From positions 1 to 64,000 of the forward strand of contig JAJDVT010000063.1 of the NCBI GenBank assembly GCA_022826005.1: a stretch of 64,000 bases of DNA, in the 5' to 3' direction. Every line of letters begins with the position of its first letter. The first letter of the stretch is position 1. Shown here in pieces: positions 1 through 64,000 of the stretch. Made by a program: the position numbers and the translations under genes. This DNA is from Gemmatimonadota bacterium (GTDB lineage: Bacteria; Gemmatimonadota; Gemmatimonadetes; Longimicrobiales; Gaopeijiaceae). The notes under the pieces are model-generated. The model did no database searches and was not told the DNA's origin. It was given only the letters and a program-made list of their open reading frames with translations.

Positions 1-96
1 CTCTCCGGACTTCTCGTCCTCGCTCGCTTCTCCAGAGTCGCTCGCTGCCCCTCTCCACCGTTGGAAGGGCGAAAGCACAAACCAAATCACACACTA
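1..96. other. Left window edge, downstream of the GHKL ATPase gene
   Basis: This is the sequence just 3' of the first gene, read on the minus strand. A minus-strand frame with a GTG near position 60 stays open to the window edge, so a co-directional downstream gene may begin here. The stretch is too short to support a call, and no terminator hairpin was seen. Confidence 0.3.
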
Positions 97-1809
97 TCAA
101 CCCCAAGAACTAATCGTCCGTGAAAGCGGGGCAGGTCCATCACCCTCAAAGTCATCCCGCAGCGCAAACTGAACTTGGCCGACAACGCGGATGCTGCCGG
201 TGCCGACCGCTTGGGGGCGGGGCGTCGGCAAGATCCTGAACGCGCGGTCGCCTGCAGGCGGCGGTGGGCTTGTCCCTGGTCCGGTCATTAGCTGCCGCAT
301 CACCCGATCAAACTCAGGCAAAGAGACCTCCTCCACCGGGCGTGGCGGGGGTTTCAGCGTTCGCCGGAAATCGCCGACAGCACTCTTGATTCGCTCCACT
401 ACCCTGACGGCAACACGGAGGTCATCGTCGCTCACGTCTTCGCTGCTGGTCTGCCAGCAGTCGTGCCCCTTCGGCTCGGTGCGACGCAGGGCCGCGTCAA
501 TCGCTTCATCCGCCACGAAAACACCGCGCAGAAGCGGCCGCGTTGACTCTCGTCCCACGGGCAGGTACTCAACCACCATGCGAGGATCCCGAACCAACGC
601 CACAAGCGTGCGGTCCCGGTGCTGAGGTGAGTCGGCCCTTGACTCTGGATACGACCAACCATCCAAGTCGGAAGTGAGAGCCAAGGTGCCTGTTGCCGGG
701 GCCTGAAAGCGCCTCACGCGCGTGCCCTCCTGCACGTGCGGGGTGGGATGGACGGCCAGATCATAGGCCTGACGGAAGGACTCCAACACCGCATCGCGCT
801 TGGGCCGCGGCATCAGCTCATCGCCGCTTGCGCGAGTTATCCGCACCGAGAAGTCAACGCTTGGATCCTCAAGGGCCGGCCACCAGTGCCGTTCTGCAGC
901 GCGTCGCAGATCGTCGGGATCCACCACCGGATCAACGATCAGAAATGTGGTTCCGATCTCAGCGGGGTTCTCCGCGTTGCGAACTGGCAGGCCCAGCGCG
1001 CTGGCCGCTGCATCAGCATCGGCGTCCTCAAGCGGCTTCACCTTAATCCCCTCGGACTCACCAAAGCGGCCGAACCCCGTATAGTGACGGTTGCCGACCC
1101 GGTGCTCGCCCCAATAGGTCATCCCGATCAAGCGTCGGGTGACTCCCGGGTCGTCATCCTGTTCCTCGAAACAGCTGTACGCGAAAACGGTTCGTGTGGC
1201 CGATCCCCGGATCATTCCCGCCTTGCCGTACCCGAAGGAGCCACCCCCTTCCCGCTTGGGCGTGTATCCGACAGAGCACATGGCCAGATACATCCGGCTG
1301 TCGACACCCCACGGACCGTACATCCCAGTGGTGCCGGATTCCGCGATCACCAGAACCCGGACTGGTCTGGATTCGTCCATGAGAGAGTCAAGGCATGACT
1401 CCGATGGAAGCCCCAGAGTCCTGCGTGCTTCGCCCTGGTCCCGACCTCCATTCGTCTCGTAGTGGGAGCGCTGCTCGGCAAGCTGCGACAAACCCAGCGC
1501 GCCGACCAAGCGTCGCTTGGCGGCGCCGGAGGCTTCCTTGAATTCAAACCTAACCTCAAAACTCGGAGGGGAGGCACAGTCGGCGCTGGGACTGACCCAA
1601 TTCCTCTGCAGCTCGCGGGCCGCGTCCCACGAATTCTGGATGACCTCGCGCATCATTACGGTAGCGTTTGATGGCGGGGCTTCAACCGCCAAGATCCCAG
1701 GAGCCTTGATTGGCTCGTTCCGAAACAGCTTGGAGATGTCCCCCGACATGCTGGTTCGATCGGGGTCGAATTCCTCCCACCGCCACGTTGGATGATTGGG
1801 GTCGGTCAT
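97..1809 (-). CDS. GHKL (HSP90/MutL-like) ATPase-domain protein, possible defence-operon member
   Basis: A 570-residue protein. The N-terminal part carries a Bergerat-fold signature. REVIQNSWDAA (about residues 54-64) matches the N-box pattern E..N..DA. GGGSFGYGKAG (about residues 190-200) resembles the glycine-rich ATP lid. The usual DxGxG box is only loosely matched, by ESGTTG near residue 158. The remaining two thirds have no domain I recognise. Proteins with this type of start (GDISKLF..., then a GHKL fold) are, to my knowledge, found in operons with Z1-domain ATPases and PD-(D/E)XK proteins, as in the MZA-type defence set. That placement is inference, because the next gene lies outside the window. 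Codon use looks less G+C-biased than the neighbours, consistent with acquisition. No clear Shine-Dalgarno precedes the ATG. Confidence is good for a real gene, moderate for the fold and low for the defence role. Confidence 0.65.
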   Translation of the reverse strand: MTDPNHPTWRWEEFDPDRTSMSGDISKLFRNEPIKAPGILAVEAPPSNATVMMREVIQNSWDAARELQRNWVSPSADCASPPSFEVRFEFKEASGAAKRRLVGALGLSQLAEQRSHYETNGGRDQGEARRTLGLPSESCLDSLMDESRPVRVLVIAESGTTGMYGPWGVDSRMYLAMCSVGYTPKREGGGSFGYGKAGMIRGSATRTVFAYSCFEEQDDDPGVTRRLIGMTYWGEHRVGNRHYTGFGRFGESEGIKVKPLEDADADAAASALGLPVRNAENPAEIGTTFLIVDPVVDPDDLRRAAERHWWPALEDPSVDFSVRITRASGDELMPRPKRDAVLESFRQAYDLAVHPTPHVQEGTRVRRFQAPATGTLALTSDLDGWSYPESRADSPQHRDRTLVALVRDPRMVVEYLPVGRESTRPLLRGVFVADEAIDAALRRTEPKGHDCWQTSSEDVSDDDLRVAVRVVERIKSAVGDFRRTLKPPPRPVEEVSLPEFDRVMRQLMTGPGTSPPPPAGDRAFRILPTPRPQAVGTGSIRVVGQVQFALRDDFEGDGPAPLSRTISSWG

Positions 1810-1819
1810 AGTCTGCGGT

Positions 1820-1903
1820 TAGCTATAGCTACTATCTCCACGCGATTTGGGGGTCGGAGCTGGGAAGCCGCTAATCTTCAACGCAGACCCACCCGCTTGT
1901 CAA
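1820..1903 (-). promoter_or_regulatory. Possible promoter and palindrome upstream of the GHKL ATPase gene
   Basis: Read on the minus strand, a consensus TTGACA lies at 1903-1898, followed after 17 nt by a poor -10 (TGAAGA, 1880-1875). A perfect 12-bp palindrome, TAGCTATAGCTA (1820-1831), sits 10 bp upstream of the start codon and could be an operator. The -35 match is good, the -10 match is weak, and the palindrome could be chance. Confidence 0.3.
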
Positions 1904-1965
1904 CGGTTTCTACGTCACGGCGAAGCTGCTTTCGGGCCATGCTTTCCACGCTGGATCCGGCTGCT

Positions 1966-4008
1966 CTACCTTGCGTCATCTAGCCTTCCAACCCGAGACC
2001 TAGCCCCCAGGTTCCGCCGGATCAGCGCCGCCGGGTCCAGATCCCGACCCATGAAGTCGCGGAACAGCTCCTCCGGATCGCGGCGGTCGCCCTGCGCGAG
2101 CACGCAATCGCGGAAGGTGCGGCCGACCTCGCCGTTCAGCACCCCGTCGGCGGCGAAGCGCGAGAAGGCGTCCGCCTCCAGGGTCTCCGACCAGATGTAG
2201 GAGTAGTAGGCCGAGGCGTAGCCTCCGGCGAAGAGGTGGGCGAAGGTGGGGAGGATGTGCCGCTCAACGAAGGCGTCCGAGGGGACGAAGGGGCGAAGCC
2301 GCTCCGCCGCGTAGTCCATCACGGGGGCGCCGCCGTCGTAGCCGCGGTGGAGCTCCAGGTCGAGGTTGGCGAAGGAGAGCTGCCGCATCTGCATCCAGCC
2401 GCCCATGAAGCGGCGCGCGGCGAGGAGGCGTTCCAGCATGGCGTCCGGGAGCGGCTCGCCGGTCTCGTGGTGGCGGGCGAAGAGGTCGAGGGCTTCCCGC
2501 TCCCAGCACCAGTTCTCCATGATCTGCGAGGGGACCTCAACCCAGTCCCAGGCGACGTTGACGCCGCCGCGCGCGGGGATCTCGACGCGCGAGGCGGTGT
2601 GGTGGAGGAGGTGGCCGAACTCGTGGAAGAGGGTGCAGACCTCGCGGTGGGTGAGCAGCGCGGGACGGGTGGCGGTGGGCGGGGTGAAGTTGCCGCCGAT
2701 GAAGGCGAGATGGGGGCGGAAGGCGCCGTCGGGGGTGGGGCCGCCGGCGACCAGGCTGTCCATCCAGGCGCCCTGCCGCTTCGTTTCGCGGGGGAACCAG
2801 TCGGTGTAGAAGGAGCCGAGGTGGAGCCCCGTCTCGTCGCGCACCTCGAAGTAGCCGACATCGGGATGCCACACGGCGGGGTTGTCCACCCGCAGCACGG
2901 AAAGGCCGAAGAGGCGCTCCGCGATCTCGAAGAGACCGGCCTGGACCTCTTCCAGCGGGAACCAGGGCCTGAGCATCTCGTCGTCCACGTCGAAGCGCTC
3001 CCTGCGCAGCTTCTCCATCAGCCAGGCGACATCCCAGGGCTGGAGGGAGCCGAGGCCGGAGCGGGTGGCATGCGCTTTCAGCTCGCCGGTGTCGCGTTCG
3101 TGGAAGGGGCGCGTGCGGTCGATGAGTTCGTCCAGGAAGGAGCGGACGCGCGAGCCCGAGCGGGCCATCAGCGTTTCGAGGCGGTAGTCGGGGAAGTCGG
3201 GGTAGCCGAGCAGCTCGGCGAGCTGGCGCCGCACCTCGAGGATGCGCGTGATGAGTGGCCGGTTGTCGCGCTCGCCTGTCGTACAGCGGTCCAGGTAGGC
3301 CGCGTGGATCTCGTGCCGGAGCGCGCGGTCGTCGGCGTGCTGCAGGACCGCCTGCACGCTGGGCAGGTCGAGGGTGATCAGCCATCCCTTTTCGTCCCGG
3401 TCGGCCGCGAGCTGCGCCGCGCGTTCCAGCGCCGTCTCCGGGAGGCCGGCCAACGCCGCAGATTCGGTGACGAGCTTGCCGTAGGCGGCGGTTTCCTCCA
3501 GGAGGTGCTCCTCGAAGCTGCGGCTGAGTTCGGAGAGTTCGAGGCGCAGGTCTTCCAGCGTCTTCTTCCGGGCCGGATCCAGCGCGGCGCCGGCGCGGCG
3601 GAAGTCACGCAGCGTGCGGTCCAGGTGGCGGCGGCGCAGGCCGGTGAGTGCGGCGGCCTCGCGGGATGCCGCGAATTCACGCAGCCGCGCGAATAGCCCT
3701 TCATGGTGATGGAGCCGACTCGAGAACCGCGTGACATCGGGGAGCGACGCCGCGTAGGCTTCGCGCAGATCCGGGGTGGCGTCCACGTTGTGCAGGTGGG
3801 AGACCGGCGACCAGGTGCGCTCCACCTCCTCGGTGAGGGCGTCCAGCGCCCCGAGGACGTCGTCGTACGAACCGCCCGAACCCGCGCCGAGCTCGTCGAT
3901 GCGCTCGGTGGCCCGCGCGAGGACCTCGGTGACCGCGGGGCCGACGTCGCCGGGCCGGATGCGGTCGAAGGGCACCGGGAAGGCGCGGTCAAGGAGCGGG
4001 TTGCCCAT
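1966..4008 (-). CDS. prlC: M3 family metallopeptidase (oligopeptidase A-like)
   Basis: A cytosolic zinc oligopeptidase of thimet/oligopeptidase A type, expected to degrade short peptides. It has 680 residues, the same as E. coli oligopeptidase A. The HExxH zinc site is H462-E-F-G-H466, and the helical N-terminal half has the usual acidic, Arg-rich character. No signal peptide is present. I chose the ATG at 4008 because it gives the family N-terminus (MGNPLL) and overlaps the stop of the upstream hydrolase gene by one base (TGATG), a coupled arrangement. The frame stays open further upstream, but only as antisense to the hydrolase reading. The family assignment is confident. The exact paralogue (PrlC versus Dcp) is less so. 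Confidence 0.92.
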   Translation of the reverse strand: MGNPLLDRAFPVPFDRIRPGDVGPAVTEVLARATERIDELGAGSGGSYDDVLGALDALTEEVERTWSPVSHLHNVDATPDLREAYAASLPDVTRFSSRLHHHEGLFARLREFAASREAAALTGLRRRHLDRTLRDFRRAGAALDPARKKTLEDLRLELSELSRSFEEHLLEETAAYGKLVTESAALAGLPETALERAAQLAADRDEKGWLITLDLPSVQAVLQHADDRALRHEIHAAYLDRCTTGERDNRPLITRILEVRRQLAELLGYPDFPDYRLETLMARSGSRVRSFLDELIDRTRPFHERDTGELKAHATRSGLGSLQPWDVAWLMEKLRRERFDVDDEMLRPWFPLEEVQAGLFEIAERLFGLSVLRVDNPAVWHPDVGYFEVRDETGLHLGSFYTDWFPRETKRQGAWMDSLVAGGPTPDGAFRPHLAFIGGNFTPPTATRPALLTHREVCTLFHEFGHLLHHTASRVEIPARGGVNVAWDWVEVPSQIMENWCWEREALDLFARHHETGEPLPDAMLERLLAARRFMGGWMQMRQLSFANLDLELHRGYDGGAPVMDYAAERLRPFVPSDAFVERHILPTFAHLFAGGYASAYYSYIWSETLEADAFSRFAADGVLNGEVGRTFRDCVLAQGDRRDPEELFRDFMGRDLDPAALIRRNLGARSRVGRLDDAR

Positions 4009-4727
4009 CACGGGCGAGGTTCGGTCTCCGCAAGCACCCGCTCGATCCAGCTGCGGGTCACCCCCGCCACCTCGGCGAGAACCTCGTCCTGGGTGCGCCC
4101 CGAGCGCTTCAGCATGCCGAGGGAATGGTCGCCCCCCTCGACGACGTGGAGGGTGGCCCGCGTGCCGATGCGCTCCAGGAGGGGGCGGAGAAGATCCAGG
4201 TCGGCCAGGCGGTCGCGCGTGCCCTGGTGGAAGAGCATGGGGCAAGGGACGTCCGCCAGGTGCTCGCCGCGCTCGCTCTCGCGGCGCCCCGGCGCGTGGA
4301 GGGGAAAGCCGAAGAAGACGAGACCGCGCACGTCCCGGGCACCAGCCCCTCCAGCCTCCTGGGCCTGCTCCGCCACCAGCGTCGACGTCATCCGTCCCCC
4401 CATCGACTTGCCGCCCGCAAGGAGCGGCAGCCCCGCGGCGCACTCCCGTCCCGCAAGCAGCGCAGAGCGCACCACCGCAAGCAGCCGCCGAATGTAGTCG
4501 GGCCGTTTCCTCCCTGCCTCCATGTACGCGAAGTTGTAGCGGAGCGTGGAAATCCCCTCCCCCGCCAGCGCGGCCGCAAGCCGCTCCATGAACGGATGGG
4601 TCATCGGCGCGCCCGCACCGTGCCCGAGCACGAGCAGGCCCACCGCATCCACCGCCTCCACCACGATCCCGGACACGGGCGGATGCCCCTCGCCCTCGAT
4701 CGTGATGTGGTGCCCGGTCGCTGTCAT
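4008..4727 (-). CDS. Alpha/beta hydrolase, TEX30/KANL3-like (dienelactone hydrolase clan)
   Basis: A 239-residue cytosolic alpha/beta-hydrolase. The oxyanion-type motif GHGAGA (about residues 35-40) and the nucleophile elbow GKSMGG (G-x-S-x-G, about residues 105-110) are clear. A late Asp and a His in GGDHSLG (about residue 208) complete a plausible triad. The pattern matches the TEX30/KANL3-like family of small hydrolases, whose substrates are mostly unknown. The gene lies 61 bp downstream of the gamma-glutamyltransferase gene and its stop overlaps the peptidase start, so the three probably share a transcript. I cannot name a substrate. A role with peptide or amino-acid derivatives would be only a guess from context. 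Confidence 0.85.
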   Translation of the reverse strand: MTATGHHITIEGEGHPPVSGIVVEAVDAVGLLVLGHGAGAPMTHPFMERLAAALAGEGISTLRYNFAYMEAGRKRPDYIRRLLAVVRSALLAGRECAAGLPLLAGGKSMGGRMTSTLVAEQAQEAGGAGARDVRGLVFFGFPLHAPGRRESERGEHLADVPCPMLFHQGTRDRLADLDLLRPLLERIGTRATLHVVEGGDHSLGMLKRSGRTQDEVLAEVAGVTRSWIERVLAETEPRP

Positions 4728-4788
4728 CTGGCCCCCGCGCGCCGTGAGGCGTTCTCCGTCGGCACGGCGCCCCCTTCCCCGCCCCCCG

Positions 4789-6639
4789 TCACCATGCGAT
4801 CCCGTAGTCCTCCCCGTGATTGCTGGAACCGCCCCACATCGTCCCTGTCGCGGCGTCGAAGAAGATCGCGTTGATCGGCCCGGAGGTGCGCGCGGCGAAG
4901 GTCAGCTCGTATCCCATCGCCTCCAGCTCGGCACGCACCCACGCGGGCACCCCCTCATTGAGCAGCAGGCGCCCCGGCTGCGACTCGTGCCCGCCGAACG
5001 AACTCCGCATCTGGTAGCTGTTGAAGTTGGCCGCCTCGGCCGCCTGCTGCACGTTCATCCCGAACTCGACCACATTCAGGAAGAACTGGAGCAGGTTCTG
5101 GTCCTGTCCGTCTCCGCCCTGCACCGCGAAGGAGAGGAAGGGCCGCCCGTCCTTCAGCGCCAGCGAGGGGGTAAGCGTGGCCCGCGGCCGCTTCCCCGGC
5201 TCCACCACGTTGTACGGCCCCGCGCGCTCGTCCAGCACGAAGCTCTGCATGCGCTGACTCATTCCGATCCCCGTCCGGCCCGCGATCACCGCCGGAATCC
5301 ATGCGCCGGACGGCGTGACCGACACCACCCAGCCGTCGGCATCCGCCGCCTGGATGGAGGTCGTGCCGGCGTAGAAGGCCTCCTCGAAGTCCATGCCCGC
5401 CGACTCAGGGGTGGCAACCGGACGCTCGTTCCAAGACTCAATGAGGTGCAGGAACGGGTTGGTGCCCCCCTGGAACGGGTACGGGTCGCCGGGAAGCACG
5501 TCCGGGTCGTTCCTCTCCCAGTTGATTCCGGCGGCGCGCGCGGCGGCGTATTCCTTCGACAGCAATCCCGCGATCGGCTCCTCGGGCGGATAGTAGGGAT
5601 CGCCGTAGTAGAAGTCGCGGTCGGCGAACGCCAGGTTCATGGCCTGGTAGAGCGCGTGGACGTAGCGGGTCGAATTGTACCCCATCGACGCCACGTCGAG
5701 CCCCTCCAGGATGTTGAGCGCCTGCAGGAGGACGGGTCCCTGCACCCAGGTGGTGAGCTTGTAGACGTCGATCCCCTTGTAGGAGGTCATGACGGGCTCT
5801 TCGATGTACACCCGCCAGTTGGCGAGGTCCTCCATCGTGTGAAGGCCGCCGACTTCGTTCGACGAGCGAACAAAGTCCTCGGCGATGTCGCCCCGGTAGA
5901 AGCGGTTGTAGGCGGCCATGATCGCGTCCCGGCGCGAGGCCCCCGCCGCCAGCGCCTCCGCCTCTGTCGCGACGAGCTTCTCCAGGGTGCGGGCGAGGTC
6001 CTCCTGGACGAAGATCTCGCCGGGCGAGGGGGCGGCGCGCTCCTCCCCGTAGTGGGGCAGGAAAACCTCCTTCGAGTACGGCCATCCCGCGATCCGTTCC
6101 TTCTCCCGCTCGATCGCGTTGGCGGCCTGGGCCTCGATCGGGTAGCCGCGCGCCATGTCGATCGCCGGGTCCAGCACCTCGGCCAGGCTCAGCCGTCCGT
6201 ACTCGGCGAGCATCACCATGAGGCCCCCGGGTGTGCCGGGCGTCACCGCAGCGAGCGGACCATACGCCGGCGGAATGTCCATCCCCTGCTCGCGGAAGAA
6301 CTCGGGCGTGGCCCCGGTCGGCGCGGCCCCGAGCGCGTTGATCCCGATCACCTTGCCGGTTTCGGGATTATGGATCAGCGCCTGGGTCTCGCCCCCCCAG
6401 CCCAGCACGTCCCACATGGTGGCGGTGGCGCCCAGCATGGCGCAGGCCGCGTCGACCGCGTTGCCCCCGCGCAGGAACATCATCGCCCCGGCCGTCGCCC
6501 CCAGCGGTTTGCCGGTGATCGCCATCCAGTCCTTGCCGTGGAGGACCGGCTTCTGGGTGGTCTGCGCGGTGGCGCCGCGGGGGACAACGGCGTAAGCGGC
6601 CAATACCAGGGCGCACGCCAGGATCGATCTACGGAACAT
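4789..6639 (-). CDS. Exported gamma-glutamyltransferase family protein, atypical active site
   Basis: A 616-residue Ntn-hydrolase of the gamma-glutamyltranspeptidase family, which transfers or hydrolyses the gamma-glutamyl group of glutathione-like substrates in the periplasm. The start at 6639 gives a clear Sec signal peptide (basic MFRRS, a hydrophobic stretch, then ATAQ), and a GGAAGA-like ribosome site precedes it. The family N-terminal glycine-rich core (GGNAVDAACAM) is present. The autoprocessing Thr should be T426 in GTTSIQ. Classical enzymes have TTH(Y/F)S here, so the His and the following aromatic are replaced by Ser and Ile. The canonical oxyanion and substrate loops are also divergent. 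It may therefore act on a different amide, or be a GGT-like acylase. It is first of a probable three-gene operon with the hydrolase and the M3 peptidase. Confidence 0.88.
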   Translation of the reverse strand: MFRRSILACALVLAAYAVVPRGATAQTTQKPVLHGKDWMAITGKPLGATAGAMMFLRGGNAVDAACAMLGATATMWDVLGWGGETQALIHNPETGKVIGINALGAAPTGATPEFFREQGMDIPPAYGPLAAVTPGTPGGLMVMLAEYGRLSLAEVLDPAIDMARGYPIEAQAANAIEREKERIAGWPYSKEVFLPHYGEERAAPSPGEIFVQEDLARTLEKLVATEAEALAAGASRRDAIMAAYNRFYRGDIAEDFVRSSNEVGGLHTMEDLANWRVYIEEPVMTSYKGIDVYKLTTWVQGPVLLQALNILEGLDVASMGYNSTRYVHALYQAMNLAFADRDFYYGDPYYPPEEPIAGLLSKEYAAARAAGINWERNDPDVLPGDPYPFQGGTNPFLHLIESWNERPVATPESAGMDFEEAFYAGTTSIQAADADGWVVSVTPSGAWIPAVIAGRTGIGMSQRMQSFVLDERAGPYNVVEPGKRPRATLTPSLALKDGRPFLSFAVQGGDGQDQNLLQFFLNVVEFGMNVQQAAEAANFNSYQMRSSFGGHESQPGRLLLNEGVPAWVRAELEAMGYELTFAARTSGPINAIFFDAATGTMWGGSSNHGEDYGIAW

Positions 6640-6760
6640 GGTCTTCCGACTCCGCGCGGGTGTGCTTCGCGGGCCTCGACAGACTACTCGGCGGCCCACC
6701 TCGGGAACGGCCCGTAGCCTAACGGCGCCCCCCTTTTCGGCGCCAGCCTCACACGGAGAT

Positions 6761-9622
6761 TCAAAGCTGTCGAATCAACTCGAGCAGCTTCCGTCTCGCT
6801 TCCTCGACGGATTGCTCGATCCTCGCTATTGCTTCGCCGGCGCCCAGGTCCTGAATCTGCTTCTCCAGTCTGGCGACCTTGTCGTCCAGGTAGTACGCAT
6901 CGACCTCCCGTTCAACTTCCACGATTCGCGCCTCCCGCGCCCGGAGCGCTTCTTCGGCACGCCGGGTCACGTCGTCGAGCCGTTTGGACTGCTCTTCGAT
7001 CTCCGCATCGATCTTCTGCAGCCCGGCCTGCAACTCATACGAGCGGATCTGCTGCTGGAGGCCCCGCACCTTGTCATCCAGACCGTACTTCCTGATCTCG
7101 TCGTCGATCTTCGCAACCTTGCCGTCCAGGCCGTATGCCTCGATCTGCTCCTCGATTTCCCGGATGCGCTCCTCCCAGCCGCGGATGCTGGCCTCGATGC
7201 TCTGCCTCGTGGAGGCGTCCGCGGTCTTCAGCCGCGGGATGATCTCGGTGATATGAGCCTCGTAGGTGGACTTCACCTCCTGAAGGGCCGCGACCCGGCC
7301 CCGGTGATAGGTGATCTCGTCCCGCAGGCCGGAAACGACGCTCCGGTGATAGGCGATATCGTCCCGCATCCCGGCGACGACGCTCTGGTGATAGGTGATC
7401 TGGTCCAGCAGGCCCGCAACGACCCCCTGGTAGTACGCAACCTGGCCCTGGAGGCTTGCGACGACGTCGCGCTCATGGGAAACCTGCCCCTGCAGGCCGG
7501 AGACGACGCCCCGGTGATGGGAAATCTGGTCCTGGAGGTCCGACACCTCGCTTTGAATCCGGCCGATCTCCAGGTGCCCTCCAAGCACGGTGAGCATCCC
7601 GTCCCGCCACTCCCTCGCCTGATCGTCGAAGGGCCGGTCCTCGCCTCCCACGCTCCACCAGTGCTCGAAGCCGCCGTTTACGTTCCGAATGATCAGCCGA
7701 TGTACCTCGTCCTCCTCGGCCTCGAGGAGGATCCAGTCGTCCGGGGCCAGGCTGCGGAGCTCGCCTCCCTCCACAACCGCATCCGTCCGGATGCGCATGC
7801 AGAGGCGCACGCCGTCAACGGTTTCCATGACCACCCGGACCACATCGCCCGGGGGGGAAACCGGGCTGGACGCTGTCGTGCTCCCTTCGGGGACACTCCC
7901 CGCGAGGAGCAGGGTGTCGCAGTCGACGTAGGGCACATCGGGACGTGGCGGGGCATCCCGGGTCGGGGCATCCCGGGAGACCGTTGCGCGAGCACCCGCG
8001 AAAGACTCGGCACCGTCGCCGGGCCCGGAGCCCTGAGGCGCTCGATCTTCCAGGGCCGGGGCCCCGGCCGGTTCGGCCGCACCCGCCTCAACGCTCTCTT
8101 CAACGGAGTCGCCGGCGGGTTCGCCGGCCGGGTCGCGGGGGTTGCTCACCGGCGAGCCGGAGCCGGGTGTCTCCGATGGGTCTTCGGCTGCCGGAACCGC
8201 CGTGCCGAGTGCTTCCTGGTCAACCTCGTGCAGCAAGGCCGGGCCCTCCGCCACCACGGGCGGGTCCGTCAACGTGACAGTTGTTTCGCCGCCTTCCCTG
8301 TGAACCGGATGGGTAACCGCCACGGAAACCCCCAGGGCTGCGATCGCGACTATCAGCCCTGCTGTCGCCAGGGCGCTCGGGCGGGGGCGGCGAGGCCTGA
8401 GTATGGCAATGATTCGCTTCTCCAGTCTTGAAGGGGAAAGACTCGCCATCGAGAGAGCCGCAACCGGCAAGCGATCGGAAGTCGTCCCCGTGGCCAGGGA
8501 CATCAGATGGCGCGCGTACTTCGAAGGCCGCGAGCCGAGTTCCAGAACCCGCTCGTCGCACGCCTCCTCCCGGCTGACCGCCGCGAGCCTGCAAGCCAGC
8601 CAGCTCAGAGGGTGAAACCAGTACAGGGCAAGCACGAGACCGCCCATCAGTTGCCGGAACGCATCGCGGTGGTGGACGTGAACGAGTTCGTGCGTCAGCA
8701 CCACCTGCCGCCGCTCTGAATCCCAGGTCGAGGCGGAGGCCGGGAGGAGGATCACCGGCTTCCGGAAGCCACCGGTCATCGGCGTCCCGGCGGCCCCGCT
8801 GACGAGGAGCCGCACATCTCTGCGGAGGCCCAGACGATGGCTGGCGGTTTCAAGCTCCTGGTGCCAGAAACGACCCCGAAGGGGGTGCGCACTTCGAACG
8901 AGTCGGTGAAAGCGGAGATGCCCGGCGGCGAGAGAGGCCAGGCCGGCCAGGCATCCGATCGCCCAGAGCAGCATGGGATTGGGGAAGGATCCTGGCGGGG
9001 AGACGGGATTCCCGCCCTGGAGGCCGAGGGGCTCTGCGCCGGATTCGTGTGCAGACGTGGTCGTGGTTGCGCCCGCGGGATCCGCACCCGGTCCATTCGC
9101 CGGCTCCATACCGGGTCCGCCCGGAGACCCCGTGCCGAGTCTTCTCGGAGGCTCGAGGGATCCGCCCGGACGCCTCGTGCCAGGTCGCCTCGCGGACTTC
9201 GCTGCCGCTCGCTCGTCAGGAGGCTCCAGGCTCGACGCGAGTCCTGCGCTGGAGACGCTTTCTGCCGGGCCCTCCACAGCCGAAGCCTGCGGGTGGAGGA
9301 TACCGCTGGCGGTGATGGCGGGAGAAACCGGCACAATCGGGGTCGCAGCGGTCGGCGGGGCCGGCACCTGGCCGACCCGGGTTTCCGCACCGGCATCCGC
9401 AGCTGCCGGAAGGAGCGGTACCCGCCAATGCGGAGCCCAGAGCGTCAGCGGGGGCAGAAGCAGAAGGACGAAGAGGGTCACCGTCCAGAGGCGATGGCGA
9501 ATCTGGGCGGACTTCCGCCGAACGAGCCAGGCGAGCACGAGGCCGGTCGCCAGGACCACCGTCGCCCGGATCACGAATCCCGGCAGCGCCCCCGGTTCGA
9601 CCATCCATGGGAAGGTCATCAT
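6761..9622 (-). CDS. Giant M56 (BlaR1/MecR1-type) sensor metalloprotease with coiled-coil sensor region
   Basis: A 953-residue membrane protease, against roughly 590 for BlaR1. Two membrane segments lie in the first 60 residues, and a third near residue 210 follows a Pro/Gly-rich loop (about 140-200). The cytoplasmic M56 domain has HELVH (H311-E312-L-V-H315) and EEACDE near residue 350 as the zinc and catalytic set. A fourth membrane segment (about 405-430) leads to a roughly 520-residue exported C-terminus. This part lacks the penicillin-binding SxxK domain of BlaR1. It has a Pro/Glu-rich linker, a small globular part, and then a long coiled coil that includes six 14-residue repeats (700-783). 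The start overlaps the repressor stop (ATGA). By family logic it should sense an envelope signal and trigger inactivation of the BlaI-like repressor. The signal is unknown. Confidence 0.88.
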   Translation of the reverse strand: MMTFPWMVEPGALPGFVIRATVVLATGLVLAWLVRRKSAQIRHRLWTVTLFVLLLLPPLTLWAPHWRVPLLPAAADAGAETRVGQVPAPPTAATPIVPVSPAITASGILHPQASAVEGPAESVSSAGLASSLEPPDERAAAKSARRPGTRRPGGSLEPPRRLGTGSPGGPGMEPANGPGADPAGATTTTSAHESGAEPLGLQGGNPVSPPGSFPNPMLLWAIGCLAGLASLAAGHLRFHRLVRSAHPLRGRFWHQELETASHRLGLRRDVRLLVSGAAGTPMTGGFRKPVILLPASASTWDSERRQVVLTHELVHVHHRDAFRQLMGGLVLALYWFHPLSWLACRLAAVSREEACDERVLELGSRPSKYARHLMSLATGTTSDRLPVAALSMASLSPSRLEKRIIAILRPRRPRPSALATAGLIVAIAALGVSVAVTHPVHREGGETTVTLTDPPVVAEGPALLHEVDQEALGTAVPAAEDPSETPGSGSPVSNPRDPAGEPAGDSVEESVEAGAAEPAGAPALEDRAPQGSGPGDGAESFAGARATVSRDAPTRDAPPRPDVPYVDCDTLLLAGSVPEGSTTASSPVSPPGDVVRVVMETVDGVRLCMRIRTDAVVEGGELRSLAPDDWILLEAEEDEVHRLIIRNVNGGFEHWWSVGGEDRPFDDQAREWRDGMLTVLGGHLEIGRIQSEVSDLQDQISHHRGVVSGLQGQVSHERDVVASLQGQVAYYQGVVAGLLDQITYHQSVVAGMRDDIAYHRSVVSGLRDEITYHRGRVAALQEVKSTYEAHITEIIPRLKTADASTRQSIEASIRGWEERIREIEEQIEAYGLDGKVAKIDDEIRKYGLDDKVRGLQQQIRSYELQAGLQKIDAEIEEQSKRLDDVTRRAEEALRAREARIVEVEREVDAYYLDDKVARLEKQIQDLGAGEAIARIEQSVEEARRKLLELIRQL
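7274..7525 (-). repeat. Six in-frame 42-bp (14-residue) repeats inside the M56 sensor gene
   Basis: Six contiguous units encode two-heptad repeats with the pattern (I/V)(S/T/A)(H/Y)(H/E/Y/Q)...VV.(G/S)L...(Q/D/E), for example ITYHQSVVAGMRDD and IAYHRSVVSGLRDE. The units diverge slightly at DNA level but keep a strict 42-base period, which indicates tandem duplication of a coiled-coil segment. The tyrosine-histidine position recurs in most units. Confidence 0.9.
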
Positions 9623-10002
9623 CGTCCTTCCTCCGAGGCCTCGTCGATCATCGCCATGATCCGCTCGCGTTCATCGGCACTCAGCGTGCTGTCCTCCAGC
9701 GCGAGCAACGTGGCCACCGCCCCCTCCACCGAACCGCCGAAGAAGGTCCTCAGTACGTGCCGCATCGCGCCGCGGCGGGCCCGCACCACCGGGACCCGAG
9801 GCGAGTAGACCAGTCGCGGCCCGTCGTATTCCTTGCCGAGATGCCCCTTCTCTACCAGGATCCGGAGCACGGAACGCACCGCGGAATCCGTCGGAGGATC
9901 GGCCATGCGCTCACGTATCTGCCCCGCTGTTGGCTTGCCGAGCTGGTGAACGATATCCATGACTTCGCGCTCTCGCCGGCTGAGGGACGGCATGTCGGGC
10001 AT
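9619..10002 (-). CDS. BlaI/MecI-family transcriptional repressor
   Basis: A 127-residue winged-helix repressor of the BlaI/MecI/CopY family. The N-terminus (LSRREREVMDIVHQLGKPTAGQI) is the typical first helix pair. The recognition region TDSAVRSVLRILVEKGHLG follows, then a C-terminal dimerisation and processing part. I chose the ATG at 10002 because a strong AGGAGGAG ribosome site sits just upstream. An in-frame ATG at 10035 is possible but lacks one. The stop overlaps the M56 gene start (ATGA), the standard pairing of repressor and sensor protease. It probably represses its own operon through the dyads at 10088-10120. Target genes beyond this locus cannot be seen. Confidence 0.9.
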   Translation of the reverse strand: MPDMPSLSRREREVMDIVHQLGKPTAGQIRERMADPPTDSAVRSVLRILVEKGHLGKEYDGPRLVYSPRVPVVRARRGAMRHVLRTFFGGSVEGAVATLLALEDSTLSADERERIMAMIDEASEEGR

Positions 10003-10051
10003 CGTGTCTCTCCTCCTGTGAGCCGGGGGGGCCACCTGTCCATCTCACTCG

Positions 10052-10120
10052 CATTCCGTCGTATCGGAATGAACGTAGTCCTCCACAGTTGAAAAGTCAA
10101 CGACATGTTGATTTATCAAC
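10052..10120 (-). promoter_or_regulatory. Promoter and operator dyads of the repressor/M56 operon
   Basis: Two 14-bp inverted repeats, GTTGAAAAGTCAAC (10088-10101) and GTTGATTTATCAAC (10107-10120), are arranged so that the half-sites between them also pair (TCAAC-N5-GTTGA). On the minus strand a promoter-like TTGACT (10100-10095), 17-nt spacer and TACGTT (10077-10072) places the -35 box inside the first dyad, so a bound repressor would block it. A third dyad, CATTCCG-N6-CGGAATG (10052-10071), lies just downstream, in the expected leader. The array fits the short-spaced dyads used by BlaI-type repressors. Actual binding is inferred. Confidence 0.6.
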
Positions 10121-10266
10121 GGCGCAGCAAACCGAGCTTGACGGGCCGCGAGGCGTCGTGAGACCGTTCTAGTCGAAAGCGGAAGCCCTGCTGGTCGGCC
10201 CGGGCTCCCTTCAGGCACCCATGCAGTATACGCGCCCGGAGAGTTTGCGCGCCCGGAGAGGTGGTG

Positions 10267-12645
10267 ATGGACTTCATCAGGCAGATGGTCTCGCGGGACC
10301 TCAAGACCGGGAAGTACGGCGGGCGCGTCGTCACCCGCTTCCCGCCGGAACCCAACGGGTTCCTGCACATCGGCCACGCCAAGGCCATCTGTCTCAACTT
10401 CGGGATCGCGGCCGAACACCCCGGGGGGCGCTGCCACCTCCGCCTCGACGACACCAACCCCGACACCGAGAAGGCCGAGTTCGTCGAGGCCATGAGGGAG
10501 GACATCCGCTGGCTCGGATTCGACTGGGGGGAGCACCTCTACCACGCGTCGGACTACTTCGAGGCGCTCTACCGGTACGCCCTGGTGCTCATCGACAAGG
10601 GGCTGGCCTACGTCGACTCCTCCAGCGAGGCGGAGATCCGGGAACGGCGCGGTTCGGTCACCACCCCCGGAACCGACAGCCCCTTCCGGGATCGCGCGGT
10701 GGAGGTGAACCGCGACCTGTTCGAACGGATGCGGGCCGGGGTTTTCGCCGATGGCGCCCACGTCCTGCGCGCAAGGATCGACATGGCCCATCGGAACATG
10801 GTGATGCGCGATCCCCTGCTCTATCGCATCCGCCATTCACACCACTACCGCCAGGGCGGCGACTGGCCCATCTACCCGATGTACGATTTCGCGCACTGCC
10901 TTTCGGACTCGCTGGAGCGGGTCACGCACTCGCTGTGCACGCTCGAATTCGAGAACAACCGCGAGATCTACGACTGGCTGCTGGAACACGTCGGCGCGCC
11001 CGCGCCCCGGCCCGAGCAGACCGAGTTCGCGCCGCTGGTGCTCGACTACGTGGTGACCAGCAAGCGGCGGCTGAAGGCTCTGGTGCAGGAGGGTCACGTG
11101 CGGGGCTGGGACGATCCGCGCATGCCCACCCTTGCGGGGCTGCGGCGGCGCGGCGTGACGCCGGAAGCGATCCGTTCGCTCTGCGACATGGTGGGCGTGG
11201 CGCGGGCCCGGTCGCGGGTGGACGCGGGCAAGCTCGAGTACGCCATCCGCAGTGACCTGAACGACCGGGCGCCCCGCGCGTTCTGCGTGCTCGATCCCCT
11301 CCGGGTGGTCCTGACCAACTACCCCGAGGAGCGCGAGGAGACCTTCAAGGCGCCGTCGATGCCTGGGGGTGGTGGCCGGTTCGGAACGCGCGACCTGCCC
11401 TTCGGCCGGGTCGTGCTGATCGAACGGTCGGACTTTGCCGAGGATCCGCCGCGCGGGTTCCGCCGGCTGGTGCCGGGGGGCGAAGTCAGACTGAAGTACG
11501 CGTACGTGATCCGTTGCGAGAAGGTGGTGAAGGACGCCGGGGGACGGGTCACCGAGCTGCACTGCACCGTCGACCACGAGACGCGGGGCGGGGTCGCCCC
11601 GGCCGGGCGGCGCGTGCGCGGGGCCGTACACTGGGTGGCGGCCGACCGGGCCGTGCACGCCGAGGTCCGCCTCATCGACCGCATGTTCCTGGAGCCGGAG
11701 CCCCCCGCCGACGACATCATGAGTGCGTTCAATCCGAAGTCGGAGCGGATCGTCAGCGGGGCGCTGGCCGAACCGGGACTGGCCGGCACCCCCCCGGGCA
11801 CCCACTTCCAGTTCGAGCGGCTCGGCTACTTCTTCTCCGACCCCGTCGACCATCGGGACGGGCGGCTGGTCTTCAACCGCACCGTTACCCTGCGCGACAG
11901 CTGGGCGGGCAGGTCGCGCCGCGGAGCTTCGCCCGGGCGGGCGGGGGTGGCGGGGGCGGGGGGCGGCTCCGGGGCTGGGGGAAGTGGAGCCGCGCCGGGT
12001 GGCGGCGGTGCCGGTCCAGCCAGAAAAGATGCCGGCCCGGTTCGGAAGTCGCACGTTGCCCGCTCCACGGGCCACCAGGGGCCTACAGATTCACTGCGCA
12101 GCCCGGAGGAGCGCCGCCGCTTCCAGGAGCTGGTCGCCCTCGGAGTTGGGGAGACCGTGGCCGCGAGCCTCGTGAGGTCTCCCGATCTGGAAGCGGTCTT
12201 CACTGCCGCCCGTCCGGACTACCCGGAGGGGGCCCCGGCGATCGCGGCCTGGCTTGTGAATGAATTCACAAGGCTGCTTGGGAGCGATCCGGAGGCACGG
12301 CTGGAGCGGCTGGGAGCCTCCGCGCTGGCCGCGCTGGCCCGCGATGTCGACGAGGGCGGGCTCTCCCACCGCCAGGCCCGCTCCGTCGCCGCCGCGCTGC
12401 TGCGGCAGGGCGGGTCGCTGGAGGACGCGAAGGCCGGCCTGGACCTCTCCGAGATCGGCGACGAGGCCACGCTGCGCTCGCTGCTGGAGGAGACCCTGGC
12501 GGAGTACCCGGAAAAGGCGGCCGCATACCGCAACGGGCAGAAGGGGATGTTGGGATTCTTCGTCGGCGAGGTAATGAAGCGGAGCCGGGGCAAGGCCGAT
12601 CCTCGCAAGACGAGCGCATTGGCGGTAAGTCTGCTGGAGGACTGA
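10267..12645 (+). CDS. glnS: Glutaminyl-tRNA synthetase with C-terminal GatB/YqeY-like tail
   Basis: A 792-residue class I synthetase charging tRNA-Gln directly. HIGH is at residues 34-37 (FLHIGHAKA), the KMSKS counterpart is TSKRR near residue 265, and the anticodon-binding beta-barrels follow. After about residue 600 comes an extra domain ending AYRNGQKGMLGFFVGEVMK, the GatB/YqeY-type tail known from Deinococcus GlnRS, thought to improve tRNA binding. A low-complexity Gly/Ala/Arg insert of about 55 residues (about 550-605) joins the core to this tail. The triplets GTG GTG ATG at 10261-10269 are all possible starts. I prefer the ATG because GGAG at 10255-10258 is then 8 nt away. It is divergent from the BlaI-like repressor and shares its upstream region. 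Confidence 0.95.
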   Translation: MDFIRQMVSRDLKTGKYGGRVVTRFPPEPNGFLHIGHAKAICLNFGIAAEHPGGRCHLRLDDTNPDTEKAEFVEAMREDIRWLGFDWGEHLYHASDYFEALYRYALVLIDKGLAYVDSSSEAEIRERRGSVTTPGTDSPFRDRAVEVNRDLFERMRAGVFADGAHVLRARIDMAHRNMVMRDPLLYRIRHSHHYRQGGDWPIYPMYDFAHCLSDSLERVTHSLCTLEFENNREIYDWLLEHVGAPAPRPEQTEFAPLVLDYVVTSKRRLKALVQEGHVRGWDDPRMPTLAGLRRRGVTPEAIRSLCDMVGVARARSRVDAGKLEYAIRSDLNDRAPRAFCVLDPLRVVLTNYPEEREETFKAPSMPGGGGRFGTRDLPFGRVVLIERSDFAEDPPRGFRRLVPGGEVRLKYAYVIRCEKVVKDAGGRVTELHCTVDHETRGGVAPAGRRVRGAVHWVAADRAVHAEVRLIDRMFLEPEPPADDIMSAFNPKSERIVSGALAEPGLAGTPPGTHFQFERLGYFFSDPVDHRDGRLVFNRTVTLRDSWAGRSRRGASPGRAGVAGAGGGSGAGGSGAAPGGGGAGPARKDAGPVRKSHVARSTGHQGPTDSLRSPEERRRFQELVALGVGETVAASLVRSPDLEAVFTAARPDYPEGAPAIAAWLVNEFTRLLGSDPEARLERLGASALAALARDVDEGGLSHRQARSVAAALLRQGGSLEDAKAGLDLSEIGDEATLRSLLEETLAEYPEKAAAYRNGQKGMLGFFVGEVMKRSRGKADPRKTSALAVSLLED

Positions 12646-12655
12646 ATCCGCTGGA

Positions 12656-12708
12656 GGCCCGTCCGCTGGAGGGGCTGAATCCGCCGAAAACGGAGTCGGA
12701 CGGAGGCC
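12656..12708. terminator. Weak hairpin between convergent glnS and gamma-glutamyltransferase genes
   Basis: The arms GGCCCGTCCG (12656-12665) and CGGACGG-A-GGCC (12697-12708) can pair across a loop of about 31 nt. It lies between two convergent genes, where a bidirectional terminator would be expected. No T-run follows on either strand, so the assignment is weak. Confidence 0.25.
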
Positions 12709-12734
12709 CGAGTTCGCCGCAGGGCCGATCCCGC

Positions 12735-14468
12735 TCAGTATCCCGCGGCGGCCCCGTCCGAGTCCCGCGGGTCCGGCACTCCCACCAGCTCGCCGGTGGC
12801 GGCGTCCACGAAGATGCAGTGCGCGATTCCCTGGCTGCCGGTCCACCCGACCTCGTGCCCCATTGCCGCCAGAACGGCCCCGTCAGCCTCGCTCATGTAG
12901 CCATTCTCGAGTCGCGCCCGGTCGGGCAGCCACTGGTGATGGAGCCGCCTGGCCGCTACCACATCGGCGGGCGCCAGGGCGAAGTCCACCGTGTTCACCA
13001 CGAGGTGCAGCACGGTGTTGATGATGGTGCGCCCTCCGGGGCTGCCGATCACCGCGACCAGCTCTCCGTCGCGCGCCAGGATGGTGGGGGTCATCGAGGA
13101 CAGCATCCGCTGCTCGGGCCTGGCCAGGTTCGCGTCGGTGCCGATCAGCCCGCTCTCGTTCGTGAGCCCGGACCGTGCGTTGAAGTCGCCCATCTCGTTG
13201 TTGAGGAGGAATCCGGCCCCCGGAACGGTGATGTAGGAACCGTATCCGCCTTCGAGCGTGTAGGTGACCGACACGGCCATCCCGTCGGCGTCGACGACCG
13301 AGTAGTGCGTGGTCTCGGAACTCTCCCGGTCGGCTGCGGCGTCCACGTCGGCCGGCGCGGAGACGCCGGCGGCCGCCGGCTGGATCGTCGGACGCATCTC
13401 GTCCGCATACGCCTTGCTGGTGAGGCGCCCGACGGGAACGTCCGCGAAGTCGGGGTCCGCCAGGAACATCGCGCGGTCGCGGAAGGCGCGGCGCATCGCC
13501 TCGATGAGGTGGTGGGCGACCTCGGGGCTGCCCGCGCCCATCCCGGCCACGTCGAAGCCCTCCAGCAGGTTCAGCATCTGGACCAGCGCGGTCCCCCCCG
13601 AAGAGGGCGGTGGCATGGAGATGACCTCGTAGCCCCGGTAGGTGCCGCGCACCGGCTCGCGCTCCTTCGCCTCGTAGCGGGCCAGATCCTCCTCCGTGAT
13701 CCAGCCGCCGCCGCGCTCCATCTCCTCCGCCAGGAGGCGGGCGGTCGTGCCGAGGTAGAACCCGTCCCTGCCCTCGTCGCGGATTCGCTCCATGGTGGCC
13801 GCCAGGTCGGCCTGCACCAGCGTATCCCCCACCTCGTAGGGTTCGCCGTCCCTGGAGTACTGGGCGAAGCTCGCCGGATAGTCGCGGAACCGGTCCACCA
13901 TCCGTCCCAGCGACCCCGCCAGCCGCTCACTCACTACGAATCCGTCGCGCGCCAGCGCCACCGAGGGCTCCACCAGCCCGGCCCACTCCGCGCTCCCGTA
14001 CTTGTCGTGGGCCAGCGCGAAGCCGGCCACCGTCCCGGGCACTCCCACCGCCAGGTGGCTGCGGTGGTGGATCTGGTAGGAGTACTCGCCGTCTTCCCCG
14101 ACGAACATCTCGGGATGCGCCCTCAGCGGGGCCTTCTCGCGAAAGTCGATCGCCGTGGAGCTCCCGTCCGGGAAGCGGATCACCATGAACCCGCCGCCGC
14201 CGATGTTGCCCGCGGCCGGATGCGTCACCGCCAGGGCAAGACCTGTCGCGATCGCCGCGTCCACGGCGTTGCCTCCGGCAGCCAGCACTTCGGCGCCCGC
14301 CACGCTCGCCTCCGGATAGGCCGACACCACCATCCCCTCGCTCGAAGCCATGACATCCCGGACGACCGAAACCTCCGGGGCGGGAACGTCCGCCGCGGGA
14401 CGGCTGCAGGCGGCGGCCCCGCAGACCGCGAGGGCCGTGAACAGCGAGAAGAACTGGCGGCGCAGCAT
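12735..14468 (-). CDS. ggt: Gamma-glutamyltransferase, exported lipoprotein
   Basis: A 577-residue periplasmic gamma-glutamyltranspeptidase. The N-terminus is a signal sequence ending in a lipobox-like LAVCGAAAC, so it is probably membrane-anchored. All family marks are present: GGNAVDAAIATGLAL, NIGGGGFM, and the processing site E-TTHYS with T386 as predicted nucleophile, followed by VVDADGMAVSVTYTLEGGYGS. The small-subunit serine pair region (SSMTPTI) and GSPGGRTI are also intact. In contrast to the divergent paralogue at 4789-6639, this looks like an ordinary active enzyme for glutathione or gamma-glutamyl peptide breakdown. The start lies 18 bp after the stop of the RND permease gene on the same strand, so it may be the last gene of the efflux operon. 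Confidence 0.93.
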   Translation of the reverse strand: MLRRQFFSLFTALAVCGAAACSRPAADVPAPEVSVVRDVMASSEGMVVSAYPEASVAGAEVLAAGGNAVDAAIATGLALAVTHPAAGNIGGGGFMVIRFPDGSSTAIDFREKAPLRAHPEMFVGEDGEYSYQIHHRSHLAVGVPGTVAGFALAHDKYGSAEWAGLVEPSVALARDGFVVSERLAGSLGRMVDRFRDYPASFAQYSRDGEPYEVGDTLVQADLAATMERIRDEGRDGFYLGTTARLLAEEMERGGGWITEEDLARYEAKEREPVRGTYRGYEVISMPPPSSGGTALVQMLNLLEGFDVAGMGAGSPEVAHHLIEAMRRAFRDRAMFLADPDFADVPVGRLTSKAYADEMRPTIQPAAAGVSAPADVDAAADRESSETTHYSVVDADGMAVSVTYTLEGGYGSYITVPGAGFLLNNEMGDFNARSGLTNESGLIGTDANLARPEQRMLSSMTPTILARDGELVAVIGSPGGRTIINTVLHLVVNTVDFALAPADVVAARRLHHQWLPDRARLENGYMSEADGAVLAAMGHEVGWTGSQGIAHCIFVDAATGELVGVPDPRDSDGAAAGY

Positions 14469-14486
14469 CGTCGATAGCCTCCGGCT

Positions 14487-17400
14487 TCAGCGGGTCAGGA
14501 CGGCCGCCACCTCCGGTTCCCTCTCCGGCGGAGGCGGCAGTGGAGACACAACAATGGAGAACCCGGGATCCTCGCGCGAGTCCTCGTCATCCTCCCCGGG
14601 CTTCGTGCGCCGGAAGAGCCCGACCAGATCGGCCACCAGGCTGTACATGACCGGAACCAGGATCAGCGTCAGGAATGTGGCGAAGAGGATCCCCACGATC
14701 ACCGCAACCGCCATCGGCCCCCACCACGCCGCCTGTTCGCCCCCCCAGTAGAACTCGGGCGAGAGGCTGGAGAAGAGGCCGAAGAAGTCGAAGTTGAGCC
14801 CGATCGCCAGCGGCACGAGGCCGAGCGCCGTGGTGATGGCGGTGAGCAGCACCGGCCTGAGCCTCGTCTTGCCCCCCCGCACCAGCGCCTCGTAGGTGCT
14901 CAGCCCGTCGCGCTTGCGCAGCACGTCGATGTAGTCCATCAGGACGATCGCGTTGTTGACCACGATCCCCGCCAGCGAGATCACGCCGACCCCCGTCATG
15001 ATGATCACGAACGGCATCCGGAAGACCATCAGCCCGATCAGAACGCCGATCGTGGACATGATCACGGAAGACAGGATGATCAGCGGCTTCACGACCGAAT
15101 TGAACTGCGTCACCAGGATGAGGGCGATCAGCATCAGCGCTGCGAGAAAGGCCGTGGTGAGGAAGGCCGCGGCCTCCTGCTGCTCCTCCTGCTCGCCAGT
15201 GAATTCCAGCGAGTAGCCGGGCGGTAGCCCCGCGGCGAAGTCCTCGATCACCGCCTCGACCTCGGCGCGCACGGCGTTGCTGTTGAAGCCGGCCACCACC
15301 TCGGCGCTGACCGTGGCCACGCGGTCCATGTCCTTGCGCTGGATCGAACTGTAGCCTTCGTCGACGGTCCACTCGGCGACGGACAGCAGCGGCACCTGCC
15401 GCCCCTCGGTGAACACCGTAAGTTCGGCCAGCTGCGAGAGTTCCTCCCGGTCCTCCTCGCGCAGCCGCACGACGATGTCGAACTCCTCGTTGCCGGTGCG
15501 GTACTTCGCCGCCTCGAGACCGTTAATCGCGCTCCTGACCAGGAAGCCCACCTCGTTGGTGGAGAGTCCGTAGAGGCCGGCCTTCTCCCTGTCCACCTCC
15601 ACACGCAGTTCGGGGCGGGCGTCGTCCATGTCGCTCTTCAGTCCCACCAGGCGCGGGTACACCGGGGAGGCCTCGATCCGGTCGATCGCCTCCCGGGCGA
15701 ATTGCTGCAGCAGGACGGGATCCTCGCCCGCGATCTCGATGTTCACCGGCGGCCCCGTGGGCATCCCCTCGGTCACCTGGTCGACCCGGACCTCCGCACC
15801 CGCAACCCCGGTGCCGATCCGTTCCTGCATCGTGGCGAGCGTCTCGAAGACGTCGAACTGCCGCTCCTGGTAGTCGGCCATGGTCAGCGTGATGCGGGCG
15901 GCCTCGGGACCCGACGGACCGGAGCCCTCCATGGGACCGCCCCCTCCCGCGGCACCCACCGTCGTAACGATCGTCTCGGCGTCGGAAACGCCGTCGATCT
16001 GCCCGACCTCGGCCTTCAGGCGGTTCGCGTACCCGTTCGTCACCTCCGCCGAGGTCCCCACCGGCGCCTCCGCCGACACGTAGAGGACGGAGGGCGGGAT
16101 GTCCTCGGGAAAGTACTCGACCGGCGCGGCGAAACGGGTGTACAGGCCGATCGTCCCGATCAGCGCAACGATCGAACCGGCCAGCACGATGGCCCGGTTG
16201 TTCAGCGCCCACCTGAGCCGCTTTTCGTACCAGACCACCAGGCGGGGCAGTCCGTGCGCCATGAATACGCGGCTGATCCGGTCCAGCAGCAGGCTGTGGA
16301 GCAGCCATGCCACGGCCGCCGTCACGATGAGCAGGTCGGCGGTCAGGGGATTCGCGGCGGCGATCACCGCCAGCGCAACGGCTCCGATGACGGCAAGGAG
16401 GATCCGGCCGTTGCGGTTGAGCTTGCGCGGGCGGCCTCCGTCGGGGTTGAGGAAGATCGAGCAGAGGGTGGGAATGATGACCAGCGCGACGAACAGCGAA
16501 CTCGACAGCGTAACGATCAGCGTCAGCGGCAGGTACTTCATGAACTCCCCCGCCATGCCCGGCCAGAAGAGCAGCGGGGTGAAGGCCGCAAGCGTGGTGG
16601 CGGTGGCCGCGATCACGGGGATGGCGACTTCGCCCGTGGCCTTCTTGCACGCTTCCCGGCGGGTCCAGCCCTCCTCGATGAACCGGTAGATGTTCTCGAC
16701 GATGACGATGGCGTTGTCGACGAGCATCCCCAGCGCCAGGATGAGCGAGAAGAGGACCACCATGTTCATCGAGACGCCGAGCAGCTGGATCACGATGAAG
16801 GACAGGAACATCGAGGTGGGGATCGAGATCGCGACGAAGATCGAGGTCCGCAGGCCCAGGACGAACAGCAGGACCCCCACGATGAGGATCAGGCCCGAGA
16901 TGATGTTGTTCTGCAGGCTGTTCACCATCTGGCCGATGTCGTCGGACATGTCGGAGGTGATGGAAACGACCGTCGAAGGAGGGAACAGCGGGCGCATCGC
17001 CTCGATCTCGGCCCGGACCGCGGCCGAGGTGGCGATGATGTTCTCTCCCGACCGCTTGACGATGTCCAGCGTGACGACCGGCTCGTCATCCAGGCGCGCA
17101 TAGGTATCCCGCTCGGCAAAGCCGAATTCCACCGCCGCGATGTCGCGGACGTAGATGGGACGGCCGCCCACGGTGGTGACCACCAGGTCCCGGATGAGCG
17201 CCGGGTCGTCGAATTCGCCGTCCACGCGCACCAGGTACTTCACCCCGTTCACGTCGATCGACCCGCCGGGGATGTTCACGTTCTCCTGGCGGATGGCGCT
17301 GATCACGTCGTCGAAGGAGACGTTGTAGTATTGCAGCCGCCCCAGATCCACATCGACCTTGACCTGGCGCTCGAGCCCTCCGCGCAGTCCGACGCGCAGG

Positions 17401-17963
17401 ATCGCCGGAATCGACTCGATCCGTTCCTGCAGCTCCTCGCCCAGCTCCTTCAGCCGCACGAGCCCATACCCGCCCGAGAGGTTCACCTGCATGACCGGGA
17501 GCTCGCTCATGTCGAACTCCATGATGAACGGGTCCTCCGCGTCGGAGGGGAGCTCCGGACGGGCCAGGTCCACCTTCTCGCGGACCTTCTGGAGCGCCTC
17601 GTTCAGGTCGGTGTCGGTCTCGAACTCGACCATCACCGAGGAGTAGCCCTCCACGGAGGTTGACGTGAGCTCCTTCACATCCGAGATCGTGTTGAGCTCC
17701 TCTTCGATCTTGCGCGTGACCAGGCTCTCGATGTCGGACGGCGAAACCCCCGGATACACCGTGTTCACGGCGATGGTGGCCATTTGGAATTCGGGAAACG
17801 ACTCCTTCGGAATCGACCGGTACGCGAGCAGACCCGCGACCGCAACGAAGACGAAGAGGACCAGCACCGAGGTCGAATGCTCGACCGCCAGGGACGTCAG
17901 CCGGAACTCCTTGAAGGTGCGGCGCGTCGGGACGATGCGGTCCTGTCCGGTGCCTTCGCTCAT
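14487..17963 (-). CDS. RND-family efflux permease
   Basis: A 1158-residue inner-membrane proton-driven exporter. The first membrane helix is at about residues 30-50, followed by the periplasmic porter motif (YPGVSPSDIE). The TM4 region GMLVDNAIVIVENIYR holds the proton-relay Asp as D-N rather than the D-D of AcrB. Repeats of both halves are evident, and the protein ends in an acidic tail. It is longer than the usual 1020-1050 residues. Part of the excess is two additional hydrophobic stretches (about residues 510-570) in the central linker. The start overlaps the adaptor stop by ATGA. Substrate cannot be told from sequence. It probably belongs to the HAE-type group that exports drugs, lipids or other hydrophobic compounds. 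Confidence 0.93.
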   Translation of the reverse strand: MSEGTGQDRIVPTRRTFKEFRLTSLAVEHSTSVLVLFVFVAVAGLLAYRSIPKESFPEFQMATIAVNTVYPGVSPSDIESLVTRKIEEELNTISDVKELTSTSVEGYSSVMVEFETDTDLNEALQKVREKVDLARPELPSDAEDPFIMEFDMSELPVMQVNLSGGYGLVRLKELGEELQERIESIPAILRVGLRGGLERQVKVDVDLGRLQYYNVSFDDVISAIRQENVNIPGGSIDVNGVKYLVRVDGEFDDPALIRDLVVTTVGGRPIYVRDIAAVEFGFAERDTYARLDDEPVVTLDIVKRSGENIIATSAAVRAEIEAMRPLFPPSTVVSITSDMSDDIGQMVNSLQNNIISGLILIVGVLLFVLGLRTSIFVAISIPTSMFLSFIVIQLLGVSMNMVVLFSLILALGMLVDNAIVIVENIYRFIEEGWTRREACKKATGEVAIPVIAATATTLAAFTPLLFWPGMAGEFMKYLPLTLIVTLSSSLFVALVIIPTLCSIFLNPDGGRPRKLNRNGRILLAVIGAVALAVIAAANPLTADLLIVTAAVAWLLHSLLLDRISRVFMAHGLPRLVVWYEKRLRWALNNRAIVLAGSIVALIGTIGLYTRFAAPVEYFPEDIPPSVLYVSAEAPVGTSAEVTNGYANRLKAEVGQIDGVSDAETIVTTVGAAGGGGPMEGSGPSGPEAARITLTMADYQERQFDVFETLATMQERIGTGVAGAEVRVDQVTEGMPTGPPVNIEIAGEDPVLLQQFAREAIDRIEASPVYPRLVGLKSDMDDARPELRVEVDREKAGLYGLSTNEVGFLVRSAINGLEAAKYRTGNEEFDIVVRLREEDREELSQLAELTVFTEGRQVPLLSVAEWTVDEGYSSIQRKDMDRVATVSAEVVAGFNSNAVRAEVEAVIEDFAAGLPPGYSLEFTGEQEEQQEAAAFLTTAFLAALMLIALILVTQFNSVVKPLIILSSVIMSTIGVLIGLMVFRMPFVIIMTGVGVISLAGIVVNNAIVLMDYIDVLRKRDGLSTYEALVRGGKTRLRPVLLTAITTALGLVPLAIGLNFDFFGLFSSLSPEFYWGGEQAAWWGPMAVAVIVGILFATFLTLILVPVMYSLVADLVGLFRRTKPGEDDEDSREDPGFSIVVSPLPPPPEREPEVAAVLTR

Positions 17964-19105
17964 TGGTCCCCTCCACCCTCGGGCTCCGTGCCCCCGCCCA
18001 CGACCCGTACCCTGTCACCGTCGGTCAGTCCCTGTTGCCCGACCACGACGAGACGGCTTCCCGCCTCCAGCCCGGACGCGATGACGACCTCGTTCCCCTG
18101 GCTCGCGGAGACCTCGACGCGGCGGGCGGCGGCGCGGGCACCCGCTTCGTCCCCCTCCACCACGAATACCACCTGGCCGGCCTCCATCGAGACCAGCGCC
18201 TGCTGCGGCACCACGATCGCTTCGGCGATCTCCTCGAGGACTATCTCGATGTCGGCGATCATCTCGGGCTTTATGCGCCCTCCGGGATTGGGGAGCAGCA
18301 GCTCCACGGCGAAGGTGCGGCTGTCCGGATCGACGGTGGCGCCCGCGTAGGTGACCGAGCTCTCGAAGCTCTGGCCGGGCAGCACGCTGAAGCGGACGGC
18401 CGCCAGGGCCCCCGCGGTCACATCCAGCGCGTAGCGTTCCGGCACCCCCGCCAGGATCTTGATCGACGCGGTCTGGACGATCCTGGCCACCGGCGTGCCG
18501 GGCGACACCATCGCTCCGACCTCGACGAACCGCTCGTCCAGAGTCCCGCTGATCGGCGCGCGCACGACGGTGCGCGCCAGGCGCTCCTCCAGCGCCTCCA
18601 GGCTCCCGCGCGCCTGCTCGGCCGCGTACCGGGCCTCCAGATAGCTCAGCTCGGAACCGATCCCGTCCTCCTCGTAGAGCTTCCTGCGGCGCTGCCAGAC
18701 CTCTTCGGCGAGCTGGGCCTGTGCGGTCGCGGTCGCCACCTGGGCCCTCAGGATCGCGTCGTCGAGCTGGACGATCGCCTCGCCCGCGCCGATCCGGCGG
18801 CCCTTGTCGCGGACGACCACGCGGACCACCCCGCCCTCTTCGGCTGACACCACGACATCGTTCATCGCCCGGGCGACTCCGGTGAGGCGCACGGACCGGG
18901 TGAAGCTTCGGGGCGCGATGGTCTCGACCTCCACGTTCACGATCCGCTCGAAGACCTCCGGGGGCTCGTCCGTCTGGCCCTGGCCTGCCCCGCCACAGGC
19001 GGAAAGGCAGCCGGCCACCACGGCAAGCGCAACGGGACCCCAGCCCGCCTTCCCCGCGCGCATTCCCGCCCTTGGCGGTCCCATTGTCTTCCACCTATCG
19101 TTCAT
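17960..19105 (-). CDS. Periplasmic adaptor (membrane fusion protein) of the RND pump
   Basis: A 381-residue adaptor linking the RND permease to the TolC-like channel. The N-terminus is a lipoprotein signal (VVAGCLSACGG offers two possible lipidation Cys). The barrel-sandwich halves VRVVVRDKGRRIGAGEAIVQLDD and VRAPISGTLDERFVEVGAMVSPGTPVARI flank an alpha-hairpin (about residues 120-170). The membrane-proximal domain ends near GDRVRVVGGG. The start at 19105 is supported by the ATGA overlap with the preceding outer-membrane gene, although an internal ATG 14 codons in is possible. It is the middle gene of the efflux operon. Confidence 0.93.
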   Translation of the reverse strand: MNDRWKTMGPPRAGMRAGKAGWGPVALAVVAGCLSACGGAGQGQTDEPPEVFERIVNVEVETIAPRSFTRSVRLTGVARAMNDVVVSAEEGGVVRVVVRDKGRRIGAGEAIVQLDDAILRAQVATATAQAQLAEEVWQRRRKLYEEDGIGSELSYLEARYAAEQARGSLEALEERLARTVVRAPISGTLDERFVEVGAMVSPGTPVARIVQTASIKILAGVPERYALDVTAGALAAVRFSVLPGQSFESSVTYAGATVDPDSRTFAVELLLPNPGGRIKPEMIADIEIVLEEIAEAIVVPQQALVSMEAGQVVFVVEGDEAGARAAARRVEVSASQGNEVVIASGLEAGSRLVVVGQQGLTDGDRVRVVGGGTEPEGGGDQ

Positions 19106-20673
19106 CCTTCTGTCCCCTCCCCGCTCTCCTGACCTCCCGCGCCGGCGCCTCGGTCGACGGGAACGTCCACCAGCGGTACGAACCCGGCGGCCTCGTCCAG
19201 CCGCGCCCCCGCCGAAAGATAGTCGTACACCGCCTGCGCGTAGTTGAACTCGCTCTGCCGCAGAGCGACCTCCGCATCGGTGAGTTCCAGCTGGCTTGCC
19301 AGTCCCTCGCGATACCGGGCGCTCGCGATTTCGTAACCGCGCCGTGCCTGCGACACCCCCAGGCGCTGGCCCCGCGTTCGGGAGCGCGCCTCGGTCAGTT
19401 CGTCGAACAGGTTGCGCAGCTGAATCTCGGCCCGGTCGGCCGCCAGGCGCGTCTGCGTCTCCGCCTGGCGCAGCGCAGTCTGCCGCTGCGAGATCCGGGC
19501 GGTCTCGCGAAAGCCCGAAAAGATGGACATGCTCACCCTGAACCCCACCTGCTTCGTCGTCCCGCGCTGGGCACTGGTTCCGAAGAAGACCGGCATGCCG
19601 TTCTGCTGGGCGGCGAGTCCGTAGCTCCCGAAGGCCGTCACACTGGGGAGGTAGTCCGCCTGTTCGATGCGCAGCTCCGTCTTCCTCAGCGTCTCCGTCA
19701 GCTCGAGCTGGCGGATGTCGGAACGGTTGGCCCTGGCCCTTTGAAGGATCCCGTCCAGGTCCGGATCACCGGCCAGCGCCTCGCCGCTGAACGCCAGAAT
19801 GTCCCGGTTGCCCGGCGAGTTGTCGCCGAAGTCGTCGAGATCCACGAGCGCAAGTTCTCCCGCCACCTCGATCTCCGAATCCGGATCGAAGTCCAGCTCG
19901 GCGGCGAGGGTGCGGCGCGCGGCCCGGAGGCGGTTCTCCGCCCGCCTCTGGTTCGGTTCCAGGTTGGCGAGCTCCACCTCCAGGCGGAGCACGTCGTAGA
20001 CCTCCGCCACACCGGCTTCCTCCATCGCCCGGGTCTCCTCGAGGGAGCGGCGCACGCGCTTCAGCGAATTGCCGGTCAGGCGCACCTCCTCCTGCGCGAG
20101 CAGCACGTCGTAGAAGGCCAGGCGCACCCGGGTCACGATCTGCTGGGTCCGCCCCCGCAGGGCTTCCGTCTGCAGGCCGCGGAACCGCGCCGCCGCTCCG
20201 ACGCCCACGAAGACCTGCGGGTCGAGGAGCGTCTGCTCCAGGTTGACCGACAGATTCCAGATGTTGTCGGCGCCGAACTGGATCGGGATGAAGTCCCCTT
20301 CCGCCGCGGACGGATCGAAGATCTGGGCCGGCAGGAAGCTCACCTGCGGGGCGACGTTGCGCGTGTACGACGACGAGAGACTGACGCTCGGGTAGAAGTC
20401 GCTCCACGCCTCGGTCACCTGCCGGTTGGCCAGCGCCAGTTCATACTCCGCGTCGAGGATCTCGCGGTTCCGCTCGACGGCCGCTTCGGCGATGGCGCTC
20501 AGGAGCGCCGGACCGTCCCCCAGGCCGGGGCCGGCTGTGCGGGACTGGGCCGACGCCACACCGCCGGCCGACCCGTACACCACCAGCCCCGCGAGTGCGC
20601 AGCCGCCGATACGGCCAGCGCACGTAACCAACGCCGCCACCCACGCCCTTCCCCACCTGCACGATCTATACAT
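19102..20673 (-). CDS. TolC-family outer membrane efflux protein
   Basis: A 523-residue outer-membrane factor, first gene of the efflux operon. It has an N-terminal signal peptide (ending near ASAQ) after an Arg-rich start. The two homologous OEP repeats are built of long helices with typical motifs (NREILDAEYELALANRQVTEAWSDF and ETARISQRQTALRQAETQ). GGAGG lies 4 nt upstream of the ATG at 20673. It forms the trimeric exit channel for the pump encoded downstream. Two 13-bp direct repeats lie about 40-75 bp upstream and may control the operon. Confidence 0.93.
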   Translation of the reverse strand: MYRSCRWGRAWVAALVTCAGRIGGCALAGLVVYGSAGGVASAQSRTAGPGLGDGPALLSAIAEAAVERNREILDAEYELALANRQVTEAWSDFYPSVSLSSSYTRNVAPQVSFLPAQIFDPSAAEGDFIPIQFGADNIWNLSVNLEQTLLDPQVFVGVGAAARFRGLQTEALRGRTQQIVTRVRLAFYDVLLAQEEVRLTGNSLKRVRRSLEETRAMEEAGVAEVYDVLRLEVELANLEPNQRRAENRLRAARRTLAAELDFDPDSEIEVAGELALVDLDDFGDNSPGNRDILAFSGEALAGDPDLDGILQRARANRSDIRQLELTETLRKTELRIEQADYLPSVTAFGSYGLAAQQNGMPVFFGTSAQRGTTKQVGFRVSMSIFSGFRETARISQRQTALRQAETQTRLAADRAEIQLRNLFDELTEARSRTRGQRLGVSQARRGYEIASARYREGLASQLELTDAEVALRQSEFNYAQAVYDYLSAGARLDEAAGFVPLVDVPVDRGAGAGGQESGEGTEG

Positions 20674-20712
20674 TCAGCCTCCGCTGGTCTCTCGACTCCG
20701 CCTTGAGTCCTA

Positions 20713-20746
20713 CACGCAACCCGTAACGACCGTCACGCAACCCGTA
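20713..20746 (-). promoter_or_regulatory. Two 13-bp direct repeats upstream of the efflux operon (candidate operator)
   Basis: CACGCAACCCGTA occurs identically at 20713-20725 and 20734-20746, a 21-bp period, which is two helical turns and places both copies on one DNA face. They end 39 bp upstream of the start of the TolC-like gene. Tandem same-face sites suit binding of a regulator in direct orientation. No regulator gene is adjacent. Confidence 0.45.
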
Positions 20747-20939
20747 CCGAAAACGCACACCAATATGGGCAATTCCGTCCGCGCCAATAGTCAAGACACC
20801 CGGCCTCCCCGGACTGTTGGGGATGGGCTGTTGGCGAAGGATCGGCATGCCGCGGCCCGGCAGCCGGGTTTGGCGCCGCGCCGGGATCCGCGGAGCCGCG
20901 CCGCGTGCGGGCTCGAACCCGGGCTCCGGCCCCGTGGTA

Positions 20940-20968
20940 TTGACGGAATGTGGCCGAGGGGGTAGCCT
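20940..20968 (+). promoter_or_regulatory. Predicted sigma-70-type promoter of the cold-shock gene
   Basis: TTGACG (20940-20945), a 17-nt spacer and TAGCCT (20963-20968) precede the cold-shock gene by about 70 bp. Spacing is optimal, the -35 matches five of six consensus bases, and the -10 is moderate. Confidence 0.45.
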
Positions 20969-21036
20969 GTTTGGCGTGAGATCGGCACGGAAGGTGCCGT
21001 ACGGGATCCTTACAGACGACTCGAAGGAGCATCAGG

Positions 21037-21255
21037 ATGCGGACCACGGGAACCGTGAAGTGGTTCAACGACGCGAAGGGATTCGGATTCATCAGCCCGG
21101 TCGCGGGGGAGAGGGACTGCTTTGTCCACTACTCCGCCATCGAGGGCGATGGCTTCCGGAGCCTCTCGGAGGGCGACCAGGTCGAGTTCGACATGGTCAA
21201 CGGTCCGAAGGGACCAGCTGCGGAGAACGTGACCCGCGTCGGAGCGGAGGGCTGA
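21037..21255 (+). CDS. csp: Cold-shock domain protein
   Basis: A 72-residue single-domain CSD protein that binds single-stranded RNA/DNA and melts structure. RNP1 is KGFGFI (residues 14-19) and RNP2 is CFVHYSAI (about 28-35). The start TGTVKWFND and the acidic surface are typical. AAGGAG (21024-21029) gives 7-nt spacing to the ATG. The gene is monocistronic: a good promoter lies upstream and a strong intrinsic terminator follows. Compared with E. coli CspA it has C-F-V-H in RNP2 rather than V-F-V-H. Confidence 0.96.
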
Positions 21256-21288
21256 CTCCGGGCCCGCGAGTTTCACATCGCCACGGAC

Positions 21289-21326
21289 ACGAGGCCGGCG
21301 GGGCAACCTGCCGGCCTCGTCGTTTT
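21289..21326 (+). terminator. Intrinsic terminator of the cold-shock gene
   Basis: A perfect 11-bp stem, ACGAGGCCGGC (21289-21299) with GCCGGCCTCGT (21310-21320), closes a 10-nt loop and is followed by CGTTTT. It lies 34 bp after the stop codon, and the T-run is on the sense strand. Confidence 0.85.
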
Positions 21327-21379
21327 CCCACGATGCGCCCCCGGGTCCCGGCCTGCGCCGCCTTGGGCTCCTGCGCTCT

Positions 21380-21898
21380 TCACCCGGCAGCGTCGGAAGC
21401 AACGTGCCGGAAGAAAACCGCGTGCCAGCGCTCGGCGGCCGGCCCTTCCCAGCGCCCCGCCCTGAGCTGGGCGAGACTGGTGACCGAGTTGTCGAACACC
21501 TCCGACTCCGGCGTGACCTCCCCGGTCCTGGCCAGCGACCGGAACTCCGGACGGGTGGCACGGCGGATCCGTCCTTCCGGGTCTCGGTACCACACCGCCT
21601 CGTTGCCGAGGAAGCGCACGCCGAGCCGGACTTCCATCTCCTGGAGCACGTGCGTCAGCGCGTCGATGGAGCAGCCGGAGGGAAGCGCGGTCCCGGTGTC
21701 GGCGCAGACGATCAGAAAACGCCCGTACCGCCACGCCCGGGAGGCGCGCAGCGGAACCCCGTGCGCTTTCCAGGACGCCAGGAAGCCATCCACCGCGCCG
21801 AGGAGCTCTTCGGCCTCGCCGCTCTCGAGCCCGCGGTCCGCCCCGAAGATCCAGACCCGGGACTCGCCCGGGAATCCTTCGAATCCGCGAAGCGTCAT
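21380..21898 (-). CDS. Conserved hypothetical protein of the family often labelled 'ABC transporter ATPase' in Bacteroidetes
   Basis: A 172-residue cytosolic protein. From memory of the family it resembles a small conserved protein of Bacteroidetes: SRVWIFGADRGL, then FLASWKAHGVPLRAS, then RFLIVCADT, then SGCSIDALTHVLQEME, then GEVTPESEVFDNSVTSLAQL, and a late WHAVFF. The SGCSID motif and the W(x)AHG pair are its best marks. Despite the common database label there is no Walker A or ABC signature, so the ATPase name is unjustified. The start at 21898 overlaps the stop of the AI-2E-family permease gene (ATGA), so the two are co-translated. Function is unknown. The conserved Cys and Asp in SGCSID could form an active or binding site. 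Confidence 0.8.
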   Translation of the reverse strand: MTLRGFEGFPGESRVWIFGADRGLESGEAEELLGAVDGFLASWKAHGVPLRASRAWRYGRFLIVCADTGTALPSGCSIDALTHVLQEMEVRLGVRFLGNEAVWYRDPEGRIRRATRPEFRSLARTGEVTPESEVFDNSVTSLAQLRAGRWEGPAAERWHAVFFRHVASDAAG

Positions 21899-23004
21899 GA
21901 ACTGTCCCCCGGCCCACCGGCCGGTTCCGGTGGCGGACTCTTGTCCAGCAGAACGGCAATCCACTGCAGGTCCCGGGTGTTCTCCAGCATGATCTTCACC
22001 ACCATCGTCAGCGGAACGGAGAGGACCGCGCCGACCGGCCCCCAGAGCCACCCCCAGAAGAACAGCGAAACGACCACGATCAGTGTCGAAAGCCCGAAGT
22101 GCCGGCCCATCAGGATGGGCTCCAGCCAGTTCCCGAAGAAGACGTTGACCGTAACGTAGCCGAGACCCACGATGGCGGCATGCTGGAGGTCGATCCCGGC
22201 GAACTCGGCCGTGACGGGATCGACGTTGATGAGCGCGAGGATCAGCGCGGGCACCGAGGCGAGGATCGAGCCGATGGTCGGGACGTAGTTGAGAATGAAG
22301 GCGATGAGGCCCAGGAGGATCGGCAGGTCGAGTCCCATGAACCATGCCCACAGCCCCAGCAGCACCCCGGTGGCAAGGCTCACGAGCGTCTTGATCACCA
22401 GGTATCCCTGGACCTCTTCAATGATCTTGCGGAAGCGCTCGTCGAGCGGCTCGCCGTCCCCCGCGATCGCCCGCAGCTTGCGGGGCACGACCAGGGCCTC
22501 TCCGAGGGCGAAGACGAGAATCAGCACCACCAGGAAGGTGTTGGCCAGCAGCGACAGCGCCCAGGTCGTGGCACCCGCGACCAGAGTGGTCAGAAACGCG
22601 TCGTTGACCAGGTTTTCCGTGAATTCCGTGAGTTGCCCCTCCTCCAGGATGGGCGCCCATTCCTCCAGTTGCGCGAACCACAGCTCCAGTTGCGGAAGGG
22701 TTGCGTTGATGAGGGTGAAGAGGCGGAGCCGGAGTTCGGTGAATTGCTGGCTTCCCACCACGATCAAAAGCGCGAAGCCGCCCGCGACGGCCAGCACGGT
22801 GACCAGAACCGCGATCGCCAGCGGAACGCGCTTGCGCGACAGCCACAGCACCACGGGGAGGCAGATGGCGGCCAGGAAACCCGCAGTGGCGATGGGAAGC
22901 AGGACGGGCTGGGTGAACCGCAACCCCTGGATCAGGATGAACGCGACCGCGAGTGTGAAGAGTATCCGCAGACCCGGATTGCGATCGAACTGGTCGTAGA
23001 TCAT
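21895..23004 (-). CDS. AI-2E family transporter (PerM/TqsA-like)
   Basis: A 369-residue inner-membrane protein with about eight hydrophobic helices. A helical pair comes first ([16 protein letters not shown] and [23 protein letters not shown]). A central amphipathic region follows (about residues 90-190), then the conserved C-terminal core ([28 protein letters not shown]). The family includes the autoinducer-2 exporter TqsA, PerM-like permeases and Na+/H+ antiporters, so the substrate is open. The gene is divergent from the release-factor-like gene with only 11 bp between start codons. Confidence 0.9.
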
Positions 23005-23015
23005 TACAGGATTCT

Positions 23016-23447
23016 ATGGACGAGCAGGCATCGCGGAAAGACCCCGCCAATACGAGCGAAGCGGCCGAAAAGGTTGCGGGCCCCGCCAGACAGCGCGGCG
23101 CGGTCCGGCCCCGGACGGGCGCCGGTCTCCTCGCCGAGTGCCGCGTGGACACCTTTCGTTCCGGGGGAGCGGGAGGCCAGCATCAGAACAAGGTGGAATC
23201 GGGGGTGCGGCTGACGCACCTTCCCAGCGGGATCGTGGTCACTTCGCGAAAGCACCGTTCCCAGCACCGCAACCGGCAGGATGCGCTCGCCAGGCTCGAA
23301 GCGGAGCTTGCGGCGCGTAGCCGCACACGGAAGCCCCGGGTTGCCACTTCGGTCCCGGAGCGCGAGAAGCGAAAGCGCCTCGAAGCGAAGAAGCGGCGGT
23401 CCCGGCTGAAGCGGTTGCGGGGCAAGCCCGACGCCGGGGAGCCGTGA
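23016..23447 (+). CDS. Release-factor-like GGQ-domain protein (ArfB/RF-1 domain family)
   Basis: A 143-residue protein holding only the peptidyl-tRNA hydrolysis domain of class I release factors. The motif [15 protein letters not shown] has GGQ at residues 53-55, followed by [12 protein letters not shown] and a strongly basic C-terminal tail rich in Lys/Arg, as in ArfB, where such a tail enters the empty mRNA channel. It lacks codon-recognition domains, so a role in rescue of stalled ribosomes is likely. The first about 38 residues are low-complexity and not conserved, so the true start could be a later codon. That would also widen the very small gap to the divergent transporter gene. Confidence 0.85.
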
Positions 23448-23507
23448 GCGGCCCGGAGAGGCAGATGGATAGGCAGCAGCCGACAGCCGCCCGCCCCGGT
23501 TCCTGCT

Positions 23508-23978
23508 TCAGTCCAGTGCCCGCACCGCCGCCAGCACGTCGTCAAAGGGCGGAAGCACGCTCGGATCGTCGCTGACCCACGCGTAGCTGATCCGCCCGTC
23601 CCGGTCCACGACGAACACCGAGCGCTTGGCCACCCCGCGCAGCCCGACAAGGTCTTCCTGCAGCACCCGGTACGCGACCGCCGCCGTCTTGTTGAAGTCG
23701 GACAGGATCGTGAACGGAACACCCATATCCTTCGCCCACTGCCGGTTGACGAAGGGGGAGTCGACGCTGATCCCGTAGACCGCCGCGCCGAGGGACCCCC
23801 ACACCCCCCAGTTCTCGCCGACGTGGCAGAGTTCCTCGGTGCAGGTGCCGGTAAAGGCAAGCGGGACGAACATCAGCACCACGGGCTCACCGCGGTGCTG
23901 CGAGAGGGTTACCGGATCCTTGATGCCCCGCAGCAGCGAGAAGTCCGGGGCCTGGGTGCCCACTGAAAGTCCATTCAC
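23508..23978 (-). CDS. Peroxiredoxin (AhpE/BCP-like)
   Basis: A 156-residue thiol peroxidase. The active-site motif is P39-L-A-F-T43-G-T-C46, giving peroxidatic Cys46. A second Cys at 51 (CTEELC) lies five residues on, where PrxQ/BCP enzymes keep a resolving Cys, while the flanking PLAFTG is AhpE-like. The GTG at 23978 gives the family length and follows a CCGGAG ribosome site. An in-frame ATG at 24071 would add a 31-residue extension without family resemblance. It reduces hydroperoxides in the cytosol, probably recycled by thioredoxin. It is convergent with the release-factor-like gene and divergent from the DUF1592 operon. Confidence 0.9.
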   Translation of the reverse strand: MNGLSVGTQAPDFSLLRGIKDPVTLSQHRGEPVVLMFVPLAFTGTCTEELCHVGENWGVWGSLGAAVYGISVDSPFVNRQWAKDMGVPFTILSDFNKTAAVAYRVLQEDLVGLRGVAKRSVFVVDRDGRISYAWVSDDPSVLPPFDDVLAAVRALD

Positions 23979-24085
23979 GTGACGTACTCCGGGTTGAGGG
24001 TTGTGTGCTCGGGCCCGACCACAGGCATTCAAGGTAACATGGGCAAGGGTGGCGAAAGCGGCGCCCGTCACCCTATCTTTGAAGT

Positions 24086-26563
24086 ATGAACAAATCCGCC
24101 ATAATTCTGCTCGCGGCCGGGGCAGCGGGGATAGTCGCGTCCGACATCGGCGGAACGCTGCCCCAGGAGTGGCGCAGCGGAACGCCTGCTCCTGTGGAGC
24201 ACCCCGGGCCTTCGGTTCCCGCCGACGCCGTCTCCAACGAGGTCGTAGCCGAGTACTGTGTGCGCTGCCACAGTGAGCTGAGACAGGTGGGCGGCCTGGT
24301 CCTGGAAGGGTTCGACATCGCGCACGCCGAGCAGCGCCGGCCGACGATCGAGAAGATGATCCGCAAGCTTCGAGCCGGGATGATGCCGCCCAACGGTCAG
24401 CCGCGTCCCGAGGCCGATGTGATCGACGCGATGGCGGCGGAACTCGAGGACGCGATGGACGAGATCGCGGTCCGGAACCCGGATCCCGGACGGCGCACCT
24501 TCCAGCGTCTCAACCGGGCCGAGTACAGGCGCGCGGTCAAGGACCTGCTGGGCATCGACGTGGACGTGAACGTGTTCCTGCCACTGGACACCAAGAGCGC
24601 CAACTTCGACAACATCGCCGATGTCCAGATGCCGTCGACCACCGTGATCGAGGGCTACATGCGCGCGGCCGGGCAGATCAGCCGGATGGCGCTCGGAGAC
24701 CCGGACGCGGAAATCGCCTCCACGATCTACCGGCTCCCCCGCGTGCAGTCGCAGAAGGAATGGGTCGAGGGGGCGCCGATCGGGACGCGCGGCGGGCTGT
24801 CGGTGATGCACAACTTCCCGGCGGACGGGAAGTACGTGTTCCATATCATGCCCTACGCCGCCGTCGAGGGCGAAGTGTTCGGGAGGACCTTCGGCACCGA
24901 GCAAATGGAGGTCTCGATCGACGGCACGCGGGTCGCCCTGCTGGAGATCGACCGGTGGATGAGCGAATCCGAGCCGAGCGGGCTCAACATCCGCACGGAC
25001 TCTATCTACGTGACCGCCGGCCAGAAGCGCGTGTCGGTCGCCTTCATCCGCCAGTTCGAGGGGGTGGTGGACGACCTCATCCGCCCCATCGACCACACAC
25101 TCGCGGACGGACAGATCGGGATCGGACTCGGCGTTACCACCCAGCAGCACCTGCAGCGGGTCACCATCCTCGGTCCCTACGACATCACCGGAATCTCCGA
25201 GACCCCCGCACGGCAGAAGGTGTTCACCTGCCGTCCCACGATGCCAGAGGAGGAGCTGCCCTGCGCGCGCGACATCATCTCCCGTCTCGCGACCAGGGCC
25301 TACCGGCGTCCCGCTCTGGAGGGCGACGTGGACGGGCTGCTCAGCTTCTATGAGCAGGGCGCGGCCGGCGGCGGCTTCGAGAAGGGGATCCGCACGGCGC
25401 TGCAGGCGATCCTGGCCAGTCCCCACTTCATCTTCCGGCTGGAGGGCAAGCCTGCGGACGCGGCCGCCGAAGGCATCTACCCGATCGACAACATGGACCT
25501 CGCCTCGCGCCTGTCATTCTTCCTGTGGGGTGCGCCGCCGGACGACGAGCTTCTGGAAGCTGCCCGGTCGGGCGCGCTTTCCGAACTGGAAGAGCTGGAA
25601 CGGCAGGCCCGCCGCATGCTGGCGGATCCGCGGGCGGGGGCGCTCGCGACCCGCTTCGCATCCCAGTGGCTGCGGCTCCAGGATCTCGACCTGATTCACC
25701 CCGACGCCCTGACCTTCCCGTACTTCGACCAGACCCTGGCCGATGCGATGCTGCGGGAGACCGAGCTCTTCTTCGACCACCTGGTCCAGGAGGACCGGCC
25801 AGTCCTCGAACTCCTCACAGCGGACTACACCTTCGTCAACGAGCGTCTGGCGCGGCACTACGGGATCACCGGGGTGCTCGGGCCGACATTCCGCAGGGTC
25901 GGCTACCCCACGGACAGGCGTCGCGGGCTCCTCGGGCACGGCAGCATTCTCACGCTCACCTCCCACCCCGACCGCACCTCGCCGGTGTTGCGCGGCAAGT
26001 GGGTGCTCGAGGTGCTGCTCGGCGCGCCGCCTCCACCACCGCCGCCCGACATCCCGGCCTTCGAGGAGACCAGCGCCGCCGAGGAGGGTCGCTTCCTCAC
26101 GGTGCGCGAACGCATGGCGCAACACAGCGAGAACCCGCAGTGCAACTCCTGCCACAACGTCATCGACCCGCTCGGGCTCGCACTCGAGAATTTCGACGTG
26201 ACGGGCACCTGGAGGCTTCGCGACGGGGGCAACCCGGTCGACCCGGTGGGTACGATGTACGACGGCACCGAGCTGACCGGTCCCGAGGATCTGCGCGCGG
26301 CTCTGCTGGGGATCCCGGACGTCGTCCTCAGCACCTTCACCGAGAACCTGATGGCATACGCGCTGGGACGCAGAGTCGAGTACTACGACATGCCGACCAT
26401 CCGGACGATCACCCGCGACGCAGCGGAGAACGACTACCGGGTGTCGTCATTCATAATGGGCATCGTGCGCAGCCCGGCCTTCCGCATGGCCAGGGCGGGC
26501 ACGATCGCTGCGGAGCAGCCGGTCAGCGAAGTCGGCTCGCCCACGGGAGCGCCGTTCCACTAG
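24086..26563 (+). CDS. DUF1592-family exported protein with cytochrome-c-type CxxCH motifs
   Basis: An 825-residue exported protein of the planctomycete-type DUF1587/1592/1595/1588/1585 set. After a hydrophobic N-terminal helix comes C58-V-R-C61-H62, a heme-c binding motif of the short cytochrome module. DUF1587 (FQRLNRAEYRRAVKDLLGID) is near residue 135. DUF1595/1592 spans about 390-600 (RLSFFLWGAPPDDELLEAARSG). DUF1588 follows (LLGHGSILTLTSHPDRTSPVLRGKWVLE), with a second CNSCHNVIDPLG. DUF1585 is at the C-terminus (YALGRRVEYYDMPTIRTI). Such proteins are usually coupled to a DUF1552 protein, as here 28 bp downstream. They are thought to act in periplasmic oxidative steps, but no reaction is established. 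It heads a four-gene operon. Confidence 0.9.
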   Translation: MNKSAIILLAAGAAGIVASDIGGTLPQEWRSGTPAPVEHPGPSVPADAVSNEVVAEYCVRCHSELRQVGGLVLEGFDIAHAEQRRPTIEKMIRKLRAGMMPPNGQPRPEADVIDAMAAELEDAMDEIAVRNPDPGRRTFQRLNRAEYRRAVKDLLGIDVDVNVFLPLDTKSANFDNIADVQMPSTTVIEGYMRAAGQISRMALGDPDAEIASTIYRLPRVQSQKEWVEGAPIGTRGGLSVMHNFPADGKYVFHIMPYAAVEGEVFGRTFGTEQMEVSIDGTRVALLEIDRWMSESEPSGLNIRTDSIYVTAGQKRVSVAFIRQFEGVVDDLIRPIDHTLADGQIGIGLGVTTQQHLQRVTILGPYDITGISETPARQKVFTCRPTMPEEELPCARDIISRLATRAYRRPALEGDVDGLLSFYEQGAAGGGFEKGIRTALQAILASPHFIFRLEGKPADAAAEGIYPIDNMDLASRLSFFLWGAPPDDELLEAARSGALSELEELERQARRMLADPRAGALATRFASQWLRLQDLDLIHPDALTFPYFDQTLADAMLRETELFFDHLVQEDRPVLELLTADYTFVNERLARHYGITGVLGPTFRRVGYPTDRRRGLLGHGSILTLTSHPDRTSPVLRGKWVLEVLLGAPPPPPPPDIPAFEETSAAEEGRFLTVRERMAQHSENPQCNSCHNVIDPLGLALENFDVTGTWRLRDGGNPVDPVGTMYDGTELTGPEDLRAALLGIPDVVLSTFTENLMAYALGRRVEYYDMPTIRTITRDAAENDYRVSSFIMGIVRSPAFRMARAGTIAAEQPVSEVGSPTGAPFH

Positions 26564-26591
26564 AACATCTCCAACAGACAGGGGAATATCG

Positions 26592-27980
26592 ATGCGATAC
26601 CTCAGCGGCACACACATCTCGCGGCGGGCCATGCTCAAGGGCGCCGGCGCGGCGATCGGACTGCCTCTTCTGGATGCGATGATCCCGGCGGGCCGGGTGT
26701 TTGCGTCCACCGCCACGGGCAAGGCCGCCAATAAGACGAGGCTGGTGTGCATCGAGCAGGTCCACGGGGCCGCCGGGTGCAATTCCTGGGGCGCGTCGCA
26801 GAACCTGTGGTCTCCCGCGGAGACGGGTCGCAACTTCGACCTTTCGCCGGGCAGCCTGCGTCCCCTGGAACCGTTCCGGAAGTACCTGACGATCGTCAGC
26901 GACACCGACTCCCGCAACGCCGACGCTCACGCTCCTGCCGAGATCGGCGGCGACCACTTCCGGACCAGTGCCGTCTTCCTCACGCAGGCACGTCCCAAGC
27001 AGACGCAGGGGTCTGATGTCCGCGTGGGTACCTCGATGGACCAGCTCTACGTGCAGCGGTTCGGACAGGACACGCCGATCCCCTCGCTGCAGCTGTCGAT
27101 CGAGAACGTCGACCAGGCCGGCGGATGCGCCTACGGATACGCCTGCGTCTACACGGACACCATCAGCTGGGCCACGCCGACGCAGCCGCTGCCGATGATC
27201 CGGGATCCGCGCGCCGTTTTCGAACAGCTCTTCGGCGCCGGCGGCACGCCCGAGCAGCGAGCCGAGCGGCTCACCACCGACCGCAGCATTCTCGACTGGG
27301 TGATGGGCGAAATGTCGTCTCTCAGGCGCCAGCTCGACCCCATGGACGTTCACCGGCTCGACCAGTACGCGCAGAACATCCGGGAACTCGAGCAGCGGAT
27401 CGGCCGCATCGAAGCCCAGAACACCAGCGGCGAGCAACGCCAGATTCCGGAGGCTCCCGCCGGAGTGCCGGACTCCTTCGAGGACCACGTGAAGCTGATG
27501 TTCGATCTTCAGGTCCTGGCCTTCCTCTCCGACACCACGAGGGTCTTCTCCTTCAAGATCGGCCGGGACGCTTCGCCGAGGGTGTACCCGGAGTCGGGTG
27601 TGGAGGCGCCCTTCCACGCGTCTTCCCACCACGGGGGCCGGGAGGACCGGGTCCGGGCCTTCGCGAAGATCAACGAGTACCACGTGTCGATGGTCCCGTA
27701 CTTCCTCGAAAGGCTGCAGGCCGCGACCGAGGGCGACGGCAACCTCCTGGACAAGACGATGGTCGTGTACGGGTCGGCGATGGCCGACGGCAACCTGCAC
27801 AACCATGCGCGCTGCCCGCTCTTCCTGGTCGGTGGCGCCAACGGTGCCCTCGAAGGGGAACAGCACATCCGCGCCCGGGCCGGTACGCCGATGGCGAACG
27901 TCATACTGAGCCTGCTGCACAAGCTCGGAGCGACCGACATCGAGAAGTTCGGGGACAGCAGCGGCCACTTCACGTTCTAG
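26592..27980 (+). CDS. DUF1552-family protein, Tat-exported
   Basis: A 462-residue protein with a twin-arginine signal (SRRAMLKGAGAAIGLPLLDAM, residues 11-31), so it is exported folded, usually a sign of a cofactor or metal. The body is the DUF1552 domain. Motifs include HAPAEIGGDHFRTSAVFLT, SIENVDQAGGCAYGYACVYTDTISW, a coiled stretch at about 235-285, and HASSHHGGRED followed later by YGSAMADGNLHNHARCPLFLVGG. The fold recalls alkaline-phosphatase-clan proteins of the related DUF1501 group, with metal-ligand-like His and Asp. It is partner of the upstream DUF1592 gene in many genomes. Reaction unknown. Confidence 0.88.
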   Translation: MRYLSGTHISRRAMLKGAGAAIGLPLLDAMIPAGRVFASTATGKAANKTRLVCIEQVHGAAGCNSWGASQNLWSPAETGRNFDLSPGSLRPLEPFRKYLTIVSDTDSRNADAHAPAEIGGDHFRTSAVFLTQARPKQTQGSDVRVGTSMDQLYVQRFGQDTPIPSLQLSIENVDQAGGCAYGYACVYTDTISWATPTQPLPMIRDPRAVFEQLFGAGGTPEQRAERLTTDRSILDWVMGEMSSLRRQLDPMDVHRLDQYAQNIRELEQRIGRIEAQNTSGEQRQIPEAPAGVPDSFEDHVKLMFDLQVLAFLSDTTRVFSFKIGRDASPRVYPESGVEAPFHASSHHGGREDRVRAFAKINEYHVSMVPYFLERLQAATEGDGNLLDKTMVVYGSAMADGNLHNHARCPLFLVGGANGALEGEQHIRARAGTPMANVILSLLHKLGATDIEKFGDSSGHFTF

Positions 27981-28019
27981 CAGTCCAGAGACGCCGGAAA
28001 CCTGCCAAAGGGGGGTGAC

Positions 28020-29930
28020 ATGATCACTGGTCCACGACGACGCCTGACCGCAGGCATCGCCGTCAGCCTCACCGTTGCGGTGGCGACGTTGGCCGGCGGA
28101 CCTGCCGACTCACCGGTGGCCGACGCGGCCGAGCGGGGGGATCTGGCGGAGGTGCGCTCGCTGCTCCGCGCCGGCGCCGACGTGAACGCCGCCCAGAACG
28201 ACGGGATGACCGCGCTGCACTGGGCCGCCGCCAACGGCCACGCCGAGATCGCCCGCACGCTCCTGTATGCGGGCGCCACCGTGCGGGCCACGACCCGTCT
28301 CGGGGGATATGCCCCGCTCCACCTCGCGGCCCGGTCCGGTGACACGGAAATCGCCAGGATCCTTCTCGATGCAGGTGCCGACCCGGGCGCGTTTACCTCG
28401 ACTGGCGTGACGGCGATGCACTTCGCGGCCGACGCGGACGCCGCGGGCGTCGTGGAGGCGCTGGTGGCGCGTGGAGCCGAGGTCGACGCCCGGGACGGCT
28501 TTTCGGAGCGCACCCCGCTCATGTTCGCCGCCGTGCGGGGTGCCGACGCCGCAGTGCAGGCGCTGCTGGATGCCGGTGCCGATCCTTCGCTCGAGACCGC
28601 CATTAAGGACTACGAAGCGATTTCCAACAACCTTCGGGCGGACCAGCGGCGCCGCGCACGCTTGAAGGCCGCTGCCGAGGAACCGGATGAGGAGGAGCAG
28701 GACGCGGCAGCCCGCGCCGCGGCGCGGGGCCAGACGCCACCCCCTCAGGGGCCGCCTCCCCCTGCCGCCGCCGCGCAGGCCCAGCGACAGGCGGCCCAGG
28801 CGGCTTCACGCCAGAACCCGCAGGCGCAGGGCGCGCAGGGAGCGGGGACCAACCGGAGTGGAGCGCAGTCCCGGCCTGCCGAGCCACCCGCCGAGCCGCC
28901 GGTCAGGGCGCTAAGTTCCACGCAGCAGATCGGCAAGCAGGGCGGCTTCACCGCGCTTCACTACGCCGCGCGGGAGGGTCACCGCTCGACAGCCAGCCTT
29001 CTCCTGGACGGCGGTACCGACCTCAACCACCCGACCGGCGGCGATGAGTCGCCTCCGATGCTGGTTGCGGTGATCAACGGCCACTACGACCTCGCACGGG
29101 ACCTGCTGGAGCGGGGCGCGGATCCCAACCTCACCAGCGATGATGGTGCCGCCCCCCTCTTCGCGACGCTCAACATCGAGTGGTCGCTGAGGACCTGGTA
29201 CCCTCAGCCCGCGGCCTTCAGGCAGCAGGAGACCAGTTACCTCGAGTTCATGCGGCTCCTGCTCGAGGCGGGCGCCGACCCGAACCAGCGAACCAGCACG
29301 CACATCTGGTACGCCGCCTACAACGCCGGACGCATGGGCGTCGACTTCACGGGGGCCACACCGTTCTGGCGAGCCGCCTACGCCGCCGATGTCGATGCGA
29401 TGCGGCTCCTGGTCGAATACGGGGCTGATCCCAACATGTCGACGCTCAAGCTCCCCGGCCGCAACCGATTCGCCTTCCCTGGCGCGCAGGCCGAGCAGGA
29501 GGAGCGGCTGGACCCATCCGGCCTGCCTCCGGTTCCGACGGGCGGCCCGGCCGTTCATCCCCTGCACGCGGCTTCGGGCGTGGGGTTCGGCACGTCGAGG
29601 GTCGCACAGCAACACCGCAGCGTGCCCGACGGGTGGCTGCGCGCCGTGCGCTACCTGATCGAGGAACTGGGCGTGGATCCCAACCTGCGCGACCACGACG
29701 GATTCAACGCGATCCACCACTCGGCCGCGAGGGGCGACAACGCCACCATCCTGTACCTGTACGGCAAGGGCACCGATGTCGGCGCGATCAGCCGCCGCGG
29801 CCAGACGACGGCCGACCTGGCGAACAGCCCCGAACAGCGCGCCCAGCCGCACCCGGCGACGGTGGCTCTGCTGGAGAAGCTGGGTTCGAAGAACAACCAC
29901 CGGTGCCGCTCCTGCGGGGGCAGCCGCTGA
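28020..29930 (+). CDS. Exported ankyrin-repeat protein
   Basis: A 636-residue protein with a Sec-type signal (basic start, then IAVSLTVAVATLAGG). Ankyrin repeats run from about residue 40 to 200 (for example DGMTALHWAAANGHAEIARTLL) and again from about 310 to 620. The two blocks are separated by a Pro/Ala/Gln-rich linker of about 65 residues (about 235-300). The C-terminus ends in a lone C-x-x-C (RCRSC). It is expected in the periplasm, where the repeats would bind proteins, probably its operon partners. The gene starts 39 bp after the DUF1552 stop, with AAAGGGGGTG as ribosome site. Its stop overlaps the next ATG (TGATG). Its function within the DUF1592/DUF1552 cassette is unknown. Confidence 0.9.
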   Translation: MITGPRRRLTAGIAVSLTVAVATLAGGPADSPVADAAERGDLAEVRSLLRAGADVNAAQNDGMTALHWAAANGHAEIARTLLYAGATVRATTRLGGYAPLHLAARSGDTEIARILLDAGADPGAFTSTGVTAMHFAADADAAGVVEALVARGAEVDARDGFSERTPLMFAAVRGADAAVQALLDAGADPSLETAIKDYEAISNNLRADQRRRARLKAAAEEPDEEEQDAAARAAARGQTPPPQGPPPPAAAAQAQRQAAQAASRQNPQAQGAQGAGTNRSGAQSRPAEPPAEPPVRALSSTQQIGKQGGFTALHYAAREGHRSTASLLLDGGTDLNHPTGGDESPPMLVAVINGHYDLARDLLERGADPNLTSDDGAAPLFATLNIEWSLRTWYPQPAAFRQQETSYLEFMRLLLEAGADPNQRTSTHIWYAAYNAGRMGVDFTGATPFWRAAYAADVDAMRLLVEYGADPNMSTLKLPGRNRFAFPGAQAEQEERLDPSGLPPVPTGGPAVHPLHAASGVGFGTSRVAQQHRSVPDGWLRAVRYLIEELGVDPNLRDHDGFNAIHHSAARGDNATILYLYGKGTDVGAISRRGQTTADLANSPEQRAQPHPATVALLEKLGSKNNHRCRSCGGSR

Positions 29931-30508
29931 TGGGGGATGGATCCGGCGGCCGGCCCGGCGGAGTGGATGCCGGCGCCGGGTTGCGCCGCAGCCTCGGCCG
30001 TCTGGCCGCCGGAGCGCTGCTGGCTCCCCTGTTGCACGCGGGAGCCGCGGCCCAGGACACGGTCTGGAACCGCTATACCCTCGAGGGTCTGAACGGCGTG
30101 TACATCCGGGCCGAGACGAATCAGGGCTGTGAGGGGGCCGGCATCTCGGCGGAATCGATCCGTGCCGATGCCGAAGCAGCGCTCACGGAGGCCGAGGTGC
30201 CGCTGCTGACCGAGCGGGAGATGCTGGAATCCCCGGGCCATCCGGAGTTGCGCGTGACCTTCGAGTGCGGGGGTGGAGTGGCAGGCGTCGTCGGGTACTC
30301 GGTGTCCGTCCGGGTGCAGCAGGCGACGCAGATGATCCGGGATACGCAGATCACCCTGCCGGAGGCGGTCACCTGGTACGCGACCACGGTGGGGGTGGCC
30401 GAGGCGGGCACCGCGGCGTCCGTGCTGGGCGATGCCCTTCAGGCCAAGCTGGCCGAGTTCGCGGAAGCCTTCAGGACGGCGAACGCGGACGACGAGGGCG
30501 GCGGCTAG
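29930..30508 (+). CDS. Small exported hypothetical protein, last gene of the DUF1592 operon
   Basis: A 192-residue protein that I do not recognise. The start at 29930 overlaps the ankyrin gene stop by one base. The N-terminus is Gly-rich, with a signal peptide (RRSLGRLAAGALLAPLLHAGAAAQ, cut near residue 42). The mature part of about 150 residues has two cysteines (NQGCEG and TFECGGG), which could form one disulfide, and alternating beta-like segments (LRVTFECGG, GYSVSVRVQQATQMI). The end is acidic (DDEGGG). Placement suggests a periplasmic accessory of the DUF1592/DUF1552/ankyrin set. No function is proposed. Confidence 0.75.
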   Translation: MGDGSGGRPGGVDAGAGLRRSLGRLAAGALLAPLLHAGAAAQDTVWNRYTLEGLNGVYIRAETNQGCEGAGISAESIRADAEAALTEAEVPLLTEREMLESPGHPELRVTFECGGGVAGVVGYSVSVRVQQATQMIRDTQITLPEAVTWYATTVGVAEAGTAASVLGDALQAKLAEFAEAFRTANADDEGGG

Positions 30509-30533
30509 GCCACCAGGCCGTGGGCGCTACGCG

Positions 30534-30553
30534 CCGCCCCCGGTACCGGGCGG
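30534..30553. terminator. Hairpin between convergent operon end and SulP gene
   Basis: The arms CCGCCC (30534-30539) and GGGCGG (30548-30553) enclose the self-complementary CCGGTACC. The hairpin lies in the 48-bp gap between two converging genes and could serve both strands. It lacks a T-run, so it is only a candidate. Confidence 0.35.
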
Positions 30554-30556
30554 GGA

Positions 30557-32212
30557 TCATCCACGGCCTGCCGGGGGCGCATCGATCCCGAGGAGCGAGA
30601 TCGCGATGTCTCGTGCTTCGTCGAGGGTGCCGACGACGTGATCTGCGGGAACGCGGCGGAGGATGTCGAGCCCGTTCAGCGTCTCCGCCACCCTGCCCTT
30701 CAACCCGATCACGATCACGTGCGTGCTCGAGCGTTCGGCCACTTCGATCAGCTGCTCGACCAGCATCGCCGCGCTGTCGTCCACGAAGGTGGCGCCGGAA
30801 AAGTCGAAGATCACAAGCTCGTGTTCGGCGATATCCCCCCCGATGCCCCCGACCAGTTTATGCGCGGAGGCGACGGTAAAGCTCCCCTTCAGGGAGACCA
30901 GACCGGAGCGCGCGGCATACTCGTCGGCCGCGGCCAGCATCTCCGGGTGCTCGGCGAAGAACGCCGAGTCGAGCAGGGGAACCGACACGACGCTGTCGAG
31001 CTCCAGCACCTCCATCGCCTGGGCGTGGGCCATCCCCGCGACGATCAGTCCTATCGCAACTGCCGTCACCAGGTCGACGAATACGGTGAGCGACAGTGTC
31101 ACGAGCATCACCACCAGATGGGCGCGGCGGATGCGGTGGATCCGGGTCAGGAGCCTCCAGTCGATGATGTCCCAACCGACCTTCATGAGGATCCCCGCCA
31201 GAACGGCGTGAGGGATCGGCTCAACGTACCGGCCCAGGCCCAGCAGGAGGCCCAGGACCAGGACCGCCCGCAACGCACCCGACACCTGTGTGGTCCCCCC
31301 GGCGCGAATGTTGGTGACGGTGCCCATCGTGGCGCCTGCTCCCGGCAACCCGCCGAAGACGCCGGCGACGATGTTGCCGATCCCCTGCCCCACCAGCTCC
31401 CGGTTGGGGTTGTGGCGTCGGCCGGTCAACGAGTCCGCCACCAGCGAGGTGAGGAGGCTGTCCACCGAACCGAGCAGCGCGAGGATGAGGGCCGGCTGCA
31501 GGGCGCCCAGGACGAACCCCGGCGAGGGAACGGTGACCTGTATCCCCGGCAACCCTCTGGGAATATCGCCGATGACCGGGACATCGGTCAGCCACAGAAC
31601 GCCCAGCAGCGTCCCGGCCACGAGCGCCACCAGCACCGGCGGTACGAACCTGGAGAGGCGGCGCGGCCAGAGGACGACAACCGCCAGCGTGACCACCCCG
31701 AGCACCAGCGCCTCGGGGTTGGTGGACTGAACGGCCGCCGATAGCGCCCGGATCGCGCCCGGAGCACCTCCGCTCGGGGCAGGGGCCCCGATGAAGGGCA
31801 GCACCTGAATCAGCATGATGATGATGCCGATGCCCGACATGAAGCCCGACACCACCACGTGCGGGGTGTAGACGACGAAGCGGCCGATTCTAAGGGTACC
31901 CAGCGCCACCTGCAGCAGCCCGGCAAGGACGACGATCGCGAAGGCCTCGCCGAGGGTGGACGCGTGGGTCGTCACGATGACGGCCATGGCCACGGTCATC
32001 GGGGCGGTGGGACCCGAAATCTGGGAACGCGTCCCGCCGAAGACGGAGGCGAAGAATCCGACGGCGATCACGCCGTACATCCCGGCCGCCGCACCCAGCC
32101 CCGAGGCCACTCCGAAGGCGAGCGCCACGGGCAGGGCCACGACCGCGGAGGTCAGGCCGCCGAAGAGATCGCCGCGGAAGGTATGGAGATCGTAGCGCTC
32201 CGGACCGTTCAC
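30557..32212 (-). CDS. SulP-family anion transporter with C-terminal STAS domain
   Basis: A 551-residue inner-membrane transporter for sulfate, bicarbonate or another anion. The first helix pair begins DLFGGLTSAVVALPVALAFGVASG, and GGTRSQISGPTAPMTV is the conserved substrate loop. About 12-14 helices lead to a cytoplasmic STAS domain (about residues 420-540, ELVIFDFSGATFVDDSAAMLVEQL). I chose the GTG at 32212. A longer frame to 32290 would take its first residues from the inserted MITE-like element. The adjacent serine hydrolase gives no clue to the substrate. Confidence 0.9.
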   Translation of the reverse strand: MNGPERYDLHTFRGDLFGGLTSAVVALPVALAFGVASGLGAAAGMYGVIAVGFFASVFGGTRSQISGPTAPMTVAMAVIVTTHASTLGEAFAIVVLAGLLQVALGTLRIGRFVVYTPHVVVSGFMSGIGIIIMLIQVLPFIGAPAPSGGAPGAIRALSAAVQSTNPEALVLGVVTLAVVVLWPRRLSRFVPPVLVALVAGTLLGVLWLTDVPVIGDIPRGLPGIQVTVPSPGFVLGALQPALILALLGSVDSLLTSLVADSLTGRRHNPNRELVGQGIGNIVAGVFGGLPGAGATMGTVTNIRAGGTTQVSGALRAVLVLGLLLGLGRYVEPIPHAVLAGILMKVGWDIIDWRLLTRIHRIRRAHLVVMLVTLSLTVFVDLVTAVAIGLIVAGMAHAQAMEVLELDSVVSVPLLDSAFFAEHPEMLAAADEYAARSGLVSLKGSFTVASAHKLVGGIGGDIAEHELVIFDFSGATFVDDSAAMLVEQLIEVAERSSTHVIVIGLKGRVAETLNGLDILRRVPADHVVGTLDEARDIAISLLGIDAPPAGRG

Positions 32213-32229
32213 GAAAAAAGCCCCGTCAG

Positions 32230-32474
32230 CAGTCCGTGGATAAGGCCCCGCGAGCACCGAGAGCGGCGAGGCGCCGGGCTGGCAAGGCACGACGAAAGGC
32301 GCATAGCGGAGCTATTCGCCCGAGGAGCAACGCAGAGCGGTGCTTCGGGAACCCGGAAAGTAAAGTAGACGTGACAATTCGTACGGTCCTCTTGACATTG
32401 CGAACGCGTGGGCACCGCGATCCAGCCTGGATGCATCGCCTCTCGAATGCCGGGGGGATTTTGTCCACGGGCTG
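32230..32474. mobile_element. MITE-like non-autonomous element (245 bp)
   Basis: Imperfect terminal inverted repeats CAGTCCGTGGATAA (32230-32243) and, as its complement, CAGCCCGTGGACAA (32474-32461) match at 12 of 14 positions, both mismatches being transitions. The flanks are TCAG on the left and TTAG on the right, close to a 4-bp YTAR-type duplication as made by some IS5-group transposases. The inside is non-coding, with a hairpin ATAGC-GGA-GCTAT (32303-32315) and a lone TTGACA (32393-32398) such as precedes transposase genes. The right end abuts the stop codon of the serine hydrolase gene, and the left end lies just before the SulP start. It is probably an internally deleted IS. Confidence 0.5.
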
Positions 32475-33638
32475 TTAGGGCCTGACCGCCGGGAGGATAC
32501 GCTGCTGCAGCGCCATCCAGCTGGACATCTCGACCTGCTGGTGGAGTGTCCAGCCGTTGAAGACCGAGACGAGGTCGTACTCGGGGACGACGTGGAGGAA
32601 CTGTCCCCCGTATCCGTTGGCCGCGAAGATCTTCGTCTCGCCGTTCTCCTGGGAGGGGACCCACCACTGGTATCCGTATCCGGGTTCGGTGACGACGGGA
32701 GAGGTCGAGGTCCTCACCCACTCCTCCGAGACGACCTGCCGGCCATTCCATTCTCCGTCCCGTAGCATCAGATAGCCGATCCGGGCGAGGTCGTGGGTGG
32801 CAAGGTACAGTCCACCCTCCGAATCGGCCTCGCCGCCAGGCGTGATCTTCCAGTAGTAGTTGTCGATTCCGATGGGACCGAAGAGGTGCTCTTCCGCCCA
32901 GGCGTCGATGCGCTGCCCGGTGGCTTCCCGCAGGATCCGTCCCAGCAGGACGCTGACCCCGTCGTTGTAGTCGAAGCGCGTACCGGGGGCCGTGCCGACG
33001 GGACGTCCGACCACGTACTCGATCCAGGCGTCGCTGGCCTCGAGTTCGACGGTGGGGTGCGTCTCGTCATCGTAGGTCTGCCCGGGGACCGCCCAGTCGA
33101 TGCCGCTGCGCATGGTGAGGAAGTCCTCGACCGTCGCCCCGGCGCGCCTGGGGTCGGTCAGGTCGGGGCTGTAGGCTTCCAGGAAGGGCCAGGCGGCGAC
33201 GGCCACGCCGGGGATGTGCCCCGCGTCGACCGCAATGCCGAAGGCCACCGACATGACGCTCTTGGTCACCGACTGCAGCGAATGGAAGTCGGTGTCCCGG
33301 TAGTAGGGATGCCAGGCAGGGTGGTCGTAGTTGTATTGATGTTCGGTCGTGTCCTCCTGCTCGGACAGGAGCTCCGCATAGCGCTCGGAGTGGTCCCAAC
33401 GATGGTCGGCGATCACGCGGCCGTTGCGGATGAGGAGGAAGTGGTCGATGAGCCCGTACCGCCCTGCGTCGATGTCCGCGACCAGCGAATCTATCGCAGC
33501 CGGATCGACGCCCTCCGCCTCCGGGGTCGAGACGGGCCACTCGGCGCCCGGCGCGCCGCCCCGGCTCCCGGAGTCGCCGGATCCGCAGCCGGCCGCGGCC
33601 AGCGCAAGGACCACCAGGACGAATCGCCGGCTGACCAC
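32475..33638 (-). CDS. Serine hydrolase of the class C beta-lactamase family, lipoprotein
   Basis: A 387-residue exported hydrolase. The signal VVSRRFVLVVLALAAAGCG ends in a lipobox with lipidated Cys. The active-site S-x-x-K is SVTK (in QSVTKSVMSVAFG, about residue 140). DYNDG near residue 235 is the counterpart of the Y-x-N motif. GYQWW and GYGGQ occur towards the C-terminus. Such proteins are usually esterases or D-amino peptidases rather than resistance enzymes. The GTG at 33638 gives the ideal lipoprotein start, although its GGAG is unusually close. An ATG at 33716 would add a 26-residue leader. Its stop codon lies in the flank of the MITE-like element. Confidence 0.85.
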   Translation of the reverse strand: MVSRRFVLVVLALAAAGCGSGDSGSRGGAPGAEWPVSTPEAEGVDPAAIDSLVADIDAGRYGLIDHFLLIRNGRVIADHRWDHSERYAELLSEQEDTTEHQYNYDHPAWHPYYRDTDFHSLQSVTKSVMSVAFGIAVDAGHIPGVAVAAWPFLEAYSPDLTDPRRAGATVEDFLTMRSGIDWAVPGQTYDDETHPTVELEASDAWIEYVVGRPVGTAPGTRFDYNDGVSVLLGRILREATGQRIDAWAEEHLFGPIGIDNYYWKITPGGEADSEGGLYLATHDLARIGYLMLRDGEWNGRQVVSEEWVRTSTSPVVTEPGYGYQWWVPSQENGETKIFAANGYGGQFLHVVPEYDLVSVFNGWTLHQQVEMSSWMALQQRILPAVRP

Positions 33639-33767
33639 CTCCGAGTTGGCTCCACGACCTCCCGGATGGCCGGCCGGTGAACGCAAACCGCAGCTGCCGC
33701 CGATTCGTGTCGCCATCGCAGCCCCCCGTGTCCTGAGTGTACCGGCCCGCCCGGAAACCGGATTGAG

Positions 33768-35609
33768 TCAATCTGCGTGACCCTGGTCCGACGAAGCTTC
33801 CCCGCGCGTTGCGATCACTGCGAGGAAATCCGGTCCGTAGCGGCGTAACTTCGTGTCCCCCACACCGGTGAGTTGTGAGAAATCATCGGGCGTGCCGGGG
33901 CGGCGCGCAACCATTTCGCGGAGCGTCGAGTCGTGGAAGATCACGTACGGCGGCACCCCCTGGGCGGCAGCGAGTTCCGTACGGCGCTTGCGCAGCGCCT
34001 CCCAGAGCGCCTCGTCCCAGGTGGCTGGATCAAGGCGTGGGTCCGGCTCCTTGCGCCGGGGGCGCGGTCTCGTGGCCGCGGGGCGGACATCACGGCGCAT
34101 AAGCACCTCGACGTCGCCCCGGAGCACGGGCCAGCTGTCACCGGTGAGGCGGATCGAGCCGTACCCCTCCACATCGACGTTCAGCAGTCCGCGGGCGACC
34201 AGCTGCCGAAAGACCGAACGCCACTCGTAGGGGCCGAGGTCGTCACCCACGCCGTAGGTCGGCAGCCGGTCGTGTCCGAAGCGGCGGATGCGTTCGGTGT
34301 CGCGTCCCCGGAGCACGTCGATCAGGTAGGCGGCGCCGAAGCGCTGGCCGGTGCGGTACACGCACGACATCGCCTTGCGGGCCGCCTCGGTGGCGTCCCA
34401 GGTCGTGACCGGCGTGAGACAGTTGTCGCAGTTGCCGCAGTCCTCCGGCGCATCTTCCGCGAAATACGCGAGCAGGGTCCGGCGCCGGCAGGCGGCAAGT
34501 TCGCAGTAGCCGAGCATCGCGTCGAGCTTGCGCAGCTCCACCCGCTTGCGGGCGTCGCCGGCCTCCGAGTTTTCCACCATGTGGCGGAGCGTTACCACCT
34601 CCTGCAGCCCGTAGACCATCCAGGCGTCGGCGGGCTCTCCGTCGCGTCCCGCCCGGCCGGTCTCCTGGTAATAGGCCTCGATGCTCTTCGGGAGGTCCAG
34701 GTGGGCGACGAAGCGCACGTCCGGCTTGTCGATCCCCATGCCGAAGGCGATGGTCGCCACGATCACGACCCCGTCGTCACGCTGGAAGCGGTCCTGATGG
34801 CGCTGCCGGGTCCCCCCGGAGAGCCCCGCGTGGTACGGCAGCGCGTCGACGCCCTGGCCCCGGAGCCACTCGGCGGTATCGTCCACGCGCCGGCGCGACA
34901 GGCAGTAGACGATCCCGGCGTGGCCGCGGTGGCGATCCTCCAGGAAGCGCAGGAGCTGCTGCCGGGCGCGGTTCTTCGGCACGACCGCGTAGCGGATGTT
35001 GGGGCGGTCGAAGCCGCTGACGAACATGGGAGCGCGGCCCAGGCCGAGGCGGCGCACGATCTCGCGCCGGGTGGGCTCGTCGGCTGTCGCGGTCAGCGCG
35101 ATGCGGGGGACTTCGGGGAAGCGGTCGTGCAGCGCCGAGAGCTGCAGGTATTCGGGGCGGAAGTCGTGGCCCCACTGGGAGACGCAATGTGCCTCGTCGA
35201 TGGCGAACAGGGCCAGGCGGGTGCGCGCGAGGAGGTCCAGGGTGCGTTCGCCCAGCAGGCGCTCGGGGGCGACGTAGAGCAGGTCCAGCCGGCCGTTCGC
35301 CACCGCGGCCTCGACCTCCAGCACCTCCTGGTAGGAGAGGGTCGAGTTGAGGCACGCAGCCCGCACCCCCGTCTGGCGAAGCCCCTCCACCTGGTCCCGC
35401 ATGAGTGCGATGAGCGGCGAGACCACCACCCCCACCCCGTCGCGCACGATCGCCGGAATCTGGTAGCAGAGGGACTTGCCGCCACCGGTGGGCATGAGGA
35501 CCAGGCTGTCGCCGCCGGACACCGTGTGCTCGATGACGGCCTCCTGCTGGCCAAGGAAGGCGGGATAGCCGAATACCCGCTGGAGGACTTCGTGGATGTC
35601 ATGGGTCAT
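33768..35609 (-). CDS. recQ: ATP-dependent DNA helicase RecQ
   Basis: A 613-residue superfamily 2 helicase for recombination and fork repair. Walker A is PTGGGKS (residues 40-46), motif II is DEAH in [16 protein letters not shown], and motif VI ends [10 protein letters not shown]. The RecQ-Ct zinc site (CELAACRR ... DCGNCDNC) and winged helix follow, and an HRDC domain closes the protein ([24 protein letters not shown]). I chose the ATG at 35609 for the family start [14 protein letters not shown]. It is of full length. Confidence 0.96.
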
Positions 35610-35742
35610 GGGGTGTTGGGACCCTGCCGCTCGTGGCGACATCGAGGGGGGCGGGCTTCTGCTGCAACCCGTAATCTAGGGGTCTTGGGTCAGCAATCCG
35701 TCAAGACGGCCCGGACCATGGATTCCATTCGGCGGCGGATTC

Positions 35743-36237
35743 CTACACCCCGAACTGGCGCAGGTGGTAGTCCAGGTGCATCCAGCAGATCATCCCCCAC
35801 TCCCTGCCCGAGAGGCGGCCGAAGACCGGGTGGACGCCCCACTTCCCCAGCGGGTCCTGGCTGCCGGTACGGACGACCATCGCGTGCAGGGCCACGATGT
35901 CTTCGAGCCAAATCCCCGGCGGCGTCCGCAGCGTCTCCGGTGGGGCCCCTACCCATCCCTTCGGCCACGGCAGCCAGTGGACCATCACGGTTCGAGCCGG
36001 GCGGAACCACAGCATGCCCCGGCCCACCGGGATTACCCTTCCGGCGATCCTGACCCGTAGAGGGGCGGGCTTGACGGGAAGGTCACCCACCGCCATGTGG
36101 AGATGATCGGTGACGTGACAGACCATCATCGCCGCCGTCATCGTGCCCCAGCGCCTGGGACTCTCGGGGCGGAGACGGTCGATCCGCACGTGAAGCGCCG
36201 ACCTTGACGACTCTCGCGCCAGTGTGTGGCGTGTCAT
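35743..36237 (-). CDS. DinB/DUF1569-like four-helix protein
   Basis: A 164-residue cytosolic protein of the DinB/DUF1569 type. The His pattern fits the metal site of this fold: CHVTDHLHMA (about residues 40-49) and HLDYHLRQFGV at the C-terminus. RWGTMTAAMMVCH is the usual helix-2 start. Members are thiol-dependent or metal-dependent transferases or have no known role. The start codon lies inside a palindrome (36232-36249), with no Shine-Dalgarno, so the message may be nearly leaderless and the gene operator-controlled. Confidence 0.8.
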   Translation of the reverse strand: MTRHTLARESSRSALHVRIDRLRPESPRRWGTMTAAMMVCHVTDHLHMAVGDLPVKPAPLRVRIAGRVIPVGRGMLWFRPARTVMVHWLPWPKGWVGAPPETLRTPPGIWLEDIVALHAMVVRTGSQDPLGKWGVHPVFGRLSGREWGMICWMHLDYHLRQFGV

Positions 36238-36249
36238 GTTTACATGACA
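36232..36249 (-). promoter_or_regulatory. Palindrome over the start codon of the DinB-like gene
   Basis: TGTCATG-TTTA-CATGACA has perfect 7-bp arms and spans the start codon. A second, overlapping pair, GACAT-N6-ATGTC (36246-36261), extends it. The spacing of GACAT/ATGTC half-sites resembles a repressor operator. Regulator unknown. Confidence 0.35.
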
Positions 36250-36265
36250 TCAAGTAATGTCTAGT

Positions 36266-39142
36266 TTACTTTTCTTCACCCGGCAGGCCCCCGGACCGGT
36301 CCAGTACCACGGGCGTCCCCAGCCCCAGCGCCTCGAGCCGTCCCAGCTGGGTGGCCGCGTCGCCCACGACGAGCCAGACCAGGTCGCCGCCCAGGTACCG
36401 CGCCGCCAGCTCGCGCACGCGCTCCACCGTCATGTCGCGCACGGTCTGTTCCTGCTGGAGCACGTAGTCCGGCGGGAAGCCGAAGTCGCTCACGGCCCGC
36501 ACCACCCCGAGCTTGGCGCCAAGCGTCTCGAAGGCGCGCGCGTTGGAACGCAGCAGAAAGCCCTGTGTGGCCGCCAGGTCCTCCTCGTCGAAGGTGGGGC
36601 CGTACGTCTCCAGCATGTCGCGTATGATCTCCAGCGACTCCAGGGTCACGTTGGAGCGCACCGAACTGCCGATGCTGAACGGCCCGGGATAGTGTCCTCC
36701 CTGAAAGCCGGACCCGACGCCGTAGGTGTACCCCTTGCCTTCGCGGAGCACCTGGGTGAGGTCGGATGCGAAGCCGCCGCCGCCCAGGCGGAAGTTCATG
36801 ACAGTGGCGGGGTGGTAGTCGTCGTCGGTGCGGGCCAGCGCCAGGTAGCCGATGTTGAGGACAGACTGGGCGGCGCCGGGAACGTCGATGAAGTACAGTC
36901 CCGCGCGGTCTGCTGACCACTGCGGGGGATCGGGGATGGTGGGCGCCGGGCGGTCCTCCCACCGCGAGGCCAGGGTGGCCAGCGGGGCGGTGGCCTCGGT
37001 GGGGGAAACCGCGCCTGCGACGAGGAAGGCGGCCGCGCCGGGGACCAGTGCCGAAGCGTGGTAGGCGCGAAGATCGTCCAGCGTGAGGGCGCCTATCCCT
37101 TCGGGCGTGCCGTAGGAGCTCTCCGCGAGGATGTGGTCGCCGTAGAGGAGACGGTTGAAGGCCTGCGAGGCGACCGCGGAGGGGTTCGCCTCGAGCCGCT
37201 GGATCAGGCTCATAACCCTCTGGCGCGCGAGTTCGAAGCGCGTGCTGTCGAAGCGCGGCTCCAGCAGGATCTCCTCGACCAGCGCCATGGTTTCGTCGTA
37301 GTTGCGGGCCATCACGCTCCCGGAAATGCTGAACCCCGTGTTCCCCGCCGACACGCTTAGCGAAGCGCCCAGGAGGTCTATCGCCTCTTCCAGTTCCTCC
37401 GCGGTGCGCTGGGCGGTGCCCTCCATCATGGTCTCGGCAAGGAGGTTTGCGACGCCGGTTCGTCCGGGGGCCTCGACGAGCATTCCACCCCGGAAGTCCA
37501 ACTCGAACTGGACCATTGGGGTTTCGCGGTCCTCGACGCCCAGAATCCGCAAGCCGTTGGCGAGCGTCTCGCGCCACACCTCCGGGGCACGGAAGGTCGG
37601 CGGCGGGCCGAAGGGCGGCTCGACCGAGCGGTCAAAGGATCCGCCCGGCGTGCGCTCCTCGCCCCGAACCACCGTGAACTCGGCTTCGGCCCCCTGGATG
37701 ATAGGCTCGATCACCACCTCGGCGCGCTCCGAGTCCCCCAGCGCCAGCTCCGCCTGGCCGCGCGGCACGAAGCTGCTCGCCACATGCGGCCGGTCCTTCA
37801 GGTAGGTCTCGTACACGCGCGTGACATCGTCCGCCGAGACGGCCAGAATCCGGCGGAGGTCCTCGCCCGCATATCCCGGATCGCCGGCGAAGATGGCGTA
37901 GTCGGCTAGCTGGAAGGCCTTGCCGATCGCACTGGACAGCCCGCGGTAGAATCCCGTCTCGGTCCCGGCCTTCACGCGCCTCAGCTCGGAGTCGGGCACC
38001 CCCTCCTCCTCGAAACGGCGGAGTCCCGCCTCAACGGCCGCCAGGAGGTCGTCGAGGTCGGTTCCCGCGTATCCGAGGGACTGGAAGTTGAACTGGCCCG
38101 CGAGTTCGTCCGCGCGGTGGAAGGTCGACACCTGCGGGGTCAGCTTCTCCTCTTCCACCAGGACCTTGTAGAGCGGGGTCGACTTGCCGTCGGTCAGCAG
38201 CTGCGACAGCACATCCAGGGCGTACGCGTCGGGGTGGTAGCGCGGGACGGTCGGCCAGGACAGGGTGAGGAGCGGGAGGTTTCCGAAGTTGTCCTCGTGG
38301 TAGAGGCGGCGCGTTTCGGCGAGCCGCACCTCGGGGGGGTCCGGGGTGGCGGGGGTCTCGCGTGCCGGGATCTCGCCGAAGTACTTGTCGATCCACGCCA
38401 TCGTCTGCTCTACATCGATGTCGCCCGCGACGACGAGGGTGGCGTTGCCCGGGGCGTACCAGCGCGTATGGAACTCCTTCGCGTCGGCCAGGGTGGCCGC
38501 GTCCAGGTCGGCAAGCGAGCCGATCACCTGCCAGCGGTAGGGATGCCCCTCCGGGTACATGGCCCGGTCGACCACGTATTCGTTGTGGCCGTACGGGCGA
38601 TTGTCCACGCCCTGCCGCTTCTCGTTCTTCACAACCTGCTTCTCCTTCGCCACCACCGACTCGGTAACGGTGTTGATGAAGAAGCCGAGCTTGTCGGCTT
38701 CGGCCCACAGCGCCTTCTCCAGGCCGTCAATGGGAACGACCTCGAAGTAGTTGGTGCGGTCCCGGCTGGTGGAGCCGTTGGTGGAGCTGCCGATCCGGGT
38801 CATCAGCCGGTCCAGCCCGCCGGAACCCAGATTCTCGGAGTCGAGGAAGAAGAGGTGCTCGAAGAGGTGCGCGAAGCCGGTTCTTCCCACCACCTCGCGG
38901 GCCGAGCCGACGTGGAAGGTCATCGCCAGCGCGGCGAGCGGATCCGAGTCGTCCACATGGAGGATGACTTCGAGCCCGTTCTCGAGCTCGAAGCGCTCGA
39001 AGGGAATCTCGAAGGCGTCTCCCGTGGCGGTCGAGTCCAGACCGCACGTCGCCAGGAAAACGACCGCGGACGCCACCGCGGAGGTCCGGGCCAATGCGTT
39101 CCTATTCCCTGTGTTTGGAGGTGATGATGTTTCTTTTGTCAT
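36266..39142 (-). CDS. Two-module M16 (pitrilysin/insulinase-type) zinc protease, lipoprotein
   Basis: A 958-residue exported protease. The N-terminus has a signal with lipobox-like FLATCG. The catalytic module holds HLFEH (H-x-x-E-H, about residues 82-86) in GFAHLFEHLFFLDS, followed by the second M16 domains (repeats at about 210-400, 460-640 and 680-880). The C-terminal half lacks the zinc motif, as usual for the two-module form. The ATG at 39142 is preceded by AGGGGAA. It degrades peptides in the periplasm. It is divergent from a TonB-dependent receptor gene across 151 bp, so shared control is possible. Confidence 0.92.
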   Translation of the reverse strand: MTKETSSPPNTGNRNALARTSAVASAVVFLATCGLDSTATGDAFEIPFERFELENGLEVILHVDDSDPLAALAMTFHVGSAREVVGRTGFAHLFEHLFFLDSENLGSGGLDRLMTRIGSSTNGSTSRDRTNYFEVVPIDGLEKALWAEADKLGFFINTVTESVVAKEKQVVKNEKRQGVDNRPYGHNEYVVDRAMYPEGHPYRWQVIGSLADLDAATLADAKEFHTRWYAPGNATLVVAGDIDVEQTMAWIDKYFGEIPARETPATPDPPEVRLAETRRLYHEDNFGNLPLLTLSWPTVPRYHPDAYALDVLSQLLTDGKSTPLYKVLVEEEKLTPQVSTFHRADELAGQFNFQSLGYAGTDLDDLLAAVEAGLRRFEEEGVPDSELRRVKAGTETGFYRGLSSAIGKAFQLADYAIFAGDPGYAGEDLRRILAVSADDVTRVYETYLKDRPHVASSFVPRGQAELALGDSERAEVVIEPIIQGAEAEFTVVRGEERTPGGSFDRSVEPPFGPPPTFRAPEVWRETLANGLRILGVEDRETPMVQFELDFRGGMLVEAPGRTGVANLLAETMMEGTAQRTAEELEEAIDLLGASLSVSAGNTGFSISGSVMARNYDETMALVEEILLEPRFDSTRFELARQRVMSLIQRLEANPSAVASQAFNRLLYGDHILAESSYGTPEGIGALTLDDLRAYHASALVPGAAAFLVAGAVSPTEATAPLATLASRWEDRPAPTIPDPPQWSADRAGLYFIDVPGAAQSVLNIGYLALARTDDDYHPATVMNFRLGGGGFASDLTQVLREGKGYTYGVGSGFQGGHYPGPFSIGSSVRSNVTLESLEIIRDMLETYGPTFDEEDLAATQGFLLRSNARAFETLGAKLGVVRAVSDFGFPPDYVLQQEQTVRDMTVERVRELAARYLGGDLVWLVVGDAATQLGRLEALGLGTPVVLDRSGGLPGEEK

Positions 39143-39293
39143 ACTCAATTCCCCTTTTTGTCTCATTTTCTCGGGCAGATTACCTGTGCGAAGTTGGTGG
39201 AACTGCCCCCAGCCCTTGCCGGAAGGTCTCGTGTTGCCCGACTGTGACGTGCAAGGCCGTGCCTTGAAAACCATCCAGGAAACGGAGGCTATC

Positions 39294-41807
39294 ATGAACG
39301 GATCCCTACCCCTCGCGCAACCCGGAAGCGTCTTGCCGCGCCTCCTCATCGTCCTCATTCTGCTTCGCCTCGCGGTTCCGGCACCGGCGTCCGCGCAGAT
39401 CCCGCCGGACACCGTGATGAATGTCGAGGGGATCGCCGTCGTCGTGGGTTCCCGGGCCGGGATCGCCGACCCCGCATCGCTGCCGGTCCCGGTGGACATC
39501 TACGGCTCGGAAGAGATCGCCCGGCTGGGCGAGGTCGACCTCGGGGAGATCCTGGGGCGCATCGCACCCTCATTCAACTCCGCCCGTCTCTCGGCCGGGG
39601 ACGGTGCCGCGCTCCACGTCGCCACGCTCAGGGGCATGAACGGCGACCAGATGCTGGTGCTGGTGAATGGAAAGCGGCGCCATCCGGCGGCATTCACCAA
39701 GGTGCTCGCCGCCGTGGGACAGGGGACGACCGGGACGGACTTGCGCGCAATCCCGCTTCACGCGATCAAGCGCATCGAGGTGCTGCGCGAGGGAGCCGCG
39801 TCGCAGTACGGCTCGGATGCGATTGCCGGCGTGATCAACGTCGTGCTCAAGGACGACTTCGACGGAGTTACGGCCTCGTCCTACCTGGGCCGCACCTCCC
39901 GGGGCGACGGCACGCGGCTGGTCACTTCCGCGAATGCGGGTGTCCCCCTGGCCGGTGGCTTTCTCAACCTCACGATGGAGGTGGCGCGGCAGGCGGCAGC
40001 CAACCGGGCGGGACAGGCGCCCACATGTTTCGGCCCCAACCCGGACTACGCGCCCTGCGCGGACGGCGGGAAGGTCATACAACTTCAGCGCAACGGCGAA
40101 CCCGACTATGACGGAGCTTCTTTCATGGCCAATGCGGCCGTGCCCCTGGGCGAGTCGTGGGAGTTGTACGCCTTCGGCGGGTACTCCGGTCGCGAAGCGG
40201 TCTCGGACGGTCTCTACCGCAAGGCCGACTGGGTCCCGCGCAGTGTTTCGTATGTCCACCCCGATGGCTTCTTCCCCGTCGAGGAGTCCGATTTGACGGA
40301 TGGTTCGGCCGTCGGCGGTCTGCGTGGACAACTCGGCGACTGGTCGGCAGACGTAAGCCTGGGCCTCGGACAGGGCCGGTTCGGATTCGGCGCCGCCAAC
40401 TCGATCAATCCGTCGTACGCGGCGGAGTATCTGGCCGCCAACCCGGGCGCGGGCGCAGCCGCCATCGCCGCCAACGCGGGTCCGACGGACGTCGACAGCG
40501 GATCTCTCAACGTCCGCCAGTGGACGCTCAACGCCGATGCCGCCCGGGAGCTGGAGTTCGGCGCGACCCCGGCCTTTCTGGCGGTGGGAGGAGCCTTCCG
40601 CCGTGATTCGTACTGGATGGAAGCCGGTGACCGGGCGTCGTGGGCCTGCGGACCGAGCGACACCCCGGGGAGCTTCCCGGCGGCGCATCACCTCAACATC
40701 GGCGGCAACGCCTACGCGAGTTGCGGCGTACAGGGCTATCCCGGGTACAGCCCGAGCTCGGCCGCGGCCAGCAACCGGGACCGGAACAGCTTCGGCGCCT
40801 ACGCCGACATGGAGCTGCGGCCTTCCGGCCGGACTCTCGTGAGTGGGGCACTTCGCTTAGAACAGTACAGCGACGCCGGCGCCTCGCTCACCGGCAAGCT
40901 GGCCGGGAGACTCGAGGTGGGAGTTCCCGGCGCCGCCCTGCGGGGTGCCGTGTCAACCGGCTTTCGCGCGCCCCGGCTGGCCCAGCGGGGATTCAACACA
41001 GTCGGCTTCGTCGGAGGCGGCGACGGCCTGGTCAGCGCCGGATTCCTCCCGGAGGGGGATCCGATCGCCTGTGGTGACTTCGACGCCTGCTCGCTCGGCC
41101 ACGAAACGTCCGCAAGCCTGACCGGCGGCTTCGTTTACGCGCCCGGCTCCGGGCTGCAGCTGTCAGCCGACTACTACCTTGTCTTGGTGCGCGATGCGAT
41201 CGCGCTTACCCAGTCGCTGACCCAGGCGCACGGTCTCCGCGCAGGCGCCCGGTTCCAGGGCCGTCCGGTCGACGCGGTGTCGTTCTGGACGAACGCCATC
41301 GACACCCGTACCCAGGGCTGCGACATCGTCGCCGACTGGCGGATCCGCGGAGCGAATTGGGGCGCAGCGGACCTGTCGGCCAGCTACCACTGGAACGAAA
41401 CCGAGATCACCGCCAACCGGAACCCGGACTTCATCGGCCCCACACAGGAGACCCTCATCGAGGATGCGCAGCCCGGACAGCGGATCGGCGCGAGCGCCGA
41501 TGTCCGCCTCGCCGCCGGTTTCGGAGCACGGATCAGCGTGAACCATATCGGCGAAGTCACCACCCCGTTCATCTTCGAGGAGGACGTGACGATCGAGGGG
41601 GCCGCCATCGCGGACGCGGAAGTCAGCTTCCGGATCGCGGAGCGCATCCGGCTGGGATTGGGCGCCAACAACTTCCTGGACAGGCTTCCCACCCGCCTGC
41701 CGGACGACCATGTGGCACAGCTGTGGTCGATGGACTACCCCTCCGAATCGCCGTACGGGATCGCCGGCCGCGTCCTTTACCTGCGGGTCGACGTGGCCGG
41801 GAACTGA
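39294..41807 (+). CDS. TonB-dependent outer membrane receptor
   Basis: An 837-residue receptor. The signal peptide ends near PASAQ. The plug domain has EIARLGEVDLGEILGRIAPSFN, LRGMNGDQMLVLVNGKRRH and the conserved EVLREGAASQYGSDAIAGVINVVLK. The 22-stranded barrel makes up the rest, and the last strand ends RVLYLRVDVAGN instead of the usual aromatic. GGAGG lies 5 nt from the ATG. Barrel loops include several Cys pairs (for example about residues 243-255). Siderophore, peptide or other substrate cannot be named. The divergent M16 protease hints at peptides, but only by position. Confidence 0.9.
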   Translation: MNGSLPLAQPGSVLPRLLIVLILLRLAVPAPASAQIPPDTVMNVEGIAVVVGSRAGIADPASLPVPVDIYGSEEIARLGEVDLGEILGRIAPSFNSARLSAGDGAALHVATLRGMNGDQMLVLVNGKRRHPAAFTKVLAAVGQGTTGTDLRAIPLHAIKRIEVLREGAASQYGSDAIAGVINVVLKDDFDGVTASSYLGRTSRGDGTRLVTSANAGVPLAGGFLNLTMEVARQAAANRAGQAPTCFGPNPDYAPCADGGKVIQLQRNGEPDYDGASFMANAAVPLGESWELYAFGGYSGREAVSDGLYRKADWVPRSVSYVHPDGFFPVEESDLTDGSAVGGLRGQLGDWSADVSLGLGQGRFGFGAANSINPSYAAEYLAANPGAGAAAIAANAGPTDVDSGSLNVRQWTLNADAARELEFGATPAFLAVGGAFRRDSYWMEAGDRASWACGPSDTPGSFPAAHHLNIGGNAYASCGVQGYPGYSPSSAAASNRDRNSFGAYADMELRPSGRTLVSGALRLEQYSDAGASLTGKLAGRLEVGVPGAALRGAVSTGFRAPRLAQRGFNTVGFVGGGDGLVSAGFLPEGDPIACGDFDACSLGHETSASLTGGFVYAPGSGLQLSADYYLVLVRDAIALTQSLTQAHGLRAGARFQGRPVDAVSFWTNAIDTRTQGCDIVADWRIRGANWGAADLSASYHWNETEITANRNPDFIGPTQETLIEDAQPGQRIGASADVRLAAGFGARISVNHIGEVTTPFIFEEDVTIEGAAIADAEVSFRIAERIRLGLGANNFLDRLPTRLPDDHVAQLWSMDYPSESPYGIAGRVLYLRVDVAGN

Positions 41808-41892
41808 GAGCACGGCAGGCGCCGGCCGGATGCCCGCGGCGTTTGTGGCGCCGCGGACACCCGGTCACGGCCGGGGCCGGTGGCCGCCGCCG

Positions 41893-42369
41893 CTAGGAAT
41901 GCCCGTGCACGTGCGCGTGCACCGGCCTTGTCACGAAGTCCGCATGACCGCTCCCGACCTCCCCGTGCATGAGCATGAAGGTGACGTCGGTCTCGCCCTC
42001 GGTTACCCCGTGCAGGTGCCCGCCAAACTCGCCCGGCGTGTCCTGCTCGAATTCGGCAATCGACTCGTCCTCTACATTGACTTCCAGGTAGAGCTCATCG
42101 TCCAGCGGGATCGGATCCCCGTCGTGGTCGACGAACCGGACGCTGATGTGGGGTGTCTCCTCGCCCACGTCGACCTCCATCTCGCCGGTCCAGCGCTGGG
42201 TTTCACCGTCGTACGACGCGATCACCTGGCCGCCCATCACGAGCTCGACACCCTCCGGCTCGGCGTGCTCCTCCTCGGGTTCCATCGTATCATCGCTGCA
42301 CCCCGCCAGAACCAGCGCCGTGAGCGTCATCAGCCCGATCAGTCCGTTTCCAACAGTCCTTGTGTTCAT
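41893..42369 (-). CDS. His-rich exported lipoprotein, third gene of a metal-uptake-like operon
   Basis: A 158-residue lipoprotein: MTLTALVLAGC is a clean lipobox with Cys24. The mature part is acidic at first (MEPEEEHAEPEG). It then has beta-type repeats (GGQVIASYDGETQRWTGEMEVDVGEE) and ends in a His cluster (HAHVHGHS), with further His in GGHLHGV and LMHGEVGSGH. The pattern suits periplasmic binding of zinc or copper. The gene lies 61 bp behind the ZnuD-like receptor, and an AAGAGGAAC ribosome site precedes it. I know no named family. The metal role is inferred from composition and neighbourhood. Confidence 0.75.
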   Translation of the reverse strand: MNTRTVGNGLIGLMTLTALVLAGCSDDTMEPEEEHAEPEGVELVMGGQVIASYDGETQRWTGEMEVDVGEETPHISVRFVDHDGDPIPLDDELYLEVNVEDESIAEFEQDTPGEFGGHLHGVTEGETDVTFMLMHGEVGSGHADFVTRPVHAHVHGHS

Positions 42370-42430
42370 TGTTCCTCTTCTCCAGAGTCCTGTCTGCTGT
42401 ACGTCTGTTCCTTGTGTAATTGTCGTCTCC

Positions 42431-44689
42431 CTAGAAGACGACCCGATAGGTCACGCTGAGATCCCTCCCGGCCTCCGGCATGATCTCCTTCACCCGGGAG
42501 AGGTGGTTGTGGTACTTCCGGTTCGTAACGTTGTCCAGACTCACGGTGAGCACATTCAACCGTCCGGCCAACGTCAGGCGCGCCCCGGCCGAGGCATTGA
42601 ACACCGTGTATCCATCGGTTGGCGACTCGAAGGCACCGACGCGCTCCTGCCGTCCCGCCATCTCGGTCTCCCACCCCACGAACCACTGCGGGCGCTCGTA
42701 CTCGACACCCACGCGGCCCTGCAGCGGCGGGATCAGCGGAATGGGACGATCCGCCTCCGTGAGGGTTCCCCTGACCGACGAGACCACCGACTGAAGCGCC
42801 AGCCCGCGGCCGATATCCCAATCCAGACTGCCTTCGAATCCCGCCAGCCGGGCGTCGTTGCTCTGAAACTGGTAGATGGGAAGGAGGACGCGGCTGAACC
42901 GGCCCGTTTCCTCACCGTAGATGTACCCGTGAATCCGGTTGTAGAATCCCGTGAGCTCCGCTCTGAATCGTGGGGACTCGAACCGCGCAAAGATGTCGAC
43001 TCCGGTCCCCTGCTCCGTCTCGAGGGAAGGATTGCCGATCTCGAAGGTGTACGCCGCCAGGTGCGGTCCCTCCGAGAATAGTTCAGGGACGTCCGGGGTC
43101 CTGAAGGCGCGGGCCAGACTAGCGCCGACGGCCATGCCCGCACCGGCGTTGTAGAGCATTCCGAGGGAGGCCGACGCCGCGTGGAAGCTGCGGTTGCGGA
43201 CGTTGCCGATATCGGAGTCGGGATCCTCTCGCGCGGGGCTGACGAACACCCAGTCGTAACGCAGCCCCGCTTCGACGCGCACCGCACCCAGATCGATCTC
43301 CTCGAACAGGTAGGCCGCAACCGTGCTGCGCTGCGTGTTCGGGGTATCGGTTCGGGCAACGCCCGAGCCGCCGTACCCGAAGCCGTCCCAGGCCACCCTG
43401 GCCCCGGCCGCCCCGCCGGAAAACGGACCCCACGCGTGGTGCCGGGCCAACACGTCTCCACTCAGCGTCTGCAGCCTGAACAGCGTGCCGATGATGTTCG
43501 CCGACTCCAGTTCCTTGTGTCGGTACCATGTGTAAGCTCCGTCGAACTCCACGGAACGGAGGGCGTCGTTCGGCTCGTTGATCGCCGCCTGCGTCTTGAC
43601 GGCGGCGCGTTCCATCTCAATGCGCACTCCCTCGGTGTGACCACCCACGAAGCCGCCCGGGATCCCGTAGTGGTTGCGGTAGCCCCGCACCGAGCCTCCG
43701 GCGTGTCCCCAGGTCCCGACCCACGAGCCCCCCGCTCCCACGTTGAGCGTTTCGCCCCCCGTGTTGGCGAGCTCCCCGACCGGCGTGCGCAGGTCACCCG
43801 CGGTGCGGCCCGTCACCTCCAGCCGAAGCGGGACCCGCTCCGATACCGCGAAGGTGGTGGCGGCGGCGCCCGCCAGCGCTGAGCTTGCGCTCCGGGCCTG
43901 CAGCGATGCCGCCCCGGTCGGGTGATGCGGGACCGCGGATGGTATTTCGTCGCGGATGACGTTGATGACTCCTCCCAGGGCGTTGCTCCCGTAAAGAAGC
44001 GACGCAGGACCGCGAACCACCTCGATCCTCCGTGCCGCCAGCGGATCGATCGCGGTGGCATGGTCGGGCCCCGCGCTGGAGACATCCCCCACCCGGCTCC
44101 CATCCTCCAGCATGAGGACACGGTCGCCGCTCAGACCCCGGATGACGGGGCGCGCGGTGGCCGGACCCATGCTGGTCGCCGACAGCCCCGGCACCGAAGC
44201 CAGCGTCTGAGCTACGGTTCCGGTCATGCGCCGCTGCAACTCTTCTCCGGCCATTACGTTGACCGCCCGGAGGGCCTCGGCGGCCCCGCGCTCCGTCAGC
44301 ATAGCGGTGACCACAAGGCCTCCCAGGGCGATGGGTGACGTCTCCAGTCCGACCTCCACGAACGCTCCTTCCTCCCCGACCGTGACCTCGATGGTCCGGC
44401 TGGCATAGCCCAGCCGCCGGATTCTAAGCGCGTAGCTCCCAGGCGCGATGCCGGTCAGGTGAAAGGAGCCGTCGCCATGCGTCACCGCCGACGTGGCCGT
44501 ACCGATCACGGACACGAACGAACCCGCGAGAGCTGCGCCCGACTCGATGCTGCGCACCACACCCTCGATCTCGCCGCTGTGCTCCACAACCTGAGCGGAC
44601 GCGGCGTCCGAAAGCGTGGCCAACGCCGCCGCCAGAATCAGCGCGGTCCCGGTGGCCGGGCGCAGTCTGTAGATCGGGTTTGTAGACAT
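42431..44689 (-). CDS. TonB-dependent receptor, ZnuD-like (zinc/metal uptake candidate)
   Basis: A 752-residue receptor. After the signal peptide (ending ASAQ) lies a carboxypeptidase-regulatory-like beta-sandwich (about residues 35-120). The plug carries RPVIRGLSGDRVLMLEDGSRVGDVSSAGPDHATAIDP and RRIEVVRGPASLLYGSNALGGVINV. The DVSSAGPDHA stretch and the following NHYGIPGG are features I associate with ZnuD-type zinc receptors. The C-terminus ends in the barrel signature VTYRVVF. I chose the ATG at 44689 over a GTG at 44716 as it starts the clearer signal peptide. It sits between a His/Cys-rich small protein gene and a His-rich lipoprotein gene, which supports metal uptake. Confidence 0.85.
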   Translation of the reverse strand: MSTNPIYRLRPATGTALILAAALATLSDAASAQVVEHSGEIEGVVRSIESGAALAGSFVSVIGTATSAVTHGDGSFHLTGIAPGSYALRIRRLGYASRTIEVTVGEEGAFVEVGLETSPIALGGLVVTAMLTERGAAEALRAVNVMAGEELQRRMTGTVAQTLASVPGLSATSMGPATARPVIRGLSGDRVLMLEDGSRVGDVSSAGPDHATAIDPLAARRIEVVRGPASLLYGSNALGGVINVIRDEIPSAVPHHPTGAASLQARSASSALAGAAATTFAVSERVPLRLEVTGRTAGDLRTPVGELANTGGETLNVGAGGSWVGTWGHAGGSVRGYRNHYGIPGGFVGGHTEGVRIEMERAAVKTQAAINEPNDALRSVEFDGAYTWYRHKELESANIIGTLFRLQTLSGDVLARHHAWGPFSGGAAGARVAWDGFGYGGSGVARTDTPNTQRSTVAAYLFEEIDLGAVRVEAGLRYDWVFVSPAREDPDSDIGNVRNRSFHAASASLGMLYNAGAGMAVGASLARAFRTPDVPELFSEGPHLAAYTFEIGNPSLETEQGTGVDIFARFESPRFRAELTGFYNRIHGYIYGEETGRFSRVLLPIYQFQSNDARLAGFEGSLDWDIGRGLALQSVVSSVRGTLTEADRPIPLIPPLQGRVGVEYERPQWFVGWETEMAGRQERVGAFESPTDGYTVFNASAGARLTLAGRLNVLTVSLDNVTNRKYHNHLSRVKEIMPEAGRDLSVTYRVVF

Positions 44690-44757
44690 TCCGAAACGCA
44701 GGTTCGCCACCGGCACCCATTGGCGTCAGGTGACGTAGTCGGACGGAAGGGAAAGGG

Positions 44758-44779
44758 CACCGGGGGACGGTCCCCGGTG
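44758..44779 (-). terminator. Hairpin between small His-rich gene and receptor gene
   Basis: A perfect 8-bp stem, CACCGGGG (44758-44765) with CCCCGGTG (44772-44779), closes a 6-nt loop. It lies in the 164-bp gap inside the presumed operon. Without a T-run it may be an attenuator, an mRNA end-protecting hairpin, or chance. Confidence 0.35.
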
Positions 44780-44853
44780 AATCCCGGAGGGGCTGTCGGC
44801 AGCCTTGAAGGCTCAACCCCGACGCACGCGCTGCGGGGCCTTGCCGCGGGCCG

Positions 44854-45216
44854 CTAGAGGACCGGCGGACCCCGGGGGATGACGGAGCCGGACATGATGG
44901 GCGTGCTCCCGACGTGGCTCTCCGCACGGCCCGTGTCAACTCGGTGAACCGGTGGTGCGTGCTGGTTCGCGACACCGATGTTTCTGGAAATGCCCGCAAA
45001 GGAAAGCGACCGCACCAGTTGGCACAGGAGGTGCCCGTGATGGGACCCGCAGTCGGAATGGCCTGGCGGTTCGATGTGTATCGGGGTGACCGCCAGCTCG
45101 GCGTCAAGAATCGCGTCGGCTGGCCCGAGCACTGTCGCCGCCCCGATGTGGAACGTGCAGATGCACGCGACCCCAAGGCGCCGCAGGTTCCAGGTGTCCG
45201 ATCGCTGAATGAACAA
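44854..45216 (-). CDS. Small His/Cys-containing exported protein upstream of the ZnuD-like receptor
   Basis: A 120-residue protein with TTG as start and no good ATG. After an Arg-rich N-terminus comes a weak hydrophobic segment (LGVACICTFHIGAATVLG). The HIEPPGHSDCGSHHGHLLCQLV stretch then clusters His and Cys in a metal-site-like way. The end (SGSVIPRGPPVL) resembles that of small exported proteins near metal receptors in related genomes, as far as I recall. The reading frame and position upstream of the receptor on the same strand favour a real gene, but the unusual start and short length keep confidence moderate. If real, it would be a metal-binding or sensing accessory. Confidence 0.5.
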   Translation of the reverse strand: MFIQRSDTWNLRRLGVACICTFHIGAATVLGPADAILDAELAVTPIHIEPPGHSDCGSHHGHLLCQLVRSLSFAGISRNIGVANQHAPPVHRVDTGRAESHVGSTPIMSGSVIPRGPPVL

Positions 45217-45293
45217 GTGCCGCCACCACGCAGGGTTGAGAGGACCGCAAGCTTTCGGAGTGAAATCGAAGGCCGGCAGCCCCCCTGGTCAAG

Positions 45294-45327
45294 ACCGGCC
45301 TGCCATGGGAACCGGCCTGCCATGGGC
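45294..45327. repeat. 17-bp tandem duplication beside the tRNA 3' end
   Basis: ACCGGCCTGCCATGGG(A/C) occurs twice in tandem (45294-45310 and 45311-45327). The second copy covers the last five bases of the tRNA gene. It looks like local slippage duplication. Confidence 0.7.
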
Positions 45328-45396
45328 CCAGAGGGACTTGAACCCCCGACCGTCGGATTATGAGTCCGCTGCTCTGACCGCCTGAGCTATGGGCCC
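45323..45396 (-). tRNA. tRNA with CAU anticodon (Ile2 with lysidine, or elongator Met)
   Basis: A 74-nt cloverleaf on the minus strand. The 7-bp acceptor GGGCCCA/TGGGCCC is perfect. The D-arm is TAGCTC...GAGC and the anticodon loop is CTCATAA. The T-arm is GGGGG-TTCAAGT-CCCTC with one G-U. A is the discriminator, and the terminal CCA is not encoded. The anticodon stem has a G-A mismatch at its first pair (27-43). CAU is shared by initiator, elongator Met and tRNA-Ile2. The G-C first pair rules out the typical initiator, and Ile2 is somewhat favoured by overall resemblance. It follows upp by 17 bp on the same strand. Confidence 0.93.
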
Positions 45397-45413
45397 GAAT
45401 AACGGTAACGAAG

Positions 45414-46049
45414 TCACAGCGTCCCGAACAGACGATCTCCGGCATCCCCCAGCCCCGGAAGGATGTATCCGTCTTCGTTGAGCTGGCGGTCAAGCGCGGC
45501 GGCTTGGATGGGGACGTCCGGATGCTCCGCAGCAAGGCGCTCCACGCCTTCGGGCGCCGCTACCAGGCATATGAACACGATGCGCGCCGCGCCGCGTTCC
45601 TTCAGATCGGCGATAGACGCCGACGCGGTGCCACCCGTCCCGAGCATGGGGTCCAACAGGAAGAAAGTGCAGCGGTGTGGGTCCGGCGGGAGTTTCCCGT
45701 AGTAGCGGCGGGGCTGCAGCGTTGTCTCGTTGCGTTCAAATCCCAGATGGCCGACGCGCGCGCCGGGGATCAGCTGGAGGACCCCTTCGACCATCCCCAG
45801 GCCCGCACGCAGAACGGGAACCACGACCACGCGGTCCTCCCGAATGCGGCGGGCTCGCATTGCTTCCAGCGGCGTCCGGAAGGCCACCTCTTCTCCTTCC
45901 AGGAACTCCGTCGCCCGGAAGGTCATGAGCATTGTGATCTCGCGCACCAGTTCGCGGAACTGTCTGCCATCCGTGCGGACGTCCCGCAACAGGGACAGCT
46001 TGTGTTCGATCAGTGGATGCTCCACGACACTCAGCATCGAGTCAGGCAT
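45414..46049 (-). CDS. upp: Uracil phosphoribosyltransferase
   Basis: A 211-residue salvage enzyme converting uracil and PRPP to UMP. The PRPP loop is LLDPMLGTGGTASASI (about residues 130-145). The N-terminal HPLIEHKLSLLRD, VVPVLRAGLGMVEG and the C-terminal uracil site DGYILPGLGDAGDRLFGT are all intact. The start at 46049 has GGAGGG just upstream and overlaps the end of the pseudouridine synthase gene by 8 bp. Last protein gene of the operon that begins with the site-2 protease. Confidence 0.95.
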   Translation of the reverse strand: MPDSMLSVVEHPLIEHKLSLLRDVRTDGRQFRELVREITMLMTFRATEFLEGEEVAFRTPLEAMRARRIREDRVVVVPVLRAGLGMVEGVLQLIPGARVGHLGFERNETTLQPRRYYGKLPPDPHRCTFFLLDPMLGTGGTASASIADLKERGAARIVFICLVAAPEGVERLAAEHPDVPIQAAALDRQLNEDGYILPGLGDAGDRLFGTL

Positions 46050-46818
46050 GCGCCCTCCCTGGCGGGCCGCGGCGCCGGATTCGCCGGGAACTGCGAACGA
46101 TCGCTCGAGCTTCTTCCAGTTCCCGTGAATGCGCCAGCCTCCAGCCGCCGGGAGCGATCCCACCCAGCCGAAACGGCCCGAACCGCGTGCGCACCAACCT
46201 CAGCACCGGGTGCCCCACGGTTTTCATTATTCGCCGCACCTCACGCTTGCGTCCCTCGGCCAGGACCATGGTGATGCCCCATCCATCTTCATTCGGTTCA
46301 ACCTTGCGAACACGGCGCGGTCGCGCGAATCCGTCCTCGAGCTGGACGCCCCGCCTCAACGCTCGCAGATCCCGTGCCGTAAGCGGACCCTCGACCCTGG
46401 CAACGTACTCCCTCTCCACTTGCCTGCTGGGGTGGGCGAGCGCCGCCGCCGTGTCTCCGTCATTGGTCAGGAGCAGCAGCCCGGAGGTATCACGATCCAG
46501 GCGGCCGACGTAGCGCAGCCCTGACACCCATTTGGGTAGCAGATCGTATACCGTTCGGCCGCCGTGGGGGTCGGTGCGCGTGCAGAGGACCCCGGGCGGC
46601 TTGTGGAAGACGATCCAGCGCTGCCGGGCGGGTTCGACGATCCGTCCGTCGAGCGACACGGTGTCACGTCCCGGGAGGACCCTCACACCCATCTCCGTGG
46701 CAGGCTCTCCGTTGACCAGAACCCTGCCCTCGAGCATGAGGCGCTCGGCCTGGCGGCGCGACGCCACTCCCGCCTGCGAGATGTATTTCTGCAGCCGAAC
46801 CGGCCGCGCCTCATTCAC
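46042..46818 (-). CDS. rluB: 23S rRNA pseudouridine synthase, RluB/RsuA family
   Basis: A 258-residue enzyme. The N-terminal S4 RNA-binding domain (RLQKYISQAGVASRRQAERLMLEGRVLVNG) is followed by the catalytic domain, with the nucleophile Asp in GRLDRDTSGLLLLTNDGD (about residue 108). KPPGVLCT and EGRKREVRRI are the standard motifs. The GTG at 46818 is preceded by GGAGG and overlaps the scpB end by 8 bp. The frame is open further upstream but only antiparallel in meaning to scpB. An Arg-rich C-terminal tail (RRIRRRGPPGRA) is present. The scpA-scpB-rluB order is common in bacteria. Confidence 0.94.
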   Translation of the reverse strand: MNEARPVRLQKYISQAGVASRRQAERLMLEGRVLVNGEPATEMGVRVLPGRDTVSLDGRIVEPARQRWIVFHKPPGVLCTRTDPHGGRTVYDLLPKWVSGLRYVGRLDRDTSGLLLLTNDGDTAAALAHPSRQVEREYVARVEGPLTARDLRALRRGVQLEDGFARPRRVRKVEPNEDGWGITMVLAEGRKREVRRIMKTVGHPVLRLVRTRFGPFRLGGIAPGGWRLAHSRELEEARAIVRSSRRIRRRGPPGRAHA

Positions 46819-47545
46819 CTGTGTCCTCCGGTTTCCCGGATGCGTGAGCCAGCACCGCGGCCAGGGCGGCTTCCGGATCGGAGGGGGCATCACCTGGGCG
46901 CTGCCTCCCGTCGGTTCGGTCGTCGCCGTCCATTGCAGCGTCGCCGTCCGCTGCGGCGTCCTCCCGGCTTGAGGCGACGGGCTCTCCGCCCTCACCCGCT
47001 CCGGCCTCCTCCCGAACGCCGCGCTCCCGCAGCACGACCGGCAACTCCTCCGGCCGCGGCAGGTCGTCCAGGGACGCCAGTCCGAAGTGTTCCATGAACC
47101 GGGTGGTGGTGCCGTAGAGGACCGGCCGCCCGACCCCCTCCCCGCGCCCCACCCCCGTGATGAGCTCCCGGTCCAGGAGCGTGCGGATGACCCCCGTCGA
47201 GTTGACCCCGCGGATGTACTCGACCTCCAGGCGCCCGATCGGCTGCCGGTAGGCCACGATCGCCAGCGCCTCGAGCGCGGGTCCGGAAAGCCGCGTCGAC
47301 CTCGGCACGGTGTCGAAGCGTTCCAGGTACGGCGCAAATTCGGGGCGCGTCATCAACTGCACCCCGTCCGCTACCGCGCGCAGCTCGAATGCCCGCCCGG
47401 AACGGTCGTATTCCTCCCTGAGAGCCGCGAGCGCCGCCTCCACCCTGTCCTCGTCCAGGGCCTCGTCCGCCCGTGCGATGTCACCGGGCGAAAGGGGCGC
47501 CTCGCTCGCGAAGAGGATCGCCTCCACTATGCGCACGTCGTTCAT
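46811..47545 (-). CDS. scpB: Condensin subunit ScpB
   Basis: A 244-residue kleisin-associated winged-helix protein of the SMC-ScpAB condensin, needed for chromosome segregation. VRIVEAILFASEAPLSPGDIA opens the first winged helix, and LEALAIVAYRQPIGRLEVEYIRGVNSTGVIRTLL is the diagnostic centre. The C-terminal 60 residues are acidic, low-complexity and variable (EEAGAGEGGEPVASS...). I chose the ATG at 47545 because it overlaps the scpA stop (ATGA). Confidence 0.95.
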   Translation of the reverse strand: MNDVRIVEAILFASEAPLSPGDIARADEALDEDRVEAALAALREEYDRSGRAFELRAVADGVQLMTRPEFAPYLERFDTVPRSTRLSGPALEALAIVAYRQPIGRLEVEYIRGVNSTGVIRTLLDRELITGVGRGEGVGRPVLYGTTTRFMEHFGLASLDDLPRPEELPVVLRERGVREEAGAGEGGEPVASSREDAAADGDAAMDGDDRTDGRQRPGDAPSDPEAALAAVLAHASGKPEDTGE

Positions 47546-48270
47546 TCGGACGACTCCCCACGCGGGCCGTATATCCACAGCGTTGAAAACGGCTTTCTCT
47601 GCCGGAGCGACACCGCCCGCCTCCGCCCCAGTTCAAGCCCCGCCAGAAGGGTCATCACCGCGTGAATGCGCTCAGCCCACGGTGCCACCAGGCTCGCGAA
47701 CTCGATCCGTCCCACCCGCCCGACCGCCGCGACGATCAGATCCACCTTTTCCCGCATGGCCACCCTGCGCGCGAAGACTCGGTGATCGCGGTCCCGCTCG
47801 ACGGGCGCCTCGACCGAGAGCGCCACCTCGAAGACTTCGTCCCAGGTTACGGTCAGCGGCACTTCCGCCGCCTGCGTCCGGCGCCGCGGCTCCACGAATC
47901 CCTTGCCGTAGCGGCGGCTCCGGTCGTTCTCCGCCACGCGCAGACGGCCCGCGATCTCGCGAACCTGTTCGTATTCGAGCAGCCGCCGGACCAGCTCCGC
48001 CCGTGGATCGTACTCCTCTTCCCCCTCGGGGCCAGGCATCAGCATCCTCGCCTTGATCCCGACCAGCGTCGCCGCCATTTGGAGGAACTCGCCGGCCTGG
48101 TTCACGTCCGCGTCGCCCAGATCCTCGATCGCACCCAGGAACTGACTGGTGATCCGGGCAATGGGAATGTCGAAGATGTCGATGTCCTGCGTGCGGATCA
48201 GGTGCAAAAGGAGATCCAGCGGACCGTTGAAGCGGTCGGTGTCGACGAACAGCAGCCCGTCTTCCGTCAT
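47542..48270 (-). CDS. scpA: Condensin kleisin subunit ScpA
   Basis: A 242-residue kleisin that bridges SMC and ScpB. The N-terminal FNGPLDLLLHLIRTQDIDIFDIPIARITSQFL and the following EFLQMAATLVGIKARMLMP are hallmark sequence. The C-terminal winged helix (FASLVAPWAERIHAVMTLLAGLELGRR) contacts SMC. The start at 48270 overlaps the stop of the site-2 protease gene (ATGA). Confidence 0.95.
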   Translation of the reverse strand: MTEDGLLFVDTDRFNGPLDLLLHLIRTQDIDIFDIPIARITSQFLGAIEDLGDADVNQAGEFLQMAATLVGIKARMLMPGPEGEEEYDPRAELVRRLLEYEQVREIAGRLRVAENDRSRRYGKGFVEPRRRTQAAEVPLTVTWDEVFEVALSVEAPVERDRDHRVFARRVAMREKVDLIVAAVGRVGRIEFASLVAPWAERIHAVMTLLAGLELGRRRAVSLRQRKPFSTLWIYGPRGESSE

Positions 48271-48914
48271 CCCAGGGTCACCCGCAGAACCCAGTCGTAG
48301 GCGATGAAGACGGGCGACAACACCGTGGCGAAGCCCCCGGGGAAGAGGACGAGTGTGAGAAAGAGTATGCCGATTCCGTACCTGCCGATGGCCCTGTAGC
48401 TCTCGCGGAGAGCCGAAGGAAGCAGGTGGTAGAGGACGTGCGATCCGTCCAGCGGAGGAAGCGGAATCAGGTTGAAGTAGGCTAGAATCAGGTTTATGAA
48501 AACGCCATAACTCAATATGGAGAAAATATTTCCTCCCAGCGGCCCGCCCAGCGGCAGGACCCCGGCGAGCGCGGTTAGCAGGACGAGTCCCAAAGCGCAC
48601 AGGACCACCAGCCCGAGATTGGCCACGATCCCGGCAAGCGAGACCCGGATGTCGCCCGCACGGTACGCGCGATAGTTGCGCGGGTTGACCGGCACCGGCC
48701 TGGCCCACCCGAAGAGGAAGTTGCCCGGGAGCAGGTGGAGGACCACCGGCACGAGGATCGAACCCACGGGGTCGAGGTGCGGAATCGGATTGAGGGTGAT
48801 CCGGCCCAGATCGCGCGCGGTGGTGTCGCCCTCCCGCAGGGCCTGCCAGGCGTGCGCCACTTCGTGAACGACGACGGAAAAGATCAGAACCGGGATGATG
48901 AGGAGAAAGTCCAT
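48267..48914 (-). CDS. Site-2 protease family M50 metallopeptidase
   Basis: A 215-residue intramembrane protease of the compact S2P group. The zinc site HEVAH (about residues 17-21) lies in the first helix, NPIPHLDPVGS is the family signature after it, and the third ligand is in NLIPLPPLDGSHV (about residue 153). Six hydrophobic segments are seen. The start at 48914 places HEVAH correctly. The gene precedes scpA in many genomes. Its substrate is unknown and it may be a housekeeping S2P without PDZ domain. Confidence 0.92.
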   Translation of the reverse strand: MDFLLIIPVLIFSVVVHEVAHAWQALREGDTTARDLGRITLNPIPHLDPVGSILVPVVLHLLPGNFLFGWARPVPVNPRNYRAYRAGDIRVSLAGIVANLGLVVLCALGLVLLTALAGVLPLGGPLGGNIFSILSYGVFINLILAYFNLIPLPPLDGSHVLYHLLPSALRESYRAIGRYGIGILFLTLVLFPGGFATVLSPVFIAYDWVLRVTLG

Positions 48915-48938
48915 TGCGCCGATTTTGCTCGTTCCCCG

Positions 48939-48967
48939 TTGATCGGAGGGGCCGCCGGGTCTAAATT
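48939..48967 (+). promoter_or_regulatory. Predicted promoter of rpsT
   Basis: TTGATC (48939-48944), a 17-nt spacer and TAAATT (48962-48967) match the vegetative consensus well and lie about 50 bp upstream of rpsT. The same short gap must also hold the promoter of the divergent site-2 protease operon. Confidence 0.55.
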
Positions 48968-49017
48968 CCGGTCCCGAAAGTAAACACATCCCGACAGTTC
49001 CGAAAACACACACGCAG

Positions 49018-49272
49018 ATGCCCAACATCAAGAGCGCGCAGAAACGGATGGAGCTGGGCCGGGCCGCCCGCAGCCGGAACCGCGAAGCCAGGTCCATGAT
49101 TCGTACCGCGATTCGCCGGGTGCGCGAGGCCGGCTCCCAGGAGGAAGCGGACCAGCGGCGCCACGCCGCGGTCGCGCTGATCGACAGGGCCGCCGGACGG
49201 CGGGTGATTCATCCGAACAAGGCGGGGCGCATGAAGTCCCAGCTGGACCGCCTGATCAGAGAGCACCAGTAA
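49018..49272 (+). CDS. rpsT: Ribosomal protein bS20
   Basis: An 84-residue protein of the small subunit, binding 16S rRNA helices. MPNIKSAQKRM at the start and VIHPNKAGRMKSQL near the end are the family hallmarks, and the whole is basic and helical. There is no evident Shine-Dalgarno: the upstream sequence is ACACACGCAG before the ATG. In other bacteria rpsT translation is autoregulated and starts at a weak site, which agrees with this. Confidence 0.97.
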   Translation: MPNIKSAQKRMELGRAARSRNREARSMIRTAIRRVREAGSQEEADQRRHAAVALIDRAAGRRVIHPNKAGRMKSQLDRLIREHQ

Positions 49273-49360
49273 ACAACCGGCCGCGCCCGAGAGCGGCGAC
49301 CGGCTGCTCCAGGCGACTCGGCTGGCCCCCGCGGACGCACTGACAAGGCAGAGCGGCGGC

Positions 49361-50653
49361 TCAGGCCCCGTCGGCGACCGCACTCCATACGGTTCGCCCG
49401 CCCACCAGGGTTCGTACCACCCTTCCCGTAACTTCCTCTCCGGCAAAGGGCGTGTTGCGGCACTTGGACAGGAACTCCGCCGGGTCGATCTTCCACCGCG
49501 CCTCCGGATCGACAAGTGCCAGATCGGCAGCTTGCCCCGGCTTCAGCGTCCCTCCGGGGAATCCCAGGGCTCGGGCCGGGCCGGTGGACATGCGCTCGAC
49601 CAGGGTACCCAGTTCCAGGATTCCGGTGGTGACGAGATGGGTGTGGAGCACCGCGAAGGTGGTCTCCAGGCCCACGGCGCCGAAGGGAGCGTCGTCGAAG
49701 GCCTGTTCCTTCTCGTCGTAGTGGCAGGGGGTGTGATCGGTCGCGATGCAGCCGATCGTGCCGTCGGCAAGCGCGGCGCGCACCGCCTCGACATCGACGG
49801 TGGTCCGGAGCGGCGGATCCACCTTGTATTCGGTTCCATAGTCCGCTACGACCTCGTGCGTCAGAAGCAGGTGGTGGGCCGTAACCTCCGCGCTCACGCC
49901 GACTCCCCTGGCCAGGCTCCGGCGAATGAGCGTGGCGGCGGCGGCCGTCGATACCCGTTGCATGTGCAGCCTACCCCCCGTCATTCCCGCGAGCGCCAGG
50001 TCACGGGCAGCGCCAATCTCCTCTGCGGCTGCCGGTTTCCCCCGCAGCCCCAGCCTGGTGGACACCACGCCCTCGTGCATTACCCCGCCGCTCGCAAGGC
50101 CGGCGTCCTCCGGCCGGGCCAGAACCGGGATGCCGAACGACCGCGCGTACTCGAGTGCGAGCCGCATCAGCTTAGATGACTTCACCGACCTCCCCGCGTC
50201 GCTCACGGCAACCGCTCCCGCATCGACCACCTCACCGAACTCGGTGAGATGCTCCCCCCTCCGCCCCGCCGATACGGCCGCCGCGGGAAAGACCCGGGCG
50301 CCCCTCGCGCGCCGCCCCGCGGCGACGACAAACCCCACCGAGGCGGGATCGTCCACCACCGGATCCGTGTCGGGCATGGCAACCACGGCGGTGTACCCCC
50401 CCGCCGCCGCCGCCATCGCCCCCGTCGCGATCGTCTCCCGGTGCTCCCCGCCGGGCTCGCACAGGTGGGCGTGCGGGTCCACGAACCCGGGACACACCAC
50501 CAGCCCGCGCGCATCCAGCACCTCCGCGCTCTCGGGCGCCAGCCCCGCCGCCACGGCCACGATCCGGCCCTCGTCGACAAGCACATCGCCCTGCAGGTCG
50601 ACCCCCGCCGCGGGGTCGATCACCCGTCCGCCGCGAATCAGCAGCCGCGTCAT
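49361..50653 (-). CDS. Dihydroorotase homologue, probably non-catalytic (PyrC'-type)
   Basis: A 430-residue amidohydrolase-fold protein collinear with type I dihydroorotase, as shown by GFVDPHAHLCEPGGE, GGYTAVVAMPDTDPV, DPPLRTTVD, IATDHTPCH and the C-terminal composite beta-domain. Several active-site residues are changed. The substrate Arg of the HxHxREP motif is Cys65, the zinc-ligand His of AHCED is Arg180 (ARPED), and the ligand His of CHIST is Arg233 (QRVST). In the DDG motif one Asp is Ala (SDAG), and the NPPLR Asn is Asp. H61, H63 and D306 remain. The gene order pyrR-pyrB-pyrC' is that of Pseudomonas, where an inactive dihydroorotase homologue is a structural partner of aspartate carbamoyltransferase. 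I infer the same here. An active pyrC should lie elsewhere. Confidence 0.88.
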   Translation of the reverse strand: MTRLLIRGGRVIDPAAGVDLQGDVLVDEGRIVAVAAGLAPESAEVLDARGLVVCPGFVDPHAHLCEPGGEHRETIATGAMAAAAGGYTAVVAMPDTDPVVDDPASVGFVVAAGRRARGARVFPAAAVSAGRRGEHLTEFGEVVDAGAVAVSDAGRSVKSSKLMRLALEYARSFGIPVLARPEDAGLASGGVMHEGVVSTRLGLRGKPAAAEEIGAARDLALAGMTGGRLHMQRVSTAAAATLIRRSLARGVGVSAEVTAHHLLLTHEVVADYGTEYKVDPPLRTTVDVEAVRAALADGTIGCIATDHTPCHYDEKEQAFDDAPFGAVGLETTFAVLHTHLVTTGILELGTLVERMSTGPARALGFPGGTLKPGQAADLALVDPEARWKIDPAEFLSKCRNTPFAGEEVTGRVVRTLVGGRTVWSAVADGA

Positions 50654-50711
50654 GTGCGAACCCCCGCGCCGGCAACCCTCAGCCGCGTCAGGCGTGCCCC
50701 GAGCGTCCGCG

Positions 50712-51691
50712 TCACGACCGCCCCTCCCCCCCCGACTTGGCCGATTCGGCCCGGTCCGGCGCCCCGCCGGTCAGCAGGTACAGCACCGCCATCCGCACGG
50801 CGACCCCGTTCGTCACCTGCCTGAGGATCACCGAGTGCGGTCCGTCGGCCACGTCCGAGTCGATCTCGACTCCCCGGTTCATCGGCCCGGGGTGCAGAAC
50901 CAGCAGCTCGCGCGGCGCCCACTCCAGGCGCTCACGGGTCACCCCGAAGACCCGGTTGTACTCGCGCAGCGACGGTACGAACCCGCCCTCCATCCGCTCC
51001 AGCTGCAGACGCAGCACGTTGAGCGCCTCCGCCCACTCGATCGCCTCCTCCACCCGCCCGAAGACCCGCACCCCCAGCTCCTCGATCCCGGCAGGCAGGA
51101 GCGTATGCGGCCCGCACACCGCCACCTCCGCACCCAGCGTCACCAGGCCGAAGATGTTGGACCGGGCCACGCGGGAGTGCAGCACGTCGCCCACGATGCA
51201 TACCTTCAGCCCCTCGAGGCGGCCGAAGTGGTCGCGCAAGGTAAGAATGTCCAGGAGCCCCTGCGTGGGGTGCTCGTGCGCCCCGTCGCCCGCGTTGATC
51301 ACATTCGACGGGATGCGCGAGGCCAGGAACCGCGCGGCCCCGGGGGACCAGTGTCGCATCACCACCATGTCGATCCGCATCGCCTCGAGGTTGCGGGCCG
51401 TGTCCACCAGCGTCTCGCCCTTGGAGACCGACGAGCCCACCGCACCGATGTTCACGGTGTCGGCGGCAAGCCTCTTTTCGGCGAATTCGAAGGAGATCCG
51501 CGTGCGCGTGGAAGCCTCGAAGAAGAGGTTGACGATCGTCTTCCCCCGCAGCACCGGAACCTTCTTGATCCGCCGTTCGGAGATCTCCTTGAAGGGCTCC
51601 GCGGTGTCGAGGATCACCCGGATCTGATCCGCCGTCAGTCCCTCCAGGCCGACCAGGTCCTTGCCCAGCGCCGCTGTCGCCGCGGCCCGGC

Positions 51692-51695
<4 letters not shown>
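50712..51695 (-). CDS. pyrB: Aspartate carbamoyltransferase catalytic chain
   Basis: A 327-residue enzyme forming carbamoyl-aspartate in pyrimidine synthesis. The carbamoyl-phosphate motif [19 protein letters not shown] (about residues 56-74), the [16 protein letters not shown] loop with catalytic Lys, HPTQGLLDI and the [12 protein letters not shown] region are all intact, so it should be active. The N-terminus is about 10 residues longer than in B. subtilis. The start overlaps the pyrR stop (ATGA), and a 58-bp gap separates it from the dihydroorotase homologue. No regulatory pyrI follows. Confidence 0.96.
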
Positions 51696-52261
<566 letters not shown>

Positions 52262-52426
52262 TCCTTCCGGAAGATGCCGGACCCTGCCCGGACCCCGTCG
52301 TCCTGCCCCTGCCCGCCCTCACGCCCGAGAGTAAGGTAATTGCACCCCGGGCGGCCAGCCAACATGATGATGGACGATTCGACGCCGGCCGGGTCCCGGC
52401 CCGCCACACACCGAACAACCGCGCAC

Positions 52427-52439
52427 GGAGCCCCCCCCC
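52427..52439 (+). promoter_or_regulatory. Ribosome site with a nine-C spacer before the antiporter start
   Basis: GGAG (52427-52430) is followed by nine consecutive C (52431-52439) and then ATG. The spacer length equals the homopolymer length, so slippage during replication would shift the Shine-Dalgarno spacing. No such variation can be shown from one sequence. Confidence 0.5.
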
Positions 52440-54413
52440 ATGTCCCGACCAGCCCCCGGCTTGCCAGGCCTGCTCACCTCGCTCCTCCTCCTCGCCGCCC
52501 CGGCCGGGACCCAGGCGCAGGAGGTGGCCGATGCTCCGAAGGTCATCCTCTCGTCGGTCTCCTTCGCCGTTACCGTACAGGGCGCCCCGGAGCTGTCCAC
52601 GCTGGTCGAAATCCGGGACGCCGGGGGCACGCTCCTCGCCTCGGGGCCGGTGGCGGCCGGGGAGGCCCGCGAATTCAGGAACATCACGATCGGCTCGCGG
52701 GACGCCCTGCCGCTGCAGGTCCGCCTGGGCGACACGGTTACCGAACTCTCCCGCCCCTTCGCGCCCGGCTGGGTCTCGATCCTGCCGCCACTCGTCGCGA
52801 TCGTCCTGGCGCTCATCTTCAAGGAGGTGATCACCGCGCTCCTGGCCGGGATATGGCTGGGCGCGCTCGTGGTGGTGGGCTACAACCCGCTCGAAGCCAC
52901 CTGGAGGCTGATCGACCAGTACGTGGTCCCCGCGCTCGGGGATACCGACGGCGGCCACACCCAGATCGTGGTCTTCAGCATCCTTCTGGGAGGGATGGTC
53001 GGCATCATCAGCCGCAACGGGGGCACGAGAGGGGTTGTCCGGGCGGTGGCGCCGCTGGCGCGCAACCGCCGCCGCGGCAAGATCGCCACCGGCCTGGCCG
53101 GCCTCGGGATCTTCTTCGACGACTACGCCAACACGCTGGTCGTCGGCAACACCATGCGTCCCATCACCGACGGCCTGAAGGTGTCGCGCGAGAAGCTCGC
53201 CTACCTGGTGGACTCGACCGCCGCACCGGTCGCGGCGCTGGTCCCCGTCTCGACGTGGGTGGGGTACGAGGTGTCGCTGATCGGCGGCGGCCTCGGGGCC
53301 GCGGCCGGCGAGGCAACCGGTGCCGACCAGGCGTTTCTGGCCGGGCTCAGCCCCTATGCCGTCTTCATCGAGACCATTCCCTACCTCTTCTATCCCCTGC
53401 TCGCCCTCTCCTTCGTCTTTCTGACCTCGTTCATGAACCGGGACTTCGGTCCCATGGCCCGCGCCGAAGCCCGCGCCGCGTCGGGCGGGGGCGTCCTGCG
53501 CCCTGGATCCCGGCCGGCCGCCGAGATTTCGGAGAGCTTCGTGAACGCCAAGGAGGGAGCTCGGGAGCGGTGGTGGAATGCGGGGATTCCGGTCGCGACG
53601 GTGGTCCTGGTCGTGCTGGCGGGACTCTACACGACGGGACGCGCGGCGGCGGGTGCGGATGCATCACTGCGCGACATCTTCGGAGCGGCCGATCCCTTCA
53701 GCACGCTCCTCTGGGGCTCCCTCGCCGGATGCCTGGTCGCGGCGGCGCTGTCGATCTCGCAGCGGCTGCTCGACATGAAGGAATGCATCGACGCCTGGGT
53801 CGGCGGGGTCAAGGCGATGATGATCGCGATGGTGATCCTCACGCTGGCGTGGTCCCTCGGCGCGGTGACCCAGGACGTCGGAACCGCCGGGTACCTCTCG
53901 GGACTGCTCACCAACGTCGAATTCCCGCTGTTCCTCTTCCCGGCGCTGGTCTTCATCACCTCCGGCGCGATGGCCTTCGCGACCGGCACCTCCTGGACCA
54001 CCATGGCGATCATGATCCCGCTGGTGATCCCGCTGACGGTGTCGCTGGCCGGGGGCACCGGCTTCGCGGACGGCTCCGTTTACGGCATCCTCCTCGCGTC
54101 CACCAGCTCGGTGCTGGCCGGCGCGATCTGGGGCGACCACTGCTCCCCCATCTCCGACACCACCGTACTGTCGTCGACCGCGGCCGCCTGCGACCACGTG
54201 GACCACGTTCGCACCCAGCTCCCCTACGCGGTCCTGGTCGGCGTGGTCGGGCTCCTTCTGGGCAGTGTGGGAACCGCCCTCGGACTCCCCACCTGGGTCG
54301 CCCTGCTGGCGGGCGTGGGCGTGCTGGCGCTCTGTCTGAGGACGTTCGGCACTCCCATCGCCGAAGTCGGCGGCCCCGCAGGGAGCTCGCCCGCCGCACA
54401 GGCGGAACCCTGA
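52440..54413 (+). CDS. NhaC-family Na+/H+ antiporter with an exported N-terminal domain
   Basis: A 657-residue membrane protein. A signal-like N-terminus (LLTSLLLLAAPAGTQAQ) leads to a beta-rich domain of about 95 residues, which is unusual for the family. The NhaC-type core follows, with about 11-13 helices: ILPPLVAIVLALIFKEV, the FFDDYANTLVVGNTMRPI motif, DSTAAPVAALVPVSTWVGYE and AGAIWGDHCSPISDTTVLSSTAAACDHVDHV. The conserved Asp, Thr and His in the last two motifs are the likely ion path. It should exchange sodium for protons. It is divergent from pyrR and convergent with tadA. Confidence 0.9.
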   Translation: MSRPAPGLPGLLTSLLLLAAPAGTQAQEVADAPKVILSSVSFAVTVQGAPELSTLVEIRDAGGTLLASGPVAAGEAREFRNITIGSRDALPLQVRLGDTVTELSRPFAPGWVSILPPLVAIVLALIFKEVITALLAGIWLGALVVVGYNPLEATWRLIDQYVVPALGDTDGGHTQIVVFSILLGGMVGIISRNGGTRGVVRAVAPLARNRRRGKIATGLAGLGIFFDDYANTLVVGNTMRPITDGLKVSREKLAYLVDSTAAPVAALVPVSTWVGYEVSLIGGGLGAAAGEATGADQAFLAGLSPYAVFIETIPYLFYPLLALSFVFLTSFMNRDFGPMARAEARAASGGGVLRPGSRPAAEISESFVNAKEGARERWWNAGIPVATVVLVVLAGLYTTGRAAAGADASLRDIFGAADPFSTLLWGSLAGCLVAAALSISQRLLDMKECIDAWVGGVKAMMIAMVILTLAWSLGAVTQDVGTAGYLSGLLTNVEFPLFLFPALVFITSGAMAFATGTSWTTMAIMIPLVIPLTVSLAGGTGFADGSVYGILLASTSSVLAGAIWGDHCSPISDTTVLSSTAAACDHVDHVRTQLPYAVLVGVVGLLLGSVGTALGLPTWVALLAGVGVLALCLRTFGTPIAEVGGPAGSSPAAQAEP

Positions 54414-54426
54414 CGCTACGTCAGGG
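54408..54426. terminator. Bidirectional hairpin between convergent antiporter and tadA genes
   Basis: CCCTGAC (54408-54414), a 5-nt loop GCTAC and GTCAGGG (54420-54426) form a perfect 7-bp stem that contains the stop codons of both genes. There is no T-run. The symmetrical placement over two stop codons supports a shared transcript end. Confidence 0.5.
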
Positions 54427-54927
54427 CCTGCTCCGGCGCGCCCGAAAGAAACGCCGCAGCAGCCTCGACGATTCCTCCGCAAGAACACCGCCCAGCAGCT
54501 CCACCCGGTGGTTCAGCCGCGGGTCCTGCACCAGGTTCTCCAGACTCCCCGCCATCCCTCCGTTGGGGTCGTGCGCGCCGAAGACGAGGCGCGTAATCCG
54601 CGCCAGCACGATGGCGCCCGCGCACTGGGTACACGGCTCGAGGGTGGTGTAGAGGGTACACCCCGAGAGTCTCCAGTCGCCGAGGCGCCGGGCCGCGCCG
54701 CGGATCGCCAGGGACTCGGCGTGGGCGGTCGGATCGCGCCACTCGACCGTGCCGTTATGCGATTCGGCCAGCAGCACGCCATCATGCACGATCACCGCAC
54801 CGACAGGCACCTCGCCCCGCGCTTCGCCGGCCCGGGCCATCTCCAGGGCGCGCGCCATCCAGGCTCGGTCAAGGTCCCGACCCGGCGGCGGACCATTCGC
54901 GGCCTCGCCCCCACGGGTCCCCCCCAC
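54421..54927 (-). CDS. tadA: tRNA adenosine(34) deaminase
   Basis: A 168-residue zinc deaminase converting wobble A to inosine in tRNA-Arg. Zinc ligands and catalytic Glu are H69-A-E71 and P-C99-T-Q-C102. RGEVPVGAVIV and the C-terminal FGAHDPNGGMAGS and VQDPRLNHRVELLGGVL are standard. The GTG at 54927 gives a modest Gly-rich leader. The conserved part starts at residue 22 (AWMARALEMA), so a slightly later start is possible. It lies 14 bp behind the LexA-like gene, probably in one transcript. Confidence 0.95.
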   Translation of the reverse strand: MGGTRGGEAANGPPPGRDLDRAWMARALEMARAGEARGEVPVGAVIVHDGVLLAESHNGTVEWRDPTAHAESLAIRGAARRLGDWRLSGCTLYTTLEPCTQCAGAIVLARITRLVFGAHDPNGGMAGSLENLVQDPRLNHRVELLGGVLAEESSRLLRRFFRARRSRP

Positions 54928-54941
54928 GGGCCGCCAGCGGC

Positions 54942-55670
54942 CTAGTGAGCCGTGACGGGCATCGTGACCGGAAGCGCCCGCATCCGGCGGTACAACCCAG
55001 CCACCCTGCCCACGATCACCGTCCGGGATCCGTCCGCCGCGGCCGGCACCGAAGAATCTCCATCGTCCGAAGCACCGCCCCCGATCGGGTAGAGGTAGAG
55101 GCGCGAACTCCGCTTGCTGAGTTGAAAGTAGTCGGTCGCGCCCCGCACCCGCGCAACGACGATCTCCCCGTCGACCAGCTCATCGGCACGCACCGGCTGG
55201 ATCACCAGGAAATCGCGCTCGCTGATCCCCGCCGGCCCCAGCTGGTCCTCCGGCGCCCGCACCATGAATCCTCCGTTCCGGCTCACGAGCTGCCTGTCGA
55301 GCGCCACGCGGACATCGGCGCGGCCGTCGCCGGACTCCGCCATCGCCTCCTTCAGGCTGCGGAAGCACGGCAGCGACACGGTCTCGGCGTTCAGGTCCAC
55401 CCCGAGGATCCGGATGCCCCGGGATCGGGAGGGGTCCCGTTCGATGAATCCCTTGTCGGCCAGCGCCTGGAGGTACTCGGAAACCGTCTTGGTGCTCTTG
55501 ATGCCGAACCGCCGTCCGATCTCCCGGATCGACGGCTGATAGGTGTTGCTGCGCAGATACGACACCATGAAATCGAGGATCCTCCTCTCGATCTCTGTCA
55601 GGCTCGGTACGATCCTGACTGCGGACGGATCGTTACCGGCGCCGGCGTCGGGTCTGCGGCCTGTCGGCAT
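54942..55670 (-). CDS. LexA-like repressor without the autoprotease dyad
   Basis: A 242-residue protein. The N-terminal domain is a typical LexA winged helix: LTEIERRILDFMVSYLRSNTYQPSIREIGRRFGI (about residues 24-57), then TKTVSEYLQALADKGFIERDPSRSRGIRIL. The C-terminal S24 fold aligns without gaps over both active-site strands, but the catalytic Ser (SM in LexA) is Gln143 (EDQL) and the catalytic Lys is Phe182. The Ala-Gly cleavage site is also absent. It should therefore bind DNA but not self-cleave on RecA. It may be a constitutive or ligand-controlled repressor. The start at 55670 is chosen for the family N-terminus. An upstream in-frame ATG at 55862 exists. Confidence 0.87.
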   Translation of the reverse strand: MPTGRRPDAGAGNDPSAVRIVPSLTEIERRILDFMVSYLRSNTYQPSIREIGRRFGIKSTKTVSEYLQALADKGFIERDPSRSRGIRILGVDLNAETVSLPCFRSLKEAMAESGDGRADVRVALDRQLVSRNGGFMVRAPEDQLGPAGISERDFLVIQPVRADELVDGEIVVARVRGATDYFQLSKRSSRLYLYPIGGGASDDGDSSVPAAADGSRTVIVGRVAGLYRRMRALPVTMPVTAH

Positions 55671-56045
55671 GCGCTTGAACGGGGTGGGCGGAGCGGGGGA
55701 TGGGCCGTGAACGTTAGACGCCCGCAGCCAAACTTGCAACCCTGCGGAGGGTTGAAGGAGGATTGCCGCGCACCGGTGCGAAGAGCACCTTGAGTTGCCT
55801 GTGAACACCATGGGAACACGCTGTGCGGCATCGCCCTCCGGGTGGGCACCGGCTTCCAGCACGAGCTCTTCCTCCCCGGCGGCCGCGAAAGGAGCGGATC
55901 GAGACCGAGCTGGGTGTCGACGCGCTGCCGAGGATCCACGCGGTTATCGACAGGATGGCCGGTCCCAGGCGGTGGGATGAACAGGCTGGTTTACGGGTTG
56001 CGGCTCGTGGCCGAAGAGGACTTGTCGGCGTTCGTCGGTGGGCGG
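55671..56045. other. Non-coding stretch between LexA-like gene and gltX
   Basis: 375 bp without a supportable gene. An imperfect palindrome, CAACCC-N6-GGGTTG (55737-55754), lies about 70 bp upstream of the LexA-like start and could be its own operator. Short open frames on the plus strand (around 55840-56040) look partly protein-like but are interrupted and unmatched, possibly a decayed gene. Confidence 0.4.
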
Positions 56046-57560
56046 CTATGGGTCGTCCTCGATGTGCGCGATCGCCCGCCCCACGCGGCGGAGGGACCGC
56101 TCCCGCCCCAGGATCAGGAGCACGTCGAAGATGCCGGGAGACGCCGGCAGCCCCGTGAGCGCCAACCTCAGCGGCTGAAAGATCTTCCCCGCCCCCACCC
56201 CCCGCTCGGCGGCCAGCCCGCGCAATGCGGCCTCCAACGGCTCCGCCTCCCACGCGGTGCTGGCGAGCCCGTCCAGCACCGCGCGCAACAGCTCTGCCGT
56301 CCCCGCCCGGTCGCGGTACCAGCTCTTCCGCGCGGCCTTGGCATCGTACCCGTCCAGCGGCGCGATGTACGGGCGCGCCAACCGCGCCATCTCGACGAAG
56401 GTGCGGCTTCGGGGCGCCAGCGCGGTGGCCATCCGCTCAAAGGCGGCATCGTCCAGCGGGATGGCGTCCGGGCCCGGCTCCCCGGCCCCCGCACCCCCAC
56501 CACCCTCGCCCGGCCCGACGGCTGCCCGCCCGGCATCGTCCCCCGCCCCCCCAACCCCACCCAACATCCCCCGCAGCATCGCCGCGACCTCCCCCGCCCC
56601 CATCCGCGCGATGTACTGCCCGTTCATCCAGAAGAGCTTGGCGGCGTCGAAGACCGCCCCCTTCTTCAGCACGCGCTCCAGCGAGAACCGCTCGATCAGG
56701 TCGTCGCGCGAAAGCAGCTCCTCGTCGGTCCCGGGCGACCACCCCAGCAGCGCGAGGAAGTTCACCATCGCGTCCGGGAGCACCCCCTCCGCCTCGAACG
56801 CCTCTATCGCCCGCGCGCCGTGGCGCTTCGACAGCCGCTTCCCGTCCGGGCCCAGGATCAACGGCAGGTGGCCAAACGAGGGCACGGGAGCCCCCAGCGC
56901 CTCGTACAGCAGGATCTGCTTCGGGGTGTTGGAGATGTGGTCGTCGCCGCGCACCACATGGGTGATCGCCATCGCCCCGTCGTCCGACACGACCGCCAGG
57001 TTGTAGGTGGGGGTGCCGTCGCTGCGCAGGATCACGAAGTCGTCGATCTCGCCGTTGTCGAAGCCCATGCGGCCGTGCACGAGGTCGTGCCACTCGGTCG
57101 TGCCGGGAGGCACCAGGAAGCGGACCGCGAAGGGCTCTCCCGCCGCGGCGCGGCGGTGGCTCTCCTCCGGCGACACTGCCGCGGCCATCTCCCGCGCCAG
57201 CCGCGCCACCGTGCCCGTCCCCGCAGCGACGGCCGCGTCCCGGGCGCGCTCGAAATCCTCCCGGGCAGTGAAGTCCCGGTACGCGCGCCCCGCATCGAGG
57301 AGCTGTTCGGCGTCACGGCGGTGCCGCGCGAGACCGTCCGCCTGGAAGACCGGCCCCTCGTCCCAGTCGATCCCGAGCCACGACAGCCCGCCCAAGATCG
57401 CGTCCACGTGCTCTGGCCGGCTGCGGTCCCGATCGGTGTCCTCCACGCGCAGCACGAACGCGCCCCCGGCCTGCCGCGCAAGCAGCCAGTTGAAGAGCGC
57501 GGTTCGCGCCCCGCCGACGTGGAGATACCCCGTCGGCGAGGGCGCAAAGCGAAGTCTCAT
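56046..57560 (-). CDS. gltX: Glutamyl-tRNA synthetase
   Basis: A 504-residue class I synthetase. FAPSPTGYLHVGGARTALFNWLLA has the HIGH counterpart HVGG, and KRLSKRHG is KMSKS (about residues 245-252). The anticodon-binding helical domain makes up the C-terminus. A Gly-rich low-complexity insert (about residues 331-364) interrupts it. The family features RFLVPPGTTEWHDLVHG and HVVRGDDHISNTPKQILLYEALG show a standard enzyme. Whether it is discriminating (Glu only) cannot be told, but with glnS in the genome it should be. The gene lies 34 bp after an RND permease gene on the same strand. Confidence 0.96.
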   Translation of the reverse strand: MRLRFAPSPTGYLHVGGARTALFNWLLARQAGGAFVLRVEDTDRDRSRPEHVDAILGGLSWLGIDWDEGPVFQADGLARHRRDAEQLLDAGRAYRDFTAREDFERARDAAVAAGTGTVARLAREMAAAVSPEESHRRAAAGEPFAVRFLVPPGTTEWHDLVHGRMGFDNGEIDDFVILRSDGTPTYNLAVVSDDGAMAITHVVRGDDHISNTPKQILLYEALGAPVPSFGHLPLILGPDGKRLSKRHGARAIEAFEAEGVLPDAMVNFLALLGWSPGTDEELLSRDDLIERFSLERVLKKGAVFDAAKLFWMNGQYIARMGAGEVAAMLRGMLGGVGGAGDDAGRAAVGPGEGGGGAGAGEPGPDAIPLDDAAFERMATALAPRSRTFVEMARLARPYIAPLDGYDAKAARKSWYRDRAGTAELLRAVLDGLASTAWEAEPLEAALRGLAAERGVGAGKIFQPLRLALTGLPASPGIFDVLLILGRERSLRRVGRAIAHIEDDP

Positions 57561-57594
57561 GACTCGGAGCGACGCCTCATCGACCGTCAGACCG

Positions 57595-60500
57595 TCAGGA
57601 CACGGCGGTCGCCACCCGCGCGCGAGAAGCCATCACCTTCTGGATGAGGAAGTACAGCGCGGGCGTCACGGTCAGCACCAGAATCGACGACGACGCCAGT
57701 CCTCCGATCAGCACGAAGGCGAGCGCGTTCCAGATCGTGGCGTTGGCGCTCTCGGTGAAGAGAACCAGCGGCAGCAGGCCCAGGATCGTCGTCGTGGTCG
57801 TCATCAGGATCGGGCGCACCCGTTCCACCGTACCGCGCACCACGGCCGCCTTCATGCCCAGCTTCTCCTGCCAGCGCAGGCGGTTGATGTGGTCGACAAG
57901 GAGGATGGCGTTGTTCACCACTATCCCTCCCATCATGATCACGCCGATGTACGCCTCCCGCGTGAAGGTCGCGTCGGTGTAGATGAAGATCATGAAGACG
58001 CCTATGAGCGCCATCGGTACCGTGAGAAGGACGCAGAGCGGCAGCAGCAACGACTCGAAGAGAGCTGCGGTGAGCATGTAGACGAGCAGGATGGCCGCCC
58101 CCAGCACGAGGTAGATCTGCGCCTGCTCGTCACGGGTCAGTCTAAAGGATTCCCGTTCCCTGACCTCGTACCCGGGCGGCGTCGCTGTTGTCCGGATCGT
58201 GGTTTCCTGCGTGGTGTTGCCCAGCTTGGGAGGACCCCGGAACTCGTACCCAACCGAGCGCGCGTACTGCTGGTTCTCGCGGTGGACCGCGGACAACACG
58301 TCGCGGGGCTCGACGTATACCAGGTTGCCGAGGCGCAGCGGTTCGCCCGACGGGGTGGTGACGAGCCTCTCGGTGAGCTCCACCAGGTCGATCTCCCGGT
58401 TCCCCTCCACCTTGACCTGGAAGCGAACCTCGTCCCCGCCGATCTTGATCTGGGCGTTGCCGGTCTGTCCGCGAACGGCAGCCTGCACTTCTCTCACCAG
58501 CTGCTGGACGGTCAGGTCGTAGTTGGCGAGCACATCCCGCCGGATAACGACACCGAACTCCTTGGCTCTTTCGCGGTCCCGGTAACTCAGGGCGGCGTTC
58601 GTGTTCACGTCGCGCACGCGAGACAGGCGCTCCAGGCGGCTCCCGATGTCCTCCGCGATCTCCTTCACCTTCAGGTATTCGTAGCCCAACACCTGGATCC
58701 GATACTGCGGAGAGTAGCCTCCCCCACCACCGTAGAACGACGGCCCATAGCCGGTAACGCGAACATCCACGCCCGAAAACTGCAGCGAATACGCAAAGAG
58801 CTGGTCCTTGATGCCCACGGGGATCTGCGTGTTCTCGATCGCCTTCGGGAAGGTGACGTGGATGCGGCTCGAAGTCTGGTATCCCTCGGTCACAAAACGC
58901 CGCACCTGCGGCATGGTGCGCAGGCGGTCCTCGAAGAAGCGAGTGAACTCGTCCGTGCGCTCGATGTCCGTGCCGTCGGGAAGGGAGATCGAGATGTTGA
59001 TGTAGGTGTCCTGGCGGCTGCCCCCACCCCAGCGAAAGCCCCGGTCTACGTGCTTGTTGAAGAGGTAGCCGGAGACGCAGAGGGCCACGATGGGGATCGA
59101 CAGCGTGAGCCAGGGCCACCGGAGCGTGCCGGTGACCAGTCCCCGGTAGAACCTCTCGTACAGGGGCGGGCGAGTCTCCCTGGCGGCACCTTCCCGCCGC
59201 GGCAGGATTCTGCCGGCCAGCGCAGGGATGAAGCTGAAGGCGACCAGCAGCGAACCGATCAGGCTGAGTCCCACGGTGATCGCGAGCGGGAGGTAGTAGA
59301 TGCGCTGCTCGTCCTGGAGGTAGACGAAGGGCACCAGCACGATCAGGTTGGTCCCGGTCGCGGCGATGATCGGCAGGACCACGTTGGCCGCGCCCCGGAT
59401 GGTGGCATCCTCGCGCGAGCTGCCCTGCTGCCAGCGCCGGTAGATGTTCTCCAGCACCACGATGGAGTTGTCGACCACCAGGCCGAACCCCATCGCCAGC
59501 CCCATCATGGTGAGCAGGTTGAGCGAAAAGCCCGCGAAATAGATGAAGTTCAGTGCAATGAGCACCGAAAACGCGATGGTCGCAAACACCATCACGGCGG
59601 GCCGGATCGACCTCAGAAAGATGAGCAGGACCGCGAAGATCACCATGGCGGACACGAACACCCGGCTCCGCATGTCCGCCATCTCATCGCGGATGACCTC
59701 GCTCCCGTCCGTGTCCAGGATGAACCTGGTGTTCGGAGGGTTGCGCGCTTCGACCTCCGCCATCCTCGCCTTGACGGCGTCCGCCACCCGCACCGCGTTG
59801 GCGCCGGCCTCCTTCTGAATCGTCAGGCGCACCGCCGGCCGGGCGTTGATCCTGTAGTGGCTGGTGATGTCCTCCCAGGTGTCGCGCACGGTGGCGACAT
59901 TCGAGATGCGGATGACCTTGTTCGGGTCGTTCCTCACGATCGCGTTGCGGACATCCTGCGCCGATGTCGGACGGTTGTGGATGGTCACCGTCCACTCGCT
60001 GTCCCCTTCGCGGACCGCGCCCGCCACCCCGCGGAGGTCGAGCCGGTTCAGCGCATTGCTCACCTCGTCCGCAGACACCCCGAGCCCCGCCGCGGCTTCC
60101 TTGTTGATCTCGACTTCGAGGATCCTGTCCCGCCCTCCGAGCGCGTTGACCACCCCGACACCCTCCAGCCGGCTCAGCTCCGGCACCACCACCTCGTCGA
60201 GGTGCTCGCGCAAGGCTCCCAGGGTCAGTGCCCCGGTAAAGGTATACCTGAGCAGGTTGCCCTGGCGGTACTCCTCCGGAACGTAGTCACTCACCGTCAC
60301 CCGGGCCCCAGGAGGCATTTCCGTGTCCTCGAAGACCTTCAGCCGCTCCGACAGGTCCAGGCGCGCGAAGTCCATGTCGGTGTCGCGGTTGAACTCGGCA
60401 GTGATATCGGCCCGACCCTCGACGGAACGCGAAGTAACCCGCTCCACACCCGCCACGAGCTGGACCGAGGCCTCGACCGGCGAGGTGAGGAACGCTTCCA

Positions 60501-60669
60501 TCGTCTCGGGCGAGGCTCCGCGCCATGTGGCCGCGATGCGCAGTTCCGGCAGCGAGGTATCGGGGTAGCGCTCAATCGGGATGTCCTGCCACGCTCTCAG
60601 TCCGAGGAGCGCGACAACGATGTAGCCCATCGCGGCGGCGACCGGCCGGCGGTAGCTGGTCTTGATCAT
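57595..60669 (-). CDS. RND-family efflux permease (second of an adjacent pair)
   Basis: A 1024-residue inner-membrane exporter of standard length. The start at 60669 (MIKTSYRRPVAAAMGYIVVALLGL) overlaps the stop of the upstream permease gene by ATGA. The first helix is followed by LPELRIAATWRGASPETMEAFLTSPVE. The TM4 motif is GFGLVVDNSIVVLENIYR, with Asp for proton relay, and TM10 has GGIVVNNAILLVDHIN. A Gly-rich loop (SFYGGGGGYSP) occurs in the second porter domain. With the neighbouring permease it may form a heteromeric pump, as MdtB and MdtC do. The adaptor is not in the window. Confidence 0.93.
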   Translation of the reverse strand: MIKTSYRRPVAAAMGYIVVALLGLRAWQDIPIERYPDTSLPELRIAATWRGASPETMEAFLTSPVEASVQLVAGVERVTSRSVEGRADITAEFNRDTDMDFARLDLSERLKVFEDTEMPPGARVTVSDYVPEEYRQGNLLRYTFTGALTLGALREHLDEVVVPELSRLEGVGVVNALGGRDRILEVEINKEAAAGLGVSADEVSNALNRLDLRGVAGAVREGDSEWTVTIHNRPTSAQDVRNAIVRNDPNKVIRISNVATVRDTWEDITSHYRINARPAVRLTIQKEAGANAVRVADAVKARMAEVEARNPPNTRFILDTDGSEVIRDEMADMRSRVFVSAMVIFAVLLIFLRSIRPAVMVFATIAFSVLIALNFIYFAGFSLNLLTMMGLAMGFGLVVDNSIVVLENIYRRWQQGSSREDATIRGAANVVLPIIAATGTNLIVLVPFVYLQDEQRIYYLPLAITVGLSLIGSLLVAFSFIPALAGRILPRREGAARETRPPLYERFYRGLVTGTLRWPWLTLSIPIVALCVSGYLFNKHVDRGFRWGGGSRQDTYINISISLPDGTDIERTDEFTRFFEDRLRTMPQVRRFVTEGYQTSSRIHVTFPKAIENTQIPVGIKDQLFAYSLQFSGVDVRVTGYGPSFYGGGGGYSPQYRIQVLGYEYLKVKEIAEDIGSRLERLSRVRDVNTNAALSYRDRERAKEFGVVIRRDVLANYDLTVQQLVREVQAAVRGQTGNAQIKIGGDEVRFQVKVEGNREIDLVELTERLVTTPSGEPLRLGNLVYVEPRDVLSAVHRENQQYARSVGYEFRGPPKLGNTTQETTIRTTATPPGYEVRERESFRLTRDEQAQIYLVLGAAILLVYMLTAALFESLLLPLCVLLTVPMALIGVFMIFIYTDATFTREAYIGVIMMGGIVVNNAILLVDHINRLRWQEKLGMKAAVVRGTVERVRPILMTTTTTILGLLPLVLFTESANATIWNALAFVLIGGLASSSILVLTVTPALYFLIQKVMASRARVATAVS

Positions 60670-63600
60670 GGTGACTCGGCTGGCTGCGGGACGATTACCG
60701 AACGGGCCGCCGCGCTTGCGGACCGGCGCCGTCTCCACATTCTACGGGTGTCCTCGACGATGGCATAGACCACCGGGACAACAATGAGCGTCAACGCGGT
60801 CGCGACGATGAGGCCGCCGATCACCGAGATCGCCATCGGAGCGCGCAGATCCGCGCCGCGCCCGATCCCGAGCGCCATCGGCAGCAGTCCGAGCACGGTG
60901 GTGATCGTCGTCATCACGATCGGCCGCAACCGGACCCGCCCGGCCTCCAGGATCGCGTCGCGCAGGCCAAGGCCCCGGGCAATCCCCTGGTTGATGAAGT
61001 CCACCTTGACGATGGAGTCGTTGACTACAATACCGACAAGGATCACCACTCCGATCAGGCTCATGGTGTTGAGGCCCGCCCCCGTGATCGTGAGGGCCAT
61101 CACCGCGCCGATCACGGCCAGCGGCACCGCCATGAGGATGGTGAAGGGGTGGACGAAGGACTCGAACTGCGCCGCGAGGATCATGTACACCAGTAGCAGC
61201 GCCAGCCCGAACGCAAAGGCCAGATCCCGGAACGAGCGCCGCATCTCCTCGTTCTCGCCGCCCACCTCGACCCGGTGGTTGTAGGGGGGCGTGAGGTCTG
61301 CGATGGCCTCCTCTACCGCCGCGATCGCGCCCCCCAGCCCACCCGACGCCACATCCGCGAAGACCGTCACCACCCGGCCCTGTTCTTCGCGGCGGATCTC
61401 CGCCGGACCCAGCGTCTCCTCGACCGTGGCCAGGTTTCCGAGCGGCACGTCGTTCACGCGCAGATCCCTCAGTGTCGCGGCATCGTGGCGCAGGTGCTCA
61501 GGCAGGCGGACCATCACCGGGATCTTGCGGTCGAACTCGATGAACTCGGTGGCGCGCGCGCCCAGCATGGCGGTCTGGATGGTCGATGCGACCTGGTTTG
61601 CGGAGATCCCGTACCTGGCGGCCGCCTCCGGGTCGATGAGGACCTGGAACTGGGGTTGGCCGCGCTCCGACCCGACGCGGACGTTGCGGACCCGGGTCAC
61701 CCCGGACAGCCGTTCCTGAATCCGCTGCGCGAAATCGTGGGCCAGGTCGAGGTCCGGACCGATCACCCGTACCGCGATGTCCGCCTCGCTGCCGCCGAGC
61801 AGCCTCCCGAGCGCGGTGGCCTGGCCCGTCTCGAAGGTGAGTGCTCCCGGCGGGAATTCGGCGGCAATGCCCTGAATCCTCGACACCACATCCTCGGTCC
61901 TGGCACGTTCGTCCAGGCGCACCTGAAGCGTCGCGGTATGGAGCCCGGCCGTGGCTCCCTCGTCCGTCATGGCCTGGACATCGCGCCCGATGTGACTGAA
62001 GACGGCGGCGACATCCCCGTCCTGCAACAACTGGGCCTCCAGCCTCGTCGCGAACTCCGCCGTCGCTTCCAGCTGCGTCGATTCGTCGAGCGCCATCCGC
62101 ACGGTGAAGGCCCCCTGGTCCACGTCCGGGAGAAGGTCGCGATCAAGCGTGAGGGCCAGGGCCACACTGCCGCCAAGAGCGGCGACCGAGATCACCAGCA
62201 CCGTTGCCCGGCGCTCCAGAGCGACCGCGAGGACGCCGTGGTACCACCGCGCGAAGACGTTGAAGGCGCGGTCGAAGATCCCCAGGAACGGCGAGAAGAG
62301 GAAGGACAGCACCTTGCCGAGTGCCTCCATCCAGAAACGGAAGAGCTGCACCGCGATCGAAACCGGCAGCTTGATCGCCAGGAAGGGAAGCAGGAGCAGC
62401 AGGCGGACGAAGCGGTTGAACCAGCTCGCCAGCCCCCAGAGGAAGCGCGGAAGAGCCGCCTCCGGCGCACGCTCCCTGATCTCCGCTACCGGGTCCGGTT
62501 TCCGGGCAACTTCGGGTGCGTCGGCTCCAAGTCCGCCGAAGCGGGCTGCCATCGTGGGCAGGAGCGTCAGCGCCACCGCCAGGCTCGCCAGGAGGGAAAA
62601 CGCCACCGCAAGCGAGAGTGCGCTGAAAAGCTCTCCGGCAACCCCCTGTACATAGATGATGGGACCGAAAACCGAGATCGTGGTGAGCGTCGCCGCCGTG
62701 ATCGCCCCCTGCACCTCCTCCGCGCCGCGCGCCGCGGCCTCCAGCGCTCCCAGACCCGATTGCCGGTGCCGGAAGATGTTCTCGAGAACGATGATCGAGT
62801 TGTCGACCAGCATTCCGACCCCCAGGGCGAGGCCACCCAGACTCATGATGTTGAGCGACACGCCAAAGGCGTCCATGAGCGCGAAGGCTCCGATCACCGA
62901 GATGGGGATGGCCGCCGCGATGGCCACCGGGTAGCGGGGGTCCCTGAGGAAGAAGAACAGAACGACGAAGGCCAGCAGCCCGCCAAGCATCAGCGCCTGT
63001 GCGACGTTGCTGATCGACTCGTCGATGAAGACGGCCTGGTCGTATGCGACATCGGCCGTGAAGTCCGGGTATTGCTCCTTGAGCAGGTCGAGGACCTCGC
63101 GGACCTGCTCCGACACGCGAACCGTGTTCGCTCCCGACTCCTTGAAGACCAGCAGCCCCACCGACTCGGATCCGTTGTAGCGGGCGATCTCCTGCCGGTC
63201 GGCGTAGCCGTCGATGACCGTCGCGACATCGCGGACGCGAACCTGGCGGAAGCCCGGGTCTTCGTCGCCTCCCGTGCCACCACCGCCGCCCCCGCCCATC
63301 TGCTGCCGCCCCACCACCACGTCCCGGATCTCGTTGACGTGCTGGAACTCGCCGAGGGTGCGCAGCGGATAGCGGTAGCGTCCCTGCAGGATGGAGCCCC
63401 CGAGCGAGGAGGTGTTCGCCGCCCCGATCGCGTTGACCAACTCCGACGCGCTGACTTCGTAGGCATCCAGCAGCGGTGGATGGTACTCGACCTGGATCTC
63501 GCGGTCGAGGCCCCCGGTCACGGAAGCCTGCGCGACCCCGTCGAGCTGTTCGAGGCGCCGCCGGAAGACCCTCTCCGCGATCTGCTTGTTGTGGAGGAGG

Positions 63601-64000
63601 CCGCTGCCCCCGGTCAGCGACACCGCCATGACCGGATCCGACTGGGGATCGACGCGCAGGATGATGGGCCTCTCGGCGCTACCGGGCAGGTTGTAGTTGA
63701 TGTTGTCGAGACGCTCCCGGAGCCCCAGCGCGGCAAAGTCCATGTTCGCGCCCCATGCGAAGCGGAGCGTGACCAGGCTCATCCCGTCCTGCGAGACCGA
63801 AGTCACCTTCTCTACCCCGCCCACGGCGGCGGCCTGCCGCTCGACCGGCTCCGTGACCAGCCGTTCCACCTCGGCCGGCGCGACGTCCGGGTAGCTCGTG
63901 TAGACGATCAGCCGCGGGAAGCTGATCTCCGGGAGGAGGTCGATCGGCAGTCGCGTCCAGGAGATGGCCCCGAGTAGCACCACCGCCAGGATGAGCATGG
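60666..64000 (-). CDS. RND-family efflux permease, N-terminus cut by the window edge
   Basis: At least 1110 residues. The visible sequence begins inside the first membrane helix (MLILAVVLLGAISWTRLPIDLLPEISFPRL), so roughly 15-20 residues and the start codon lie beyond position 64000. YPDVAPAEVERLVTEPVERQ and the TM4 motif GVGMLVDNSIIVLENIFR are typical. A Gly-rich loop (QMGGGGGGGTGGDED, about residue 230) and an extended central linker with extra hydrophobic stretches (about 520-590) account for its larger size. The start of the second permease gene overlaps its stop. Substrate unknown. Confidence 0.92.
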   Translation of the reverse strand, partial: MLILAVVLLGAISWTRLPIDLLPEISFPRLIVYTSYPDVAPAEVERLVTEPVERQAAAVGGVEKVTSVSQDGMSLVTLRFAWGANMDFAALGLRERLDNINYNLPGSAERPIILRVDPQSDPVMAVSLTGGSGLLHNKQIAERVFRRRLEQLDGVAQASVTGGLDREIQVEYHPPLLDAYEVSASELVNAIGAANTSSLGGSILQGRYRYPLRTLGEFQHVNEIRDVVVGRQQMGGGGGGGTGGDEDPGFRQVRVRDVATVIDGYADRQEIARYNGSESVGLLVFKESGANTVRVSEQVREVLDLLKEQYPDFTADVAYDQAVFIDESISNVAQALMLGGLLAFVVLFFFLRDPRYPVAIAAAIPISVIGAFALMDAFGVSLNIMSLGGLALGVGMLVDNSIIVLENIFRHRQSGLGALEAAARGAEEVQGAITAATLTTISVFGPIIYVQGVAGELFSALSLAVAFSLLASLAVALTLLPTMAARFGGLGADAPEVARKPDPVAEIRERAPEAALPRFLWGLASWFNRFVRLLLLLPFLAIKLPVSIAVQLFRFWMEALGKVLSFLFSPFLGIFDRAFNVFARWYHGVLAVALERRATVLVISVAALGGSVALALTLDRDLLPDVDQGAFTVRMALDESTQLEATAEFATRLEAQLLQDGDVAAVFSHIGRDVQAMTDEGATAGLHTATLQVRLDERARTEDVVSRIQGIAAEFPPGALTFETGQATALGRLLGGSEADIAVRVIGPDLDLAHDFAQRIQERLSGVTRVRNVRVGSERGQPQFQVLIDPEAAARYGISANQVASTIQTAMLGARATEFIEFDRKIPVMVRLPEHLRHDAATLRDLRVNDVPLGNLATVEETLGPAEIRREEQGRVVTVFADVASGGLGGAIAAVEEAIADLTPPYNHRVEVGGENEEMRRSFRDLAFAFGLALLLVYMILAAQFESFVHPFTILMAVPLAVIGAVMALTITGAGLNTMSLIGVVILVGIVVNDSIVKVDFINQGIARGLGLRDAILEAGRVRLRPIVMTTITTVLGLLPMALGIGRGADLRAPMAISVIGGLIVATALTLIVVPVVYAIVEDTRRMWRRRRSASAAARSVIVPQPAESP

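Follow-up and report, generated by a model that had tools for sequence, protein, structure and literature searches.

Inactive PyrC' partners of aspartate carbamoyltransferase (ATCase) are known from Pseudomonas, from fungi and, by genetics, from Sinorhizobium. In Pseudomonas aeruginosa, PyrB alone is monomeric and the ATCase is inactive without pDHO (PMC7053772). In Sinorhizobium meliloti, disruption of the pyrB-linked dihydroorotase (DHOase) homologue leads to pyrimidine auxotrophy despite the presence of a separate pyrC (PMC5929573). No description of a PyrC' partner in Gemmatimonadota was found in the literature searched.

The window analyzed here is the whole 64,000-nucleotide stretch of contig JAJDVT010000063.1, which belongs to a Gemmatimonadota genome (G000). 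It contains a pyrB-linked DHOase homologue, PyrC', which from its sequence and those of its relatives is probably an independently evolved pseudo-dihydroorotase of the PyrC' type (class A2), retained as a partner of ATCase.

Organization of the pyr operon

The features of the locus and the second DHOase of the same genome are listed in Table 1. The original prediction had placed the homologue correctly at 49361-50653; it is encoded on the minus strand. The pyrR gene overlaps the start of pyrB by 4 bases, and pyrC' starts 58 bases downstream of pyrB. PyrR scored 197.5 bits with its family model NF003549 (cut-off 138). PyrB exceeded the cut-offs of NF002032 (398 vs. 263 bits) and TIGR00670 (305 vs. 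237 bits), and its sequence contained the catalytic motifs STRT, HPTQ, and HPGP. The PyrB family models begin at residue 12, and an N-terminal extension like that of Pseudomonas PyrB is not diagnostic; deletion of the short extension had no effect on the P. aeruginosa ATCase (PMC7053772). No Rfam element, including a PyrR-binding leader, reached the gathering score across 48000-53500.

Table 1. Genes of the pyr locus in the window and the second dihydroorotase of the same genome.
Feature	Position	Strand	Length and start	Remarks
pyrC', degenerate type-I dihydroorotase homologue	50653..49361	minus	430 aa/codons, ATG start	C65, D95, A153, R180, R233, D279, C310; H61, H63, D306 kept
pyrB, aspartate carbamoyltransferase catalytic chain	50712..51695	minus	327 aa, GTG start	
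pyrR, pyr operon regulator / uracil phosphoribosyltransferase homologue	51692..52261	minus	189 aa	
M50-family membrane peptidase homologue	48267..49097	minus		PF02163; downstream of pyrC'
PyrC2, PRK07575-type dihydroorotase	G000 C81:105803-107107			33% identical to PyrC'

The M50-family peptidase gene adjoins pyrC' in many relatives and is at most a candidate component of the system. PyrC' scored 379.8 bits with the type-I DHOase model TIGR00857, above the cut-off of 279.05, which places it in the family; automatic annotation would therefore name it dihydroorotase. The pyrR-pyrB-pyrC order, which had been equated with the pyrRBC' arrangement of Pseudomonas, was indeed present. However, this order is ancestral in Gemmatimonadota and occurs as well in relatives whose PyrC is intact, so that gene order by itself was rejected as proof of the Pseudomonas type.

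Loss of active-site residues in PyrC'

The DHOase of Aquifex aeolicus (3d6n) was used as the reference. The numbering of PyrC' is identical to it for residues 1-190 and higher by one thereafter, with R233, D279, and C310 corresponding to Aquifex 232, 278, and 309. An active type-I DHOase was defined by the zinc ligands H61, H63, D153, and D305, the beta-site pair H180/H232, and the positions R65, N95, and H309, whose presumed role in holding the substrate follows from their E. coli counterparts R20, N44, and H254. In the Aquifex enzyme, zinc is bound by His61, His63, and Asp153, with Asp305 nearby, the second site consists of His180 and His232, and N278 and G154 contact dihydroorotate through the main chain (PMC3880350). 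In the yeast enzyme, Arg18, Asn43, and His262 touch 5-fluoroorotate (PMC8497156).

Six of these positions were changed in PyrC' (D153A, H180R, H232R, R65C, N95D, and H309C in Aquifex numbering), while H61, H63, and D305 (Asp306 in PyrC') were still present in the alignment. The substitutions named in the original prediction could all be read in the protein: Cys65 in DPHAHLCEPG; Arg180 in LARPED and Arg233 in HMQRVST, at the positions of the Aquifex ligands His180 and His232; and DAG instead of DDG in VSDAGR (D152-A153-G154), where Ala153 stands at the zinc ligand Asp153. Three further losses had been overlooked, namely N95D (MPNT to MPDT), N279D (NPP to DPP), and H310C (HAPH to HTPC). The Aquifex H180A/H232A double mutant is fully active (PMC3880350), and thus the loss of both second-site histidines alone proves nothing about PyrC'. 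The argument for inactivity is built on D153 plus R65, N95, and H310.

Distribution of degenerate PyrC in Gemmatimonadota

Orthologues of PyrC were present in 197 of 200 Gemmatimonadota genomes. Three class members with completeness of 90-99% (G002, G105, and G130) had no orthologue at E <= 1e-60 and gave weak amidohydrolase matches or none. Twelve sites were scored in 173 distinct PyrC sequences, fragments included, and all nine core sites were kept in 144 of them. Among the 29 non-intact rows, 27 came from the 26 genomes of the clade to which the window belongs, and the other two came from genomes G132 and G108 of genus g48. The clade comprised 23 genomes of g1, the genus of the window, plus a single genome from each of g6, g16, and g99. 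In the PyrC tree, the full-length degenerate sequences formed a single clade with SH-aLRT support of 100.

The losses were nearly uniform within this clade. R65 was replaced in all 25 readable members (Cys in 24, Ser in one), as was N95 (Asp in 23, Ser and Thr in one each). In all 26 genomes D153 was lost, H233 had become Arg, and H310 was replaced by either Arg or Cys. H180 was changed in just eight members, to Gln in seven and to Arg in one; H180R was private to the genome of the window, and its relatives showed His or Gln. His61, His63, and Asp306 were invariant in every readable member, and some metal binding by PyrC' is therefore possible. In G066 (L062/L063), the only clade member with Ser65 instead of Cys, pyrC' was divided between two contig ends. 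Sequencing or assembly error was rejected as a source of the substitutions, since they are fixed across the 26 genomes and the core sites are kept in the 144 other sequences.

A second case was found in genus g48 of family f4. Four of its five genomes contained an E. coli-type DHOase (TIGR00856), and these were the only four among the 200. The PyrC of G132 (L212) carried N95D, D153G, H233R, and N279S; that of G108 (L211) carried G154T, N279R, and H310Q; G167 (L231) showed N279R alone; and G040 (L344/L348) showed N279S, with N95 unreadable. In G036, PyrC was intact and the E. coli-type enzyme was absent. Three of the changes in G132 fell on core sites lost in the clade of the window, and N95D and H233R gave the same residues as in PyrC'. 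Genus g48 belongs to a different family, and its PyrB is far from that of the window's clade. The loss of PyrC active-site residues in g48 is therefore a separate and partial one.

A second dihydroorotase

A search for a second intact pyrC, proposed with the original prediction, recovered PyrC2 on another contig (C81) of the same genome, and the idea that this genome holds no other DHOase, which would have counted against the original prediction, was rejected. PyrC2 passed the cut-off of NF005751/PRK07575 (631 vs. 529 bits), and its motifs HFRDPG, MPNT, GIKIF (with the IKIF lysine), HCED, HVST, and TDHAPH were intact. All ligand and substrate residues were also intact in the PyrC2 orthologues that were read, with scattered changes elsewhere, such as at the Val of HVST. 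No E. coli-type DHOase was detected in the genome of the window. A third full-length amidohydrolase (C11:13956-15239; L003 1237-2856) was 30% identical to PyrC' and fell below the TIGR00857 cut-off; it was left out of the DHOase count.

PyrC2 was found in 17 of the 200 phylum genomes, exclusively in g1, g6, and g16, and in 25 of 121 family genomes, which belonged to g1 (22 of 23), g6, g16, and g99; these matches had E <= 1e-195, and the next best was 1e-53. The genera with a degenerate PyrC were thus those with PyrC2, and no other surveyed genus had it; the two occurred together in 25 of the 26 clade genomes. The exception, G138, also lacked the conserved NifU-like gene that lies beside PyrC2 in the other g1, g6, and g16 genomes, so that an assembly gap is the likely cause. 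The NifU-like gene was present in the sister genera tested as well, and family genomes without PyrC2 possessed the NifU region, with PyrC2 absent from it. In g99, the NifU-like gene and the PyrC2 gene were on one contig, about 2.9 kb apart.

The PyrC2 rows formed one group (support 91) within a 50-row group shared with Planctomycetota (support 98), and the nearest outside relatives were Planctomycetota sequences, mostly of 61-67% identity. The confinement of PyrC2 to four genera of the phylum, together with its planctomycete relatives, suggested that it was likely acquired from Planctomycetota by horizontal gene transfer, a direction that we infer.

PyrC' might still act as a DHOase alongside PyrC2, using a single metal ion, a modified metal site, or no zinc at all. 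The activity of the Aquifex enzyme without both beta-site histidines and the conservation of His61, His63, and Asp306 across the clade would agree with this, as would a PyrC paralogue of Pseudomonas that does not have the usual zinc residues and is reported to be active (cited in PMC2770081). However, D153, R65, N95, and H310 have gone too in all 26 genomes wherever they could be read, and, in the sequences read, losses of this kind were confined to genera having a second DHOase. Continued catalysis is therefore quite improbable, and a loss of DHOase activity in PyrC' is the reading that we prefer.

Selection, fold and history of PyrC'

Nei-Gojobori dN/dS ratios between close relatives were 0.08-0.22 for PyrC'; sister genera gave 0.09-0.16 for their intact PyrC, and the ratios were 0.09-0.22 for PyrC2 and 0.02-0.06 for the PyrB of the clade. 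Intact PyrC has 84 invariant positions, and 58 of them carry the same residue throughout PyrC'. PyrC' is under purifying selection and is about as constrained as an active enzyme, except at the active site; Pro156, for example, a residue of the active-site loop that never changes in intact PyrC, was variable in the clade. The open frame was full-length in every clade member uninterrupted by a contig end. The loss of many catalytic residues could also be expected of a decaying pseudogene riding along in the operon, but the open frames and dN/dS ratios like those of intact homologues, together with the 58 unchanged positions, led us to reject this explanation, whose probability is negligible.

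The fold of PyrC' is predicted to be intact. The AlphaFold model, based on 49 window and locus sequences, had a mean pLDDT of 89.8 and a pTM of 0.91, and its top PDB match was 3d6n_A, the ATCase-activated DHOase of Aquifex in complex with ATCase, with a TM score of 0.93.

The old active site may now serve as a pocket for a ligand or effector, which would make PyrC' a regulatory subunit of ATCase, more than a scaffold. The replacements at positions 65, 233, and 310 are near fixed and not drifting, and H61, H63, and D306 are retained; both are consistent with such a use. Fixed replacements may equally reflect packing or charge compensation, with R233 and D95 replacing zinc, and the nucleotide effects in P. 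aeruginosa were attributed to destabilization of the dodecamer and not to an allosteric site (PMC7053772). We consider a regulatory role of this kind unlikely. A further proposal, which we hold to be unlikely, is that near-fixed Cys65, Asp95, Arg233, and Arg/Cys310, with His61, His63, and Asp306, form a rebuilt pocket, either an effector site or a charge-compensating one, that controls or stabilizes ATCase. If so, the separate N95D, H233R, and D153 loss in G132 would point to a path by which enzymes can repeatedly turn into subunits.

In the PyrB tree, the clade grouped with G229, a member of family f1 that has an intact PyrC (starred branch), and the pyrRBC' operon therefore looks vertically inherited. 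In the PyrC tree, the PyrC' clade stood away from family f1 on a long stem (0.47), as might be expected if the whole operon had been taken from another phylum already having PyrC'. Such an import is disfavoured by the PyrB grouping and by a gene order that is the phylum's own; moreover, PyrC' shared about 50-62% identity with the intact PyrC of Gemmatimonadota and 43-46% with the degenerate PyrC of planctomycetes. An outside origin of the operon is thus very improbable.

Proposed evolution of a non-catalytic partner of ATCase

The preferred explanation, an independently evolved class A2 partner, can be outlined as follows. PyrC' would derive from the active pyrB-linked type-I DHOase retained by nearly all Gemmatimonadota. 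In the stem lineage of the four genera there would also have been a PRK07575-type DHOase, probably of planctomycete origin, and this second enzyme would have taken over the interconversion of carbamoyl-aspartate and dihydroorotate. Relieved of catalysis, PyrC' may then have lost the bridging zinc ligand D153 and one or both beta-site histidines, as well as the putative substrate holders R65, N95, and H310. Its fold and its position behind pyrB would have been kept because PyrB, as in Pseudomonas, depends on this subunit for assembly or activation; PyrB and PyrC' presumably form a physical complex, which may be a 6:6 dodecamer like that of class A2. No genome between the gain of PyrC2 and the loss in PyrC was found among those of this clade, and the order of the two events is accordingly a deduction.

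The locus showed those features of class A2 that are visible in sequence: a pyrB-adjacent homologue retained under selection, loss of metal and substrate residues, and a separate intact DHOase. The suggestion that PyrC' is an inactive partner of ATCase was thus strengthened at the sequence level, by the second pyrC, the clade-wide loss co-occurring with PyrC2, selection, the place in the operon, and the match to 3d6n. Within the literature searched, the independent origin in Gemmatimonadota with intact sisters, the traceable replacement from another phylum, and the second, partial case appear to be new. The lineage displays the transition itself, with sisters that have an active-looking PyrC and a loss that coincides with the second DHOase, and g48 adds partial losses beside another kind of replacement enzyme. 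This suggests a general rule that can be tested: when another DHOase arrives, the pyrB-linked DHOase loses its chemistry and yet is kept.

Comparison with known systems

Among described systems, PyrB-PyrC' of Pseudomonas (class A2) shares with this locus a full-length pyrB-linked DHOase homologue without the metal and substrate residues, and a separate intact DHOase. It differs in that Gemmatimonadota are another phylum, in which the loss arose next to sister lineages that still have an active-looking PyrC, the replacement is of the PRK07575 type, and His61, His63, and Asp306 are retained. PyrX of S. meliloti (smc01361) is likewise a DHOase homologue adjacent to pyrB that occurs with an essential separate PyrC (PMC5929573). 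PyrX, unlike PyrC', has genetic evidence in the auxotrophy caused by its disruption.

The active DHO-ATC of A. aeolicus (class A1; 3d6n, 4bjh) belongs to the same type-I family and has the fold predicted for PyrC'. Its DHOase, active in the complex, keeps Arg65, Asn95, Asp153, His180, His232, and His309, whereas PyrC' has lost all six; an Aquifex-like active state is probably ancestral in Gemmatimonadota. The type-I PyrC of the Planctomycetota Thalassoglobus neptunius (L199) and Stieleria tagensis (L200) is heavily degenerate, and both genomes also carry a PRK07575-type enzyme. These proteins resemble PyrC' in having lost DHOase residues alongside such an enzyme, but their set of losses is different and their identity to PyrC' is 43-46%; they arose independently or at the least belong to another lineage.
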